Under the pieces are notes generated by a model. That model made no database searches. It saw nothing but the letters and a program-made list of their open reading frames with translations, and was not told the origin of the DNA. This document shows positions 1-52,588 of a stretch of DNA of 52,588 nucleotides, piece after piece. Each line of letters starts with the position of its first letter. The stretch's first letter is position 1. This DNA is from Acidobacteriota bacterium (lineage in GTDB: Bacteria; Acidobacteriota; Terriglobia; 20CM-2-55-15), in the NCBI GenBank assembly GCA_022821145.1, contig JAJEEE010000046.1, forward strand, positions 1 through 52,588. The letters are read 5' to 3'. The translations under genes and the position numbers were made by a program.

Positions 1-2
1 GC

Positions 3-668
3 CGGGCGTGCGCCAAGGTGGTGGTCAATTACGTGAGCGATCAGGGAGCGGCCTCCTCTGCCGTGGCGGAGATCGAGGCAATGGGCTCCGAAGCCATCGC
101 CGTCCGGGCCGACACCTCTTCGTCGGCCGATGTCTCCAACCTGATGTCCTCGGCGGTCGAACGTTTCGGTCGCGTCGATATCCTGGTCAACAACGCCGGC
201 GTCACGCGCGACAAGCTGCTGGTGCGGATGAGCGAAGCGGATTGGGACGCCGTGCTCGACGCCAACCTCAAGAGCCTGTACAACTACTCGCGGCCGGCGG
301 TCACGGCGATGCTCCGGCAGCGGTCGGGCGCCGTCGTGAACGTCTCCTCCGTCAGCGGCGTCTCCGGCATGCCGGGCCAGAGCAACTACTCGGCGTCGAA
401 GGCCGGCGTCATCGGGTTCACGAAGGCGCTGGCCAAGGAGGTCGCACGGGCCGGCATACGCGTCAACGCGCTGGCCCTGGGGTTCATCGAGACGGACATG
501 ACGGCCGCCCTCGCCGAGGAATACCGCGCGCAGGCGCTCGAACAGATCCCGCTGGGACGGTACGGGCAGGCGTCGGAAGTCGCCGCGATCGTCGGGTTCC
601 TGCTGTCGCCGGCCGCGTCCTACATCACCGGACAGGTCATCCAGGTGGACGGCGGCCTGGCTATATGA
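3..668 (+). CDS. fabG: 3-oxoacyl-ACP reductase FabG (5' truncated by window edge)
   Basis: This is a classical short-chain dehydrogenase that would reduce 3-oxoacyl-ACP with NADPH in fatty acid elongation. The reading frame is open to the window edge, so the N-terminal Rossmann glycine motif lies outside and the annotated start is only the first complete codon. Visible family marks are the NNAG motif, a catalytic Ser in NVSSVSGVSG, the YSASK active-site Tyr/Lys, and the C-terminal segment SYITGQVIQVDGG, which is typical of FabG rather than of other SDRs. No fatty acid genes follow it; the next gene starts a cytochrome oxidase operon 123 bp downstream. The SDR family is certain; assignment to FabG rests on the C-terminal pattern. 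Confidence 0.88.
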   Translation, partial: RACAKVVVNYVSDQGAASSAVAEIEAMGSEAIAVRADTSSSADVSNLMSSAVERFGRVDILVNNAGVTRDKLLVRMSEADWDAVLDANLKSLYNYSRPAVTAMLRQRSGAVVNVSSVSGVSGMPGQSNYSASKAGVIGFTKALAKEVARAGIRVNALALGFIETDMTAALAEEYRAQALEQIPLGRYGQASEVAAIVGFLLSPAASYITGQVIQVDGGLAI

Positions 669-791
669 GGTCCGGGGAAAAACCGCCGGGCGGGGGATGG
701 CGGGCGGATTCGCATTCTGCTAAAATTCGCTTTTTGTTTCAGGCATTTACACACTTCGGTGTTTGACGGGTCACTCCCAAGGAGGATTCGC

Positions 792-1619
792 ATGGCCAGT
801 GGGAGCGGGATCGGCAAGGTCACGATTCCGGGCGCCGTTCTGGGCGTTTTGCTCTTCGTTTTTGTCCTGGTATCGATCTGGCTGTCGGTCGCGGACCGCT
901 TCTGGTTCCCCGACCTGGCATCGGAGCACGGGGGGTCGGTCGACACCGTGTACGTCGTCGTCCTTATCGTCACCGGCATCGCCTTTGTCGCGACGCAACT
1001 GCTGCTGGCGTACATCGTGACGCGCTACGGCGCCCGCAACGGCGAAAAGGCCGCCTACTGGCATGAGAACGCCCGCGCCGAAGCCATCCTGATCGGCGGG
1101 ACCGCCGTGACGTTGACCGTCCTGGTCTTCCTCGGGCAGTACGTCTGGTATCAGATCTACTTCACCGATCCACCTGAAGGCGGCATGGTCGTGGAAGCCA
1201 CGGGCCAGCAGTTCCAGTGGGTGTTCCGGTACCCGGGAGACGACGGGGTGTTCGGCGACCTCGATCCCACGCTCGTCGCGGGGACCAACTACATCGGCCT
1301 GGACCGAAACGGGGCCGGCGCCGACGACATCCTCGTCGTAGGGCAGATGCATGCGGTCGCGGATCAGCCGGTGCGGGTCGTTCTCCGCTCGACCGACGTG
1401 ATTCACAACTTCCACCTGCCGCACATGCGCGTCAAACAGGACACCGTGCCCGGGATGTCGATCGAGGTCTGGTTCACGCCGACCGAGACCGGCACCTACG
1501 AGGTCGCGTGCGCGGAGTTGTGCGGGCTCGGCCACTTCCGGATGAGCGGGATGCTGATCGTCGACGCCACGCAGGCCGAGTTCGATCAGTGGCTCGAAGA
1601 CCAACTGGTGTTTCAGTAG
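792..1619 (+). CDS. coxB: Cytochrome c oxidase subunit II
   Basis: This subunit takes electrons from cytochrome c through the binuclear CuA centre. The 275-residue protein has hydrophobic segments at about residues 12-34, 52-76 and 98-120, then a periplasmic cupredoxin domain. All CuA ligands can be seen: His205, Cys240, Glu242, Cys244, His248 and Met251, in the CAELCGLGHFRM motif. An in-frame start exists 33 bp upstream, but AAGGAGG at 779-785 is correctly spaced for the ATG used here. There is no fused cytochrome c domain, so this is not the caa3 form. It is the first gene of a six-gene oxidase operon. Confidence 0.96.
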   Translation: MASGSGIGKVTIPGAVLGVLLFVFVLVSIWLSVADRFWFPDLASEHGGSVDTVYVVVLIVTGIAFVATQLLLAYIVTRYGARNGEKAAYWHENARAEAILIGGTAVTLTVLVFLGQYVWYQIYFTDPPEGGMVVEATGQQFQWVFRYPGDDGVFGDLDPTLVAGTNYIGLDRNGAGADDILVVGQMHAVADQPVRVVLRSTDVIHNFHLPHMRVKQDTVPGMSIEVWFTPTETGTYEVACAELCGLGHFRMSGMLIVDATQAEFDQWLEDQLVFQ

Positions 1620-1637
1620 AATCGGAACGGATCGACG

Positions 1638-3404
1638 ATGACGACACACGACGAACACGCGCACCCCGAGCTGGGGTTCTGGCGCAAGTACATCTTCAGC
1701 ACCGACCACAAGATCATCGGCATCCAGTACATCATCACGGCCATGGCCATGGCCGTGGTCGGCGGCGTCCTGTCCATGCTGATGCGGTTGCAACTGGGAT
1801 GGCCCGGCACGCTGTGGCCCCGGCTGGAGGAGATCTTCCCGGTCGGGTTCGCAGGCGGCGCCATGGCGCCCGAATTCTATCTCTCGCTGGTCACCATGCA
1901 CGGGACCATCATGGTCTTCTTCCTGTTCACGGCCGTGCTGACCGGAGGCTTCGGAAACTACCTGATCCCGCTGCAGATCGGCGCCCGCGACATGGCGTTC
2001 CCCCTGTTGAACGCCCTTTCGTACTGGACGTTCCTGCTTTCCTGCATCACGATCCTCGGCGCCCTGTTCGCCGCCGGCGGCGCGCCGCTGGGCGGCTGGA
2101 CCGCCTACGCGCCCCTGTCGGCGCTGCCGGAGATGGGCCCCGGCCAGGGCGACGGGATGACGCTCTGGATCCTGGCCATCGCGCTGTTCACGGCCTCGGG
2201 TCTGATGGGCGGGCTGAACTACGTGACGACGCTGCTGACCATGCGCACGAAGGGGATGTCCATGATGCGCCTGCCGCTGACGCAGTGGGCCCTGTTCATC
2301 ACGGCGATCCTCGGCACGCTGGCCTTCCCGGTCCTCCTGGCCGCGGGCATCCTGCTGACGTTCGACCGCATCGGCGGCACGAGCTTCTTCGTTCCGGCAG
2401 GCCTGTTCACGGCGGCTGGCGCCGCGGTGGAGCACTCCGGCGGCCACCCGCTGCTGTGGCAGCACCTGTTCTGGTTCTTCGGCCATCCCGAGGTCTACAT
2501 CGTGCTGCTGCCGGCGATGGGCATCGCGTCGGACATCCTGTCGACGTTCGCGCGCAAGCCCATCTTCAGCTACAAGATGATGGTCTACTCCATGTCGGCC
2601 ATCGCGTTCCTGAGCTTCATCGTGTGGGGACACCACATGTTCCTCAGCGGGATGAACCCGTTCCTGGGATCGCTGTTCACGCTGACGACGCTGCTGATCG
2701 CCATCCCCTCGGCCGTCAAGACGTTCAACTGGCTGGGGACGATCCTGGGCGCCCGCATCCAGTTCACCGTGCCCATGCTGTTCGCCCTCGGTTTCGTCTC
2801 GACGTTCATCAGCGGCGGCCTGAGCGGCATCTTCCTGGGCACGTCGGCGTCGGACATCGCCATGCACGACACCTACTTCGTCGTGGGGCATTTCCATCTC
2901 GTCATGGCCGTCGCCCCCTTGTTCGCGGCGTTCGCCGGAGTCTACTTCTGGTTCCCGAAGATGTTCGGCCGGATGATGAACATGACCGCCGGCAAGGTCC
3001 ACTTCTGGATCAGCTTCGTCGGCGTCAACTGCGTGTTCTTCTCCATGCACGCCGCGGGCGTCATCGGTCACCTGCGCCGGATCTACGATCCCACGCAGTA
3101 CGCGTTCCTGGAGCCGGTCTACGGCATGAACCAGTTCATCTCGATCTCGGCGTTCGTGCTGGGCGCCGCGCAGATCCTGTTCCTCGTCAACTTCTTCGCG
3201 AGCATCTGGCTGGGTCCCAAGGCCGGCGTCAATCCCTGGAACGCGACGACGCTGGAATGGACGGTCCCGTCGCCGCCGGGCCACGGCAACTTCGGGCCCG
3301 AGCTGCCGGTCGTGGAGCGGTGGGCGTTCGACTACAGCATGCCGGGCGCGAAGGAGGACTTCGTCATGCAGACCGAGGCGCCCACGCGGGTGGAGTCGTC
3401 CTAG
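1638..3404 (+). CDS. coxA: Cytochrome c oxidase subunit I (aa3-type)
   Basis: This is the catalytic heme-copper subunit that reduces O2 and pumps protons. The 588-residue protein carries every metal ligand: His88 and His420 for the low-spin heme, His418 for the high-spin heme, and His283, His332 and His333 for CuB. Tyr287, which cross-links to the CuB histidine, and Glu285 of the D-channel lie in GHPEVYI, the signature of A1-type oxidases. It follows subunit II by 18 bp with only a weak ribosome binding site, which suggests translational coupling. The length is slightly above the usual 530-560, from a C-terminal extension after the last membrane helix. Confidence 0.97.
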   Translation: MTTHDEHAHPELGFWRKYIFSTDHKIIGIQYIITAMAMAVVGGVLSMLMRLQLGWPGTLWPRLEEIFPVGFAGGAMAPEFYLSLVTMHGTIMVFFLFTAVLTGGFGNYLIPLQIGARDMAFPLLNALSYWTFLLSCITILGALFAAGGAPLGGWTAYAPLSALPEMGPGQGDGMTLWILAIALFTASGLMGGLNYVTTLLTMRTKGMSMMRLPLTQWALFITAILGTLAFPVLLAAGILLTFDRIGGTSFFVPAGLFTAAGAAVEHSGGHPLLWQHLFWFFGHPEVYIVLLPAMGIASDILSTFARKPIFSYKMMVYSMSAIAFLSFIVWGHHMFLSGMNPFLGSLFTLTTLLIAIPSAVKTFNWLGTILGARIQFTVPMLFALGFVSTFISGGLSGIFLGTSASDIAMHDTYFVVGHFHLVMAVAPLFAAFAGVYFWFPKMFGRMMNMTAGKVHFWISFVGVNCVFFSMHAAGVIGHLRRIYDPTQYAFLEPVYGMNQFISISAFVLGAAQILFLVNFFASIWLGPKAGVNPWNATTLEWTVPSPPGHGNFGPELPVVERWAFDYSMPGAKEDFVMQTEAPTRVESS

Positions 3405-3437
3405 ACCCGGAGGCGCATACCGCGCGCGGGAACGGCC

Positions 3438-4112
3438 ATGCCGACCATCACCGAAGACGCCACTACGATCCGGGTCCCCGAACCCGTGCAGCCGTTGGAC
3501 GGATTCGGCCCGCCGCCCCGAACGCCCGACGAAGACGGCGGCGGAGAGGACCCCCGTCCCGGATGGCGGCCCGCGTTCCCGGTCTCCAGGGGCCGCCTCG
3601 TGCTGTGGCTCGTCCTGACGGTCGTCGTGATGCTGTTCGCCGGCTTCTCCAGCGCCTACATCATTCTTCGTGGGGCCCCCGCGTGGCAGAACGTGGCGTT
3701 GCCGGCGAGCCTGTGGGCCAACACCTTCGTCCTGCTCGCGAGCAGCGTCACCATGGAGTGGACCCGGCGTCGGACGGTGGAGGGCGACACGGCCTCCGCC
3801 AAGAAGTGGATGGCCGCAACCGGGGCCCTGGGCGCGGCGTTTCTGGGCGGCCAGATCCTGGCGTGGTCCGAGCTGGCGGGCGCCGGCGTCTACCTGGCGT
3901 CCACGCTGCACAGCTCGTTCCTGTACATCCTGACCGGGATGCACGGCCTGCACCTCGCCGGCGGCATCGCGGCGTTGGCGTACGTGGCCGCGGGGCTGTT
4001 CCGGAACCGGTACTCGGCCGCCGGACACGAGCCGGTCACGCTGTGCGCCACGTACTGGCATTTCATGGACGGCTTGTGGGTATACCTGTTCCTGCTGCTG
4101 ACGCTGGCATGA
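3438..4112 (+). CDS. Cytochrome c oxidase subunit III family protein, first copy
   Basis: This 224-residue membrane protein has a polar proline-rich N-terminus of about 55 residues followed by about five hydrophobic helices. Subunit III marks are ILTGMHGLHLAGG and the C-terminal TYWHFMDGLWVYLF. The position where the second copy has QAYEW reads QILAW here, so the conserved helix-III glutamate of classical subunit III is not present at that spot. It lies between subunit I and a second subunit III gene. Subunit III stabilises the oxidase and guards proton uptake; whether this copy is the structural partner or an accessory variant cannot be told from sequence. Confidence 0.88.
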   Translation: MPTITEDATTIRVPEPVQPLDGFGPPPRTPDEDGGGEDPRPGWRPAFPVSRGRLVLWLVLTVVVMLFAGFSSAYIILRGAPAWQNVALPASLWANTFVLLASSVTMEWTRRRTVEGDTASAKKWMAATGALGAAFLGGQILAWSELAGAGVYLASTLHSSFLYILTGMHGLHLAGGIAALAYVAAGLFRNRYSAAGHEPVTLCATYWHFMDGLWVYLFLLLTLA

Positions 4113-4143
4113 GCGGAACAATGGACTATCGGAGAGTCATCGG

Positions 4144-4770
4144 ATGGAAGCGACCGTAGGCGAACAAGAACGGATACTGGCCTCACCCTGGGGCGGCGGA
4201 ACGAACCCCTTCGGCACGAGCTGGGGCAAGTTCATGATGTGGGTCTTCATCGTGTCCGACGCGTTGACCTTCGCGGGCTTCATCGTCGCCTACGGGTTCA
4301 TGCGTTCGGTGGCGCCCGCTTGGCCCGAACCGGACGAGGTCTTCAGCATGGGCCTGATCACGTTCATGACGTTCGCCCTGATCTCGTCGAGCTGCGTGAT
4401 GGCCATCGCCGTCGGGGCCGCCCAGCAGGGGCGTCAGAGCGAGGCGGTCAAGTACCTGTGGCTGACGATCCTCGGTGGGACGATCTTCCTCGGCTGCCAG
4501 GCTTACGAGTGGTCGCACTTCATCGCGGACGGCTACCGGCCCTGGCTCAACCCCGTCATGCCGGAGGTGCCCCAGTTCCCGGCGGCCTTCTACGTCATGA
4601 CCGGCTTCCACGGCTTTCACGTCTTCACGGGACTGGTCCTGCTGCTCTATACCGTCATCCGCGCCCACATGGGAAAATACACGGGCGACCGCGTGGAGAT
4701 CGCCGGCCTCTACTGGCACTTCATCGACGTCGTGTGGGTGTTCATCTTCGCCTTCTTCTACCTGCTCTGA
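4144..4770 (+). CDS. Cytochrome c oxidase subunit III family protein, second copy
   Basis: This 208-residue subunit III homologue starts 31 bp after the first copy. It shows the conserved QAYEW segment with the helix-III glutamate, MTGFHGFHVFTG, and the C-terminal LYWHFIDVVWVFIF. Five hydrophobic segments fit the shorter bacterial form of subunit III. The two copies are clearly divergent in their N-termini and loops, so this is not a recent tandem duplication. Because it keeps the glutamate, this copy looks closer to a canonical subunit III. Both probably belong to one oxidase complex, given the tight operon. Confidence 0.9.
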   Translation: MEATVGEQERILASPWGGGTNPFGTSWGKFMMWVFIVSDALTFAGFIVAYGFMRSVAPAWPEPDEVFSMGLITFMTFALISSSCVMAIAVGAAQQGRQSEAVKYLWLTILGGTIFLGCQAYEWSHFIADGYRPWLNPVMPEVPQFPAAFYVMTGFHGFHVFTGLVLLLYTVIRAHMGKYTGDRVEIAGLYWHFIDVVWVFIFAFFYLL

Positions 4771-4790
4771 ACGAGCGCCGGAAGGAATCC

Positions 4791-5108
4791 ATGTCTGAAG
4801 CGACGCATCACGGATACGCAACCTACTGGAAGATCTGGGGCTGGCTGCTCTGCATGACGCTGCTGGCGCTGGGCGTCGGTTATGTCGACGCCATGCCGGG
4901 GGCGCTCAAGGCCCTGTTGCTGGTCGGGATCACGCTGGCGAAGGTCGGCGTCATCGCCGCGTTCTACATGCACCTGCGTTCGGAGAAGCTCGACCTGATC
5001 CTGATCACGTTCTCGCCGATCGTGCTGGCGCTCATCCTCTTCTTCTTCATAGTCCCGGACGCCGGCGACTCGGTGGGGCGCGAGATCATGCTTCGGATCG
5101 GACCATGA
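4791..5108 (+). CDS. Cytochrome c oxidase subunit IV family protein
   Basis: This 105-residue protein has three predicted membrane helices, at roughly residues 15-35, 40-62 and 72-92. The segment AKVGVIAAFYMHLRSEK matches the prokaryotic subunit IV (CtaF/CyoD-like) signature, where a helix ends in FYMHL. It is an accessory subunit that helps assembly or CuB stability. The ATG lies 9 bp after GGAAGG. Its TGA overlaps the ATG of the next gene in an ATGA junction, so the two are co-translated. Confidence 0.9.
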   Translation: MSEATHHGYATYWKIWGWLLCMTLLALGVGYVDAMPGALKALLLVGITLAKVGVIAAFYMHLRSEKLDLILITFSPIVLALILFFFIVPDAGDSVGREIMLRIGP

Positions 5109-5347
5109 CGATTCGCAAAACGTTCGTCGCGCTGGCCGCCGGCGCCGTCATCCTGACGATGGAAGGGACCGGGTGGAGCCAGTGCGCCATGTGCCGGACG
5201 GCGCTGGAGAACTCCATCGAGGGACAGGCCATGGCGGAGGGATTCCGCTACGGGATCGTATTCCTGCTCGCCGTGCCCTACGCCATCGCCGGAAGCGTCG
5301 GCGTCGGACTCCTCCGGGCGTTCCGAAAGAAGTCCCGGAAGCCGTAG
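5105..5347 (+). CDS. Small membrane protein with N-terminal CAMC motif, oxidase-operon associated
   Basis: This 80-residue protein has a cleavable-looking signal sequence (residues 1-26), a CAMCRTAL motif immediately after it, and one C-terminal membrane helix (about 48-70) ending in a basic tail. The topology would put the two cysteines outside the cytoplasmic membrane, next to where CuA is assembled. I do not know a named family. Proteins of this shape with a C-x-M-C or CPMC motif sit near cox genes in Acidobacteriota and Bacteroidota, from memory. A role in copper or thiol handling during oxidase assembly is inference from position and the cysteine pair. Confidence 0.7.
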   Translation: MTIRKTFVALAAGAVILTMEGTGWSQCAMCRTALENSIEGQAMAEGFRYGIVFLLAVPYAIAGSVGVGLLRAFRKKSRKP

Positions 5348-5360
5348 TTACCCGCCCGCT

Positions 5361-6227
5361 TCAGGCCAGCGCCCGCAGCGTGGCCACGACCGAGAGCCCG
5401 ATGGCGGCCGCCGTCAGGCCCAGGCACGCCAGAGCCGCCACGGAATGGTTCAGCCGCTCCGGCTGGAGCGGATCGAGCCACTTCGAGGACATGTAGCCCC
5501 CGATGAACCCGCCCAGGTGCCCCCAGTTGTCGACGTTGGGGATGATCAGGCCGAAAGCGAACAGGAAGATGGCCCACTGCCGGGCCTGCTGGTAGACGGC
5601 CGTCGCCCCGGCCCGCCGCCCGTAGTACAGGAGCGCGCCGATCAGGCCGAAGATCGAGGCCGAGGCGCCGATCGTCAGCCCTCGGGCCCCGTTCATGAAC
5701 CCCAGCGGAAAGCTGAAGTAGTAGCCCACGGTCGACGTCAACAGGAAGCCGGTGGCGCCGGCCGCGGTATAGATCACGATCATGCGGCCCAGGCCGTAGA
5801 ACTCGATGATCGCCGGCGCGATCATCCGCACCCAGTACATGTTGAACAGGATGTGGATCAGGCTGCCGTGCAGCCACGACGCGCTGAGGATCGTCCACCA
5901 CCAGTTCAGCCCGTACACGATCTCGGCCCCGCTGGCGCCGAACATGATCAGTCCGACGCGCCCGACGCCCAGGATGTTGAGCCCCGACATCCGGATGCCC
6001 GCGGGATTGACCGCGAGCGACGCCAGGTAGAGGATCGCGCACGCGGCGATCACGAACTTGACGAAGACATCGTCCAGGCGGCCGCGGCCGAACCGGGCCA
6101 GCAGCGGCGCGAAGCCCCACAGCCCCGGGTTCCGCCGGCCGCAGCTCAGGCACTCGTCGTCCCGCACGCCGACCAGGTTGCCGCACGAGGGACAGACCAC
6201 CGAGCCTTCCTTCTGACGCCCCCACAT
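5361..6227 (-). CDS. Rhomboid family intramembrane serine protease with zinc ribbon
   Basis: This 288-residue protein begins with a short zinc ribbon (Cys12, Cys15, Cys26, Cys29) and continues with a rhomboid core of about six membrane helices. Catalytic Ser189 is in TIGASASIFG and the catalytic His237 is in NWGHLGGF; helix 2 carries HILFN (His125/Asn129), which stabilises the oxyanion. It would cleave membrane-spanning substrates within the bilayer. The gene is downstream of aspartokinase on the same strand, but the two are now separated by a 2 kb insertion, and the first ten codons plus 27 bp of leader are duplicated at 8261-8316. Confidence 0.93.
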   Translation of the reverse strand: MWGRQKEGSVVCPSCGNLVGVRDDECLSCGRRNPGLWGFAPLLARFGRGRLDDVFVKFVIAACAILYLASLAVNPAGIRMSGLNILGVGRVGLIMFGASGAEIVYGLNWWWTILSASWLHGSLIHILFNMYWVRMIAPAIIEFYGLGRMIVIYTAAGATGFLLTSTVGYYFSFPLGFMNGARGLTIGASASIFGLIGALLYYGRRAGATAVYQQARQWAIFLFAFGLIIPNVDNWGHLGGFIGGYMSSKWLDPLQPERLNHSVAALACLGLTAAAIGLSVVATLRALA

Positions 6228-6254
6228 GGCCGACGAGTATACAGGAAGATCCGG
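6199..6254. repeat. 56-bp perfect direct repeat, copy 1 (rhomboid 5' end)
   Basis: These 56 bases match 8261-8316 at every position and in the same orientation. On the minus strand the copy holds the 27 bases upstream of the rhomboid ATG, including a TATACT box, and the first ten codons. Together the two copies bracket 6255-8260. Confidence 0.95.
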
Positions 6255-6475
6255 AACGGGACGGGGCGCCGCGACGGATACGATCCGACGTGGAAGACGT
6301 CCGGATCGGAAGCGGCGTCAACGGCCAACCCGTCCCTTCGCTCCGACACTTTGTTGTATCATTGCGCCGACAGAATCGGCAGCCGGCGACTCCAGCGATG
6401 CGCTCTCCGCGACGACGACGCCCTCGAATTCGTGAGATTGTTTCACCACCGGACGGGTTTCCTCCTCTTGACGCA

Positions 6476-6814
6476 ATGGCAAGGCGGGCCCGTTATGTCG
6501 GGAGCCCGGAGCACAAGGATGCGCCGAGCTTTGCCGGCGTGCCGCGATTACGGGCCGATGCCTCCTGCTGCCCGCGCAAATTTGCGGACCGGCAGAAGAT
6601 CGCCATGTGGCTGCGCACTGCGATTCGCCGGGGCGCGACCGGCGCGCCGTGGGAAGGAACTTTTCCGCGTTACGTATGGTTCAAACATGAGGAAACAGTG
6701 TTCGAAGGGCGGCTGGTGAACCAGACCGCCGGCGAGTACAAGGGATATCCCCTCCACAAGAGCGAGTGGCCACAAGGAATCGAGGAGATCTATGCCGATC
6801 ACGTTCGAGACTGA
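6476..6814 (+). CDS. Small protein of unknown function, partner of ImmA/IrrE-like gene
   Basis: This 112-residue soluble protein has no signal sequence or membrane helix. It begins with ARRARYVGSPEHKDAPSF, carries DASCCP with adjacent cysteines, and has a compact C-terminal block containing FPRYVWFKHEET, FEGRLVNQ and GEYKGYPLH, which looks like a conserved beta-rich fold. An upstream extension of the frame is open, but the residues before ATG 6476 are low-complexity Arg/Pro and look non-coding. Its last 23 bp overlap the next gene, which implies coupled expression. From memory, similar proteins occur next to ImmA/IrrE-like genes; a toxin-antitoxin or defence role is inference. Confidence 0.65.
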   Translation: MARRARYVGSPEHKDAPSFAGVPRLRADASCCPRKFADRQKIAMWLRTAIRRGATGAPWEGTFPRYVWFKHEETVFEGRLVNQTAGEYKGYPLHKSEWPQGIEEIYADHVRD

Positions 6815-8090
6815 GTGGGCGCCGGCCGACGGGATTCGATCTCCCGAGCTGGCCGCGACCTGGGCGTCCCTGCTCATTCGCGTCGATGACTTCGTAATCA
6901 CGCGCGTTGTAGACCGCAGGGCCCAGACTGTTCGCGACCGTGTGTATCTTCCTCTCTACCCGCTCGCCGAGTCGCTGGCGTCGAACTGGTGGTTTCTGTT
7001 GCACGAAGTCGGGAACCCCGTCAAGAACGACGACGCATTCCGGCGCCGGCATGTCCTGGCATCCGCCCGGGACGGGTATGCGTTTCCGAGGATCGAGGCC
7101 GTGTCGTCCGGACCTCAAACGATGCTCTCATGGACGTCAGACGCACTCGATTGGGCGAATCTCGAATACACGGCCGCGGGCCAGATCGGAGTCGAGACGG
7201 AGCAATTCCGCGCAAGTTGCGCCGACTTGGTGGATCGCGTCATTCGGCGGCTCGACGCATGCGGAATCGAGGGCACGTTCCTTCAAGAAGAATGGCAGTC
7301 GATTCAGGCCGCGAACCCGGACGAGACGATGTTCTGCAAGTCGGCGGCGGGTCTGGGCTGGGATCCCTACGCGATCCGGGATTCCGAACGCGAGGCCGTG
7401 CTCAGGCTCGACAAACTGCTGGACAAGGCGATCTTCGAGGAGGCCATCGCCGTTCTCGACGCAACGTGCCTGGATGCCGAGGCGACCGCGCTCGCCGAAG
7501 CGTTTAAGCCGGCCAACGGAACCTGCCTGCCGCTGGAGTACTTCCGTGCCGCATGCGGCCGCCCCGTTGCGCTGGGCCAACACTCCAGCCCGTGGAGCGC
7601 GGGATACGCCCTGGCGCGCGACGCCAGGCAACATCTCGGGTTGAATGGCGAACCCATTCCCACCGTCGAGGCTCTCGGAGAAGCCCTCCGGGAACAATCC
7701 GGGCTTGTAGCGGCGGCGACCGAGCCTCGCGATCTGGGCGTCACCGATCTCGTGAACGGCGTCGTGGCGCGAGACACTGAAGGACTCCCTTTTTTCGCCG
7801 TGGGCCAGGGACCGCTTCGCAACCGACGATTTCATTTCTGCCGCGGTCTGGCCGAGATGCTGACGTCGCCGGACTCATCGGCGTTGCTGACAAAAGCGCA
7901 GTCGTTCCGCCAACAGATGACTCGCGCTTTCGCGGCGGAGTTTCTTGCCCCGGCGGCGGCGCTGCGGACTCGGGTCGACCGAGCTGTGGTGGGCCATGAC
8001 GATGTCGATGATCTGGCGGATTATTTCGGCGTCTCGCCCTTTGTGGTCGAGCACCAACTCCAGAATCACCGGATCGCCAAGATTCAATAG
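6792..8090 (+). CDS. Degenerate ImmA/IrrE-like protein
   Basis: This 432-residue soluble protein has a long N-terminal region of no recognisable family and a C-terminal part with the layout of ImmA/IrrE metallopeptidases: RNRRFHFCRGLAEML where the zinc motif should be, then the FAAEFLAPAAALR segment and a closing HTH-like DLADYFGVSPFVVEHQL block. The HExxH motif is absent: the aligned residues read RGLAE, so no zinc site or peptidase activity is expected. Functional ImmA/IrrE proteins cleave repressors in mobile elements; this one may keep only the binding role. It overlaps the small upstream gene and sits inside the insertion at 6255-8260. Confidence 0.7.
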   Translation: MPITFETEWAPADGIRSPELAATWASLLIRVDDFVITRVVDRRAQTVRDRVYLPLYPLAESLASNWWFLLHEVGNPVKNDDAFRRRHVLASARDGYAFPRIEAVSSGPQTMLSWTSDALDWANLEYTAAGQIGVETEQFRASCADLVDRVIRRLDACGIEGTFLQEEWQSIQAANPDETMFCKSAAGLGWDPYAIRDSEREAVLRLDKLLDKAIFEEAIAVLDATCLDAEATALAEAFKPANGTCLPLEYFRAACGRPVALGQHSSPWSAGYALARDARQHLGLNGEPIPTVEALGEALREQSGLVAAATEPRDLGVTDLVNGVVARDTEGLPFFAVGQGPLRNRRFHFCRGLAEMLTSPDSSALLTKAQSFRQQMTRAFAAEFLAPAAALRTRVDRAVVGHDDVDDLADYFGVSPFVVEHQLQNHRIAKIQ

Positions 8091-8260
8091 GCAGACGACA
8101 CGAGTCCGCTGACGCTCCCGCACCGTGAGGGTCAAGTTGGAAGCGAACTCGGCGTTGCCGGCGCTGCCGCCAATCAAAGTGAGGCTGCGGCAACCCCAGG
8201 GCGCGGGCATGCGTCGACGACGCCGGAAAACGTGTCGGGGATTATCGGCAGGGACATTCC

Positions 8261-8316
8261 ACCGAGCCTTCCTTCTGACGCCCCCACATGGCCGACGAGT
8301 ATACAGGAAGATCCGG
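8261..8316. repeat. 56-bp perfect direct repeat, copy 2 (vestigial rhomboid start)
   Basis: This copy matches 6199-6254 exactly. It lies just downstream of the aspartokinase stop codon on the minus strand and contains a rhomboid start codon and ten codons that run straight into the inserted DNA. The 8 bases beyond the repeat also match copy 1 at six positions, so the original homology may have been longer. Confidence 0.95.
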
Positions 8317-8334
8317 CCGAGGCCGGGCGGCCCC

Positions 8335-9678
8335 TCAGTCCTCGACGGGCGCGAGGGCGTCCGGCTCCGGACCCTCGAAGAAGGCGTCGTGCAGTCGCCG
8401 GACGACGACGTCGGCGTGGTCTTCGCCGACGACGAACGTCAGGTTGATGTTCGAGGCGCCCTGGGAAATCATCCGGATGTTCACGTCGTCCAGGCAGCCG
8501 AAGACCTTCGCGGCGATGCCGCGGCGGTTCTTGAGATCGGCGCCCACCAGGCACACCAGCGCCAACCCGCGTTCGATGGTGACGGTTCCCAGCGTTCCCA
8601 ACTCCTCGAGAATCGGCTCCAGACGGCGCTCGTCGTCCAGCGTCAACGAGACGGAGACTTCCGAGGTCGCGACGACGTCGACGGCCGTCTCGTGCGTGTC
8701 GAACACCTCGAACAGCGCGCGCAGGAAACCGTGCGCCATCAGCATGCGCGAGGAGGTGACGGTGACGGCCGTGATGCCGCGCTTGCACGCGAACGACTTG
8801 ACCGGGCTGTCGCCGGCCCCCTCGCCGGGCGCGATCACGGTCCCGTGGCCATCGGGCCGGGCGGCGTTCAGAACGCGCACCGGGATGCCCTTCTCCACGG
8901 CGGGGACCAGCGTCAGCGGATGCAGGACCTTGGCGCCGAAATACGCCAGCTCGGCGGCCTCGTCGAACGAGATTCGGGGGATGGTCCGTGCTTCGGGAAC
9001 GACCCGCGGGTCGGCGGTCATCATGCCGTCGACGTCGGTCCAGATCTGGACTTCCTCGGCGCCCAGACACGCCCCGAAGAGCGTGGCCGAGTAATCGGAC
9101 CCCCCCCGGCCGAGCGTGGATGTCTCTCCGGACGGGGTCGATCCGATGTAGCCGGCCATGACGACGGCCGAGCCTTCACCGACGCGGGGACGGACGATCT
9201 CTTCCAGCCGCCGCGCGGTCTCGCCGACGTTCGGGACCGCGCGCGTGAAGCGTTCGTCGGTGATCAGGCAGCCGCGCGCGTCGATATGCGCGGCCGGGAC
9301 CCGTCCCGACAGCTTCGAGGCGAAGATCCGGGACGAAAGGCGTTCTCCGAACGACGCGATCCGGTCCTCCGCCGCCGGCGTCATCCGTCCGTCCGAGCCG
9401 GCGCGCTCGAGCACGCCCCGGAGCTCGTCCAGGTCGGGTTCGAGGCCGTCCGCCATGCCGAGGTGCCGGAGGCGGATCTCGTCGTACAGGGACACCGCGT
9501 TCTCCCACTGGCCCCTTGCGATGCGCCGGGCGATCTCCAGCAGGCCGCTGGTGACGCCCGCCAACGCGCTCACGACCACCAGCGGCGCCCGGTCGATGCG
9601 CTCGGCGACGATCTCCGACGCGCGGTCCATGGCGGCGGCGTCCCTGACGGACGTGCCGCCGAACTTCATCACGATCAT
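8335..9678 (-). CDS. lysC: Aspartate kinase with C-terminal ACT domains
   Basis: This enzyme phosphorylates aspartate, the first step towards lysine, threonine and methionine. The 447-residue protein opens with VMKFGGTSV, the nucleotide-binding signature, and has LGRGGSDYSATL, the substrate/ATP loop of the class with an inserted domain. About 150 C-terminal residues form two ACT domains, expected to bind the feedback effector; a match to SQGASNINLTFVV is typical of lysine- or threonine-sensitive aspartokinases. There is no homoserine dehydrogenase domain, so it is monofunctional. It follows gltBD by 31 bp on the same strand, placing it in a nitrogen/aspartate-family operon. Confidence 0.93.
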   Translation of the reverse strand: MIVMKFGGTSVRDAAAMDRASEIVAERIDRAPLVVVSALAGVTSGLLEIARRIARGQWENAVSLYDEIRLRHLGMADGLEPDLDELRGVLERAGSDGRMTPAAEDRIASFGERLSSRIFASKLSGRVPAAHIDARGCLITDERFTRAVPNVGETARRLEEIVRPRVGEGSAVVMAGYIGSTPSGETSTLGRGGSDYSATLFGACLGAEEVQIWTDVDGMMTADPRVVPEARTIPRISFDEAAELAYFGAKVLHPLTLVPAVEKGIPVRVLNAARPDGHGTVIAPGEGAGDSPVKSFACKRGITAVTVTSSRMLMAHGFLRALFEVFDTHETAVDVVATSEVSVSLTLDDERRLEPILEELGTLGTVTIERGLALVCLVGADLKNRRGIAAKVFGCLDDVNIRMISQGASNINLTFVVGEDHADVVVRRLHDAFFEGPEPDALAPVED

Positions 9679-9709
9679 GATTTCAAGGTAGCACGAAGCG
9701 GACGGCGGG

Positions 9710-11149
9710 CTATTCGGGCAACTCGCTGGCGCCCATCAGGTGGAGGTCGATGCCGCGGGCGGCCACGCGGCCTTCGCGGATGGCCCACACGATCAGGGAC
9801 TGGCCGCGCGCCATGTCGCCGGCCGCGAAGACGCCGGGGACGGAAGTCATCTTGTGGTCGTCGGTGACGACGTTGCCGCGCGCGTTCAACTCGACACCGA
9901 GTTCGGACAACATGCCTTTCTTCTCGGGCCCGAGGAAACCCATCGCCAGCAGCACGAGGTCCACGCCCATCTCGAACTCGGTCCCAGGGACCTCGTCGAT
10001 CCGGAAACGTCCGTCCGGATCCCGGCCCACGTCGACCTGGACGCCATGGAGCTTCTCGACTCTTCCGTCGGACCCGGTGAAGCTCTTCGTGGAGACGTTG
10101 TACCGGCGCTCGCCGCCCTCTTCGTGGGCCGCCGAGGTCCGGAATATGTTGGGCCAGCTCGGCCAGGGATTGTCCTCGGCCCGCGCATCGGGCGGCCGGT
10201 CGAGCAACTCGAACTGATGGATTCGGGCCGCGCCCTGCCGGTGCGCCGTGCCCAGGCAGTCGGCGCCGGTGTCGCCGCCGCCGATGATCACCACGCGCTT
10301 GTCCTCGGCCGTGATGAAGCCCTCATCGGGAACGTCGTCCCCTTCGCACCGCCTGTTCTGCATCGGCAGGTATTCCATCGCGAAGTGGACGCCGTCGAGC
10401 CCGCGTCCGGGAACCTTGAGGTCGCGCGGCGCCGTGGCGCCTCCGGCGAGCAGCAGCGCGTCGAACCCGTCCCTGAGATCGTCGACCGCGACGTTGACGC
10501 CGACGTGGGCGCCGGTCCGGAACTCCACGCCCTCGGCCGCCATGATGTCCAGCCGCCGGTCCAGGAACTTCTTCTCCATCTTGAATTCCGGAATGCCGTA
10601 GCGGAGGAGGCCGCCGATCCGGTCGTCGCGCTCGAAGAGGGTCACCGCGTGGCCGGCCCGGTTCAACAGATCGGCCGCGGCCAGGCCGGCCGGGCCGGAC
10701 CCGACGACGGCGACCGACTTCCCGGTCCGCCGCGACGGCGGACACGGCTGGATCCAGCCCCGATCGAACGCGTGCTCGATGATCGTCAGCTCGATCTGCT
10801 TGATCGTCACCGCGTCGGCGTTGATGCCCAGAACGCAGGAGCCCTCGCAGGGCGCGGGACACAACCGTCCGGTCCACTCGGGAAAGTTGTTCGTCGCGTG
10901 GAGGCGGTCGATGGCCTCGCGCCAGTGGTCGCGGTAGACCAGGTCGTTCCAGTCGGGGATGATGTTGCCGAGCGGACATCCCTGGTGACAGAACGGGATG
11001 CCGCAATCCATGCACCGGGCGGCCTGCTTCTTGAGCTCCGACTCCGGAAAGTCCTTGTAGACCTCCCGATAGTCGTCGACGCGGTCCTGGATCGGTCTCT
11101 TTTCTGGGAGAACGCGAGCGATTTCCAGGAAACCCCTGGGATTACCCAT
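9710..11149 (-). CDS. gltD: Glutamate synthase (NADPH) small subunit
   Basis: This subunit oxidises NADPH through FAD and passes electrons via iron-sulfur clusters to the large subunit. The 479-residue protein has an N-terminal ferredoxin-like domain with cysteine clusters in [18 protein letters not shown] and [10 protein letters not shown], the FAD Rossmann motif [14 protein letters not shown], and the NADPH motif [12 protein letters not shown]. The C-terminal [19 protein letters not shown] is the family FAD-binding end. Its ATG overlaps the end of gltB by 8 bp, so the two subunits are translationally coupled. Confidence 0.96.
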
Positions 11150-14100
11150 GCTCGACGACCTCCACGGTCCGCTTCCGCTCGGTCAGGACACGCTTGTAGT
11201 CCAACGGCATCACTTTCCGGAACTTGCGGCGCAGGCGGTCCCAGTCGTCAAGAACGGCCTGCGCGTAGTCGCTGTCCGTCGCGTTGACGTGGCGTTCGAT
11301 CAGGAAACGCACGAAGTGTTCCTCGGCTTCGGTCTCGAAGTGCTCCAGATCGACCATCTCGAGATTGCACCGCGCGGCGAAATCGTCGTCGCGGTCCAGG
11401 ACGAACGCGACGCCGCCGCTCATGCCGGCGGCGAAGTTCCGTCCCGTCGGGCCGAGGACGACGACGCGGCCGCCGGTCATGTATTCGCACGCATGATCGC
11501 CCACGCCTTCCACCACGGCCAGCGCGCCGCTGTTGCGCACGCAGAACCGCTCGCCGGCGCGCCCCCGGATGAACGCCTCCCCGCCGGTCGCGCCGTAGAG
11601 GACCACGTTGCCGGCGATGATGTTGTCCTCGGGGACGAACGTCGATTCCCGGGGCGGAAACACGATGATGCGGCCGCCCGACAGGCCTTTGGCCATGTAG
11701 TCGTTCGCGTCCCCTTCCAGCGTCATCGTGATGCCGTTGGGCAGGAAGGCGCCGAAACTCTGTCCCGCGGAACCCTTGAAGTGGATGTCGATCGTGTCGG
11801 CCGGCAACCCGTCGGCGCCGTAGCGGCGCGTCACTTCGCTGCCCAGGATCGTCCCGGTCGTCCGGTTGGAGTTGCGGATCGGCAACCGCAGCTCGACGGG
11901 GCGGCCGTCCTCGAGGGCGTCCCGGCACAACTCGATCAGCTTCCGGTCCAGGACGTCGTCGATTCCGTGATCCTGCGCCTTCAGCCTGCGGGTCCCGACG
12001 TCGGCCGGAACGCGCGGCAGGTCCAGCAGCGGCGACAGATCCAGCCTCCGCCCCTTCCAGTGCTCGATCGCCTTGTCGGTCCGCAGCTTGTCCATCCGGC
12101 CCACCATCTCGTCCACGGTGCGGAAACCGAGCCGCGCCATCAGCTCGCGAACCTCCTCGGCGACGAAACGGAAGTAGTGGACCACGTGCTCCGGGTCGCC
12201 GTCGAAGCGTTCCCGCAGGCGCGGATCCTGCGTGGCGATCCCCACCGGACACGTGTTCAGGTGGCAGACGCGCATCATGATGCACCCGGTCACGATCAGG
12301 GCGGCCGTGGCGATCCCGTACTCTTCGGCGCCCAGCAGGGCCGCGATCACGACGTCGCGGCCGGTCTTGATCTGACCGTCGGTCTGGACGATGATCCGGC
12401 TCCGCAGGTCGTTGGCGACCAGGACCTGGTGGGTCTCGGCCAGCCCGAGCTCCCAGGGAATGCCCGCGTGCTTGAGGCTGGTCAGCGGCGACGCGCCCGT
12501 CCCCCCGCTGTCTCCCGAGATCAGCACGACGTCGGAGTGGGCCTTCGCGACGCCGGCGGCCACGGTCCCGACCCCGACCTCCGACACCAGCTTCACGCTG
12601 ACACGCGCGCGCGGGTTCGAGTTCTTCAGGTCGAAGATCAGTTGGGCAAGGTCTTCGATCGAGTAGATGTCGTGGTGCGGGGGCGGCGAAATCAGCCCGA
12701 CTCCGGGCGTCGAGTGCCTCACGCGGGCGATGTTCTCGTCGACCTTGTGGCCGGGAAGCTGTCCGCCTTCTCCGGGCTTGGCGCCCTGGGCCATCTTGAT
12801 CTGGAGCTCGTCGGCGTTGACCAGGTACTCGCTGGTCACGCCGAAACGCCCCGACGCCACCTGCTTGACCGCGCTTCTCCGGAGGTCGCCGTTCGGGTCC
12901 GGCGTGTAGCGGACCGGATCCTCGCCGCCCTCGCCGGTGTTGCTCTTCCCGCCGATCCGGTTCATCGCGATCGCCAGCGTCTCGTGGGCTTCCTTGCTGA
13001 TCGACCCGAACGACATGGCGCCCGTGGCGAACCGCTTGACGATCGCGTCGACCGGCTCGACCTCGTCGAGCGGGACCGGCTCCTCGGCGAACTTGAAGTC
13101 GAGCAGGCCGCGCAGCGTGCAGAGCTTCTCGTCGGTCGTGTTCGCGGCCTCGCTGAACTTCTTGAACAGCGCGTAGTTGTTGGACCGGGTCGAGTACTGC
13201 AGCAGATGCACGGTTTCGGGGTTGTACATGTGGTACTCCCCCTCCCGGCGCCACTGGTAGTAGCCGCCCCACTCCAGGTCGGGCGTCCGGACGGCCCGCT
13301 CGGGGAACGCCCGGGCGTGATGGACGAGCACTTCCTCGGCGAGTTCCTCGAGCCCGATGCCGTCGATGCGCGACGCTGTCCAGGTGAAGTACCGGTCCAC
13401 GAACGCCTTGTCGAGGCCGATGGCTTCGAAGATCTGCGCGCCCCGGTAGCTCTGGAGCGTCGATATCCCCATCTTGGACATTACCTTGACGATGCCCTTC
13501 CGGACCGCCTTGATATAGTGATTCACGGCCTCCCGGTGCGTGACGCCGATCAGCTCCTCCCGAATCATGTCGTCCAGGGTCTCGAAGGCCAGGTACGGAT
13601 TGATCGCCGTCGCCCCGTATCCCAACAGCAGGCAGTAGTGGTGCACCTCGCGGGCCTCACCGGTCTCGACGACGATGGCGGCGCGCGTCCGCTTGCCTTC
13701 CCGAACGAGGTGATGGTGCACGCCGGCCGTGGCCAGCAGGCTCGGCACGGGCGCGTTGTCGGCGTCGACGCCGCGGTCGGACAGGATCAGGATGTTGACG
13801 CCCTCGTCGATCGCCCGGCTGGCCGCCTCGCACAGGCTCTCGACCCGGCGTTCGAGGCCGCCGCCATCCTCGACCGGGAACAGCATCGGAAGCGTCCGGC
13901 TTCGGAAGTCGTCCGGCGTCGTCGAGACCAGCTTCGCCAGCTCGGCGTTGTCGAGGATCGGCGAGACGATCTTGATCTGGCGGCAACTCTCCGCGACGGG
14001 ATTCAACAGGTCGCGCTCCGCCCCGATGTAGCTGATCGTCGAAGTCACCAGCTCCTCGCGGATCGCGTCCAGCGGCGGGTTGGTCACCTGCGCGAACAAC

Positions 14101-15659
14101 TGCTTGAAATAGTTGAACAGCGGAGGCGCGTGATCGGAAAGGACGGCCAGGGGCGTGTCGTTGCCCATCGAGCCCAGCCCTTCCTGGCCGTCGATGGCCA
14201 TGGGCGCCATCAGAATCCGGAGATCCTCGTGCGTGTAACCGAAGATCCGCTGCCGCGTCAGGACCGTGGCGTGATCGGGTTCGGGCAGGTCCGGGGCCTC
14301 CGGCAGATCGGCCAGCGCGACCATGTGCCCGGACAGCCACTCCCCGTAAGGCTCCGCTTCCGAAATGCGCCGCTTCAACTCCGCGTCGTCGATGATGCGT
14401 CCCTCGCCCATGTCGATCAGGAACATCTTCCCGGGCTCGAGACGCCCCTTCTTCTCGACCATCGCCGGCGGGACGTCCAGCACGCCCACCTCCGACGCCA
14501 TGACGACCATCCCGTCCCGCGTGACCAGGTAGCGGGACGGCCGCAGCCCGTTCCGGTCCAGCACGGCGCCGATGACGCGGCCGTCGGTGAAGGCGATCGA
14601 GGCCGGACCGTCCCACGGCTCCATCAGGCACGCGTGGTACTCGTAGAACGCCTTCTTCTCCGCGCTCATGCCCTCGTGCCCGTCCCAGGCCTCGGGAATC
14701 ATCATCATCACGGCATGAGGCAGGGACCGCCCGCACAACAGCAGCATCTCCAGCGCGTTGTCGAAGACGGCCGAATCGCTTCCGCCCTCGACGATGACCG
14801 GGAACAGGTCCCGGACGTCGTCGCCGAAGAATTCGGAGCGGAACAACCCCTCGCGGGCCCGCATCCAGTTGATGTTGCCCCTGAGCGTGTTGATCTCGCC
14901 GTTGTGGGCCACGTAGCGGAACGGATGCGCCAGCTTCCAGCTCGGGAACGTGTTGGTGCTGAAGCGCTGGTGCACGAGCGCGAGGGCCGATTCCATGGCC
15001 GGATCCTGCAGGTCCGGGAAATACACCTCGATCTGATCGGCCGAGAGCATGCCCTTGTAGACCAGGGTCCGCGAAGACAGGCTCGACACGTAGAAATCGT
15101 CGCGGCCCTCGATGGACGAGGCCTCGACGGCGTGCTCCGCGCGCTTTCGCACCAGCAGGAGCGCGCGCTCGAAATCCTCCGGCGCGGTGTCGTCGCCCCG
15201 TCCGACGAACATCTGGACGAAGCGCGGCTCGACCGCGCGGGCCGATGCGCCCACCTGCGAGTTGTCGGTCGGAACGACACGCCAGAACAACACCGTCTGC
15301 CCCGTGCGATCGACGGCGTCCTGGGCCAGCGTCCGGATCTTCTGGCTGTCGGCGTCGTCGGACGGCAAACCGAGCATGCCCACGCCGTAGTCTCCCGGCT
15401 CGGGGAGCCGGAACCCGTCCACGCCGCACTTCGCGGCCAGGAACGCATGCGGGATCTGGATCAGGATGCCGGCGCCGTCGCCGGTATTGGCCTCGGCGCC
15501 CTTCGCCCCCCGATGACTCAGGTTGAGGAGCACCTCCAGGCCGTTCCGGATGATCCGGTTGGACGCCCGCCCGGCGATGTCGGCGACGAAGCCGACACCA
15601 CAGGCGTCGTGCTCGAAGCGGGGGTCGTAGAGACCGCCCCTGTGAATCGATTCCTTCAT
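11142..15659 (-). CDS. gltB: Glutamate synthase (NADPH) large subunit
   Basis: This large subunit hydrolyses glutamine and transfers the ammonia to 2-oxoglutarate. The 1505-residue length is normal. A propeptide of 19 residues precedes Cys20 in [10 protein letters not shown], the nucleophile of the class II amidotransferase domain after maturation. The central and FMN-binding domains follow, with the 3Fe-4S cysteines in [18 protein letters not shown]. The C-terminal third is the glycine-rich beta-helix ([21 protein letters not shown]). The intergenic region upstream is shared with a divergent LysR regulator and contains palindromes. The long plus-strand frame opposite is a shadow. Confidence 0.97.
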
Positions 15660-15718
15660 CGTGACTGCTCGTCGGACCGGGCCGGCGAGGCGTCCCGCGG
15701 CTTGGGGGAACCTCCAAC

Positions 15719-15741
15719 CTTATTTCTTTTTCGAAAATAAG
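15719..15741. promoter_or_regulatory. 7-bp inverted repeat, candidate LysR operator
   Basis: CTTATTT and AAATAAG form perfect arms around a 9-bp spacer in an AT-rich 140-bp gap between gltB (minus) and the LysR gene (plus). The site is 60 bp upstream of the gltB start. LysR regulators typically bind interrupted palindromes with a T-N11-A core in such divergent gaps, so this is a plausible operator for gltBD control. Binding is inferred. Confidence 0.5.
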
Positions 15742-15772
15742 TCATCCCAAAAAACCTTCGGCCTTTACATTA

Positions 15773-15795
15773 GCAACAATTATTTTGTAAGTTGC
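15773..15795. promoter_or_regulatory. GCAAC-N13-GTTGC inverted repeat next to LysR start
   Basis: Perfect 5-bp arms flank a 13-bp AT-rich spacer that ends 4 bp before the LysR ATG. It may be a second half of the regulatory region used for autoregulation. The arms are short, so chance is possible. Confidence 0.3.
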
Positions 15796-15799
15796 GTTC

Positions 15800-16699
15800 A
15801 TGAACCTGGAGGCGCTGTACCTCTACTGCGACATCATCCGGTCGAACAGTTTCACCCTGGGCGCGGCGGCCAACCGGGTGTCCCAGTCCGCCGCCAGCCA
15901 GGCCGTCCGGCAACTCGAGCACGAGCTGGGCGTCCAGTTGATCGATCGCACGAAGCGTCCGTTCACGGTGACGCGGGAGGGCCGGGTCTTCTTCGAAGCC
16001 TCCCACGACATCGTGGAGCGCATGGAGGCGGCGCGAGCGGAGATCGGATGGCGGAAGAAACGGATCGAGGGGACCGTCCGCGTCGCGGTGATCTATTCCG
16101 TCGGGCTCCACGACATGGGCTGGTACACGCAGCAGTTCACCGCGTTGCACCCGACGGCCCGCATTCGCCTGGCGTATCTGCACCCCGACGAAGTGGTCGA
16201 GGCCGTCGTCTCCGATTCCGCCGACGTGGGCATCCTGTCGTTTCCCTCCCCCGGCCGCGCCCTCGCCGTGATTCCCTGGCGGTCCGAACCCATGGCGTTC
16301 GTCTGCGCCGCCGGCCATCCGCTCGCGGCCCGGGCCGCCATTCCCCCGGCCGAGCTCGCGCGGCAGAAGTTCGTCGCGTTCGACCGGACGCTCTCGATCC
16401 GCAAGGCCGTCGACCGGGCCCTGCGGCGCCAGGGCGTCAAGGTCGAGCCGTCCATGCAGTTCGACAACATCGAGACGATCAAGCAGGCGATCGCGACGCA
16501 GGGCGCGGTCAGCATCCTGCCGCGACCCAGCGTCCACCGCGAGGTCCAGCAGGGGGTCCTGGCGGCGCTTCCGCTCGAGATGCCGGAGCTGAACCGGAAA
16601 GTCGACATCATCCATCGCCGGCAGAAACCCCCGGGACCGACGACGGCCGCGTGGATCGAGTTCCTTCGGAAGCACCGCACGGGAGACGGGATGGGGTGA
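15800..16699 (+). CDS. LysR family transcriptional regulator (probable gltBD regulator)
   Basis: The 299-residue protein has the LysR layout. The N-terminal winged HTH covers about residues 1-60, with SFTLGAAANRVSQSAAS as the recognition region and LIDRTKRPFTVTREG as the wing. A periplasmic-binding-protein-like effector domain follows (about 90-290). It is transcribed divergently from gltB across a palindrome-containing 140-bp gap, the arrangement seen for GltC and glutamate synthase in Bacillus. Control of gltBD by nitrogen or carbon status is therefore likely but inferred; no ligand can be read from the sequence. No clear ribosome binding site precedes the ATG. Confidence 0.9.
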   Translation: MNLEALYLYCDIIRSNSFTLGAAANRVSQSAASQAVRQLEHELGVQLIDRTKRPFTVTREGRVFFEASHDIVERMEAARAEIGWRKKRIEGTVRVAVIYSVGLHDMGWYTQQFTALHPTARIRLAYLHPDEVVEAVVSDSADVGILSFPSPGRALAVIPWRSEPMAFVCAAGHPLAARAAIPPAELARQKFVAFDRTLSIRKAVDRALRRQGVKVEPSMQFDNIETIKQAIATQGAVSILPRPSVHREVQQGVLAALPLEMPELNRKVDIIHRRQKPPGPTTAAWIEFLRKHRTGDGMG

Positions 16700-16724
16700 T
16701 GCGGCGGCTCGGAGCGATGGCCCG

Positions 16725-17651
16725 TCAACCGATCGTCAGCGGCGCCGGCATGAAGCACAGGACCAGGAGAATCAGGCCGATCCACCCCAGCGCGATCTGC
16801 CGCGCGTCGAGCGGCGCGTCGTCGTCGAGTGTCGGCGGATGGCGTGTTCCCAACAGCACGAGCAGGACCGCCCAGACCAGCCAGCCCAGCCAGAAGAAGA
16901 CCCCGAGCGGAAACAGTACGAACACGAGCAACTGCGATACCCTGCGGTGGGAGCCGCGGAACATGGCGTAGGCGATGTGGCCGCCATCGAGTTGGCCGAC
17001 GGGAATCAGGTTCAGCGCGGTGACCAGGAAACCGACCCAGGCGGCGAAACCCATGGGGTGCAGGAACAGTTCCATGCCTTCCGGGGCCTGGACGGAGACC
17101 AGCGACGCGACCAGGGAGAAGATCAGGGGTTCGCCCAGGGTGATGAACCCGTCGGCGGCCTCGGACGGGACGAAACGCGACCGGGTCAAGGCGAAGGCGA
17201 GGATCGGAACGGCCAGGACGAAGCCGGCGATCGGGCCGGCCACGCCGACCTCCAGCAAGGCCGCCCGGTGCTGGAACGGCGACAGGATCCGGATGAACGC
17301 GCCGAACGTGCCCACGAAGTTCGGGGCGGGGATAAAGTAGGGGAGCGTCGCCGAGATGCGGTAGCGCCGGCAGGTCAGGTAATGTCCCATCTCGTGCGCC
17401 AGCAGGATGGCCATCAGCGAGGCGGCGAACGGGATTCCCCCGAAGAGGAGGCTCGGCGTTTCCAGTATCGAACGGACCGCGGCCGAGGACGCGCCGGACT
17501 CGGCGCGGAATCCGATCATCATGTACGTGCCGAAGAACAACGTGGACGCGCCGGTCGCGAGGAAGAGCAGGACGTTGATCCACGGGAACGGGGTCCGTCG
17601 GACGGACGTTGCCGCACCCGGCTCGAACAGGCTCGGTTGTTCATGCGACAT
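16725..17651 (-). CDS. Site-2 protease-type (M50) membrane metallopeptidase
   Basis: This 308-residue integral membrane protein has a zinc site HEMGH (residues 86-90) in an early helix and a third ligand in NLIPVGQLDGGH (Asp222), the two hallmarks of M50 proteases. About six helices are predicted. There is no PDZ domain, unlike RseP. Members cleave membrane-tethered factors or process small membrane peptides. It is convergent with the LysR gene and lies 17 bp downstream of HU on the same strand. The substrate is unknown. Confidence 0.9.
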   Translation of the reverse strand: MSHEQPSLFEPGAATSVRRTPFPWINVLLFLATGASTLFFGTYMMIGFRAESGASSAAVRSILETPSLLFGGIPFAASLMAILLAHEMGHYLTCRRYRISATLPYFIPAPNFVGTFGAFIRILSPFQHRAALLEVGVAGPIAGFVLAVPILAFALTRSRFVPSEAADGFITLGEPLIFSLVASLVSVQAPEGMELFLHPMGFAAWVGFLVTALNLIPVGQLDGGHIAYAMFRGSHRRVSQLLVFVLFPLGVFFWLGWLVWAVLLVLLGTRHPPTLDDDAPLDARQIALGWIGLILLVLCFMPAPLTIG

Positions 17652-17668
17652 GGAACGCCGGCCGCCGG

Positions 17669-17935
17669 CTAGAGCGACTGCAGATCCTTGCCGGGCTTGA
17701 AACGGACGGCCTTTCCGGGAGGGATGCTGACTTCGGACCCGGTGCGCGGGTTGCGGCCGATCCCCGTCTTACGGGGCTTGACCGAGAAGACGCCGAAACC
17801 CCGCAGCTCGATCCGATCGTCGTTCCTCAAGGCTCTCTTCATGGAGTTGAAGATCGTGTCGACCGCCTGCTCGGCCTTGGTCTTGCTGACACCGGTCCGG
17901 TTGACGATCTGATTGACGAGGTCGACCTTGATCAC
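17669..17935 (-). CDS. HU/IHF family DNA-binding protein
   Basis: This 88-residue nucleoid protein bends DNA as a dimer. The family signature GRNPRTGSEVSIPPGKAVRFKPG is visible in the C-terminal half, with the DNA-intercalating Pro in RNPRTG. A longer frame starts 27 bp upstream, but GGAGG at 17942-17946 is ideally placed for the GTG at 17935, giving VIKVDLVNQIV, which aligns with normal HU starts. HU and IHF subunits cannot be separated with confidence here. An 11-bp palindrome lies 33 bp upstream. Confidence 0.92.
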   Translation of the reverse strand: MIKVDLVNQIVNRTGVSKTKAEQAVDTIFNSMKRALRNDDRIELRGFGVFSVKPRKTGIGRNPRTGSEVSIPPGKAVRFKPGKDLQSL

Positions 17936-17968
17936 GAGAAACCTCCGGCTCAATGGGCCCATGCGCGC

Positions 17969-17979
17969 CGTGACTCACG
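17969..17979. promoter_or_regulatory. Perfect palindrome CGTGACTCACG in HU/dcd divergent gap
   Basis: This 5+1+5 palindrome lies in the 117-bp gap between HU (minus) and dcd (plus). An AT-rich run (TTTTAAAAACATATTCTTG) follows it and could hold the HU promoter. It may be an operator; no regulator can be named. Confidence 0.3.
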
Positions 17980-18052
17980 CTATCTCTTTTAAAAACATAT
18001 TCTTGCCACAAAATCAACCGACATTTTCGGCACGAGGAGGGAGCCTCGCACC

Positions 18053-18616
18053 ATGGCCATCAAGCCGGACACATGGATTCGCCGTCGAGCGATCGAAGAC
18101 AGGATGATCGAACCGTTCAACGACCGGCAGGTCGGCGGCGGCGCCATTTCCTACGGCGTGTCGTCCTACGGGTACGACCTGCGCCTCGCGGACGAGTTCC
18201 GTGTCTTCACGCCGCCCCGGGGGGGCGTCCTGGACCCCAAGAACATTCCCGATGCGTGCTACACCGAACGCACCGCGGACACGTGCGAGGCGCCGGCCCT
18301 CGGCTACGTCCTCGGGCGCACCGTCGAGTACCTGCGCATTCCGCGCGACGTCCTGACGCTGTGCACGGGCAAGTCGACCTACGCCCGCGCCGGAATCCTC
18401 GTGAACATCACGCCCTTCGAGCCGGAGTGGGAAGGGTTTCCGACGATCTCGATCCTGAACACGACCCCGGTCCCCGTGAAGCTCTACGCCCACGAGGGCA
18501 TCTGCCAGGTCCTGTTCTTCCAGTCGGACGAGCCGTGCGCGGTCTCCTACGCGGACCGGAAGGGGAAGTACCAGGCCCAGCGGCGGATCGAGCTGCCGCG
18601 GACCGAGACGGAGTGA
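18053..18616 (+). CDS. dcd: dCTP deaminase
   Basis: This enzyme deaminates dCTP to dUTP for thymidylate synthesis. The 187-residue length and the motifs fit a proteobacterial-type homotrimeric Dcd: SSYGYDLRL near the N-terminus, [24 protein letters not shown] with the catalytic Glu, and [14 protein letters not shown] at the nucleotide-binding C-terminal side. GGAGGGAG precedes the ATG at a workable distance. It is divergent from HU and convergent with ubiX. Confidence 0.95.
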
Positions 18617-18640
18617 GGGACGGACAACGGCGCCGCGGCG

Positions 18641-19195
18641 CTACGCCCCCCACCGGGGCATGCCCAGGTCGATCTCCCAGAAATCCAGGACGCGCCCCAC
18701 CGTCTGGTCGACGATCTCCTCGATCGATCGCGGCCGCGTGTAGAACGCGGGCAGCGGCGGCATGACGACGGCGCCCATCCGGGAAGCGTCCGCCATCAGC
18801 CGGCAATGGCCTTCCGTGAGCGGCGTCTCCCGAAACAGCAGTACCAGGCGCCGGCGCTCCTTCAACGTGACGTCGGCGGCGCGGGTCAGCAGGTTGTCGT
18901 TCCCCGAACGGGCGATTGCGGACAACGACCGCACCGAACACGGGGCGACGACCATGCCCGCGGTCGCGAACGAGCCGCTCGAGATCGCGGCGGCCATGTC
19001 GCGAACGCCGTAGCGGCAGTCGGCCAGCGCCTCGACGTCGGCCACGGAGCGGTCGGTCTCCATGCCGATCGTGGCCTTCCCCATCTCGGTGATCACCAGA
19101 TGCGTCTCCACGTCCGGGACCCCCCGCAACAGCTCCATCATCCGGATGCCGTAGATGACGCCCGACGCGCCGGAAATGCCGATGACGAGCTTCAT
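18641..19195 (-). CDS. ubiX: Flavin prenyltransferase UbiX
   Basis: This enzyme prenylates FMN to make the cofactor of UbiD-type decarboxylases. The 184-residue protein starts with KLVIGISGASGVIYGIRM, the FMN-binding signature, has SGSFATAGMVVAPCS and later RRLVLLFRETPL, and ends with the usual DQTVGRVLDFWEID. A longer frame extends 219 bp upstream, but it runs through the DUF971 gene and lacks similarity; the ATG used here overlaps that gene's stop (ATGA). No ubiD is in the window, so the acceptor decarboxylase lies elsewhere. Confidence 0.94.
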   Translation of the reverse strand: MKLVIGISGASGVIYGIRMMELLRGVPDVETHLVITEMGKATIGMETDRSVADVEALADCRYGVRDMAAAISSGSFATAGMVVAPCSVRSLSAIARSGNDNLLTRAADVTLKERRRLVLLFRETPLTEGHCRLMADASRMGAVVMPPLPAFYTRPRSIEEIVDQTVGRVLDFWEIDLGMPRWGA

Positions 19196-19536
19196 GTCCG
19201 GATGGACGCCGCGCCCCGGCAGCTCGGGCAGGGGCACAGCCGCCGCAGGTGCTCGAAGCTGTAGATCCCCGTCCGGTGGCCGTCGCTCCACTCGAACTGC
19301 AGCGCATAGCGGCCCACCATCGCGATGCCGCGAAACTCGAGGTCGTCGGGAACGTGAATCGGCAGGATCAGGCGCTGTCCCGTGTCCTCGTCCTGGCACG
19401 ACGCGCACGGGCACTGCCCGCGAAGCACCGGGCCGCGGTAACGGCTCTCGTGACCGTCCTGCCAGACGATCATCAACTCCTGGTTGCTGACCTTCTTGAT
19501 CCGGGCGGGATCCGTCGCACCGGGGGCGGGCGTCAT
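19192..19536 (-). CDS. DUF971 domain protein
   Basis: This 114-residue protein matches the gamma-butyrobetaine hydroxylase N-terminal-like (DUF971) fold: IVWQDGHESRYRGPVLR, then CPCASC, then ALQFEWSDGHRTGIYSFEHLR and CPCPSC. The two C-x-C-x-x-C clusters could bind metal. In many bacteria a DUF971 protein sits next to or is fused with an Mrp ATPase and is thought to take part in Fe-S handling. Here it is 10 bp downstream of mrp and overlaps ubiX, so the three are probably one transcript. Its exact role is unknown. Confidence 0.87.
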   Translation of the reverse strand: MTPAPGATDPARIKKVSNQELMIVWQDGHESRYRGPVLRGQCPCASCQDEDTGQRLILPIHVPDDLEFRGIAMVGRYALQFEWSDGHRTGIYSFEHLRRLCPCPSCRGAASIRT

Positions 19537-19546
19537 CGAGCCGGTC

Positions 19547-20629
19547 CTACTCGATCTCGAGGACGGGCGCGTTGTAGTTCCGGATGCTCACCTGGGCCGC
19601 CAACTGTTCGGAGATCTGCCGGAGCACGGCGCTCGACGGGGCGTCGGGCTGCGCGACGACGATCGGCGTGCCCAGATCCGCCTGGCTCCGGATGGCCATG
19701 TCCAGGGGCACTTCGCCGAGCAACGGGATCCCCATCTCGCTCGCGGCCCGGCGCGCGCCGCCCTCGCCGAAGATCGGGTCCTTGGCGCCGCAGTGTCCGC
19801 AGATGTAGTAGGCCATGTTCTCGATGATGCCCAGAATGGGCACCTTGGTCTGCTCGAACATGCGAAGCGTCTTGACCGATATCTGGAGACCCACGTCCTG
19901 GGGCGTGGAGACGATCACGGCGCCGGTCATCGGCACCGACTGCGCCAGCGTCAGGTGCACGTCGCCGGTCCCCGGGGGCAGATCGACGACCAGGTAGTCC
20001 AGCTCGCCCCAGGCCACGTCGAACAGGCACTGCTGGAACGCCTTGTGCGCCATGGGGCCGCGCCAGATCAGCGGCTGGTCGGGCGTCTTCACGAGCAACC
20101 CCATCGACATGAACCGGAGGCCGGCGGATTCGCGCGGCACGATCTTGCCGCCGGCGTGGTCGGGCGCGCCCGTGACTCCCAGCATGATCGGCAGCGACGG
20201 CCCGTAGATGTCGCCGTCGAGCAGCCCGACCCGGGCGCCGGAGCCGGCCAGCGCGGCCGCGAGGTTGACCGCGATGGTGGACTTGCCGACGCCGCCCTTT
20301 CCGCTGCCGACCGCAATGACGTTGCGAACGTTCTCCAGCGCGCCCTTGGCCATCTGGGGCGCCGCCTGCACCTCGGCCGTCATGTTGACCTGCACGTTGT
20401 CCACGCCGGGGATGGCCTCGACGAGACGCGCGGCTTCGTCGCGCATCTGGTCCTTCACCGGGCAGGCCGGCGTGGTCAGGTTGATGTCGAAGCGGACGGC
20501 GCCGCCCTCGATGGCCAGGTTGCGCACGAACCCGAGCGTCACGATGTCCTTCTGCAGGTCCGGATCGTTGACTTTCCGGAGCTCGGCCAACACGCGTTCA
20601 TCGGAAAGCGGAGTGTTCTGGGCAGTCAT
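19547..20629 (-). CDS. mrp: Mrp/ApbC family Fe-S cluster carrier ATPase
   Basis: This 360-residue P-loop ATPase would carry Fe-S clusters to apoproteins. The N-terminal 90 residues form a MIP18/DUF59 domain with the conserved TPACPVKD cysteine. The deviant Walker A GSGKGGVGKST (residues 108-118) and DGDIYGPSLP are diagnostic of Mrp/Nbp35. A C-terminal CGHC pair in ICGHCGAKDPIFGEGG is the cluster-bridging motif. It is the first gene of a mrp-DUF971-ubiX run. It reads away from the repeat-bearing gap at 20630-21176. Confidence 0.95.
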   Translation of the reverse strand: MTAQNTPLSDERVLAELRKVNDPDLQKDIVTLGFVRNLAIEGGAVRFDINLTTPACPVKDQMRDEAARLVEAIPGVDNVQVNMTAEVQAAPQMAKGALENVRNVIAVGSGKGGVGKSTIAVNLAAALAGSGARVGLLDGDIYGPSLPIMLGVTGAPDHAGGKIVPRESAGLRFMSMGLLVKTPDQPLIWRGPMAHKAFQQCLFDVAWGELDYLVVDLPPGTGDVHLTLAQSVPMTGAVIVSTPQDVGLQISVKTLRMFEQTKVPILGIIENMAYYICGHCGAKDPIFGEGGARRAASEMGIPLLGEVPLDMAIRSQADLGTPIVVAQPDAPSSAVLRQISEQLAAQVSIRNYNAPVLEIE

Positions 20630-20773
20630 CGATCCCCTCGGGCAATGTGTCGTTCGGATGCGAACCCTCTATTGTACCGCCCGCCATCGCCGATTGCGAA
20701 CGGGGTCATGCGCTGCACGGACTTCCCCTCGCTGTGCCGGTGTCGTGGGCGTTGACGTCGGCGGAACTGAAAA

Positions 20774-20897
20774 GATCATTTTTTGGACTGAGCCTCGCTC
20801 CGCCACCTCCATGGCTGCGCCATGGAGGCGTCCACCCGCGGCGTTCCTCGCCGCGACTGGACCACGAGCGGACGAGGCGTCAGTCCAAGAAACGATC
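20774..20897. repeat. ~124-bp imperfect palindromic element (REP/MITE-like)
   Basis: The left arm (20774-20804, starting GATCATTTTTTGGACTGAG) is a near reverse complement of the right arm, which ends AGTCCAAGAAACGATC. Between them CCTCCATGG and CCATGGAGG (20806-20828) form a perfect 9-bp stem with a 5-base loop. The structure resembles a non-autonomous palindromic mobile repeat. It has no coding capacity. Confidence 0.65.
20836..20897 (+). repeat. Dispersed repeat, forward copy A
   Basis: About 62 bases from CCGCGGCGTTCCTCGCCGCG to AACGATC, also the right arm of the palindrome. It aligns with 21089-21152 over its whole length with roughly ten differences. The first 19 bases are themselves an inverted repeat around TTCCT. 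Confidence 0.7.
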
Positions 20898-20967
20898 GCT
20901 TCGTTCACGGTGTTGGCCCATTGCGAGATCTCGGCTTGCTGACGCGGCGGCCCGGAGGCCGCCTTGT

Positions 20968-20992
20968 CCATCCGCGGCGCGGGACGCCGCGG
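20968..20992 (-). repeat. Dispersed repeat, inverted 25-bp fragment
   Basis: CCATCCGCGGCGCGGGACGC continues to 20992 and is the reverse complement, with about two differences, of the first 25 bases of copy B (21089-21113). It is a partial inverted copy of the same family. Confidence 0.6.
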
Positions 20993-21088
20993 ATCCAATT
21001 GGGCGTACGGCGATGTTTCGCGTCTCCCACACGTCACGGCATGGCCCTCGATCCTACGCCGCCAACCTGCGGAACTCTCCTATAGCAG

Positions 21089-21152
21089 CCGCGGCGTTCC
21101 TCGCCGCGGATGGACAACGAGCGGAGTGAGGCGCCAGTCCAAGAAAACGATC
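21089..21152 (+). repeat. Dispersed repeat, forward copy B
   Basis: About 64 bases matching copy A (20836-20897), again from CCGCGGCGTTCCTCGCCGCG to AACGATC. It ends 25 bp from the stop codon of the TonB receptor gene, so its hairpin could also act as that gene's terminator. Confidence 0.7.
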
Positions 21153-21176
21153 TCTTCCTTTTCAACGCAGCCCGCA

Positions 21177-23963
21177 CTACACCCCCCAACGGTACCCGAG
21201 CCGCGCGTAGTAGAACCCCCCGTTGACCCCGAACGGCGTGTACGCGCTGAAGCGGTTCCCCGTGGCGCGGGCGATCGGATTCGCCTCGGGATCGTTGCCG
21301 AACACGTTCTGGGCGCCCAGGGTGAGCGTGGTGGATTCGCGGATGGGGTACGCCGCTTCCACGTCCACGACGGCGTCGCCGCGATAGACGTGGAGGTTCC
21401 TGGAATCGAACCACTCGCCGTAGTAGCTGAACCGGCCCAGCAGGCGCCAGCGCCCGAGCGACTGCCGGACGGTCGCCGTCCAGCGCGTCCCGGGAACGGC
21501 CTCCTGGAGCTCGCGGACACGCAGCGCGTCGAGCACCCCCGGATCGAACCGCGTGACGGCGGTGCCCGTGTAGTTGAACGCGAAATCGAACGTCGTGCGG
21601 CCGCCCAGGCTCGTCGGCGCGTACGTGGCGATCACGTCGATCCCGTGGGTCCGGGTTTCGAAGTGGTTGGTGAAGAACCGGAAGTTCTGCAGGTTGCGCG
21701 CGCTGGTGACGCCCTCGGAGAGCAGCCCGTCGACTTCGCCCGGGGTGAGGACGAACAACTGCGTCAAGGCGAGCCGGTCGGAGAGCCGGATCCGGAAGTA
21801 GTCGGCCGTCACGCCGAGCGGACCGGCGTCGATCACCAGGCCGAACGCGTAGTTGACCGAGCGCTCGGGCTGGAGCGGTTCCCCGCCCCGCAGCTCGGCC
21901 ACCCGAGACGTGGACGGGATCGTGCCGTTGTTGACCAGGTCCATCAGCTCGGCGTCGTACTCGGTGGAAACGTTGAACGCGTTCTGCTGGCCGGGCGTCG
22001 GCGCCCGAAAGCCGCTGCTCGCGCTCGCCCGCACCGCCACGGCCTCGGCCAGCCGGTAGCGTCCCGACAGCTTGCCGTTGATGGTGGCGCCGAAGTCCTC
22101 GAAGTCCTCCAGGCGCAGCGCGCCGCCCAGCGTCCAGGCGTCATCGCGGGCGCGCGCCTCGACCTCGCCGTAGAGCGCCGCGTTGGCGCGGCTCCAGTCG
22201 CCGGCGGCGATGGGGCTGAACCCGGGGAAGCCGTTCGAGCCCGCGCTGAAGCCTTGCGCGGCGTAGGGGCCGATCCGCCAGGAGGCCTCCTCGCCCAGGC
22301 CGATCTCGAATCGTTCGTCGCGCCATTCGGCGCCGGCGGCCAGGTGGATCCGGTCGTTGAGGGGCAGGCTGAAATCGAGGTTCAAGCCGACTTCTACCTG
22401 CCGGTAGAGGCCCGGGTCGAACGCGGTGGGCGTGGCCGGCCCCAGCGACGCATTGACCGTGTCGTAAATGAAGAAGTCCGCCTCGCTGGAACCCACGCTG
22501 GCGCTGGCGTCCCAGAGCAGTCCGCCGGCGAGTTGTCCGCGCACACCGGCCAGGAAGGACGTGTCGCGCACTTCGGCTCCGAACTGCGGCGTGAAGCCTC
22601 CCGGGAACAGCTCCTGAAAGGAAAAGCAGTCCGGATCGGCGAAGATCCGGGCCCGGGCCTCCGGATCGGGCCGCGCGGCCGCAACCGGCACCGCCGGGCA
22701 GCCGGCGGAACCGTCGGGCACGCCGTCCCGCGCATCCTGTACGTCGCCGATCAGCAGGCTCCGCCCGGCGTCGGCGCTGAAGACGGCGGCCCGCGTGTTG
22801 GGATTCCGGAAGAAGAAGCCGCCCGTCACCCGGCGGCCCGCGTAGTTCGCGTGGCCGTACGCCTGCACGCCGGCGTCGAAGAGGTGGCCGAAATTGCCCC
22901 ACAGCTTGACGTTGTCCTCGATCCGCGGCGAGCCCCAGATCTGCGCGGGATCGGCGACGGCGTCGTTGCCGGCCGCGATCAGGAGGGCCGCGTCCGCGCG
23001 CTGCACGCTGCGGCTGGTCCGTCCCGCGTACCCGTACTCCACGCTGAGGTTGGCGAACCCGGTCCGGCCCAGCGGCAGCCCGGCGTTCGCGGCCACGGTG
23101 TACGCGCCGCCGTCCCCAGCGCCGTAGCCGCCCGTGTGGACCTCGACGCTTCCGCCGGAGGCGTCGTCCTTGAGCAGGAAGTTCAGCACGCCGGCAATGG
23201 CGTCGGAGCCGTACTGGGCCGCGGCGCCGTCGCGCAGGACCTCGATCTGCCGCACCGCGATCGCAGGAATCGTCGAGATGTCGGGCCCTTGCGCCCCGTC
23301 CGCCACGCCGTTGCCGAGCCAGGTGATGACCGCGCCCCGATGACGCCGCCGGCCGTTGACGAGCACCAGCGTATGATCCGGCGCCAGGCCGCGCAGGTTC
23401 GCCGGACGCATCACCCGGGACGCGTCGCCGACGGGTTGCGGGCTGACGTTGTAGGACGGCGCGATGACCCGCAACCGGTCGCCGATGTCGGCGCTGCCGT
23501 GACTGGCGATCTCCTCGGGCGGGAACGCGTCGATCGGAACCATCGATTCGACGACCGACCGCGGCCGCGCGCGGCTGCCGACCACGACAACGGCCTGCCC
23601 TTCGAGCTCGACCGCCATCTCGACGTCGAGGGTCGTTCGAGCGCCGGCGCCGACCGCCACGTTCGTCCGCACGACCTCGCGGAAACCGGGCAGCATGAAC
23701 GCCACGTCGTAGAGGCCGGCCTCCAGCTCGGGCACGGTATACGATCCGGCGCCGTCCGTGCCGGCAATCCGGGCCGGATCGCCGTCCCCGGCGGGCCGCA
23801 CCTCCACCCGGACGCCGGCCAGGGCGAGCCCGTTCGCATCGGTGACGGTGCCGGACAGCTCGGCGGTCTGCATGCCGACGGCGCCGGATACCGGCCCCAT
23901 GCAAACGAGCGCCATCACCCCGGCGGCAAGGGTCCCCGCGGACTGCTTTCGCATGGTGTTCAT
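21177..23963 (-). CDS. TonB-dependent outer membrane receptor with carboxypeptidase-like N-terminal domain
   Basis: This 928-residue protein starts with a signal sequence (about 1-30), then a carboxypeptidase-regulatory-like beta-sandwich (about 34-115; SGTVTDANGLALAGVRVEV). A plug domain follows (VLVNGRRRHRGAVI, VEVLRDGAAAQYGSDAIAGVLNF-like segment), then a 22-strand-type beta barrel ending in an aromatic-containing strand. It would import a ligand energised by TonB. The combination is common in Acidobacteriota and Bacteroidota. It lies 31 bp downstream of a MetE-like gene on the same strand, so they are probably co-transcribed; the ligand is unknown. Confidence 0.93.
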   Translation of the reverse strand: MNTMRKQSAGTLAAGVMALVCMGPVSGAVGMQTAELSGTVTDANGLALAGVRVEVRPAGDGDPARIAGTDGAGSYTVPELEAGLYDVAFMLPGFREVVRTNVAVGAGARTTLDVEMAVELEGQAVVVVGSRARPRSVVESMVPIDAFPPEEIASHGSADIGDRLRVIAPSYNVSPQPVGDASRVMRPANLRGLAPDHTLVLVNGRRRHRGAVITWLGNGVADGAQGPDISTIPAIAVRQIEVLRDGAAAQYGSDAIAGVLNFLLKDDASGGSVEVHTGGYGAGDGGAYTVAANAGLPLGRTGFANLSVEYGYAGRTSRSVQRADAALLIAAGNDAVADPAQIWGSPRIEDNVKLWGNFGHLFDAGVQAYGHANYAGRRVTGGFFFRNPNTRAAVFSADAGRSLLIGDVQDARDGVPDGSAGCPAVPVAAARPDPEARARIFADPDCFSFQELFPGGFTPQFGAEVRDTSFLAGVRGQLAGGLLWDASASVGSSEADFFIYDTVNASLGPATPTAFDPGLYRQVEVGLNLDFSLPLNDRIHLAAGAEWRDERFEIGLGEEASWRIGPYAAQGFSAGSNGFPGFSPIAAGDWSRANAALYGEVEARARDDAWTLGGALRLEDFEDFGATINGKLSGRYRLAEAVAVRASASSGFRAPTPGQQNAFNVSTEYDAELMDLVNNGTIPSTSRVAELRGGEPLQPERSVNYAFGLVIDAGPLGVTADYFRIRLSDRLALTQLFVLTPGEVDGLLSEGVTSARNLQNFRFFTNHFETRTHGIDVIATYAPTSLGGRTTFDFAFNYTGTAVTRFDPGVLDALRVRELQEAVPGTRWTATVRQSLGRWRLLGRFSYYGEWFDSRNLHVYRGDAVVDVEAAYPIRESTTLTLGAQNVFGNDPEANPIARATGNRFSAYTPFGVNGGFYYARLGYRWGV

Positions 23964-23994
23964 CGTGACTCAACTCGACCGCCGTCCGCCGCGG

Positions 23995-25149
23995 TCAGTG
24001 AACGAAACCCAGCCTCCCGCCGGCGAGCCGGGCGCCCTCGGCCAGGGCGCGGAGCTTGGCCCATGCGATCTGCGGGTGACACCGCAATCCGAGCCCACAG
24101 TCGGTGGACGCCATGACGTTCTCGCTTCCGACGATCTTCGCGAACCGCTCGATTCGCAGCGCCACCAACTCGGGATGCTCGACAAGAGGCGTGGAGTGCG
24201 TCACCACGCCCGGCGCCAGGATCTTGCCATCCGGTAGCGGCACGGTTTCCCAGACCGCGTACTCGTGTTCGTGGCGCGCGTTCGCCGCCTCGAAGAGATA
24301 GGCCTGCGCCTTGACGGCCAACATCAGGTCGACCAGGTCGGAGAGCGGCATATCGTAGGCGTGCGGCCCGTGCCAGCTTCCCCAACAGAGGTGATACCGC
24401 ACCTGCTCTTCCGGAACGTTCCGGAGCGCGTGGTTGAGCGCTTCGATGCGCATCATCGCGTACTTCCGGTAGGCCTCCAGCCCCATCCGTATGCCGATCC
24501 GGTCCCAGAGCGCCGCCAGCCAGGCGTCGTCGACCTGCACCAGGAAGCCTGCCCCGGCGATGGCCTCGTACTCGACGCGGAGAGCGTCGGCCAACGCGAA
24601 CACGAACTCCTCGGTGTCGCCGTAGTACTCGTTCACGCGGCCCACCTCGATGCTCGCCGGCGCCGTGGTCGTGATGAAGGCGTCGGCCGCCGGACGCCCG
24701 TCCAGCGCCGATCGGAGCAGGGCGATCTCGCGTTCGAGCGCGGCCAGTCCGGTGTAGCGGATCGGGCCCCGGCACACCCAGTCCATGCGCCGCGCGGCCT
24801 GATCGGGCGTGCTGCGCGTCTGCTCGAAGAGCGTGCCGCCCTCGATCGCCCGGTCGTAGAAGTCCGCGAACTCGATCCAGTCCGCGCTGTCGCGCAGCAG
24901 CCCGAACGTGACGCCTTCGGCGCCCGGCTCGAACCCGGATACACGCGACTGGATGAAGGCGACCCAGTTGCCGCCCTTCGTGAGCTCCCCCTCGTTCACG
25001 ATGTCGATGCCGGCCGCGCGCTGATGGCCCACGACGTCCCGGACGGCGGCTTGCAACGCATCCTCGGGCATGTCGCCGGTCCACGCGTCGATCGGGCCGG
25101 GCAGGGCGCCCACGTGGGTCGTCAGGATCTTCTCGGTGCTGCGTCTCAT
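23995..25149 (-). CDS. MetE-like zinc-dependent methyltransferase family protein
   Basis: This 384-residue protein matches only the C-terminal catalytic half of cobalamin-independent methionine synthase. It begins TTHVGALPGPIDAW, and carries the zinc ligands in the usual order: His and Cys in RYHLCWGSWHG, Glu in YLFEAANARHEHEY, and Cys in ASTDCGLG. Full MetE is about 750 residues, so the N-terminal domain is absent. Related short proteins act on other thiols or methyl donors, for example in coenzyme M-type or sulfur compound metabolism. The substrate is unknown; the downstream TonB receptor hints at an imported compound. Confidence 0.85.
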   Translation of the reverse strand: MRRSTEKILTTHVGALPGPIDAWTGDMPEDALQAAVRDVVGHQRAAGIDIVNEGELTKGGNWVAFIQSRVSGFEPGAEGVTFGLLRDSADWIEFADFYDRAIEGGTLFEQTRSTPDQAARRMDWVCRGPIRYTGLAALEREIALLRSALDGRPAADAFITTTAPASIEVGRVNEYYGDTEEFVFALADALRVEYEAIAGAGFLVQVDDAWLAALWDRIGIRMGLEAYRKYAMMRIEALNHALRNVPEEQVRYHLCWGSWHGPHAYDMPLSDLVDLMLAVKAQAYLFEAANARHEHEYAVWETVPLPDGKILAPGVVTHSTPLVEHPELVALRIERFAKIVGSENVMASTDCGLGLRCHPQIAWAKLRALAEGARLAGGRLGFVH

Positions 25150-25301
25150 GTGGACTTCACTGGATAATAGCTTCAGACCGTTCCATCGGCGGCGGCAAGG
25201 CGAACCAGAATGTCGCCTGGGCTCGGAGCCTGTCCTTGTTTCCTTGCAATCTCCATATTAAGGAATCAAAATTTTCCTGTCCCATGGCACGGAGGAACCC
25301 G

Positions 25302-25526
25302 ATGCTCGCCAAACTGACATCCAAGAACCAGTTGACCCTGCCCAAGGCCGTAACCGCAACGGTCGAAGCCACCGAGTACTTCGACGTGACCGCGGAAAAC
25401 GGGCGCATCGTGCTGACGCCCGTACGCGTGAATCGCGCCGGCGCCGTGCGCGCCAAACTGGCCGAGCTCGGACTTTCGGACGCGGACGTGACCGCCGCGG
25501 TGCGCTGGGCGCGTTCGCGCGAATGA
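25302..25526 (+). CDS. AbrB/MazE-type antitoxin
   Basis: This 74-residue protein has a SpoVT/AbrB swapped-hairpin domain at its N-terminus (LAKLTSKNQLTLPKAV) and a helical C-terminus that would bind the toxin. The frame is open further upstream, but GGAGG at 25290-25294 fixes the ATG at 25302. Its stop overlaps the toxin start (ATGA), the usual order of antitoxin then toxin. AbrB-type antitoxins autorepress their operon together with the toxin. Confidence 0.85.
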   Translation: MLAKLTSKNQLTLPKAVTATVEATEYFDVTAENGRIVLTPVRVNRAGAVRAKLAELGLSDADVTAAVRWARSRE

Positions 25527-25963
25527 CGCCCTCGCGTCTGGTTCTCGACACGAACGTCCTGTTGTCGGCGCTCTTGTTCCATACCGGCACGCTGTCTTGG
25601 TTGCGCGGCGCTTGGCATTCGGACCGCATTCGGCCGCTGGCCAGCCGGCAGACCACGGCCGAGTTGATCCGCCTGCTCGGCTATCCCAAGTTCGCGCTCG
25701 ACGATGACGATGCCCGCGACCTTCTCGCCGACTACCTGCCGTTCTGCGAAACGGTGGCCGTACCAGACACGCTGCCGGCTGTTCCCGAATGCCGGGATCC
25801 CTTCGACCGTCCGTTCCTGGCACTGGCACTGGCCGGCCGCGCCGACGCGCTCGTCACCGGGGATGGCGACATCCAGGCGTTGGCGGGAGCTTTCGCCGTG
25901 CCTATACTCTCCCCCGCCCGACTGCGGACGTGGCTGGATCGAGAACGCAAAACGAAGACATGA
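25523..25963 (+). CDS. PIN domain toxin (VapC-like ribonuclease)
   Basis: This 146-residue protein has the PIN core: Asp9 in LVLDTNVLLSALL, a central acidic residue in TTAELIRLL, and the later acidic cluster in DPFDRPFLALAL and VTGDGD. These would bind Mg2+ for RNA cleavage. The COG1569-like pattern (TNVLLSALLF, ADALVTGDGDI) differs from classical VapC. It is translationally coupled to the AbrB-type antitoxin and ends 54 bp from the convergent murB. Confidence 0.87.
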   Translation: MTPSRLVLDTNVLLSALLFHTGTLSWLRGAWHSDRIRPLASRQTTAELIRLLGYPKFALDDDDARDLLADYLPFCETVAVPDTLPAVPECRDPFDRPFLALALAGRADALVTGDGDIQALAGAFAVPILSPARLRTWLDRERKTKT

Positions 25964-25988
25964 CGCCATGCACGTGATGCGGCCGTCA

Positions 25989-26005
25989 GCCGCGCCTTGC
26001 GCGGC
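25989..26005. terminator. 7-bp GC stem-loop between convergent genes
   Basis: GCCGCGC and GCGCGGC form a perfect stem with a CTT loop between the ends of the PIN gene (25963) and murB (26018). There is no T tract, so it may stall transcription from both sides without being a classic intrinsic terminator. Confidence 0.45.
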
Positions 26006-26017
26006 AAACGCCGCCGA

Positions 26018-27121
26018 CTACGCCGACACCGCCCCGAACCGCCGCACCACGTCATCCGGGAATCCGACGAACGCGGGCTCGGGACGCAGCCGGACGCCGA
26101 AACCGGCTTCGACGCCTTCCTGGATCTCGCCGGCGAAGCTCAGCACGTCCGACGCGGACGCGCCGCCGCGGTTGATGAGCGCCAGCGTGTGCTTCGTCGA
26201 CAGCCCCACCCGTCCGCGGCGCGTTCCCTTCCCGAACCCGGCCCGCTCGATCAGCCATGCGGCGGGCAGCTTCACGCCGCCGTCGGCCGGATAACGCGGG
26301 CACGCCGCTCCGGCCGCGGCGTCCACGCCGTGCGCAGCGGATTCGTCGACGATGGGGTTCTTGAAGAACGACCCGGCGCTTCGGACGTCCGCATCGCCGT
26401 CGGTCAGGAGCATGGCCTTGGACGCGCGAATCCGGCGGACGGCGTCGCGGACGTCCCGCAGGCTCGGCGGGGCGGCGCGCCCATCGAACGCGCGCGCCAC
26501 GTCCGGGTAGCCGATCGCCGGCGGCGCATCGTCCCGAAGGACGTACGTGACGGAAAGCACGACGTAGCGGCCGCGCGCGGTCGTGTTGAAGACGCTCGTC
26601 CGATAGGAGAATCCGCAATCCGCGGCCGAGAGCTCGACGACGTCCGCGGTCTGCCGATCATAGGCGCGAACCCTCGCGATCACGTCGGAAACCTCCTGTC
26701 CGTAGGCTCCGACGTTCTGGATGGGCGTCGCCCCCACCCATCCGGGGATGCCGCTCAGGCACTCGATCCCGGCCAGGCCCCGCCCGACGCAGGCGGACAC
26801 CAGCGAGTCCCAGTTGACGCCGGCGCCGGCGGTGACGCGCGTCGTTCCGTCGCCGGCTTCGGTGAATGTCACGCCGCCGATCGCCGCGGCGAGGACCAGG
26901 CCGTCGAACCCGGCGTCGGACACCAGCAGGTTGCTCCCGCCGCCGAGGACGAGCCGGGGCCAGCCGGCGTCCCCGGCCACCTCCAGGGCTTCGACGAGGG
27001 CGTCCTCCGTCGACGCCCGGGCGAACCGGCGCGCGGGTCCGCCGATGCCGAGTGTTGTCAACGGCGCGAGGCGTATGTTTTCCTGGACCGGGATCACCGC
27101 GCCCCGAGTGTAGCAGCCCAT
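26018..27121 (-). CDS. murB: UDP-N-acetylmuramate dehydrogenase
   Basis: This enzyme reduces UDP-GlcNAc enolpyruvate to UDP-MurNAc in cell wall synthesis. The 367-residue flavoprotein shows TTLGIGGPA, the FAD-binding LVLGGGSNLLVSDAGF and GIPGWVGATPIQNVGAYGQE, the type I loop with Tyr in FSYRTSVF, and the catalytic Ser in RSAGSFFKNP. A GTG at 27097 (VIPVQENIRLAPL) is a plausible alternative start and would leave room for the TACACT box upstream; the ATG at 27121 lies only 11 bp from the divergent symporter start. It stands alone, not in a wall-synthesis cluster. Confidence 0.94.
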   Translation of the reverse strand: MGCYTRGAVIPVQENIRLAPLTTLGIGGPARRFARASTEDALVEALEVAGDAGWPRLVLGGGSNLLVSDAGFDGLVLAAAIGGVTFTEAGDGTTRVTAGAGVNWDSLVSACVGRGLAGIECLSGIPGWVGATPIQNVGAYGQEVSDVIARVRAYDRQTADVVELSAADCGFSYRTSVFNTTARGRYVVLSVTYVLRDDAPPAIGYPDVARAFDGRAAPPSLRDVRDAVRRIRASKAMLLTDGDADVRSAGSFFKNPIVDESAAHGVDAAAGAACPRYPADGGVKLPAAWLIERAGFGKGTRRGRVGLSTKHTLALINRGGASASDVLSFAGEIQEGVEAGFGVRLRPEPAFVGFPDDVVRRFGAVSA

Positions 27122-27132
27122 CGATTGCGATC

Positions 27133-28551
27133 ATGACGCTTCAAGTCATCCTGCTCATCGCCTACTCGGCCGGCCTCATCGCGCTGGGCCTCTTCGTGTC
27201 GCGCCGCGTGCGGCGGGCGTCGGACTTCCTGGTGGCCGGCCGGAAGCTGTCGCCGGGTCTGGTCTTCACGACCTTCCTCGCGGCCAACATCGGCGCGGGT
27301 TCCACGGTCGGCGCCGCCGGCCTCGCGTACGAATACGGCATGTCGGCGTGGTGGTGGGTGGGCTCGGCGGGACTGGGCTCCCTGGTCCTCGCCAACCTGG
27401 TGGGCCCGCGCATCTGGAGGCTCGCCCGCCGGTTCGACCTCTCGACGATGGGCGACTTCCTCGAGTTCCGCTACAGCATGGGCGTCCGCGGCATCGTCGC
27501 GGCGCTGCTATGGGCGGGCACCCTGGCCATCCTTGCCGGACAGTTGATCGCGATGGCGACGATCCTCGAGATCGCGGCCGGCCTGGCGCGGTGGCAGGGC
27601 GTGGCGGCCGGCGGCGCGGTCGTCATGGCCTACTTCGCCGCGGGCGGACTGTGGACCGCCGCGCGCGTCAACGCCGTGCAGTTGGGGGTGATGGCGGCCG
27701 GTTTCATCCTGGCGCTGGGCGTGGCGCTGGCCGGCATGGGCGGCTGGACTGGACTCGACGCGGCGTTGACCGCCTCGCGGCCCGACGCCTACCGCAGCTT
27801 CACGGGGATCGGGATCGGGGGGATCCTGGCCTATGCGGTCATCCTCGTCCCGTCGTTCATCGTGTCTCCCGGACTCGTTCAGAAGCTCTTCGGAGCGCGC
27901 GACGAACGGGCCGTGCGAGTCGGCGTCAACGCCAACGCCGCCTGCCTGCTGGCGTTCGCCTTCGTTCCGGCGCTGTTCGGCATGATCGCCTACGCGCGGT
28001 TTCCGAACCTGGACAACCCGGAACTCGCGCTGCCCACCGTGATGCTGGAGATGCTTCCGGCGTGGGTCGGTCTGCTCGCGCTGGCCGCGATCCTGTCGGC
28101 CGAGCTCAGCACATGCGACGCCATTCTCTTCATGTTGTCGACGTCGCTCAGCGTCGATCTCTACAAGCGGTTCGTCGCGCCCGGCGCCGACGACGGGCGC
28201 CTGCTCGGCGTCAGCCGCGCCGCCGCTCTGGCTGGCGGCCTCCTGGCCATCGGCCTGGCGATCGTCATGGAGTCCATCATCGCGGCCCTGACCCTGTTCT
28301 ACGGCCTCATGGCGGTCGCACTGTTCGTACCGGTGCTGATGGGCCTGTATTCGCGGGTCCCCACGGCCCGCACGGCGATCTGGACCATCGGGGTCTCCTT
28401 GACCGCCACGCTGGCCGCGCACGTGACCACCGGCGGCGCGGGCGTCGGCATCGTGACTCCCTACGCGATCGGAATCGTTTGTGGGTTAGCATGGATGACG
28501 GCCCGGATGTGGATCGTGGACCGCCCCTCCGGCGCCGGCACGTCATCATGA
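27133..28551 (+). CDS. Sodium:solute symporter (SSS) family transporter
   Basis: This 472-residue protein has about 13 membrane helices and the SSS pattern: the N-terminal ASDFLVAGRKLSP loop, FTTFLAANIGAGSTVG in helix 2, and ILSAELSTCDAILFMLSTSLSVDLYK, which contains the sodium-site serines. It would bring a small organic solute in with Na+. A longer frame extends upstream, but it overlaps murB and lacks membrane character. Its stop overlaps the start of the P1 peptidase gene (ATGA), suggesting peptide or amino acid uptake coupled to hydrolysis; that link is inferred. Confidence 0.92.
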   Translation: MTLQVILLIAYSAGLIALGLFVSRRVRRASDFLVAGRKLSPGLVFTTFLAANIGAGSTVGAAGLAYEYGMSAWWWVGSAGLGSLVLANLVGPRIWRLARRFDLSTMGDFLEFRYSMGVRGIVAALLWAGTLAILAGQLIAMATILEIAAGLARWQGVAAGGAVVMAYFAAGGLWTAARVNAVQLGVMAAGFILALGVALAGMGGWTGLDAALTASRPDAYRSFTGIGIGGILAYAVILVPSFIVSPGLVQKLFGARDERAVRVGVNANAACLLAFAFVPALFGMIAYARFPNLDNPELALPTVMLEMLPAWVGLLALAAILSAELSTCDAILFMLSTSLSVDLYKRFVAPGADDGRLLGVSRAAALAGGLLAIGLAIVMESIIAALTLFYGLMAVALFVPVLMGLYSRVPTARTAIWTIGVSLTATLAAHVTTGGAGVGIVTPYAIGIVCGLAWMTARMWIVDRPSGAGTSS

Positions 28552-29597
28552 CGCGAATGGATCGCAGGTCGTTCGGCCGGACGCTCGCGGGCGGCGCGGC
28601 GCTCGGCGCGCTTCGCCCGGAGCAGTCGGGGGGAACGGGCGGGCTCACCGACGTGGAGGGCCTGCGCGTCGGTCACTACACCTACACGGAGCGGCCCACC
28701 GGATGCACGGTCATCCTGGCCGAAGCCGGGGCCACGGCCGGCGTGGACGTCCGCGGCTCCGCGCCGGGGACGCGCGAAACCGACCTGCTCGATCCCGTCA
28801 ACCTCGTGCAGGAGGTCCACGCCGTGGTGCTCGCCGGCGGTAGCGCGTTCGGACTGGACGCGGCGTCGGGCGTCGTCCGATACCTCCGCGAGCGCGGGAT
28901 CGGGTTCCCCACGCGCGCCGCCAACGTGCCGATCGTTCCGGCCGCGATCCTCTACGACCTGGGTCTGGGCGACGCGTCCGTCACGCCGGACGCCGAGGCG
29001 GGCTACGCGGCCTCGGAAGCCGCCACCGCCGGTCCGGTCGCGGAAGGGAACGTCGGGGCGGGCGCCGGCGCCACCGTGGGCAAGACCATGGGAGCGGGGC
29101 GCGCCATGAAGGGCGGGCTGGGAACATCGAGCTTCGCGATCGAGAACGGCGTCGTCGTCGGGGCCATCGTGGCCGTCAATTGCGCCGGCAATGTCGTCGA
29201 CCCGTCCACGGGGCGCATCGTCGCAGGCGCGCGGAACGACGACGGTACGGGTTTCGTCGAGACGCGCCGCATGCGGGGACTTGCAGCGGGCGCGACCCAG
29301 GCCCCCGCCGAGAACACGACCATCGGGCTGGTGGCCACGAACGCCGGTTTCACGAAGACGGAGATGACCAAGGTCGCGCAGATGGCGCAGGACGGACTGG
29401 CGCGCACCATCTACCCGGCGCACACGCCCGGGGACGGCGACACGGTGTTCGCCCTGGCGACGGGCGCGTCGGACGCTCCAGCCGGGGTGGGCGCCGTCGG
29501 CGCGCTGGCGGCCGAAGTCCTCGCCGACGCCATCCTCCGCGCGGTTCGCGCGGCCGAGTCCATCGCGGGTTTTCCCGCCGCCCGCGACTACCCTTGA
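28548..29597 (+). CDS. P1 family peptidase (DmpA-like), Tat-exported
   Basis: This 349-residue Ntn-hydrolase-type aminopeptidase has a short twin-arginine leader, DRRSFGRTLAGGAAL. The body shows EGLRVGHYTY, the VVLAGGSAFGLDAASGV block, and the self-cleavage region GAGRAMKGGLGTSSF, where the chain breaks before a Thr/Ser nucleophile. ATNAGFTKTEMTKVAQMAQDGLARTI is the conserved C-terminal block. Family members release N-terminal residues from small peptides or beta-amino amides. It is coupled to the upstream symporter by an ATGA overlap, which suggests periplasmic cleavage and uptake. A second start nine bases on is possible. Confidence 0.9.
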   Translation: MTRMDRRSFGRTLAGGAALGALRPEQSGGTGGLTDVEGLRVGHYTYTERPTGCTVILAEAGATAGVDVRGSAPGTRETDLLDPVNLVQEVHAVVLAGGSAFGLDAASGVVRYLRERGIGFPTRAANVPIVPAAILYDLGLGDASVTPDAEAGYAASEAATAGPVAEGNVGAGAGATVGKTMGAGRAMKGGLGTSSFAIENGVVVGAIVAVNCAGNVVDPSTGRIVAGARNDDGTGFVETRRMRGLAAGATQAPAENTTIGLVATNAGFTKTEMTKVAQMAQDGLARTIYPAHTPGDGDTVFALATGASDAPAGVGAVGALAAEVLADAILRAVRAAESIAGFPAARDYP

Positions 29598-29661
29598 CGT
29601 TCCGCACCGCCACCCCTATCGTCGAGGCATCTTCTGGGTCCGCTTCGATGGGAGGCTTGCC

Positions 29662-30618
29662 ATGAACCGGATTCTGGTTTCGTTGCCGGCGATCGCGCTG
29701 ATGACGGGGGCCGCCCTCGGCCAGGACGGCTGGACGCCGCCGCGGACGCTGGACGGCGCGCCCGACCTTCAGGGCGTCTGGACCAACGCCACGATCACGC
29801 CGTTCGAGCGCCCGGCAGCGCTGGGCGGGCAGGCGTTCCTGACCGACGAGGAAGCCGTCGAAGCGGAACAGCAGGCCGCCCTGAACAACGTCGACCGGCC
29901 GCCGCCGCCGGGCAGCGTGGGCAGCTACAACCGGTTCTGGTTCGATTCCGGGACGGAGGTCGTGTCGACGCGGCAGACCTCGCTGGTGGTCGATCCGCCG
30001 GACGGCCGCGTGCCGCTCCGGCCCGAGGCCATCGCGCGCCGGGCAGACGACCTGCGCCGCAACGCCGACTCGTGGATATACATGAGCCCCTGGGACCGGT
30101 GCATCACGCGCGGCATGCCCGGCGGCATGTTCCCGGCCGGGTACAACAACGCCTACCGGATCGTCCAGGTCCCGGGCTACGTGGTGATCCTCTACGAGAT
30201 GATCCACGAGGTCCGCGTCATTCCGCTGGACGACGGCCCGCATCTCCCGTCGAATGTCCGCCAGTGGAACGGCGACTCGCGCGGACGGTGGGAAGGCGCC
30301 ACGCTGGTCGTGGACACCACCAACTACAACGGAAAGGGCTGGATCGCGACCAACGGGGCCGCCGGCCGCATCCGCGGCATTCCCCAGAGCGAGGACCTGC
30401 ACGTGGTGGAGCGCTTCACGCGCGTCGCCGACGACACGATCCAGTGGGAAGCGACCATCGAAGATCCCAACGTGTACACGCGGCCGTGGACCGTGGCGAT
30501 CCCGCTGACGCGGGACCCGGGATACGCGATCTACGAGTACGCCTGCCAGGAAGGCAACGCGGCGGTCGCCAACGTGCTCAGCGGCGGACGCGCGCGCGAC
30601 GCCGCCGGCGCGGACTGA
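29662..30618 (+). CDS. Secreted protein of unknown function (GRWEG family), copy 1
   Basis: This 318-residue protein has a clear signal sequence (1-21, ending ALGQ) and GGAGG placed 8 bp before the ATG. I do not recognise an enzyme family. Conserved-looking features are DLQGVWTN at the N-terminus, DRCITRGMPGGMFPAGYNN, the block GDSRGRWEGATLVVDTTNYN, and IYEYACQEGN near the C-terminus. The paralogue at 51521-52348 shares GDS-x-GRWEG-x-TLVV and EY-x-C-x-EGN. Such proteins are frequent in Acidobacteriota as secreted hypothetical proteins; function is unknown. The next genes are an SDR and a secreted hydrolase. Confidence 0.8.
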   Translation: MNRILVSLPAIALMTGAALGQDGWTPPRTLDGAPDLQGVWTNATITPFERPAALGGQAFLTDEEAVEAEQQAALNNVDRPPPPGSVGSYNRFWFDSGTEVVSTRQTSLVVDPPDGRVPLRPEAIARRADDLRRNADSWIYMSPWDRCITRGMPGGMFPAGYNNAYRIVQVPGYVVILYEMIHEVRVIPLDDGPHLPSNVRQWNGDSRGRWEGATLVVDTTNYNGKGWIATNGAAGRIRGIPQSEDLHVVERFTRVADDTIQWEATIEDPNVYTRPWTVAIPLTRDPGYAIYEYACQEGNAAVANVLSGGRARDAAGAD

Positions 30619-30676
30619 CCGCGCCGCGCATCCCGGTCATGGCGCGTTCCCGTGACGGCTCCTCGAGGTCGACGGG

Positions 30677-31675
30677 ATGAAGCCCCTTCGCGGACGGGTG
30701 GCCGTCGTCGCCGGCGCCACGCGCGGCGCGGGACGCGGCATCGCGGCGATGCTGGGCGAAGCCGGCGCCACGGTCTATTGCACGGGACGGAGCGTTCGCG
30801 GCCGACCGGCCTCGGGCGAGGACCGGCCCGAGACCATCGAGGAGACCGCCGAACGGGTCACCGAGCTGGGCGGCCGGGGCGTCTGGGTCCGCGTCGACCA
30901 CCGCGTCGAGGAGGAAGTCGCATCGCTCTTCGAACGCGTGAAGGACGACGAGGGCCGGCTCGACGTGCTGGTGAACGACGTCTGGGGCGGCGACGCGCTG
31001 ACCGAGTGGGGCCAACCCTTCTGGGAGCTCTCGACCGAGAAGGGTCTGGCCATGCTCTCGCAGGCCGTCCATACCCACATCGTCACGAGCCGGCTCGGCG
31101 TCCCGCTCATGGTGGAACGCGGCGGCGGTCTGGTCGTGGAGATCACCGACGGCGACTTCCACGGCTACCGCGGCAACCTGTTCTACGACCTGGCGAAGGC
31201 CACGGTCATCCGCCTCGCTTATGACATGGCGTGGGATCTGAAGGACCGGGGGGTGACGGCGCTGGCCGTCACGCCCGGCTTCCTCCGCTCCGAGGCGGTG
31301 CTCGATCACTTCGGCGTCACCGAAGAGAACTGGAAGGACGCCGTCGCGAAGGATCCGTATTTCGCCGAGTCCGAGTCGCCGGCCTACGTCGGCCGGGCCG
31401 TGGCCGCCCTGGCCGCCGATCCGGAAGTCGATGCGAAGGCCGGCCGCGTGTGGGCGTCCTGGACGCTGGCCCGGGAGTACGGTTTCCGCGACGTCGACGG
31501 CCGGCAGCCGGATTGGGGCCGGCACATACGCGGCGCCGTCGCCGGGATCCTGTCCCGGGGCGGACCTCCGAGTGACGACGAACGCATGGTTCTCCGGTAT
31601 CATCGAGGCCATATCGACCTCGACCCCGCGCAGGCGGATGTCGCGAGACGAATCGATGAGATATTGGCACGATAG
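30677..31675 (+). CDS. SDR family oxidoreductase (DHRS1-like)
   Basis: This 332-residue dehydrogenase has the Rossmann motif VAGATRGAGRGIAAML, then VYCTGRSVRGR for NADP binding. The NNAG motif is replaced by VNDVWGG, and the active site YxxxK is FYDLAK with Tyr in NLFYDLAKATV, the pattern of the DHRS1-like subgroup. It has no signal sequence and no membrane helix, apart from a C-terminal extension. Its end overlaps the start of the Abhydrolase_10 gene by 20 bp. The substrate is unknown. Confidence 0.88.
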   Translation: MKPLRGRVAVVAGATRGAGRGIAAMLGEAGATVYCTGRSVRGRPASGEDRPETIEETAERVTELGGRGVWVRVDHRVEEEVASLFERVKDDEGRLDVLVNDVWGGDALTEWGQPFWELSTEKGLAMLSQAVHTHIVTSRLGVPLMVERGGGLVVEITDGDFHGYRGNLFYDLAKATVIRLAYDMAWDLKDRGVTALAVTPGFLRSEAVLDHFGVTEENWKDAVAKDPYFAESESPAYVGRAVAALAADPEVDAKAGRVWASWTLAREYGFRDVDGRQPDWGRHIRGAVAGILSRGGPPSDDERMVLRYHRGHIDLDPAQADVARRIDEILAR

Positions 31676-33698
31676 CGATCGACGCGCCCGTCGATCTCTC
31701 GCCGGGCGTGGGGGCGCGTCCGGCCTCGCCGCAGCGGCGTGCGTTCTCCTCCTCCCCGCGCTGGCCGCCGGCCAGGTGACGGGCATCGACATCGAGTCGC
31801 GGTCGGACCTGCTCGACGGCCGGGAGTTCGGCTTGGCCGGCGCCTACGAGAAGCTCGCCGGGACCGTCCGCTTCGCCCTGGATCCGGACGATCCGGCCAA
31901 CCGGGCGATCGTGGACCTGTCCCGCGCCGCCCGGAACGCGGACGGGCGCGTGGAGTTCTCGGCGGATCTCTACATCCTGAAGCCCAGGGACCCGAACCGC
32001 GGCAACGGGACCCTCCTGTTCGACGTCGTCAACCGCGGCAGCAAGACGGTGCTGGGTGTCTTCAACCGCGGCACACGCGCCGCGGATCCCGCGACGGAGG
32101 GCGATATCGGCGACGGGTTCCTGATGGAGCGCGGCTTCACGCTGGTCTGGGTCGGATGGCAGTTCGACGTCGTCCCCGGCGGCGGCCGGATGCGGATCGA
32201 GGCGCCGGAGGCCACCGACGTCGGCGAGCCGCTCGAAGGCCCCGTCCGGTACTGGTTCCGGACCAACGCCCCCTCCCGGGTCCAGGCCCTGGACGGACCG
32301 GCGCGCGGCGCCGTTCCCTACCGTCCCGTCGACCCCGGCGCGGAGGCGAACCGCTTGACGGTGCGCGAAGGCAACCTCGACGAGCCGCGCACGATCGCGC
32401 GCGACGCCTGGAGCTTCAGCCGCCTGGACGGAGACTCGCCGGCGCCCGACGACGGCTCCATCTACGTCGAGGACGGATTCGAGCCCGGCATGCTCTACGA
32501 GTTGAGCTACGAGACACGCGGCTCATCGGTGGCGGGGCTCGCCTTCGCCGCGGTCCGGGACGCCGTCGCCCACCTGCGGTACGACACCGGCCTGGCCGGC
32601 GGCATCGAGCGCACCATCGCGTTCGGCAACTCCCAGAGCGGCCGTTTCCTGCGCGGTTTCCTGTACGAGGGATTCAACGCCGACACGGGCGGCCGGATCG
32701 TGTTCGACGGCGTGATCGCCAACGTCGCCGCCGCCGTCCGCAGCGGCTTCAACCGGCGCTTCGCCCAGCCCTCCGTCGTCGAGCCCGCCCGGTTCCCGTT
32801 CTCCGACGTGGAGCAGACCGATCCGTTGACGGGACGGACCGACGGCCTGCTCAACCGCGCGCGCGCAGCCGGCGTCGAGCCCAAGCTGTTCCTCGTCAAC
32901 AGCTCGAACGAGTACTGGACCGAATGGAAGGCCGCCGCGATGGTCCACACCGCGATCGACGGGCGCGCGGACCTGGAACCCGGCGACAACGTCCGCGTGT
33001 ACATGATGGCCGGCACGCAGCACGGCGCCGGCCGCATTCCGCCCTCCGGCGGCGGAGGGGCCCTCCACCCGGGCAACCCCAACGACTACCGCTGGGCGCT
33101 GCGCGCGCTCCTGGCGGCGATGGACGCCTGGCAACGGGACGGCACGCCGCCGCCGCCGAGCCGCGTTCCCCGGCTGGACGACGGCTCGCTGGTCGCCTAC
33201 GACGACCTTGGATTCCCCTCGCTGGACGGGTTCCGGATCCCTCCGGAAGTGATCGGGACCTACCGGTTCGACGACGGCGGCCGGTTCGATCAGGGCATCG
33301 TCGACCGCGTGCCGCCGCTTCGTGGCGAGCCCTACCCAGTGTGGGTCCCCCAGGTCGACGCCGACGGGAACGAAATCGCCGGGATCCGCCTGCCGGTCGT
33401 CGCGGTGCCCCTGGCCACGTTCACGGGATGGAACCTGAGACATCCCGACACCGGCGCGCCCACGCAACTGGCGCGGTTGACGGGCGCCTACCGGCCCTTC
33501 CCCGGGACGCGGGCCGAACGCGAGGCGGCGGGCGATCCGCGGCCGTCGATCGAGGAGCGATACACGAGCCGCGCGCACTACATCGGGCTCGTCACCGAAG
33601 CGGCGCTCGAGCTGGTCGAGGCCGCGTACCTGCTGGAATCCGACGTTCCCGCCGTCGTGGAACAGGCCGCGGCGCACTGGGACTACGTCCACCGATAG
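31656..33698 (+). CDS. Secreted Abhydrolase_10-type alpha/beta hydrolase domain protein
   Basis: This 680-residue protein starts with an Arg-rich leader and hydrophobic stretch ending ALAAGQ, so it is exported. The body matches the large alpha/beta-hydrolase domain protein family of Acidobacteriota: GAYEKLAGTVRFALDP, LLFDVVNRGSK, and FGNSQSGRFLRGFLYEGFN, where the Ser in NSQSGR is the likely nucleophile. A late HGAGRIPP gives a candidate catalytic His. An alternative ATG lies 18 bp upstream (31638). The overlap with the SDR gene implies coupling. The natural substrate, probably an ester, is not known. Confidence 0.85.
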   Translation: MRYWHDSDRRARRSLAGRGGASGLAAAACVLLLPALAAGQVTGIDIESRSDLLDGREFGLAGAYEKLAGTVRFALDPDDPANRAIVDLSRAARNADGRVEFSADLYILKPRDPNRGNGTLLFDVVNRGSKTVLGVFNRGTRAADPATEGDIGDGFLMERGFTLVWVGWQFDVVPGGGRMRIEAPEATDVGEPLEGPVRYWFRTNAPSRVQALDGPARGAVPYRPVDPGAEANRLTVREGNLDEPRTIARDAWSFSRLDGDSPAPDDGSIYVEDGFEPGMLYELSYETRGSSVAGLAFAAVRDAVAHLRYDTGLAGGIERTIAFGNSQSGRFLRGFLYEGFNADTGGRIVFDGVIANVAAAVRSGFNRRFAQPSVVEPARFPFSDVEQTDPLTGRTDGLLNRARAAGVEPKLFLVNSSNEYWTEWKAAAMVHTAIDGRADLEPGDNVRVYMMAGTQHGAGRIPPSGGGGALHPGNPNDYRWALRALLAAMDAWQRDGTPPPPSRVPRLDDGSLVAYDDLGFPSLDGFRIPPEVIGTYRFDDGGRFDQGIVDRVPPLRGEPYPVWVPQVDADGNEIAGIRLPVVAVPLATFTGWNLRHPDTGAPTQLARLTGAYRPFPGTRAEREAAGDPRPSIEERYTSRAHYIGLVTEAALELVEAAYLLESDVPAVVEQAAAHWDYVHR

Positions 33699-33718
33699 AG
33701 GGTTCCACCGGCGAGCCG

Positions 33719-33731
33719 TGTGATATCCTGC
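33719..33731 (+). promoter_or_regulatory. TGTGATATCCTGC promoter-like box
   Basis: This box lies 113 bp upstream of the NfeD gene and matches 35335-35347 (TGTGATATGCTTC) at 11 of 13 positions. It resembles an extended -10 element. No clear -35 is present. Confidence 0.3.
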
Positions 33732-33843
33732 GCGCCCGCCGACGTGTCACGGCGCACGTCCATGACGCGGCGCACCGCCGGGCTCCACGCGGCGGGTCCG
33801 CGGACGCGGCGGCCGCGTTCGGCACGGGCGCGGGAGGCCAGAC

Positions 33844-34323
33844 ATGTCGTGGTGGGCTTGGTTGATTCTCGGAATCGTGCTGGCGGGCGCGGAGTTGACG
33901 ACCGACGCCGCGTTCTACCTGCTCTTCGCCGGCGCGGCCGCCGTCTGTCTGGGACTCCTCGGCCTGTTCGGCGTCTCCCTGCCGGTCTGGGCGCAGTGGG
34001 TCGCCTTCTCCGTGCTGGCCGTCTCCTCGTTGGTCCTGTTCCGGCGGAAATGCTACGAACGGCTCCGGGGCGGCGCGCCGGACATTCGGCACTCGGCCGT
34101 CGGCGCGGTGGTGGATGTCGTCAACGAGATCGCGCCGGGCGGGCGGGCGCGGGTGCGCCTTCAGGGAACGGAGTGGGACGCCGTCAATGTCGGATCGGCG
34201 CCGATCCCGTCCGGCGCCGGGGCCGTCGTCGTGGACATCGACGGCGTCGAATTGCGGATTGCGGCGGCGCCCGGGAACGCCGCCGACCGTCGATCGATCA
34301 CGGAGAACAATAAATGGACGTAG
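33844..34323 (+). CDS. NfeD family membrane protein
   Basis: This 159-residue protein has two to three N-terminal membrane segments (about 4-22, 28-45 and 50-68) and a C-terminal OB-fold domain (about 90-145; GRARVRLQGTEWDAVN). It lacks the N-terminal ClpP-like protease domain, so it is the short NfeD form. GGAGG precedes the ATG by 7 bp. Its last 10 bp overlap the SPFH gene, the classic NfeD-stomatin pair thought to organise membrane microdomains and protein quality control. Confidence 0.9.
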   Translation: MSWWAWLILGIVLAGAELTTDAAFYLLFAGAAAVCLGLLGLFGVSLPVWAQWVAFSVLAVSSLVLFRRKCYERLRGGAPDIRHSAVGAVVDVVNEIAPGGRARVRLQGTEWDAVNVGSAPIPSGAGAVVVDIDGVELRIAAAPGNAADRRSITENNKWT

Positions 34324-35273
34324 GACTCATCGTCGCCTTGGTGCTGACCGCCCTCGTGCTCGTCGTCATCTTCAAGACGGCCGTGGTGGTGCCCCAGCAG
34401 AACGCCTACATCATCGAGATGCTGGGCAAGTACTCCAGAACGCTGGAGTCCGGGTTCGCCCTCCTGATCCCGTTCGTCGAGCGCGTCGCCTACAAGCACA
34501 GCCTCAAGGAACGCGCCATCGACGTGGAGGAGCAGATCTGCATCACCGCGGACAACGTGCAGGTCGGCGTGGACGGCGTGCTCTACCTCCAGGTGATGGA
34601 CGCGCGCAAGGCGTCCTACGGCATCGGCAACTACCTGTTCGCGATCTCGCAGCTCGCCCAGACCACGCTGCGCAGCGAGATCGGCAAGATCGAGCTGGAC
34701 AAGACCTTCGAGGAACGCAGCCATATCAACCTGCGGGTGGTCGAGGAACTCGACCAGGCTTCGAATCCGTGGGGCGTCAAGGTGCTGCGCTACGAGATCA
34801 AGAACATCAACCCGCCGCGCGACGTGCTGTCGGCCATGGAAAAGCAGATGCGCGCCGAGCGGGAAAAGCGCGCCACGATCCTGCAGTCCGAGGGGGAACG
34901 CGACGCCCAGATCAACGCCGCCGAGGGCGAGAAGCAGCGCGTCATCAAGGAGTCGGAGGCGGCCCGCCAGAAGCAGGTGAACGAGGCCGAGGGCGAGGCG
35001 GCGGCGATTCTGGCCGTCGCCGAAGCCACGGCCGAAGGCTTGAAGAAGGTAGCCACCGCGCTCAACGCGGAGGGCGGCGACAAGGCCATGCAGCTCCGGG
35101 TCGCCGAAGACTACCTGGAACGCTTCGGCAACCTGGCCAAGGCGGGGAACACGCTGATCGTGCCCGCCAACCTGAGCGAGATCTCGACCATGATCGCCAC
35201 GGCCACGGCGGTCCTGAAACAGTTTTCCGCAAGCGACAGCCCCTCGTCGGCCGGCCCGGCGAACAGGGGTTAG
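34314..35273 (+). CDS. SPFH/band 7 (stomatin/QmcA-like) protein
   Basis: This 319-residue protein has one N-terminal membrane anchor (about 5-25), the SPFH domain (VVPQQNAYIIEMLGKYSRT to about residue 190), and a long coiled-coil region rich in Glu, Ala and Lys (about 175-255; EREKRATILQSEGERDAQ). It would form cage-like oligomers on the membrane, and such proteins often hold FtsH. The overlapping NfeD gene is its usual partner. Confidence 0.94.
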   Translation: MDVGLIVALVLTALVLVVIFKTAVVVPQQNAYIIEMLGKYSRTLESGFALLIPFVERVAYKHSLKERAIDVEEQICITADNVQVGVDGVLYLQVMDARKASYGIGNYLFAISQLAQTTLRSEIGKIELDKTFEERSHINLRVVEELDQASNPWGVKVLRYEIKNINPPRDVLSAMEKQMRAEREKRATILQSEGERDAQINAAEGEKQRVIKESEAARQKQVNEAEGEAAAILAVAEATAEGLKKVATALNAEGGDKAMQLRVAEDYLERFGNLAKAGNTLIVPANLSEISTMIATATAVLKQFSASDSPSSAGPANRG

Positions 35274-35284
35274 CGGGCGGCGAC

Positions 35285-35304
35285 GGCCGGCCCGAACGCC
35301 GGCC
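35285..35304 (+). terminator. 7-bp stem-loop after the SPFH gene
   Basis: GGCCGGC and GCCGGCC form a perfect stem with a 6-base loop, 12 bp after the SPFH stop codon. There is no T tract after it. It separates the NfeD/SPFH pair from the next operon. Confidence 0.5.
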
Positions 35305-35334
35305 TAGCGCAGCACATCGCCGCCCGTCGGGCCC

Positions 35335-35347
35335 TGTGATATGCTTC
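35335..35347 (+). promoter_or_regulatory. TGTGATATGCTTC promoter-like box
   Basis: This is the second instance of the 13-bp box at 33719-33731. It lies 48 bp upstream of the dienelactone hydrolase start and just after the SPFH terminator hairpin, a fitting place for a promoter. Confidence 0.3.
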
Positions 35348-35394
35348 CGCCCTCGATCCGCGAAAACGCGTTCGATCCAGGAGGAACCAGGGAT

Positions 35395-36270
35395 ATGAAA
35401 CGTCTCACAGCGAACGATTTTCCACGCGAAGTCCTCGACCTGTTCGACCGCTACGTCCACGGCCAACTGACACGGCGGGAGTTTCTGGACAAGGCCGCCA
35501 AGTTCACGGCCGGCGGCGTGTCGGCCGCGGCGCTGCTCCCGCGCTACGGGGAAGCCCAGCAGACCAACTGGGCGGACGAACGCATCGAAGCCGCCTATGT
35601 CGAATACCCCTCCCCGCAAGGCGCGGGAACCATGCGCGGATACCTGGTCAAGCCCGCCGACGCGTCGGGACCGCTGCCCGGCATCGTCGTCGTGCACGAG
35701 AACCGCGGGCTGAACCCGCACATCGAAGACGTCGTGCGCCGCGCCGCCATGGCGAACTTCGTCGCGTTCGGTCCGGACGCGCTCTACCCGCTCGGCGGGT
35801 ATCCGGGCAACGACGACGACGGCCGCACGATGCAAAGCTCGCGCGACCGCGACGAGATGATGGAAGACTTCGTGGCCGCCGTCGAGTTCCTGCAGGACCA
35901 TCCCGACTGCACGGGCCGCGTCGGCGCGACCGGGTTCTGCTACGGCGGCGGCGTGGCCAACAACCTGGCGGTCCGGGTCTCGGACCTGGGCGCCTCGGTC
36001 CCGTTCTACGGCGGCCAGGCCGCCCTGGAGGACGTTCCGCGCATCAACGCGCCGCTCCTGCTCCAGTACGCCAGCGACGACGAACGCATCAACGCCGGCA
36101 TCCCGGCCTACGAGGAAGCGTTGACCGCCAACGGCAAGCAGTTCACGACGCACATCTACCCGAACACGTTCCACGGCTTCCACAACGACTCGACACCGCG
36201 GTACGACGAGGCCGCCGCCGAGCTGGCCTGGCAGCGGACGATCGACTTCTTCAACGAACACCTGCGGTAA
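35395..36270 (+). CDS. Dienelactone hydrolase family protein with Tat-like leader
   Basis: This 291-residue alpha/beta hydrolase carries the Cys-Asp-His triad of dienelactone hydrolases: Cys182 in ATGFCYGGG, Asp in ASDDERI (228/229), and His260 in NTFHGFHND. An N-terminal TRREFLDKAAKFTAGG (about 26-41) looks like a twin-arginine signal, so the mature enzyme is probably periplasmic. AGGAGG at 35379-35384 supports this ATG rather than the one at 35341. Members hydrolyse dienelactones or other small esters; the substrate is unknown. An MBL hydrolase follows 28 bp later. Confidence 0.9.
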   Translation: MKRLTANDFPREVLDLFDRYVHGQLTRREFLDKAAKFTAGGVSAAALLPRYGEAQQTNWADERIEAAYVEYPSPQGAGTMRGYLVKPADASGPLPGIVVVHENRGLNPHIEDVVRRAAMANFVAFGPDALYPLGGYPGNDDDGRTMQSSRDRDEMMEDFVAAVEFLQDHPDCTGRVGATGFCYGGGVANNLAVRVSDLGASVPFYGGQAALEDVPRINAPLLLQYASDDERINAGIPAYEEALTANGKQFTTHIYPNTFHGFHNDSTPRYDEAAAELAWQRTIDFFNEHLR

Positions 36271-36298
36271 CGACCGAGCCGACAAGGAGTCCAGCGAC

Positions 36299-37153
36299 AT
36301 GCACGCCAAGGCCGGAATCATCGCCATCGCCGCCGCCGTCGGCATCGGCGCCGCCGCGCTCACGGCCGTGACCCAACAGGAGGCCCAGCCCCTGACGGCC
36401 GAAGAGGTGGCCGACGGCCTGTACATCATCGTCGGCTCGGGCGGCAACGTCGCCGTCCGCGTCGCCGGCGGCGGCGTCATCGTCGTCGACGACAAGTTCG
36501 AGCAGAACTACGACGAGATCATGGAGCGCATCGGCGAGATCACCGACCTGCCGGTGCGCTACGTCATCAACACGCACCACCACGGCGACCACTCGGGCGG
36601 CAACGCCCGCTTCCTGGCCGCCGACGCCCAGGTGATCGGCCACGAGAACGTCCGCGCCAACATCATCCGCGGCAACCAGGCCGGCCCGCCGCCGGTGGTG
36701 TTCAGCGAGAGCGCCACGGTCCATGTCGGCGACGTGCGCGCCGAGGCGCATCACCTGGGCCGCGGCCACACGAACGGCGACTCGGTCATCCTGTTTCCGG
36801 ACCTGGGCGTCGTCCACATGGGCGACCTGTTCGTCGGCGCCGCGCCGTACATGGACTACGGCAACGGCGGCAGCGGCGCGGAGTGGGCCCAGACCATCGA
36901 CAACGTCCTGGAGCTGGAGTTCGAGACGGTCATCCCGGGCCACGGCCCCGTCATGACGCGGGCCGACCTGATGGCGTTCCGCGACAACCTGGAAACGATG
37001 ATGGACCGCGGCCGGGCGCTGGTCTCCGAGGGCGTGTCGCAGGACGAGTTCGTCGAGCGACTCGACGTCAGCGACATCGGCTGGGACTACTCGGGCGGCT
37101 TCGCGGCCTCGAGCATCCCGAATCTCTACGACGAGCTGACGGGCGGGGAGTAG
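36299..37153 (+). CDS. Secreted MBL-fold metallo-hydrolase
   Basis: This 284-residue protein starts with a signal-like hydrophobic stretch (about 5-24). It has the metallo-beta-lactamase metal site THHHGDHSGGN (His93, His95, Asp97, His98), then His in GRGHTNGDSVI, and later IPGHGPVMT. The pattern fits the group that includes subclass B3-like and quinoprotein-relay-related hydrolases; a beta-lactamase role is not implied. It shares an operon with the dienelactone hydrolase. It is the last gene before the composition shift that marks the island. Confidence 0.88.
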   Translation: MHAKAGIIAIAAAVGIGAAALTAVTQQEAQPLTAEEVADGLYIIVGSGGNVAVRVAGGGVIVVDDKFEQNYDEIMERIGEITDLPVRYVINTHHHGDHSGGNARFLAADAQVIGHENVRANIIRGNQAGPPPVVFSESATVHVGDVRAEAHHLGRGHTNGDSVILFPDLGVVHMGDLFVGAAPYMDYGNGGSGAEWAQTIDNVLELEFETVIPGHGPVMTRADLMAFRDNLETMMDRGRALVSEGVSQDEFVERLDVSDIGWDYSGGFAASSIPNLYDELTGGE

Positions 37154-37340
37154 GCGGGGCGGCCGAAGACATAAGCAAACGGTCGCGTTGGTTCGCGCCT
37201 TTCGAAGAGCGTCGCGGGCACGGTGACGCGGTCCGCCCGCGTCTGGTCGTAGGCCAGTTATCCAATTGATGACGTGTTGTCAGGGATGCGGCTCCGAACT
37301 GGAGACTCTGAACACGTCGCCTTGCGGCTCACTGCGACCT

Positions 37341-38240
37341 TCAAAACGTGTGGGGTAGATCCCGCCCAGGCGCCCTGAAAATCGTACTTTGGTGCCAATT
37401 CAGAAACTTTCTGTCAGGCAAGTAGGATTCGCTCTGTGGCCGGATCAATGATCGTCCGTGAAACGCCATTAGCCAGTCCTTTTGTGTACCTCCCGAAATG
37501 TCCTGACTGAAGACCAACGTAAACTCATCGGGAGTCACCGTGAATGCACCGAGATCGAAGACCTTGTGGTGCAACGTACATAGCGCGAGGCCGTTCGACT
37601 CCACATCCGGGCCACCGGCTTGAGGCCACATAATGTGTGCCGCCTCGACGCCGGCCAGTGCGTCTCCAAGACGAAGGTCGTAACCACAAACGCAACATCT
37701 CGACTCATACGCCCTCAACACTCTCTGTCGAAATTCCCGGGACCCTTCTGGTTGACCAACGTTCGCACCTTGATTCAAGCCCACCGCCTCGACGATGTCT
37801 TGATGAAGCGTCCACGAAAAGTTGTTTTCGAGCACCGTCGATGCAATGACCTTGAGATTGTCCGGGTCCGATCGCAGGACGCGTAGGACCTCGTCCGTGA
37901 AGGTCCCCACGGCGTTTTTCTTGATCAACTCCGACTTTCTGGCGTCGGTATTGCCCGAACGACGACCGAGCGGTCCATCGGCGGAGACGGTCCACAATCC
38001 GTCATTCTGTAACCGCCAGAAAGGATACTCAGTGTGGATCGATCTTCGTTTCGGTCCGAAGACTCGCAGCAGAGCCCGAAGCGCGGGATCTACCTCCACA
38101 AACGGCAGCGCATGACGACCCTGCGAGAATTGTCCCAGCGCATAGAGCGTGAGAAGCGGCTTGTGCGGGGCGGTTCGACCCCCGTGGCGCCACATCCGTA
38201 GTTTGCTGAACTTCTCCAACAACGACTGAAGGTCAGTCAT
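37341..38240 (-). CDS. Phosphorothioate-binding HNH restriction endonuclease (SBD-HNH, McrA-like)
   Basis: This 299-residue protein would recognise DNA with a sulfur-modified backbone and cut nearby. The N-terminal region (about 1-155) matches the sulfur-binding domain of ScoMcrA-like enzymes: FSKLRMWRHGGRTAPHKPLL, then HTEYPFWRLQNDGLW, the segment with the aromatic/proline pocket. The C-terminal part is an HNH nuclease with zinc-type cysteines in CCVCGYD (Cys182-185), His202 in EAAHI, Asn216, and LHHKVFD. All catalytic positions are present, so it looks active. It stands alone at the left end of the island, about 4 kb from the dnd operon. Confidence 0.87.
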   Translation of the reverse strand: MTDLQSLLEKFSKLRMWRHGGRTAPHKPLLTLYALGQFSQGRHALPFVEVDPALRALLRVFGPKRRSIHTEYPFWRLQNDGLWTVSADGPLGRRSGNTDARKSELIKKNAVGTFTDEVLRVLRSDPDNLKVIASTVLENNFSWTLHQDIVEAVGLNQGANVGQPEGSREFRQRVLRAYESRCCVCGYDLRLGDALAGVEAAHIMWPQAGGPDVESNGLALCTLHHKVFDLGAFTVTPDEFTLVFSQDISGGTQKDWLMAFHGRSLIRPQSESYLPDRKFLNWHQSTIFRAPGRDLPHTF

Positions 38241-38939
38241 GACTTAAAGCCCTATCCGGCAGACGTGCCATCTAGCGACTATCCACCGGCAAGTAATGCA
38301 CACAAGCACGACATAAGACCCAATTCCGCGCCGGGCCACAAGCAAGGCCATCACTACACGATTACCATGGCCGCGTCCGCCTCCAGCCTCAATTATGCCA
38401 ATCTCGTCGTCGTTGGCTACCAAACAATGCTGGGCGGCGTCGACCAGTCAGCGCCCAACCTCGAAGGCGGACAGCTTCCCTCGATGGTCCCCTCGACAGC
38501 GCTCGACAACCTCCCGCCACCCAGCGCTCCAATTCTCGGCGTTCGAAGAACCAAGCTTATCGCCCACTCCATCTCCCTGACAACCCTCCTTAATTCCCGC
38601 ACATCTCACCGCGCGGCTCTCCGCCGCCGCAGCCCTCGGGAACCGCGCGACGACCGCTCGAAGTCGGCCGCCCGCGGCATCCTCTCCGCTCCGCCGCAAC
38701 TCAACGTCATGTTCCACTCCCGCTTCGAATCCGATTCATGAACTCCAGCTCAGACACAACTTTCTTGACAAGTGCCACTGGCGTCCTCCCCTGGCGCGTA
38801 CCGGCCGTCTTCTTGATCTTCGTCCCTCCCGTTGTTAAACTCCACACTGGCCCTTCGGACAACCCGCGCGTGCTCCGGTACCGCCGGTTTCCGGCCATGT
38901 ACGCTCCAACATCGTTCCTGACGGAACGGGAGAACGCAG
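38241..38939. other. 699-bp gap without a confident gene
   Basis: The gap lies between the divergent SBD-HNH gene and the GIY-YIG gene. It has frames of 119-158 codons on the plus strand (38265-38741; 38738-39097) and one of 99 on the minus strand (38707-39006), but none has a good ribosome binding site, a recognisable domain or a consistent composition. The minus frame ends in a basic helical stretch (LVKKVVSELEFMNRI), so a small gene there cannot be ruled out. A promoter for the cassette probably lies at its right end. Confidence 0.5.
38813..38841 (+). promoter_or_regulatory. Candidate promoter for the GIY-YIG cassette
   Basis: TTGATC (38813-38818) and TAAACT (38836-38841) are spaced by 17 bp, matching sigma70 boxes at four positions each. 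This would give a leader of about 90 bases before the GIY-YIG start. Confidence 0.35.
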
Positions 38940-39293
38940 ATGCCGACGGTGGACGGTACCCACTGGCGCCGCGCATACTCGCTCGACGCCGCCCGAGCGG
39001 AAGCACCTACTCTCTCCGGTGTATACGCAATAGCGCTCGCCAAATCTGTCGCGAACCTGCCTGTCTCCTTGGAATGGGTCTACATTGGCCGAAGTAGCAA
39101 CCTGCGACGGCGGTTCGACGAGCACGGCCCCATTCTCGAGCAGCACGACGAACTCCGTGAGTGGATCATTGCGAACCGCGATAGGATCGAGACTTGGTTC
39201 ACCCTACGCGAGGCCACGGAGTCTGCACGACTCGAGAAATATCTGATTCGACAACTCAAACCTCGCTTCAACCGTATTCGATATTCCTCTTGA
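38940..39293 (+). CDS. GIY-YIG nuclease family protein
   Basis: This 117-residue single-domain protein has the GIY-YIG core: SGVYAIAL (27-32) for the first motif, VYIGRSSNLRRRFDEH (47-62) for the second with its catalytic Arg, and Glu99 in RLEKYLIRQLKPRFN as the metal ligand. It would nick or cut nucleic acid. GGGAG stands 7 bp before the ATG. It is the first of three plus-strand genes with shared low G+C (21 bp gap, then 31 bp), followed by the DGQHR and RelA/SpoT genes. No extra DNA-binding domain is present, so a partner may give specificity. Confidence 0.88.
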   Translation: MPTVDGTHWRRAYSLDAARAEAPTLSGVYAIALAKSVANLPVSLEWVYIGRSSNLRRRFDEHGPILEQHDELREWIIANRDRIETWFTLREATESARLEKYLIRQLKPRFNRIRYSS

Positions 39294-39314
39294 CCCAACT
39301 CACGGTTCAACACG

Positions 39315-40886
39315 ATGTCAAGCCAAAACCCAGATTCACTCATAGACGAAATCCTTCTCGAAGAAGACAAGCACCGTCGGGCACTTGCAATGTTGCTCGA
39401 CAAGTACGCCAGCGCTGAGGACAAACTCCTTGTCGAGAAGACAGTCATGGGCGGTACCGAAGCATATCTCGGCGCGGTAACGCTCGACTGGTTCGCCGAG
39501 AAAGTTCGTTTTGCTGCACAGCTCCCTCTGTTCAGTCGCAAGGTCGACGAGGATACCGGCACCCTCACCATTGACGAAGAAACGATAGACGACATCCAAC
39601 AACGGCCCCTTGACTGGTCTCGTCAGGCATCGTTGGCGCAGTATCTCGCCACGAAAACAGTTCACAAGTTTCCGCCCGTTCTCGTGGTCGGGACTCGCGA
39701 TTGGGTTGACGACCCAACCGCAGACGAATGGCTTGGCGATAGGGCTCAGGCTTCCTCATTGACTTTCCTTCCGCTGGACAAGGCCGGACAACTTGGCCTC
39801 ATCGACGTTTCGCCCGATGTCTACATTTACGCGCTTGACGGGCAGCATCGCCTCATGGGCGTCAGGGGACTGATGGAACTGATACAAGGCGGTCGCCTCT
39901 CCAGAAAGAACAAAGACGGAAGCGAAAAAAAGGGTCCGCCCATTACGACGGACTCTATCGCTAAGGAATACAACGTCACTCCCGAAAAACTTCAACGTCT
40001 GAGCAAGGAACGGATTGGCATCGAGTTCGTTTCCGGAGTTGTAATGGGCGAAACAAGGGAGGAAGCAAAACAACGCGTCCGCTCGATTTTCGTTCACGTC
40101 AATACAATGGCCGCCCCGCTCTCCAAGAGCCAGACTGACCAGCTTGACGAAGACTACGGATTCGCCATAATAGCTCGCCGCGCTGCCGTCACCCACCCAC
40201 TTTTGAAGGGTCGGATTGAATGGAATAAGACCAACGTCACGGAGACGGCTTCGCAGTTTTCTACATTACACACATTGAAGGAAATGTCCCATCAGCTGCT
40301 TTTTAGCAAGTTCCCGAAGTGGGAACGCGCGGAGCGGGACCTAATCCCTCAGCGGCCCAAGGATCCCGATCTTGAGGAAGGTCTCGATCACCTCAATGAT
40401 TTTCTGAATCGGTTAATGATCTTTCCCAGCATTAGAGCACTCCTTGAAGGCGCTTCCTGCAGTGAACAACGTTCTCTCAAGGACAATGGTCACGCGAATC
40501 TCTTGTATCGTCCCGTTGGACAGATGGCCTTGGCGGCGGCGTGCGGCCGCCTGATCTACGCGGCTCGGCAAGATGCGGACTCGGTTTTTAGGAAGATCAC
40601 AAAATTCGACACGGAAGGCGGTTTTGCTCATATCAACCGGCAGAACTCACCATGGTACGGCGTACTGTATGACTTCGGCAACAAACGAATCCGATTGCCT
40701 GGCCGATCTCTCGCTGAAGACCTGATGGCATACCTCTTCGGTGGCGGACTGCCGGATGACAAACAACGTGAGAAACTTCGGTCGGAATTTGCCGGTGCTC
40801 GGACGATCGAGAACACGTCCATCACTCTGGAAGGCATTGAGACGGAGAGACGTCAAGACGTGAACCTGCCTCCCATCGTCCATTAG
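39315..40886 (+). CDS. DGQHR domain protein (DndB/DpdB-related)
   Basis: This 523-residue protein has the family signature YALDGQHRLMGV (DGQHR at 175-179) and the VHVNTMAAPLSKSQTDQLDED block, which is the ParB-like/DndB pattern where the DGQHR core is followed by an N-rich helix. DndB-family proteins bind modified or target DNA and regulate phosphorothioation; DpdB belongs to the 7-deazapurine system. This protein is about 150 residues longer than DndB and only distantly similar to the dndB product at 47511-48644. Lower G+C than the dnd genes suggests a separate origin. Its role here is unknown. Confidence 0.85.
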   Translation: MSSQNPDSLIDEILLEEDKHRRALAMLLDKYASAEDKLLVEKTVMGGTEAYLGAVTLDWFAEKVRFAAQLPLFSRKVDEDTGTLTIDEETIDDIQQRPLDWSRQASLAQYLATKTVHKFPPVLVVGTRDWVDDPTADEWLGDRAQASSLTFLPLDKAGQLGLIDVSPDVYIYALDGQHRLMGVRGLMELIQGGRLSRKNKDGSEKKGPPITTDSIAKEYNVTPEKLQRLSKERIGIEFVSGVVMGETREEAKQRVRSIFVHVNTMAAPLSKSQTDQLDEDYGFAIIARRAAVTHPLLKGRIEWNKTNVTETASQFSTLHTLKEMSHQLLFSKFPKWERAERDLIPQRPKDPDLEEGLDHLNDFLNRLMIFPSIRALLEGASCSEQRSLKDNGHANLLYRPVGQMALAAACGRLIYAARQDADSVFRKITKFDTEGGFAHINRQNSPWYGVLYDFGNKRIRLPGRSLAEDLMAYLFGGGLPDDKQREKLRSEFAGARTIENTSITLEGIETERRQDVNLPPIVH

Positions 40887-40917
40887 CCCCTGTATCGTCG
40901 GGCGGACCCCAATCGTT

Positions 40918-41892
40918 TTGAATTCGTATCCGTTTGATCAGCCGTCTAAGTCGTCCATTGACAAGGCCGGTAAGCGCCTTCGTAAGTTGGCCTACGCCCC
41001 CGACGAGAACTGGCGAAGGGAGTCTGACTTGGAAGTCGTAAGGAACTACCGTGGTCGTCGGGCTCGCGACTTGCCACGGATATTTCGTCGCCTGTGCGAC
41101 GCGGCCGGGGGAGTACACTGCAACATCAGTGTCCGCGCAAAACGGACCGACGCCATTGTTCGGAAACTTGCAAGAATGGGTACCATGGCGCTAACCCAGA
41201 TGGACGACATCGTTGCCGCTCGAGTCTTGTGTGCATCCTTGGGGTTCCAGGAAAGGCTCATTACCGCTTTGAAGGACGACTTCGCCACGTCCGGTGCGGT
41301 TCGGGTCAAGCAATACCTCCGGCCCGCCCGCAGAGACGGTTACCGTGCAGTTCACCTTATCGTCAAAATGCCTCAGGTCAACCTAGCCAAGGACGGGCCG
41401 GCGAATTTCTCGGTCGAGCTCCAAATTCGCACCTATTTTCAACATCTGTGGGCGACGATGTCGGAGAGTTTTGGAGAACAGGTGAAGGAGGGCGGTGGTA
41501 CGAAGGCAGAGCGTATCTATTTGCGCGAGCTGTCGAGCAAAATCGAGTCATTCGAGACCGGTCACCGGGACTACGTTCAGAAGCAGATGGCTCGCCACAC
41601 TACAGCTCTGTGTTTTCAAATCATCTCGTTCGCGAAGAAAATCGGTGCGGTCAGAGATTCTACGGAGTTTCACGAGAGTGAGATTGAATCGGCACTGTCC
41701 TATTTGACTATGCTCGAGAGGCGAGAATCGGATCAGTCTATAGAGGTCGTGCTTCTGGGAGCGTCTTGCGACACAGACACACTCCAAAGTACGCACGAAC
41801 GATACTATCGAGCTCGTGGCATTCCTGGTTTGCCGGACTTTCTCGTTCCGGTTATGGCCCGTCCGGAGCGTGCCACGGCACCGTTTGCATAG
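40918..41892 (+). CDS. Stand-alone RelA/SpoT-type alarmone synthetase
   Basis: This 324-residue protein contains one RelA/SpoT nucleotidyltransferase domain and no HD hydrolase. The synthetase motifs appear intact: SVRAKRTDAIVRKL (73-84), the metal-binding Asp in QMDDIVAARV (96/97), RDGYRAVHLIVKM with Tyr142 and His146, and FSVELQIRTYFQHLWATM with Glu167. About 130 C-terminal residues form an extra mostly helical region. The start is TTG, 31 bp after the DGQHR gene, the first start codon in the frame. It could make (p)ppGpp-like or (pp)pApp alarmones, or pyrophosphorylate tRNA, as toxic SAS proteins do; which is unknown. Confidence 0.85.
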   Translation: MNSYPFDQPSKSSIDKAGKRLRKLAYAPDENWRRESDLEVVRNYRGRRARDLPRIFRRLCDAAGGVHCNISVRAKRTDAIVRKLARMGTMALTQMDDIVAARVLCASLGFQERLITALKDDFATSGAVRVKQYLRPARRDGYRAVHLIVKMPQVNLAKDGPANFSVELQIRTYFQHLWATMSESFGEQVKEGGGTKAERIYLRELSSKIESFETGHRDYVQKQMARHTTALCFQIISFAKKIGAVRDSTEFHESEIESALSYLTMLERRESDQSIEVVLLGASCDTDTLQSTHERYYRARGIPGLPDFLVPVMARPERATAPFA

Positions 41893-41896
41893 CAAT

Positions 41897-41920
41897 CGTG
41901 AGTGTGCAGTCACGCGTTTT
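41897..41920 (+). terminator. Weak stem-loop plus TTTT after the Rel gene
   Basis: CGTGA and TCACG form a 5-bp stem with an 8-base loop, followed by CGTTTT, four bases after the stop codon. It is a weak intrinsic terminator candidate. Confidence 0.35.
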
Positions 41921-42142
41921 GAGAGGTACTTTCCGGACCTTCGCGGCCACAGCGCTTGGCTGGGATGGCTCAACGTGTTCCGCTACGTCGTTGAGCAGTC
42001 GGTCGGTCGATGATGCGAAGAGATGGAGAGACGTGCGCGTGGCACCACCAAGGCGAGGGTTTGGGCCGAGGCAGGCGGCAGTTCGAAGCGTCTCTTCGGG
42101 ACGATTCTCGTAGGCTCATCCCTGATCGATCGCTCCGCTGGC

Positions 42143-42206
42143 GGGTTTCTTGTCGAAGATAACCGGGATCCGCGTTTGGGCCGTAGGCCGATCGGCAAAG
42201 AAACCC
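42143..42206. repeat. 9-bp perfect inverted repeat with 46-bp spacer
   Basis: GGGTTTCTT (42143-42151) and AAGAAACCC (42198-42206) are exact reverse complements. They could be ends of a small element, a scar, or part of a bidirectional terminator between the convergent Rel and methyltransferase genes. Confidence 0.5.
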
Positions 42207-42223
42207 AGACGCAACGGAAAGAA

Positions 42224-43678
42224 TTACGCGATTCGCCGTAGACGGTGACCGTCTGTTCGCAGGCGCGCGCGTGCTAGCGTCTGCTCCCAACCCTCCTTGG
42301 TTCCGATTTCGTCCGTGTGAGTCAGCAACCCTTTTCGCTCCTCAGCCTTAGTCAGCCGAGCGAACACTTTATGGCGTGGGTGAAACGTCGTGACGAAGAG
42401 TTCCTTTCGATGCAAAACCGGTGGATTCAAAGACGCTGAGTGGTCGCGACGGGTGACGTCGAAGGATTGGAGGTCGACTACGACGACCTCTTGAAGCGCA
42501 GGATGTGGGTCGCGGTCGAATTCCGGATACACGAGGTACGAGACCGCCGGACGCGTCGTCCAGAGCTTGATGATGTTCGCGCCGTCGATCGTGCCGGCAA
42601 TCGCGCGCCCGCATCCTTCGTACATTCGCAATAACGATGGCAGCTCGGGCAGCGCGCTGACGTGCGCGTAGAACGCTGTCCGTGTCCGCTTCCCGGTCGG
42701 CGCGCCTCGACAGGCACGCTCGATGTTCGCCAAGTTGCCGAGGGATAACAAAAGCGCGTCAGCGAGCGTGCAGGCGCGTTTGTACGCAGTGAAGAACGCT
42801 CGGATGTCGCGCTGCAGAACGGTGGGCAGTTGTCCGAACTTCGCCCGCTGTCCGAACTTTGCCAACGCCAAGTACACGAGCAAGTCTTCGGCCCGTTCGT
42901 CGCCGATCCGGTCCCACTCGTCTGGTCCCGTCACTGTGCGAATGATCCCGAAAGCGCGTTTGATGCTTCCGAACTGCTCGGTGAGTTCTGTCCGGTCCAG
43001 CTCATCTGGCACGGGAAGGCGTCCACGCTCAACGACAAACTCGATCAGCGGCGTGAGCACGGCTTGGTGTTTATCGAAGAGTTCCGCGGACCGTTCGATA
43101 CGCGGAATCCGCGTCCGGCGCATGAATCTCGCCGCGAAGAACGACTGTCGCTCGGTGGCGTCTTGAAACACGTAGAAGATGCCGGGCGCGGCCGCCACGC
43201 TCTCTGTGTCCAGGGTGGCGTCGATCCAGTCACGGAGCTCTTGTTGTTCGTAATATTTCTGGAAAGTGCCGGCTCCGGTGAGCCACCCGTCGTTGCAGGG
43301 CGTCGCGCTCTTCTCTCGGGCTTCGAACGACAGCCGGGCAGAGACGATCAACACGCGTTGCGTGAACGACCACGCGCGTCGAAGCGTCTCGACTCGTTCG
43401 GCGGCGCGTTCGATGACGTTGACGACATACCCGAGGTTGACCACCTCGGCCGGCTCGAGAAGTCCCGTCGGTCGGTGAATGGGATCCCAACCCTCGCATG
43501 TCATCCCTTGGCGCGAAAGGCGTCGCACGTCGTCCCCGTGTCCGCAGCCGTAGTCGAGAACGCGCGTTTGCGTCGTGATGATCTGGTCGTCGAGCGCTAC
43601 CTGAATCGGGCGCGACAGGGCTGGACGGTGAATCGCGGTTCGACCACGAGCGTCGGGCACGCCCGCAGTTGATCGCAT
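42224..43678 (-). CDS. DNA phosphorothioation-associated putative methyltransferase
   Basis: This 484-residue protein is recognised as the dnd-linked methyltransferase family. The N-terminal SAM-binding Rossmann region shows RVLDYGCGHGDDVRRL (39-53), then NLGYVVNVIERAAERVETLRRAW, where the acidic and aromatic motif positions of the family lie. The large C-terminal part has no other recognised domain and ends in a basic tail. It is the last gene of the dnd operon, 10 bp after dndE, with AGGGGA before the ATG. Its target and its role in modification or defence are not established. Confidence 0.87.
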   Translation of the reverse strand: MRSTAGVPDARGRTAIHRPALSRPIQVALDDQIITTQTRVLDYGCGHGDDVRRLSRQGMTCEGWDPIHRPTGLLEPAEVVNLGYVVNVIERAAERVETLRRAWSFTQRVLIVSARLSFEAREKSATPCNDGWLTGAGTFQKYYEQQELRDWIDATLDTESVAAAPGIFYVFQDATERQSFFAARFMRRTRIPRIERSAELFDKHQAVLTPLIEFVVERGRLPVPDELDRTELTEQFGSIKRAFGIIRTVTGPDEWDRIGDERAEDLLVYLALAKFGQRAKFGQLPTVLQRDIRAFFTAYKRACTLADALLLSLGNLANIERACRGAPTGKRTRTAFYAHVSALPELPSLLRMYEGCGRAIAGTIDGANIIKLWTTRPAVSYLVYPEFDRDPHPALQEVVVVDLQSFDVTRRDHSASLNPPVLHRKELFVTTFHPRHKVFARLTKAEERKGLLTHTDEIGTKEGWEQTLARARLRTDGHRLRRIA

Positions 43679-43688
43679 GATGCGTCCC

Positions 43689-44072
43689 CTACCTGGCGGG
43701 CAGTTCGCGCCGGTTCTTCGGAATCAACTGGACGAGATCGGCCACGTTGCGGACCCGCTGTCCGAGAAGAATGACGCCGCGGTTGAGGTGCGCGCGAAAG
43801 TAGGCGGTAAGATCGTCCTGACCGACGCCATCGCGTTGGCAGCGCGCGACGAGCAAGGCGACGAAGAGATCGTCGTATTCCCCGAGCAGGGTGTAGCGAT
43901 TGAATTCACGCTCCTCTTCGTCGAACTGGTCCGGGTTGGGAATCGTGGGGTCGGCCAGCGACAGGCACAGGCCAATCCGACACAGGAGGTTCGGCGTCAG
44001 GCCCGTGCGCCCAGCGGTGTACTTCACGCGATTCGAGGCATCCTTGGTCAACTTGATCTTGGTCAGTTGCAT
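43689..44072 (-). CDS. dndE: DndE, DNA phosphorothioation protein
   Basis: This 127-residue protein is the DndE component. It starts MQLTKIKLTKDASNRVKYTAG and contains TGLTPNLLCRIGLCLSLA, a typical DndE core, then acidic and hydrophobic helices. DndE forms a tetramer that binds nicked DNA and joins the DndC-DndD complex. A GTG at 44087 overlapping the dndD stop is an alternative start giving five more residues; I prefer ATG 44072 because GAGGG lies 8 bp before it. It is fourth in the canonical dndBCDE order. Confidence 0.93.
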   Translation of the reverse strand: MQLTKIKLTKDASNRVKYTAGRTGLTPNLLCRIGLCLSLADPTIPNPDQFDEEEREFNRYTLLGEYDDLFVALLVARCQRDGVGQDDLTAYFRAHLNRGVILLGQRVRNVADLVQLIPKNRRELPAR

Positions 44073-44083
44073 TCGGCGCACCC

Positions 44084-46084
44084 TCACCAGAAGTAGCCGC
44101 GTTGCACATGCGTCGCGCCATCGCCGTCATCGTAGCCAAGATGGTACGAGCGCGCGATATGCGGTTTGAGCTCCGTGAACGCTTCCGCGTCGACTTCCTT
44201 GTCGGTCGACAGGACGATGACTTGATGACTCGCCGCGGGGAGGTAGTCGTTAAGGAACAGCGTGCGGTGGTCGCTGTCCAGGCGCGCCATCGGCGTGTCG
44301 ATGATGACCGGCAGCGGGCGTCCCGACGTACGCGCGAGCGCCCAGAGCATCGCGACCGCGTACATTTGCTTTTCTCCCGCGGACAGATGCGCCTTTTCGA
44401 TCTCCCGCTCCTTGTGATCCCGCAAGGTCACGGCGAGGTCGTCGGGCGCGATCTCGATCGAGCCGATCCGGTCCTTCTTTCGCGACAGCAGTTCGAAACA
44501 CTGCGTCGCCTCTCGAGCGAGCTCTCGCGTCTTTCGTTTGAGGAGAGCTGTCTGGTAGTCGTCCAGGACCGTCCGAAGGCGCGGGATCAGTCGCGTCGTC
44601 GCTTTCGCCGCATCTGCCGTGGCGAGTCGGTCGAGTTCCGTCGCATAATCGCGCTTGAGTCGTTCGTGTCTGGACTGGAGAGCTTGCAACTGTCGATGAA
44701 GTTCGTCGCCGCGGCGTGTCGCCCGTTCCAACTGTTCATGGTGTTCCTCGAGTCTTGCCACCAGCGGCGCGACCACGCCTTCCTCCGGAACCTTCTTCAG
44801 TCTGCGCTCGATCCGCTGAAGTTCCCTGTATTCCTCGTCGAGTCGTTTAGCGACCGCTTGCATCGACACGGGGATTTCGTTTGTGGCCTCGCGAATCCAT
44901 TCTCCCAGGCGGGCCCGTTTCGAGGGTGACAGGTCATGCACGATGTCGCACGAACCGGCCGACGGAGCGAACGTGCGTGCGATGACGCCATCCAGTTCTT
45001 CCCTCACACGCGTGGTGGCGCGCTTCGACAAACCCTTGACAGAGTCGAGGAAACCATCGTCGTGTACGGCGCCGAGGAGTTCGTCCTTTGCCCGTGCCAG
45101 TCGAGCTTCGGCAGCTCGGTTCTCGAGAGCGGCCTCCTCGGCGGCGAGCGAAGCTCGCAGTTGCAGACAGAGATCCGGTACGACAGCGAACGGGAACAGC
45201 CCGGAAGCGGCTTCACGGACCGTGTCTTCGTCCCGTTGGATCCGTGCGATTAACGTCGCCCGCCGCTCGGTTAGCGCATCACGGTCCTTTGCCAGAGTGC
45301 CCCCTTCGGCCGTGAGTTGACTGGCCACCCGGCCGATGGATTCGCGAAGCTCCAGTACGACTGCCTGCGCGTCTCTCTCCGCGGCGGCCGTAGCATCGAG
45401 TTCTTGGGACGCCTCGCGAAGTTCCGCCTGAAGACCTTCCGTTCGGTCCTTGGGGTCTTTTCGTCGCACGTGGCGGGTGGCCTTTGTCAAGTAGATGTTG
45501 AGGTCTGCGTTCAGCCGTTCGACGAGGTGGAGTCCGAGAAGCGACTTGATCGCATCATGGAGCTCAACCGTGTCGGTCGAGTCGCGCGCGAGTCGCTGGA
45601 TGCGTTCTCCGTCGAAAAAGAAGAGGTCCGCGATACCCCTTGGCACAAGATCTTCGACGAACTCCCCCCAGTGCTGATTCTCGATCTCGTCCACGGGCAC
45701 GCCGTCACGCGTCAATTCGAACGTCTCGCTTCCAAGCGCGCCGTTGCTGCGCGTCCACGATCGAGTCAGTTCATATGTACGGACCCGACCGTATTCCGAA
45801 ACGTCGACTACGAGGGCGACGCTCGCGAAACCCGGTTGAACCAACAGGTGCTGGCTGGAGTGGATCTTTTCGTCGAGGTAAGCCGCGTATTGAGCCTGCG
45901 TGAGTGGTCCGTTCACTTTGGCGCCGTAGAGGCAAAGTCGGATCGCCTCGAAGAGCGTGCTCTTCCCCGCCCCATTCTTTCCACCGATGAGCACGATGCT
46001 GCGCGAGCCCCTTGATGTCAGATCGAAAGTGTGCTCGCCGCGAAACACGCCAACGTTCGTCACTCGGAATGTCTTGAGAATCAT
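44084..46084 (-). CDS. dndD: DndD, SMC-like ATPase of DNA phosphorothioation
   Basis: This 666-residue protein is an ABC/SMC-type ATPase that is believed to supply energy or DNA remodelling for sulfur insertion. The Walker A is IGGKNGAGKSTLFEAI (residues 33-48). The middle consists of coiled-coil stretches rich in Glu, Arg and Leu. The signature LSAGEKQMYAVAML and Walker B LPVIIDTPMARLD stand near the C-terminus. It starts with an ATGA overlap with dndC and its end overlaps the dndE start region. Length and motifs fit intact DndD. Confidence 0.95.
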   Translation of the reverse strand: MILKTFRVTNVGVFRGEHTFDLTSRGSRSIVLIGGKNGAGKSTLFEAIRLCLYGAKVNGPLTQAQYAAYLDEKIHSSQHLLVQPGFASVALVVDVSEYGRVRTYELTRSWTRSNGALGSETFELTRDGVPVDEIENQHWGEFVEDLVPRGIADLFFFDGERIQRLARDSTDTVELHDAIKSLLGLHLVERLNADLNIYLTKATRHVRRKDPKDRTEGLQAELREASQELDATAAAERDAQAVVLELRESIGRVASQLTAEGGTLAKDRDALTERRATLIARIQRDEDTVREAASGLFPFAVVPDLCLQLRASLAAEEAALENRAAEARLARAKDELLGAVHDDGFLDSVKGLSKRATTRVREELDGVIARTFAPSAGSCDIVHDLSPSKRARLGEWIREATNEIPVSMQAVAKRLDEEYRELQRIERRLKKVPEEGVVAPLVARLEEHHEQLERATRRGDELHRQLQALQSRHERLKRDYATELDRLATADAAKATTRLIPRLRTVLDDYQTALLKRKTRELAREATQCFELLSRKKDRIGSIEIAPDDLAVTLRDHKEREIEKAHLSAGEKQMYAVAMLWALARTSGRPLPVIIDTPMARLDSDHRTLFLNDYLPAASHQVIVLSTDKEVDAEAFTELKPHIARSYHLGYDDGDGATHVQRGYFW

Positions 46085-47514
46085 GAAAGGCTAGGCTCCG
46101 CACTCGGCGTCACACGCGCCGTCCGCACGATTTCGTCGTCCGTCCGCCAGTCTTCTTCAAGAACGCTCGCGATGCGTTGATGCACGCTTGCCCGGCGGGT
46201 CATCCCATGGACCTGCCGTTCGACTTCGAGCAGCTTGGCGACCAGGCCGACAGGGATGTTCTCTCGCTCGCAGAACTTCTCCAGCAACGAGAGCTCCTCC
46301 CTCGCGAACCCGGGTTGCTCATCGCGCTCCCAACTGTGTACGGCTCCCGTCACCTCGTGAACGATCCTGGCCACGGAGTCTTCCCAGTCGTGCTCTTCGG
46401 CGCGCCAGATGCGCCGTATGTGCTCCAACTCGGCGAATGTGATCAATTCCTCGTCGGAATCCGGCCCGTCGCGCCTTACGAGCAACTGCGTGGCCAGGAG
46501 CCGCCGCAGAAGTTCCTTTCGCGTCTCGAGCGTGTAGGGTCCCCACCGCCGAGGCGTTCCCGTCTTGTCGGTCATGACCCTGCCGTTGCGTCGCTTGAAT
46601 TGCCGCAACTGCGCCTTCGCGTCGGGATCTTGCGTCTCGGCCAACATGTCTCGGTAGTCGAGCAGCGGCTGCATCCATTCCTCGCCGCTGTCGATCAGGG
46701 CCTCCATGGACTTGTCCTTGGTCACGACCGTACACACCCAGCAGCCGAAGCGACTGTTGCCGCAGGACGGTGTCGTCGTGTCCACCACAAGCGGGCACTC
46801 CCCAGCTTGCGCGTTGCGATACAACGTGACCAGATCGCGATTGTTGTTGCCCCATGGCGACGGGACCTGCAGGAGATAGGTCCAAACGTCGTCCACGCTG
46901 AAGTCTTCGATGGGCGTATAGACGAACGCGTTCGCGAGGGATGAGTGCCGCGAAAGAACGCTTCCCTTGATGCGATGAAGCGTCATGACCTGCGCGCGTG
47001 TCGCGCTCTCGCTCTTTCGCACGCCGAGGACAACGACGACTTCACCGTGTTCCGTTACCCGGTCATTGATGAACTGATTGGCCGGGTGGATCTTGAGGCG
47101 TTCCGTACACCAACGGAACGTCTTCGACGGCGCCGGATAACCCTTTCCGATGAGGTTCACCCAGAAGCTGTCCTCCGTGCGCGGCTTCACCTTGTGCGCG
47201 CTGAAGGGCAGAGACCCCTTGCGCGCCGCCCGGTTCATCTTGTCCAAGTTGGTGTCGATGTATTCGACGATTTTCGGAGTCTCGACCAGCGTGTCGGCGG
47301 CAATGACGTAGACAGGCTTGGTTCGTTCTTCGGCAGGGAGCGATGACAGTGCGGTCCATATCAACTGAAGCGTGGTCGTCGAGTCCTTGCCGCCGCTGTA
47401 TCCGATCACCCACGGCCGATCGTCGGCACGGTAGGTGCGGCGGATCTCGTCGTAGCGCCGCTGGAGAACGGTCCGATCCAAGCCTTTGCCGTTGGACTTG
47501 CCCACCTTGTTCAC
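46081..47514 (-). CDS. dndC: DndC, PAPS reductase-like sulfurtransferase of DNA phosphorothioation
   Basis: This 477-residue protein has ATP pyrophosphatase activity in the family and activates the DNA phosphate for sulfur. The PP-loop SGGKDST is at residues 40-46. The Fe-S cysteines appear in RWCTERLK and SCGNSRFGCWVCTVV. An apparent longer frame reaches 47721 but runs through dndB. The GTG at 47514 overlaps the dndB stop (GTGA), giving VNKVGKSNGKGLD at the start. DndA, the cysteine desulfurase that usually donates sulfur, is not in the window, so a chromosomal IscS-like enzyme probably serves. Confidence 0.95.
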   Translation of the reverse strand: MNKVGKSNGKGLDRTVLQRRYDEIRRTYRADDRPWVIGYSGGKDSTTTLQLIWTALSSLPAEERTKPVYVIAADTLVETPKIVEYIDTNLDKMNRAARKGSLPFSAHKVKPRTEDSFWVNLIGKGYPAPSKTFRWCTERLKIHPANQFINDRVTEHGEVVVVLGVRKSESATRAQVMTLHRIKGSVLSRHSSLANAFVYTPIEDFSVDDVWTYLLQVPSPWGNNNRDLVTLYRNAQAGECPLVVDTTTPSCGNSRFGCWVCTVVTKDKSMEALIDSGEEWMQPLLDYRDMLAETQDPDAKAQLRQFKRRNGRVMTDKTGTPRRWGPYTLETRKELLRRLLATQLLVRRDGPDSDEELITFAELEHIRRIWRAEEHDWEDSVARIVHEVTGAVHSWERDEQPGFAREELSLLEKFCERENIPVGLVAKLLEVERQVHGMTRRASVHQRIASVLEEDWRTDDEIVRTARVTPSAEPSLS

Positions 47515-48644
47515 CTCGTCGCCTTGACCAGATTCGCCCGCAGTCGCTTCTCCTCCGGCGTCAACGGAACCTTGAGCGCGCGCTTGAGGATGCCCGTTGT
47601 CAACAGGACATTGTTGTGGGCCTTGCTCACGCGCCCCCCGATCATGGCCGTGCCTTCCCACAGTTTCGTGTTGGCACGGCGCCAGTCGATGCCCTCGAGC
47701 GCCGCGAGCCGTTCGCGCCACCGTGCCGGTTCCGACGCAACCAAACCATGCCCCATAAGCCCGAGGGAGTGGAGCGCGATGCCGTGGGCGTGGATGTAAT
47801 CGCGCCTAAGCTCTGCCGCGCTAACCTTGCGCTCGCGCGCGAGTTGCCAGTCGGGCATGTGACTCGCCACGCCGGCCCAGAAGTCCGTGGCGAGTTTCTC
47901 TTCCCTGGGCGCGATGGCGCCGTTCTTGGGCTTGTTGAGCAGCGCCCGTGTTCCCTGATAAATGCTGCTCAGCGTGAAGAGCTTGATCGATCGATTCGAG
48001 ATGGAAATCTTCTCCGTTTCGGTCAAGCCGTTGAACACAGACACGGAACTCATGAGTTTCTTGGCTAGGCGCGACTGCGGATCCCGATAGTCGTACAGGA
48101 TGCCCAACGATTTGCTCGGGCGGACGGCGTGCTTGTTGAGGTCGGCGAACATCTGCTGGCTGCGTTCGAGCCGCGGATCGAGAAAGAAGACGACCGCAAT
48201 GGTTTCGTCGCCAAGCTCCGGCCGTTCCTTGAGCGCCTCCTCGATTGCGGCACGTCGGTGTTGACCGTCGTTGATGATGAATCGTGAGGTCATCGGAACG
48301 ACGAGTTGCCCGACGTTGCGCGACAGGCCGTCGCCGTTGATGGATGTGAACGTCACGTCACCGTCGATCGACGCGGTGATCGCCGAGAATACGTACTCGG
48401 TTGGATTCTCCGTCAGGTATTGCGACATCTCGGGCACGCGAGCGCGGTTCAGCGTACGTTGCGCCCGCAATTCCGGCGGGATCTCGCCTTCGTCGAAGAG
48501 GAAGATTTTCGGAATGAGCTTCAGCGGGCACATCGCCACAAAATACTCTCTGCCCGCTTGCTCACCGCGAAGGGCGGCGAACATGTACGAGAACGAGTCG
48601 GTCGGTCCGGGTGATTCGGCCGGCTTATGGAACTCGGTCGTCAC
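47511..48644 (-). CDS. dndB: DndB, DGQHR-domain regulator of DNA phosphorothioation
   Basis: This 377-residue protein carries IINDGQHRRAAIEEAL (DGQHR at 126-130) and FADLNKHAVRPSKSLGILYD, the typical DndB core. It is non-essential for modification in known systems and is reported to repress or tune the dnd operon. It starts with GTG and is the first gene of dndBCDE. The 5' leader has a candidate promoter with two 10-bp direct repeats, plus a hairpin close to the start. Its stop overlaps dndC. A second, longer DGQHR protein lies in the neighbouring cassette. Confidence 0.94.
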   Translation of the reverse strand: MTTEFHKPAESPGPTDSFSYMFAALRGEQAGREYFVAMCPLKLIPKIFLFDEGEIPPELRAQRTLNRARVPEMSQYLTENPTEYVFSAITASIDGDVTFTSINGDGLSRNVGQLVVPMTSRFIINDGQHRRAAIEEALKERPELGDETIAVVFFLDPRLERSQQMFADLNKHAVRPSKSLGILYDYRDPQSRLAKKLMSSVSVFNGLTETEKISISNRSIKLFTLSSIYQGTRALLNKPKNGAIAPREEKLATDFWAGVASHMPDWQLARERKVSAAELRRDYIHAHGIALHSLGLMGHGLVASEPARWRERLAALEGIDWRRANTKLWEGTAMIGGRVSKAHNNVLLTTGILKRALKVPLTPEEKRLRANLVKATR

Positions 48645-48660
48645 GATTGATCGTGCTCAT

Positions 48661-48676
48661 CCCCGGTGGAACGGGG
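48661..48676 (-). promoter_or_regulatory. Stem-loop in the dndB leader
   Basis: CCCCG and CGGGG form a perfect 5-bp stem with a 6-base loop, ending 17 bases before the dndB start. Its 3' arm merges with GGGGATGAG, the only Shine-Dalgarno-like sequence upstream of the GTG, so it could limit translation. The role is inferred. Confidence 0.35.
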
Positions 48677-48706
48677 CATCCATGCGAAGTGCCGGGCCTC
48701 GGTAGG

Positions 48707-48735
48707 ACTATACGACGAAACGATGTGGAAGTCAC
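48707..48735 (-). promoter_or_regulatory. Candidate sigma70 promoter of the dnd operon
   Basis: On the minus strand GTGACT (48735-48730) and TATAGT (48712-48707) are separated by exactly 17 bp. The -10 matches the consensus at five of six positions. The transcript would have a leader of about 55 bases. One of the 10-bp direct repeats overlaps the -35 box. Confidence 0.55.
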
Positions 48736-48755
48736 ATTGTTTCTGGTGGAAGTCA
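48725..48755. promoter_or_regulatory. Two 10-bp direct repeats, candidate dnd operator
   Basis: GTGGAAGTCA occurs at 48725-48734 and again at 48746-48755, 21 bp apart (two helical turns). The promoter-proximal copy covers the -35 region of the candidate dnd promoter. The arrangement fits a repressor dimer or cooperative pair. DndB is the obvious candidate because it regulates dnd operons elsewhere. Confidence 0.55.
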
Positions 48756-48939
48756 AAAATTGCGTATTTTGCATCGATCATGGAGCCATTTTCGTGGTGT
48801 TGAGGGACAGATTGGGGGTTGCGGGCGCGGCTGCTGAATGGCGAAATCTCAAGCCGACTTCGGGGATCGCGGACGCACGGAGGCTCCATATCAGTTAATC
48901 TAGTCCAAGAGTCTATTTTTATTTAGCATAGTTCCTCGC

Positions 48940-48945
48940 TATACT
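48940..48945 (+). promoter_or_regulatory. TATACT box before the DUF4143 ATPase gene
   Basis: TATACT lies 10 bp before the ATG, with only a weak T-rich region at the -35 distance. Transcription would begin very close to the start codon, giving a near-leaderless mRNA. The rest of the 48756-48939 stretch shows nothing I can name. Confidence 0.3.
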
Positions 48946-48955
48946 CCCGATTGAA

Positions 48956-50137
48956 ATGATCGACCGGGATATCACGCCGCAACTGCTGAAGTCCGCCGCC
49001 ACCTCGCCGGCCGTCACGCTGACCGGACCGCGCCAAAGCGGCAAGACCACGTTGTGCCGCAGCCTCTTTTCCGAGCGCGCGTACGTCACGCTCGAAGCGC
49101 CGGACACGCGCGCGTTCGCGACCGAGGATCCCCGCGCGTTCCTGGCGCAGTTTCCCGGCGGCGCCGTCATCGACGAGATCCAGCGCGCGCCCGATCTGGT
49201 TTCGTATCTTCAAGGCATCATCGACGACGATCCGAGTCCCGGACGATGGATTCTCACCGGCTCGCAGCACCTGTTCCTTCTGGCGTCCGTGAGCCAATCC
49301 CTGGCCGGACGGACCGCCGTGCACCATCTGCTGCCGTTGACGCACGACGAGATCGCGCGTTTCGAACGGCGCCGCGCCACTCTGGACGAGACTTTGTTTG
49401 CCGGCGGTTATCCCCGTATCTTCGACGGCGAGCTGGATCCGTCCGAGTGGCTTCGCTCCTATGTCGCCACGTACCTGGAAAGGGATGTCCGGACCATCGC
49501 GAACGTCGGCGACCTGGCGACCTTCCAGAGGTTCGTCGAGTTGTGCGCCGGACGCACGGCGCAACTGCTCAACTATTCGTCGCTGGCCGGTGATTGCGGC
49601 GTTTCGCAGCCGACGGCCAAGGCATGGCTCAGCATCCTCGAGGCCAGCTTCGTCGTCTTTCGGCTTCCGGCGTTTCACGCCAACCTCCGAAAGAAGCTGG
49701 TCAAGATGCCGAAACTGCATTTTTTCGACACGGGTCTCGTCTGCTGGCTTCTGGGAATTCGCGACCCCGGGCAACTGCGCTCGCATCCGCTTCGGGGGGC
49801 CGTCTTCGAAACCTGGGTCGTGGCGGAAGCCGCCAAACTCCGAAACAACCACGGGTTGACGCGGGGCCTGTCCTTCTATCGCGACCGCAACGGCGCCGAG
49901 GTCGATCTCGTCATCGAGCAGAATCGGAACGTGGCGTTGATCGACGCCAAGTCCTCGGCCACACCGTCGGGAACTCTGCTCGCCGGAGTCAAGCGCGTCC
50001 GCCGGCACTTTGCCGATGCGGACGCCGATTGCCGCATCGCGGCGGTTTACGGCGGCGACGAGGGCCAACCTTACAGCGACGGCGAGATCGTGCCGTGGCG
50101 TCAAATTCGGACTGCATGTCTGCCCGAAGCCGTTTGA
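48956..50137 (+). CDS. AAA ATPase with DUF4143 domain
   Basis: This 393-residue protein has an AAA_14 P-loop, LTGPRQSGKTTLCRSL (22-37), and a Walker B-like GGAVIDEIQRAPDLVSYLQ, then ILTGSQHL as a sensor motif. The DUF4143 C-terminal domain contains HFFDTGLVCWLLGI and FETWVVAEAAKLR, ending in a PD-(D/E)xK-like pattern (YRDRNGAEVDLVI, LIDAKSS). Proteins of this type are scattered among bacteria and archaea and are often gained by transfer. G+C is back to the chromosomal level. Function is unknown; a link to the island is possible only by position. Confidence 0.88.
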   Translation: MIDRDITPQLLKSAATSPAVTLTGPRQSGKTTLCRSLFSERAYVTLEAPDTRAFATEDPRAFLAQFPGGAVIDEIQRAPDLVSYLQGIIDDDPSPGRWILTGSQHLFLLASVSQSLAGRTAVHHLLPLTHDEIARFERRRATLDETLFAGGYPRIFDGELDPSEWLRSYVATYLERDVRTIANVGDLATFQRFVELCAGRTAQLLNYSSLAGDCGVSQPTAKAWLSILEASFVVFRLPAFHANLRKKLVKMPKLHFFDTGLVCWLLGIRDPGQLRSHPLRGAVFETWVVAEAAKLRNNHGLTRGLSFYRDRNGAEVDLVIEQNRNVALIDAKSSATPSGTLLAGVKRVRRHFADADADCRIAAVYGGDEGQPYSDGEIVPWRQIRTACLPEAV

Positions 50138-50241
50138 TCGATTCTCCAAACCACGAACGGTGCGACCCGTAGCGTCCTCGAGTCAGTCGATCACCGCTGG
50201 CAAGCGCCAGCGTGGTTTATCATGGGTTTGAGGCCAAGACC

Positions 50242-51465
50242 ATGACGACCAAGCACGCTCGCCTGTCCCATCGGACCGCGTTGACCGCCGCCGTGTTCCT
50301 CGTTCTTGGCGCGGCGGCCCACGCCCAGGTCGAGATCCTTCCGGGAAGCGCCACGGCCGGCCAGGCGCTCTTCGAGGAGAAGGGCTGTCTCGGGTGCCAT
50401 TCCGTCGACGGCGAGGGCGGCTCGGCGGCGCCGGACCTGGCGCTGGCGTCGGCGCGGCAGTACACGCCCGGCCTCTTGGCCAGCGTGATGTGGAACCACG
50501 CGCCCGACATGTGGCAGCGCATGGAAGCCGCCGGATCCGTCATCCCGGACCTCAGCGCGGCCGAGAGCGCCGACCTGTTCTCCTACTTCTACTCGCGCCT
50601 GTATTTCAGCCCGGAGGGCGACGCGGAACGCGGACGCGAAGTCTTCGTCGATAAGAACTGCGCCCGCTGCCACGCGCTCACGGCGGGCGCCGATGCTGAC
50701 GGAGTCGGACCGGCCATCGACGCCTGGGCGCGGGTGAGCGATCCGATCGACTGGGCCGAACGGATGTGGAATCACGCCGGCGGGATGTACGCCGAGATGG
50801 AACGGGCCGGAATCTCCTGGCCCCGTCTGTCGAGTCAGGAGATGGTGGATCTGCTGGTGTACCTCGGCGGCCTCCCGGAAACCGGATCGGCCGCGGCCGG
50901 GTTCGAGCCCGGAGAACCCGAGTTGGGAGAGGCCGTGTTCACGGCGCGCTGCGAAAGCTGCCACAGCTTCGGCGAATCGCTGCCGGACCGCGTCGACCTG
51001 TTGCGGGGATCCGGGCCGCGCAACTCGACCGACTATGCCGCCGAGATGTGGAACCACGCGCCGCGGATGCGCGAGCGAGCGGGCGACGACGCGCTGCCGG
51101 GGCTCGAGGACGGGGCCATGGCCGACCTGGTGGCGTACCTGTTCGCGCAACGGTACTTCGCCGAGCCCGGGAACGCGGCCGCCGGGGAACGCGTCTTCCA
51201 GACCAAGCAGTGCGCGCTGTGCCACGAGCTGGAACGGGCGCTAACCGGCGCGCCCGACCTGACGCTCAGCCTGGAACGCTATTCTCCGATCACGATGACG
51301 CGCGCGTTGTGGACCCACGGGCCCGGAATGCTCCGGACGCTCGAGGATCGGGACCTCGATTGGCCCGTCTTCGAGGGCGCGGAGATGACCGACCTGATCG
51401 CCTTCCTGAACAGCCGGTTGGCGCCCCTCGTAGCCGGTTTCGGAGGGTCCGCGGCCAGGGAATGA
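50242..51465 (+). CDS. Tetraheme c-type cytochrome with four repeat units
   Basis: This 407-residue protein has a signal sequence (about 1-28) and four heme-binding CxxCH motifs at 49-53 (CLGCH), 140-144 (CARCH), 237-241 (CESCH) and 324-328 (CALCH), spaced 87-97 residues apart. Each unit also carries a variant of MWNHAPxM about 35 residues after the motif (LWTHGPGM in the last), which offers possible distal ligands. The protein is therefore a four-fold repeat of one cytochrome domain. It probably shuttles electrons in the periplasm. An ATG at 50212 gives a longer form, but 50242 gives the natural leader. Confidence 0.9.
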   Translation: MTTKHARLSHRTALTAAVFLVLGAAAHAQVEILPGSATAGQALFEEKGCLGCHSVDGEGGSAAPDLALASARQYTPGLLASVMWNHAPDMWQRMEAAGSVIPDLSAAESADLFSYFYSRLYFSPEGDAERGREVFVDKNCARCHALTAGADADGVGPAIDAWARVSDPIDWAERMWNHAGGMYAEMERAGISWPRLSSQEMVDLLVYLGGLPETGSAAAGFEPGEPELGEAVFTARCESCHSFGESLPDRVDLLRGSGPRNSTDYAAEMWNHAPRMRERAGDDALPGLEDGAMADLVAYLFAQRYFAEPGNAAAGERVFQTKQCALCHELERALTGAPDLTLSLERYSPITMTRALWTHGPGMLRTLEDRDLDWPVFEGAEMTDLIAFLNSRLAPLVAGFGGSAARE

Positions 51466-51470
51466 CCGCC

Positions 51471-51503
51471 GCCGGCGTCGTGAACGTGTTCACGCCCGCC
51501 GGC
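51471..51503. terminator. Strong stem-loop between convergent genes
   Basis: GCCGGCG, then CGTGAAC, pairs with GTTCACG and CGCCGGC: a 14-bp stem with one small bulge and a two-base loop. It lies between the convergent cytochrome and GRWEG-family genes and can serve both. There is no T tract. Confidence 0.6.
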
Positions 51504-51520
51504 AGTTGTGCTACAGGCGG

Positions 51521-52348
51521 CTACGGCGCATCGTCGCCTACGGGTCGCGTCCAGGGCGTGATCGAGCCGGTCACGAGGTTCTCCAGGTTCCCCTCCATGC
51601 AGGAGTATTCCAGCATCTTGATCGTCAGGGGTTCGAGCGGCCAGGTGTTGTGAATCGTGAACGGCTCCGTGTACGTCTTCGGATCGTCAACGGTGAACGT
51701 GTGCTCGATCGTCCCGAAGTTGGGGCGCGTGAACGTCTGGATGAACGTGGCCTCGCTGCTGATCGGATGGCCGTCGGTGTCCAGCTTGATGTAGCCGTTC
51801 ATGTTGTTGGTCGTCACGACCAGCGTGTCGCCCTCCCAGCGGCCGACCGAATCGCCCCACCAGGTGGGATACATGTTCGGATCGTGCGGACGTCCGTCCA
51901 GGTAGACGATGTGGAACCACGTGTTCTGTTCCGCCAGGACCACCAGCATGTCTTCCGTGTGAACGAAGCGCGTCAGCCGCGGCCCGTGGACTTGTCGTGA
52001 CCAGCCGAAGGGGAGGCAACTGCCGGCATAGTCTCCGTTGTTCACCGGGTCGTAGTTGTCCCACTGCCGCTGTCCCCACTCGGTGTAGGGCAGCTCGGGA
52101 ACGTACCCGGGAACGCGGTCATCGGTGATGTCGGCTCGACGTTGCGTCGCCCACTGTCCGGACAAGTCGGGCCGGCCGCTCGGAAGCCGCGGCGCGGGAC
52201 CGTCCATGTCCGGAAACGGCACTCCATACGTATACCAGCCATCCACCGTCGTCAGCCGCGGCTGCTCCTGCGCGGCCCCGGGAGCCGAGGCCAGCGACAA
52301 GGCGGCCACGGCCCCGACAATCGCCGTCAAACGCACGTACGTTTTCAC
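51521..52348 (-). CDS. Secreted protein of unknown function (GRWEG family), copy 2
   Basis: This 275-residue exported protein starts at a GTG with AAGGAGG 5 bp before it, and has a signal sequence ending in SAPGAAQ. An ATG 72 bp upstream belongs to a longer frame without a ribosome binding site. It shares GDSVGRWEGDTLVVTT and EYSCMEGN with the protein at 29662-30618, and both start the mature part with a Trp/Pro-rich segment. No catalytic motif can be named. Function is unknown; the recurrence shows that this is a multi-copy secreted family in this genome. Confidence 0.8.
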   Translation of the reverse strand: MKTYVRLTAIVGAVAALSLASAPGAAQEQPRLTTVDGWYTYGVPFPDMDGPAPRLPSGRPDLSGQWATQRRADITDDRVPGYVPELPYTEWGQRQWDNYDPVNNGDYAGSCLPFGWSRQVHGPRLTRFVHTEDMLVVLAEQNTWFHIVYLDGRPHDPNMYPTWWGDSVGRWEGDTLVVTTNNMNGYIKLDTDGHPISSEATFIQTFTRPNFGTIEHTFTVDDPKTYTEPFTIHNTWPLEPLTIKMLEYSCMEGNLENLVTGSITPWTRPVGDDAP

Positions 52349-52455
52349 GATTCCCTCCTTGCTTCCCTGTCCGTGAATGCGGACCCGCCCGTTGCTTTTC
52401 GACAAGGCTACATCCGCCATTTCACCGAGTCAACGATGCTCAAGAGGATTGTCGG

Positions 52456-52499
52456 TAGCAAATGATGTGTCCGGAGGATGTAGCAAATGAAAAGTCCGG
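52456..52499 (+). repeat. Two 19-bp near-identical repeats, probable IS left end
   Basis: TAGCAAATGATGTGTCCGG (52456-52474) and TAGCAAATGAAAAGTCCGG (52481-52499) differ at three bases and are spaced by 25 bp. Repeated TAGCnAATGA/TCCGG units are typical of terminal regions of transposase-bearing insertion sequences, and a transposase-like start follows. The identity of the IS family is not certain. Confidence 0.5.
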
Positions 52500-52552
52500 T
52501 TCCGAGGATTTCTGGGAGGGGATATTGATGCATTCGGGAAGGAGGGGGGCGA

Positions 52553-52588
52553 ATGCAGACGTATCCCGCCCGGGAATTGGAGCGGGCG
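52553..52588 (+). CDS. Transposase N-terminus (cut by window edge)
   Basis: Twelve codons run in frame to the last base of the window and read MQTYPARELERA. GGAGG lies 9 bp before the ATG. The start ELERA followed by a helix is reminiscent of ISNCY/IS481-type transposases that continue with MKVQEVILRAM, from memory. The preceding tandem 19-bp repeats support an insertion sequence. Without the rest of the gene this is a tentative call. Confidence 0.45.
   Translation, partial: MQTYPARELERA

Follow-up and report, generated by a model that had tools for sequence, protein, structure and literature searches.

Closest described systems

In SspE and DndI, an NTPase of the ParB fold that bears a DGQQR motif senses phosphorothioation (PT) of DNA and gates a nickase (PMC9646914, PMC11662687). 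Binding of both ATP and GTP has been demonstrated for a DndB-like protein (PMC12704722). Many PT modification loci have no DndFGH, which raises the question of what restriction arm they use (Rakesh et al. 2024, PMC10853773). The same paper reports GIY-YIG (URI) and SBD-HNH nucleases near dnd genes, and the section considered here makes no mention of a tight pairing of GIY-YIG with a second DndB-type gene. A full-text search of the same paper found no ppGpp or RelA-enzyme element. The toxSAS proteins act by pyrophosphorylating the 3'-CCA end of tRNA or, in other members, by synthesizing (pp)pApp (PMC11782079).

We analysed a 52,588-nucleotide stretch of DNA from an Acidobacteriota bacterium (the window), in which GIY-YIG, DGQHR, and RelA/SpoT-type genes lie head to tail on the plus strand with spacers of 21 and 31 bp. 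We propose, with a probability of about 0.68, that this is a composite cassette: a PT-linked sensor-nuclease pair that adjoins an independent CapRel-like gene. The pair would resemble SspE and DndI in that a modification-linked, ParB-family NTPase-like protein is combined with a nuclease in a PT locus. However, the pair consists of two separate genes, the nuclease is GIY-YIG instead of HNH, and the other protein is of the DGQHR/DndB type instead of DUF262. None of the window's proteins matched PF03235 or PF07510, so the SspE/DndI arrangement (a DUF262 DGQQR NTPase fused to a DUF1524 HNH domain) was not found.

Layout and base composition of the locus

The cassette lies between an SBD-HNH gene and a complete dndBCDE plus methyltransferase operon (48644-42224, minus strand). 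The features are:

37341..38240, minus strand: SBD-HNH PT-dependent restriction endonuclease, 299 aa (NF045808, E = 4.5e-92, full length)
38940..39293, plus strand: small single-domain GIY-YIG nuclease, 117 aa, ATG start (PF01541, E = 3.7e-5)
39315..40886, plus strand: second DndB-family (DGQHR) protein, 523 aa, ATG start (TIGR03187, E = 4.7e-40; PF14072 DndB, E = 1.9e-15)
40918..41892, plus strand: predicted CapRel-like fused toxSAS (Rel), 324 aa, TTG start (PF04607 RelA_SpoT, E = 3.2e-15)
42224..43678, minus strand: DNA phosphorothioation-associated putative methyltransferase, dnd_rel_methyl (TIGR04096, E = 2.9e-176)
43689..44087, minus strand: DndE (TIGR03184, E = 1e-24)
44084..46084, minus strand: DndD (TIGR03185, E = 4.7e-150)
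46081..47721, minus strand: DndC (TIGR03183, E = 3.1e-174; match from residue 91)
47511..48644, minus strand: canonical DndB (TIGR03233, E = 2.2e-148)

The listed DndC reading frame reaches about 90 codons into dndB, and its true start is probably near 47500. An AAA ATPase with DUF4143 (48956-50137) adjoins dndB and matches the PADLOC candidate PDC-S01 (E = 5.5e-105).

The initial annotation had described three closely spaced plus-strand genes of shared low G+C content within a dnd island, and we reproduced their coordinates, their spacing, and their composition. Its gene identities also held up. It had described a GIY-YIG nuclease with its catalytic Arg and Glu, the DGQHR protein as a relative of DndB, and Rel as a protein that keeps the synthetase motifs and has no hydrolase. 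The domain matches listed above agree with these assignments, and the link that it drew from Rel to growth arrest by toxSAS proteins and CapRel was also right.

The HNH, GIY-YIG, DGQHR, and Rel genes have 54-58% GC (GC3 60-64%), the dnd operon has 61-62% GC (GC3 71-80%), and the neighbouring backbone genes have 67-70% GC (GC3 86-97%). Because its GC3 is below that of the dnd operon, the low-GC block is compositionally distinct from the operon that it adjoins. The common low G+C of these four genes fits their acquisition as one block, and coupling among them stays possible. Promoter and terminator signals in the cassette did not exceed what chance would give; possible co-transcription is suggested by the spacing. 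The surroundings of the cassette gave no Rfam match and contained neither repeats nor tRNA genes.

The SBD-HNH protein has a legible SBD motif (HTEYPFW) and HNH motif in its translation, and its gene has a GC3 of 0.64. This seemingly intact PT-dependent enzyme adjoins an intact dndBCDE operon, so the host's own DNA should be exposed to it. In a published survey, fewer than 3.6% of predicted PT-dependent enzymes showed an SBD-HNH/dnd association (PMC7461809). Of 80 cyanobacterial dnd loci (those of the best 80 of 404 DGQHR relatives), 27 have a relative of the SBD-HNH protein no more than 3 kb from the DGQHR gene, and cyanobacterial dnd loci may be an exception to the survey's low figure.

The DGQHR protein belongs to a long, dnd-linked clade

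Like DndB, the window's DGQHR protein has the DGQHR domain, a match to PF14072, and linkage to dnd genes. Unlike DndB, it does not match the equivalog model TIGR03233 above the cut-off and is about 150 residues longer, and a canonical DndB is encoded elsewhere in the locus. An alignment of seven sequences, searched against 84,980 species genomes, gave 404 relatives, of which we inspected the best 80. All 80 were cyanobacterial, with 45-50% identity to the window's protein along nearly its full length. The window's protein is 45-51% identical to the cyanobacterial proteins over about 520 of its 523 residues, and in a maximum-likelihood tree it groups with them with 100/100 support, while canonical DndB falls apart from them. 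Given the full-length alignment and the common branch, we assign it to a long clade that is linked to dnd and otherwise cyanobacterial.

Among these 80 cyanobacterial loci (L035-L114), 75 have dndC in divergent orientation within 4 kb of the long DGQHR gene; a canonical DndB is present in only 8 of the 80 (again from the best 80 of 404). The long cyanobacterial protein may therefore be a stand-in for DndB. Single-sequence search found a GIY-YIG gene in none of the 80 loci (best 80 of 404 relatives). A profile search found one in two of them (L078 and L103), on the opposite strand and about 1.7 kb from the DGQHR gene, and we do not count these two as pairs.

None of the order's ten other genomes has the window's DGQHR gene, which fits horizontal acquisition. 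When single window proteins were used as queries, scans of viral sequences returned no relatives. A Foldseek comparison of the DGQHR model (pTM 0.62) to the PDB found no similar solved structure, so the fold is unconfirmed.

Two more distant DGQHR proteins are combined differently: one (L267) with a PLD-like protein along with HATPase and helicase genes, the other (L268) with a Card1/Hjc-like segment adjoining a Dam-type methylase. DGQHR proteins thus appear to associate with a wide variety of nucleases.

GIY-YIG and DGQHR genes form a recurring pair in PT systems

Besides the long clade, there are short-type DGQHR proteins (~420 amino acids) that are not canonical DndB. A GIY-YIG gene lies directly upstream of the short-type DGQHR gene in all ten loci, and the two reading frames usually overlap by 1-4 bp. 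The pairing was seen in each of the first seven loci (L007, L008, L022, L023, L024, L025, and L151), and once this rule had been noticed, three more loci (L270, L289, and L290) also had the GIY-YIG upstream, with E values of 5e-18 to 5e-33. The GIY-YIG proteins of L023 and L151 were recovered by a profile that was built without them (E = 9e-34 and 3e-30). For the difference from the long type (10/10 versus 0/80 with an upstream GIY-YIG, the 80 being the best of 404 relatives), the Fisher p of ~2e-13 is indicative, as the loci are not fully independent.

Where the short-type loci could be identified, they are PT systems (Dnd, SspABCD, or SspFGH):

Rhizobium NXC14 plasmid: dndBCDE
Roseobacter plasmid: SspC
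L022: SspC
L024: DndA, a DndC-like protein, and GmrSD
L025: SspA and SspH
Rhizobium K1/93: SspFGH

GIY-YIG plus DGQHR is thus a recurring accessory pair of PT systems. In the open-access literature, we found no description of a tight pairing of GIY-YIG with a second DndB across Dnd and Ssp loci.

The window's nuclease has the GVY and YIG motifs of GIY-YIG nucleases, along with Arg58 and Glu99, and this Arg and Glu are invariant across the alignment of GIY-YIG proteins from the pairs. A profile of seven GIY-YIG proteins from short-type pairs, built without the window, matches it at 31 bits. In gene order, linkage to a PT locus, and this profile match, the window's pair is like the short-type pairs. 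Its DGQHR protein is not short-type and falls in the long clade, so we suggest that the window's pair works like a short-type pair, and we do not file it as one. None of the 80 long-clade relatives (the best 80 of 404) has an adjacent GIY-YIG, so the case for a pair in the window is made by the neighbouring position of the two genes and the modest 31-bit match.

The same genome has an Ssp locus on another contig (C20:20000-33000, L234; 3406-12915, minus strand), with SspB-SspC-SspD, a GIY-YIG-like protein, a DGQHR protein, and a DEAD-box helicase. This second pair is divergent: the GIY-YIG-like gene scores 17 bits against Pfam (below the curated cut-off), with YVGQTGDLRARVGQHL legible, and the DGQHR protein has 673 amino acids. 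Dnd and Ssp therefore coexist in this genome, each with a GIY-YIG and DGQHR pair.

Rel is a CapRel-like fused toxSAS

From its sequence and its structural model, we predict that Rel is a CapRel-like fused toxSAS. The synthetase motifs are kept (R73-x-K75-R76, D97, GYR at 141-143, and E167-x-Q169-x-R171), and a search with domain models found no hydrolase domain. Rel has a synthetase domain at about 65-200, linker helices, and a predicted antitoxin-like pseudo-zinc-finger domain at about 231-314. It shares with CapRel-SJ46 the N-terminal synthetase domain without a hydrolase, the FQHLWAT active-site region, and the C-terminal pseudo-zinc-finger. It differs in its low identity to relatives (~20-29%), in a shorter linker, and in having HXXY at 293-296.

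Sequence comparison of Rel to the PDB at first yielded small alarmone synthetases and CapRel. A profile of Rel and nine relatives aligned end to end with CapRel-SJ46 (7ztb/9erv; CapRel 5-341, E = 2e-65) and covered its C-terminal antitoxin region. A profile built without the window matched residues 249-298 of the window's Rel at 11.5 bits. In the AlphaFold model (pLDDT 83), helices at 196-223 are followed by strands at 231-239 and 244-252, a helix at 253-269, a strand at 275-283, and a helix at 286-314; this strand-strand-helix-strand order and the switch helices agree with the published pseudo-zinc-finger of CapRel (PMC9712102). CapRel (7ztb/9erv) was also the best match of the model in Foldseek. 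The linker is about 30 residues shorter than in relatives. We considered whether half of the antitoxin domain had been lost, as alignments set the gap there, and rejected this, as the model has all three strands and puts the gap in the linker helices.

At the switch, Rel has THERYY where CapRel has AYPNYF, so the first Tyr is replaced by His293 and Tyr296 is retained. Because this is HXXY and not YXXY, we classify Rel as CapRel-like and not as CapRel. The substitution Y352A turns CapRel-SJ46 toxic (PMC9712102), so self-inhibition of Rel is not assured and may be weaker. The Rel from an Acetobacter locus (L115) has the same TH..Y motif and no DGQHR neighbour.

The PADLOC model for the candidate family PDC-S33 also recognizes Rel (E = 3e-38) and its CapRel-like relatives, so Rel is already among candidate defence families. 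However, that candidate is listed as one gene and includes neither a DGQHR nor a GIY-YIG partner. A scan of viral contigs found 168 relatives, and most of the 80 loci that it returned have a YPNYF-type motif at the C terminus. In the host's class, about 7 of 299 genomes have full-length CapRel-like matches. CapRel-like genes occur singly and are often in prophages. This genome also encodes a housekeeping RSH of 750 codons.

Rel was not seen beside the pair in the other loci examined

The initial annotation proposed that the three genes form one system. The GIY-YIG and DGQHR half of that proposal recurs, but Rel lies beside the pair in no other locus that we examined. Searches that started from DGQHR and searches that started from Rel both failed to give a second example. 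There was no relative of Rel at the 80 closest DGQHR loci (cyanobacterial; the best 80 of 404 relatives) or at 11 other GIY-YIG plus DGQHR loci. Conversely, the pair was absent from 80 viral Rel loci (of 168 relatives) and from about 15 bacterial or plasmid ones. Within 6 kb of Rel, the 80 viral loci had no DGQHR or dnd gene, and one contig had a separate GIY-YIG protein. Co-occurrence in adjacent genes was the check that the annotation itself had suggested, and the outcome counts against Rel's membership. Among everything we examined (more than 180 loci), the trio is in this genome only.

Proposed mechanism and alternative explanations

By analogy with SspE and DndI, we suggest, as the most likely mechanism, that the DGQHR protein is a nucleotide-binding reader of PT on DNA, which would license the separate GIY-YIG protein to cut or nick DNA that is unmarked or wrongly marked. 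Infection, presumably by phage, would free Rel from its own C-terminal pseudo-zinc-finger domain, and the freed Rel may then pyrophosphorylate the 3' ends of tRNA, or make an alarmone, and so halt growth. The pair and Rel are probably in one locus because defence genes cluster and not because they act jointly. Coupling between them is possible yet unsupported.

A different account, which we consider rather unlikely, has no sensor-nuclease unit at all: the DGQHR protein would be a second regulator of PT of the DndB type, as is probably the case in cyanobacteria, and the GIY-YIG protein would be an unrelated, stand-alone suicide nuclease. The divergent orientation of most cyanobacterial relatives to dndC and the rarity of canonical DndB in those loci (among the best 80 of 404 relatives) point this way, and URI/GIY-YIG genes at the edges of dnd loci have been interpreted as suicide effectors (PMC10853773). 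But the short-type DGQHR gene has a GIY-YIG directly upstream in every locus, often in an overlapping frame, which argues for joint action, and the GIY-YIG to DGQHR order is the same in the window and in this genome's Ssp locus.

There is little chance that all three genes make up one abortive-infection system, in which the DGQHR and GIY-YIG proteins detect the status of DNA and switch on the Rel toxin. The shared strand, short gaps, and common composition would be expected of such a system, and the weakened YXXY of Rel might reflect a transfer of control to a trans-acting partner. However, the combination was not seen again in the more than 180 loci examined from either side, the order's ten other genomes lack the DGQHR gene, and the Acetobacter Rel has the altered motif without a DGQHR neighbour. 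Also, Rel has its own antitoxin-like domain, so the neighbours are not needed as sensors. A specific form of this coupling seems to us very improbable: a PT sensor made of the DGQHR and GIY-YIG proteins would have taken over the control of Rel from the weakened YXXY, holding it inactive on DNA with the right sulfur marks and releasing it on unmarked or damaged DNA. If true, this would couple modification of the DNA backbone to inactivation of tRNA. It is also improbable that Rel is a functionless, decaying passenger, as its TTG start, HXXY switch, and short linker might suggest: the 324-codon frame is open, the synthetase motifs are complete, the model is confident, and the TH..Y motif is shared with the Acetobacter protein.

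Implications

CapRel-like genes are already known, and the one here would be a further case of a toxSAS as movable defence cargo; as a natural HXXY variant, it may be useful for probing the autoinhibition model. Both Dnd and Ssp loci can have a GIY-YIG gene just upstream of a gene for a second DndB-type protein, and this arrangement offers a specific, testable candidate for an SspE-like effector divided between two proteins.
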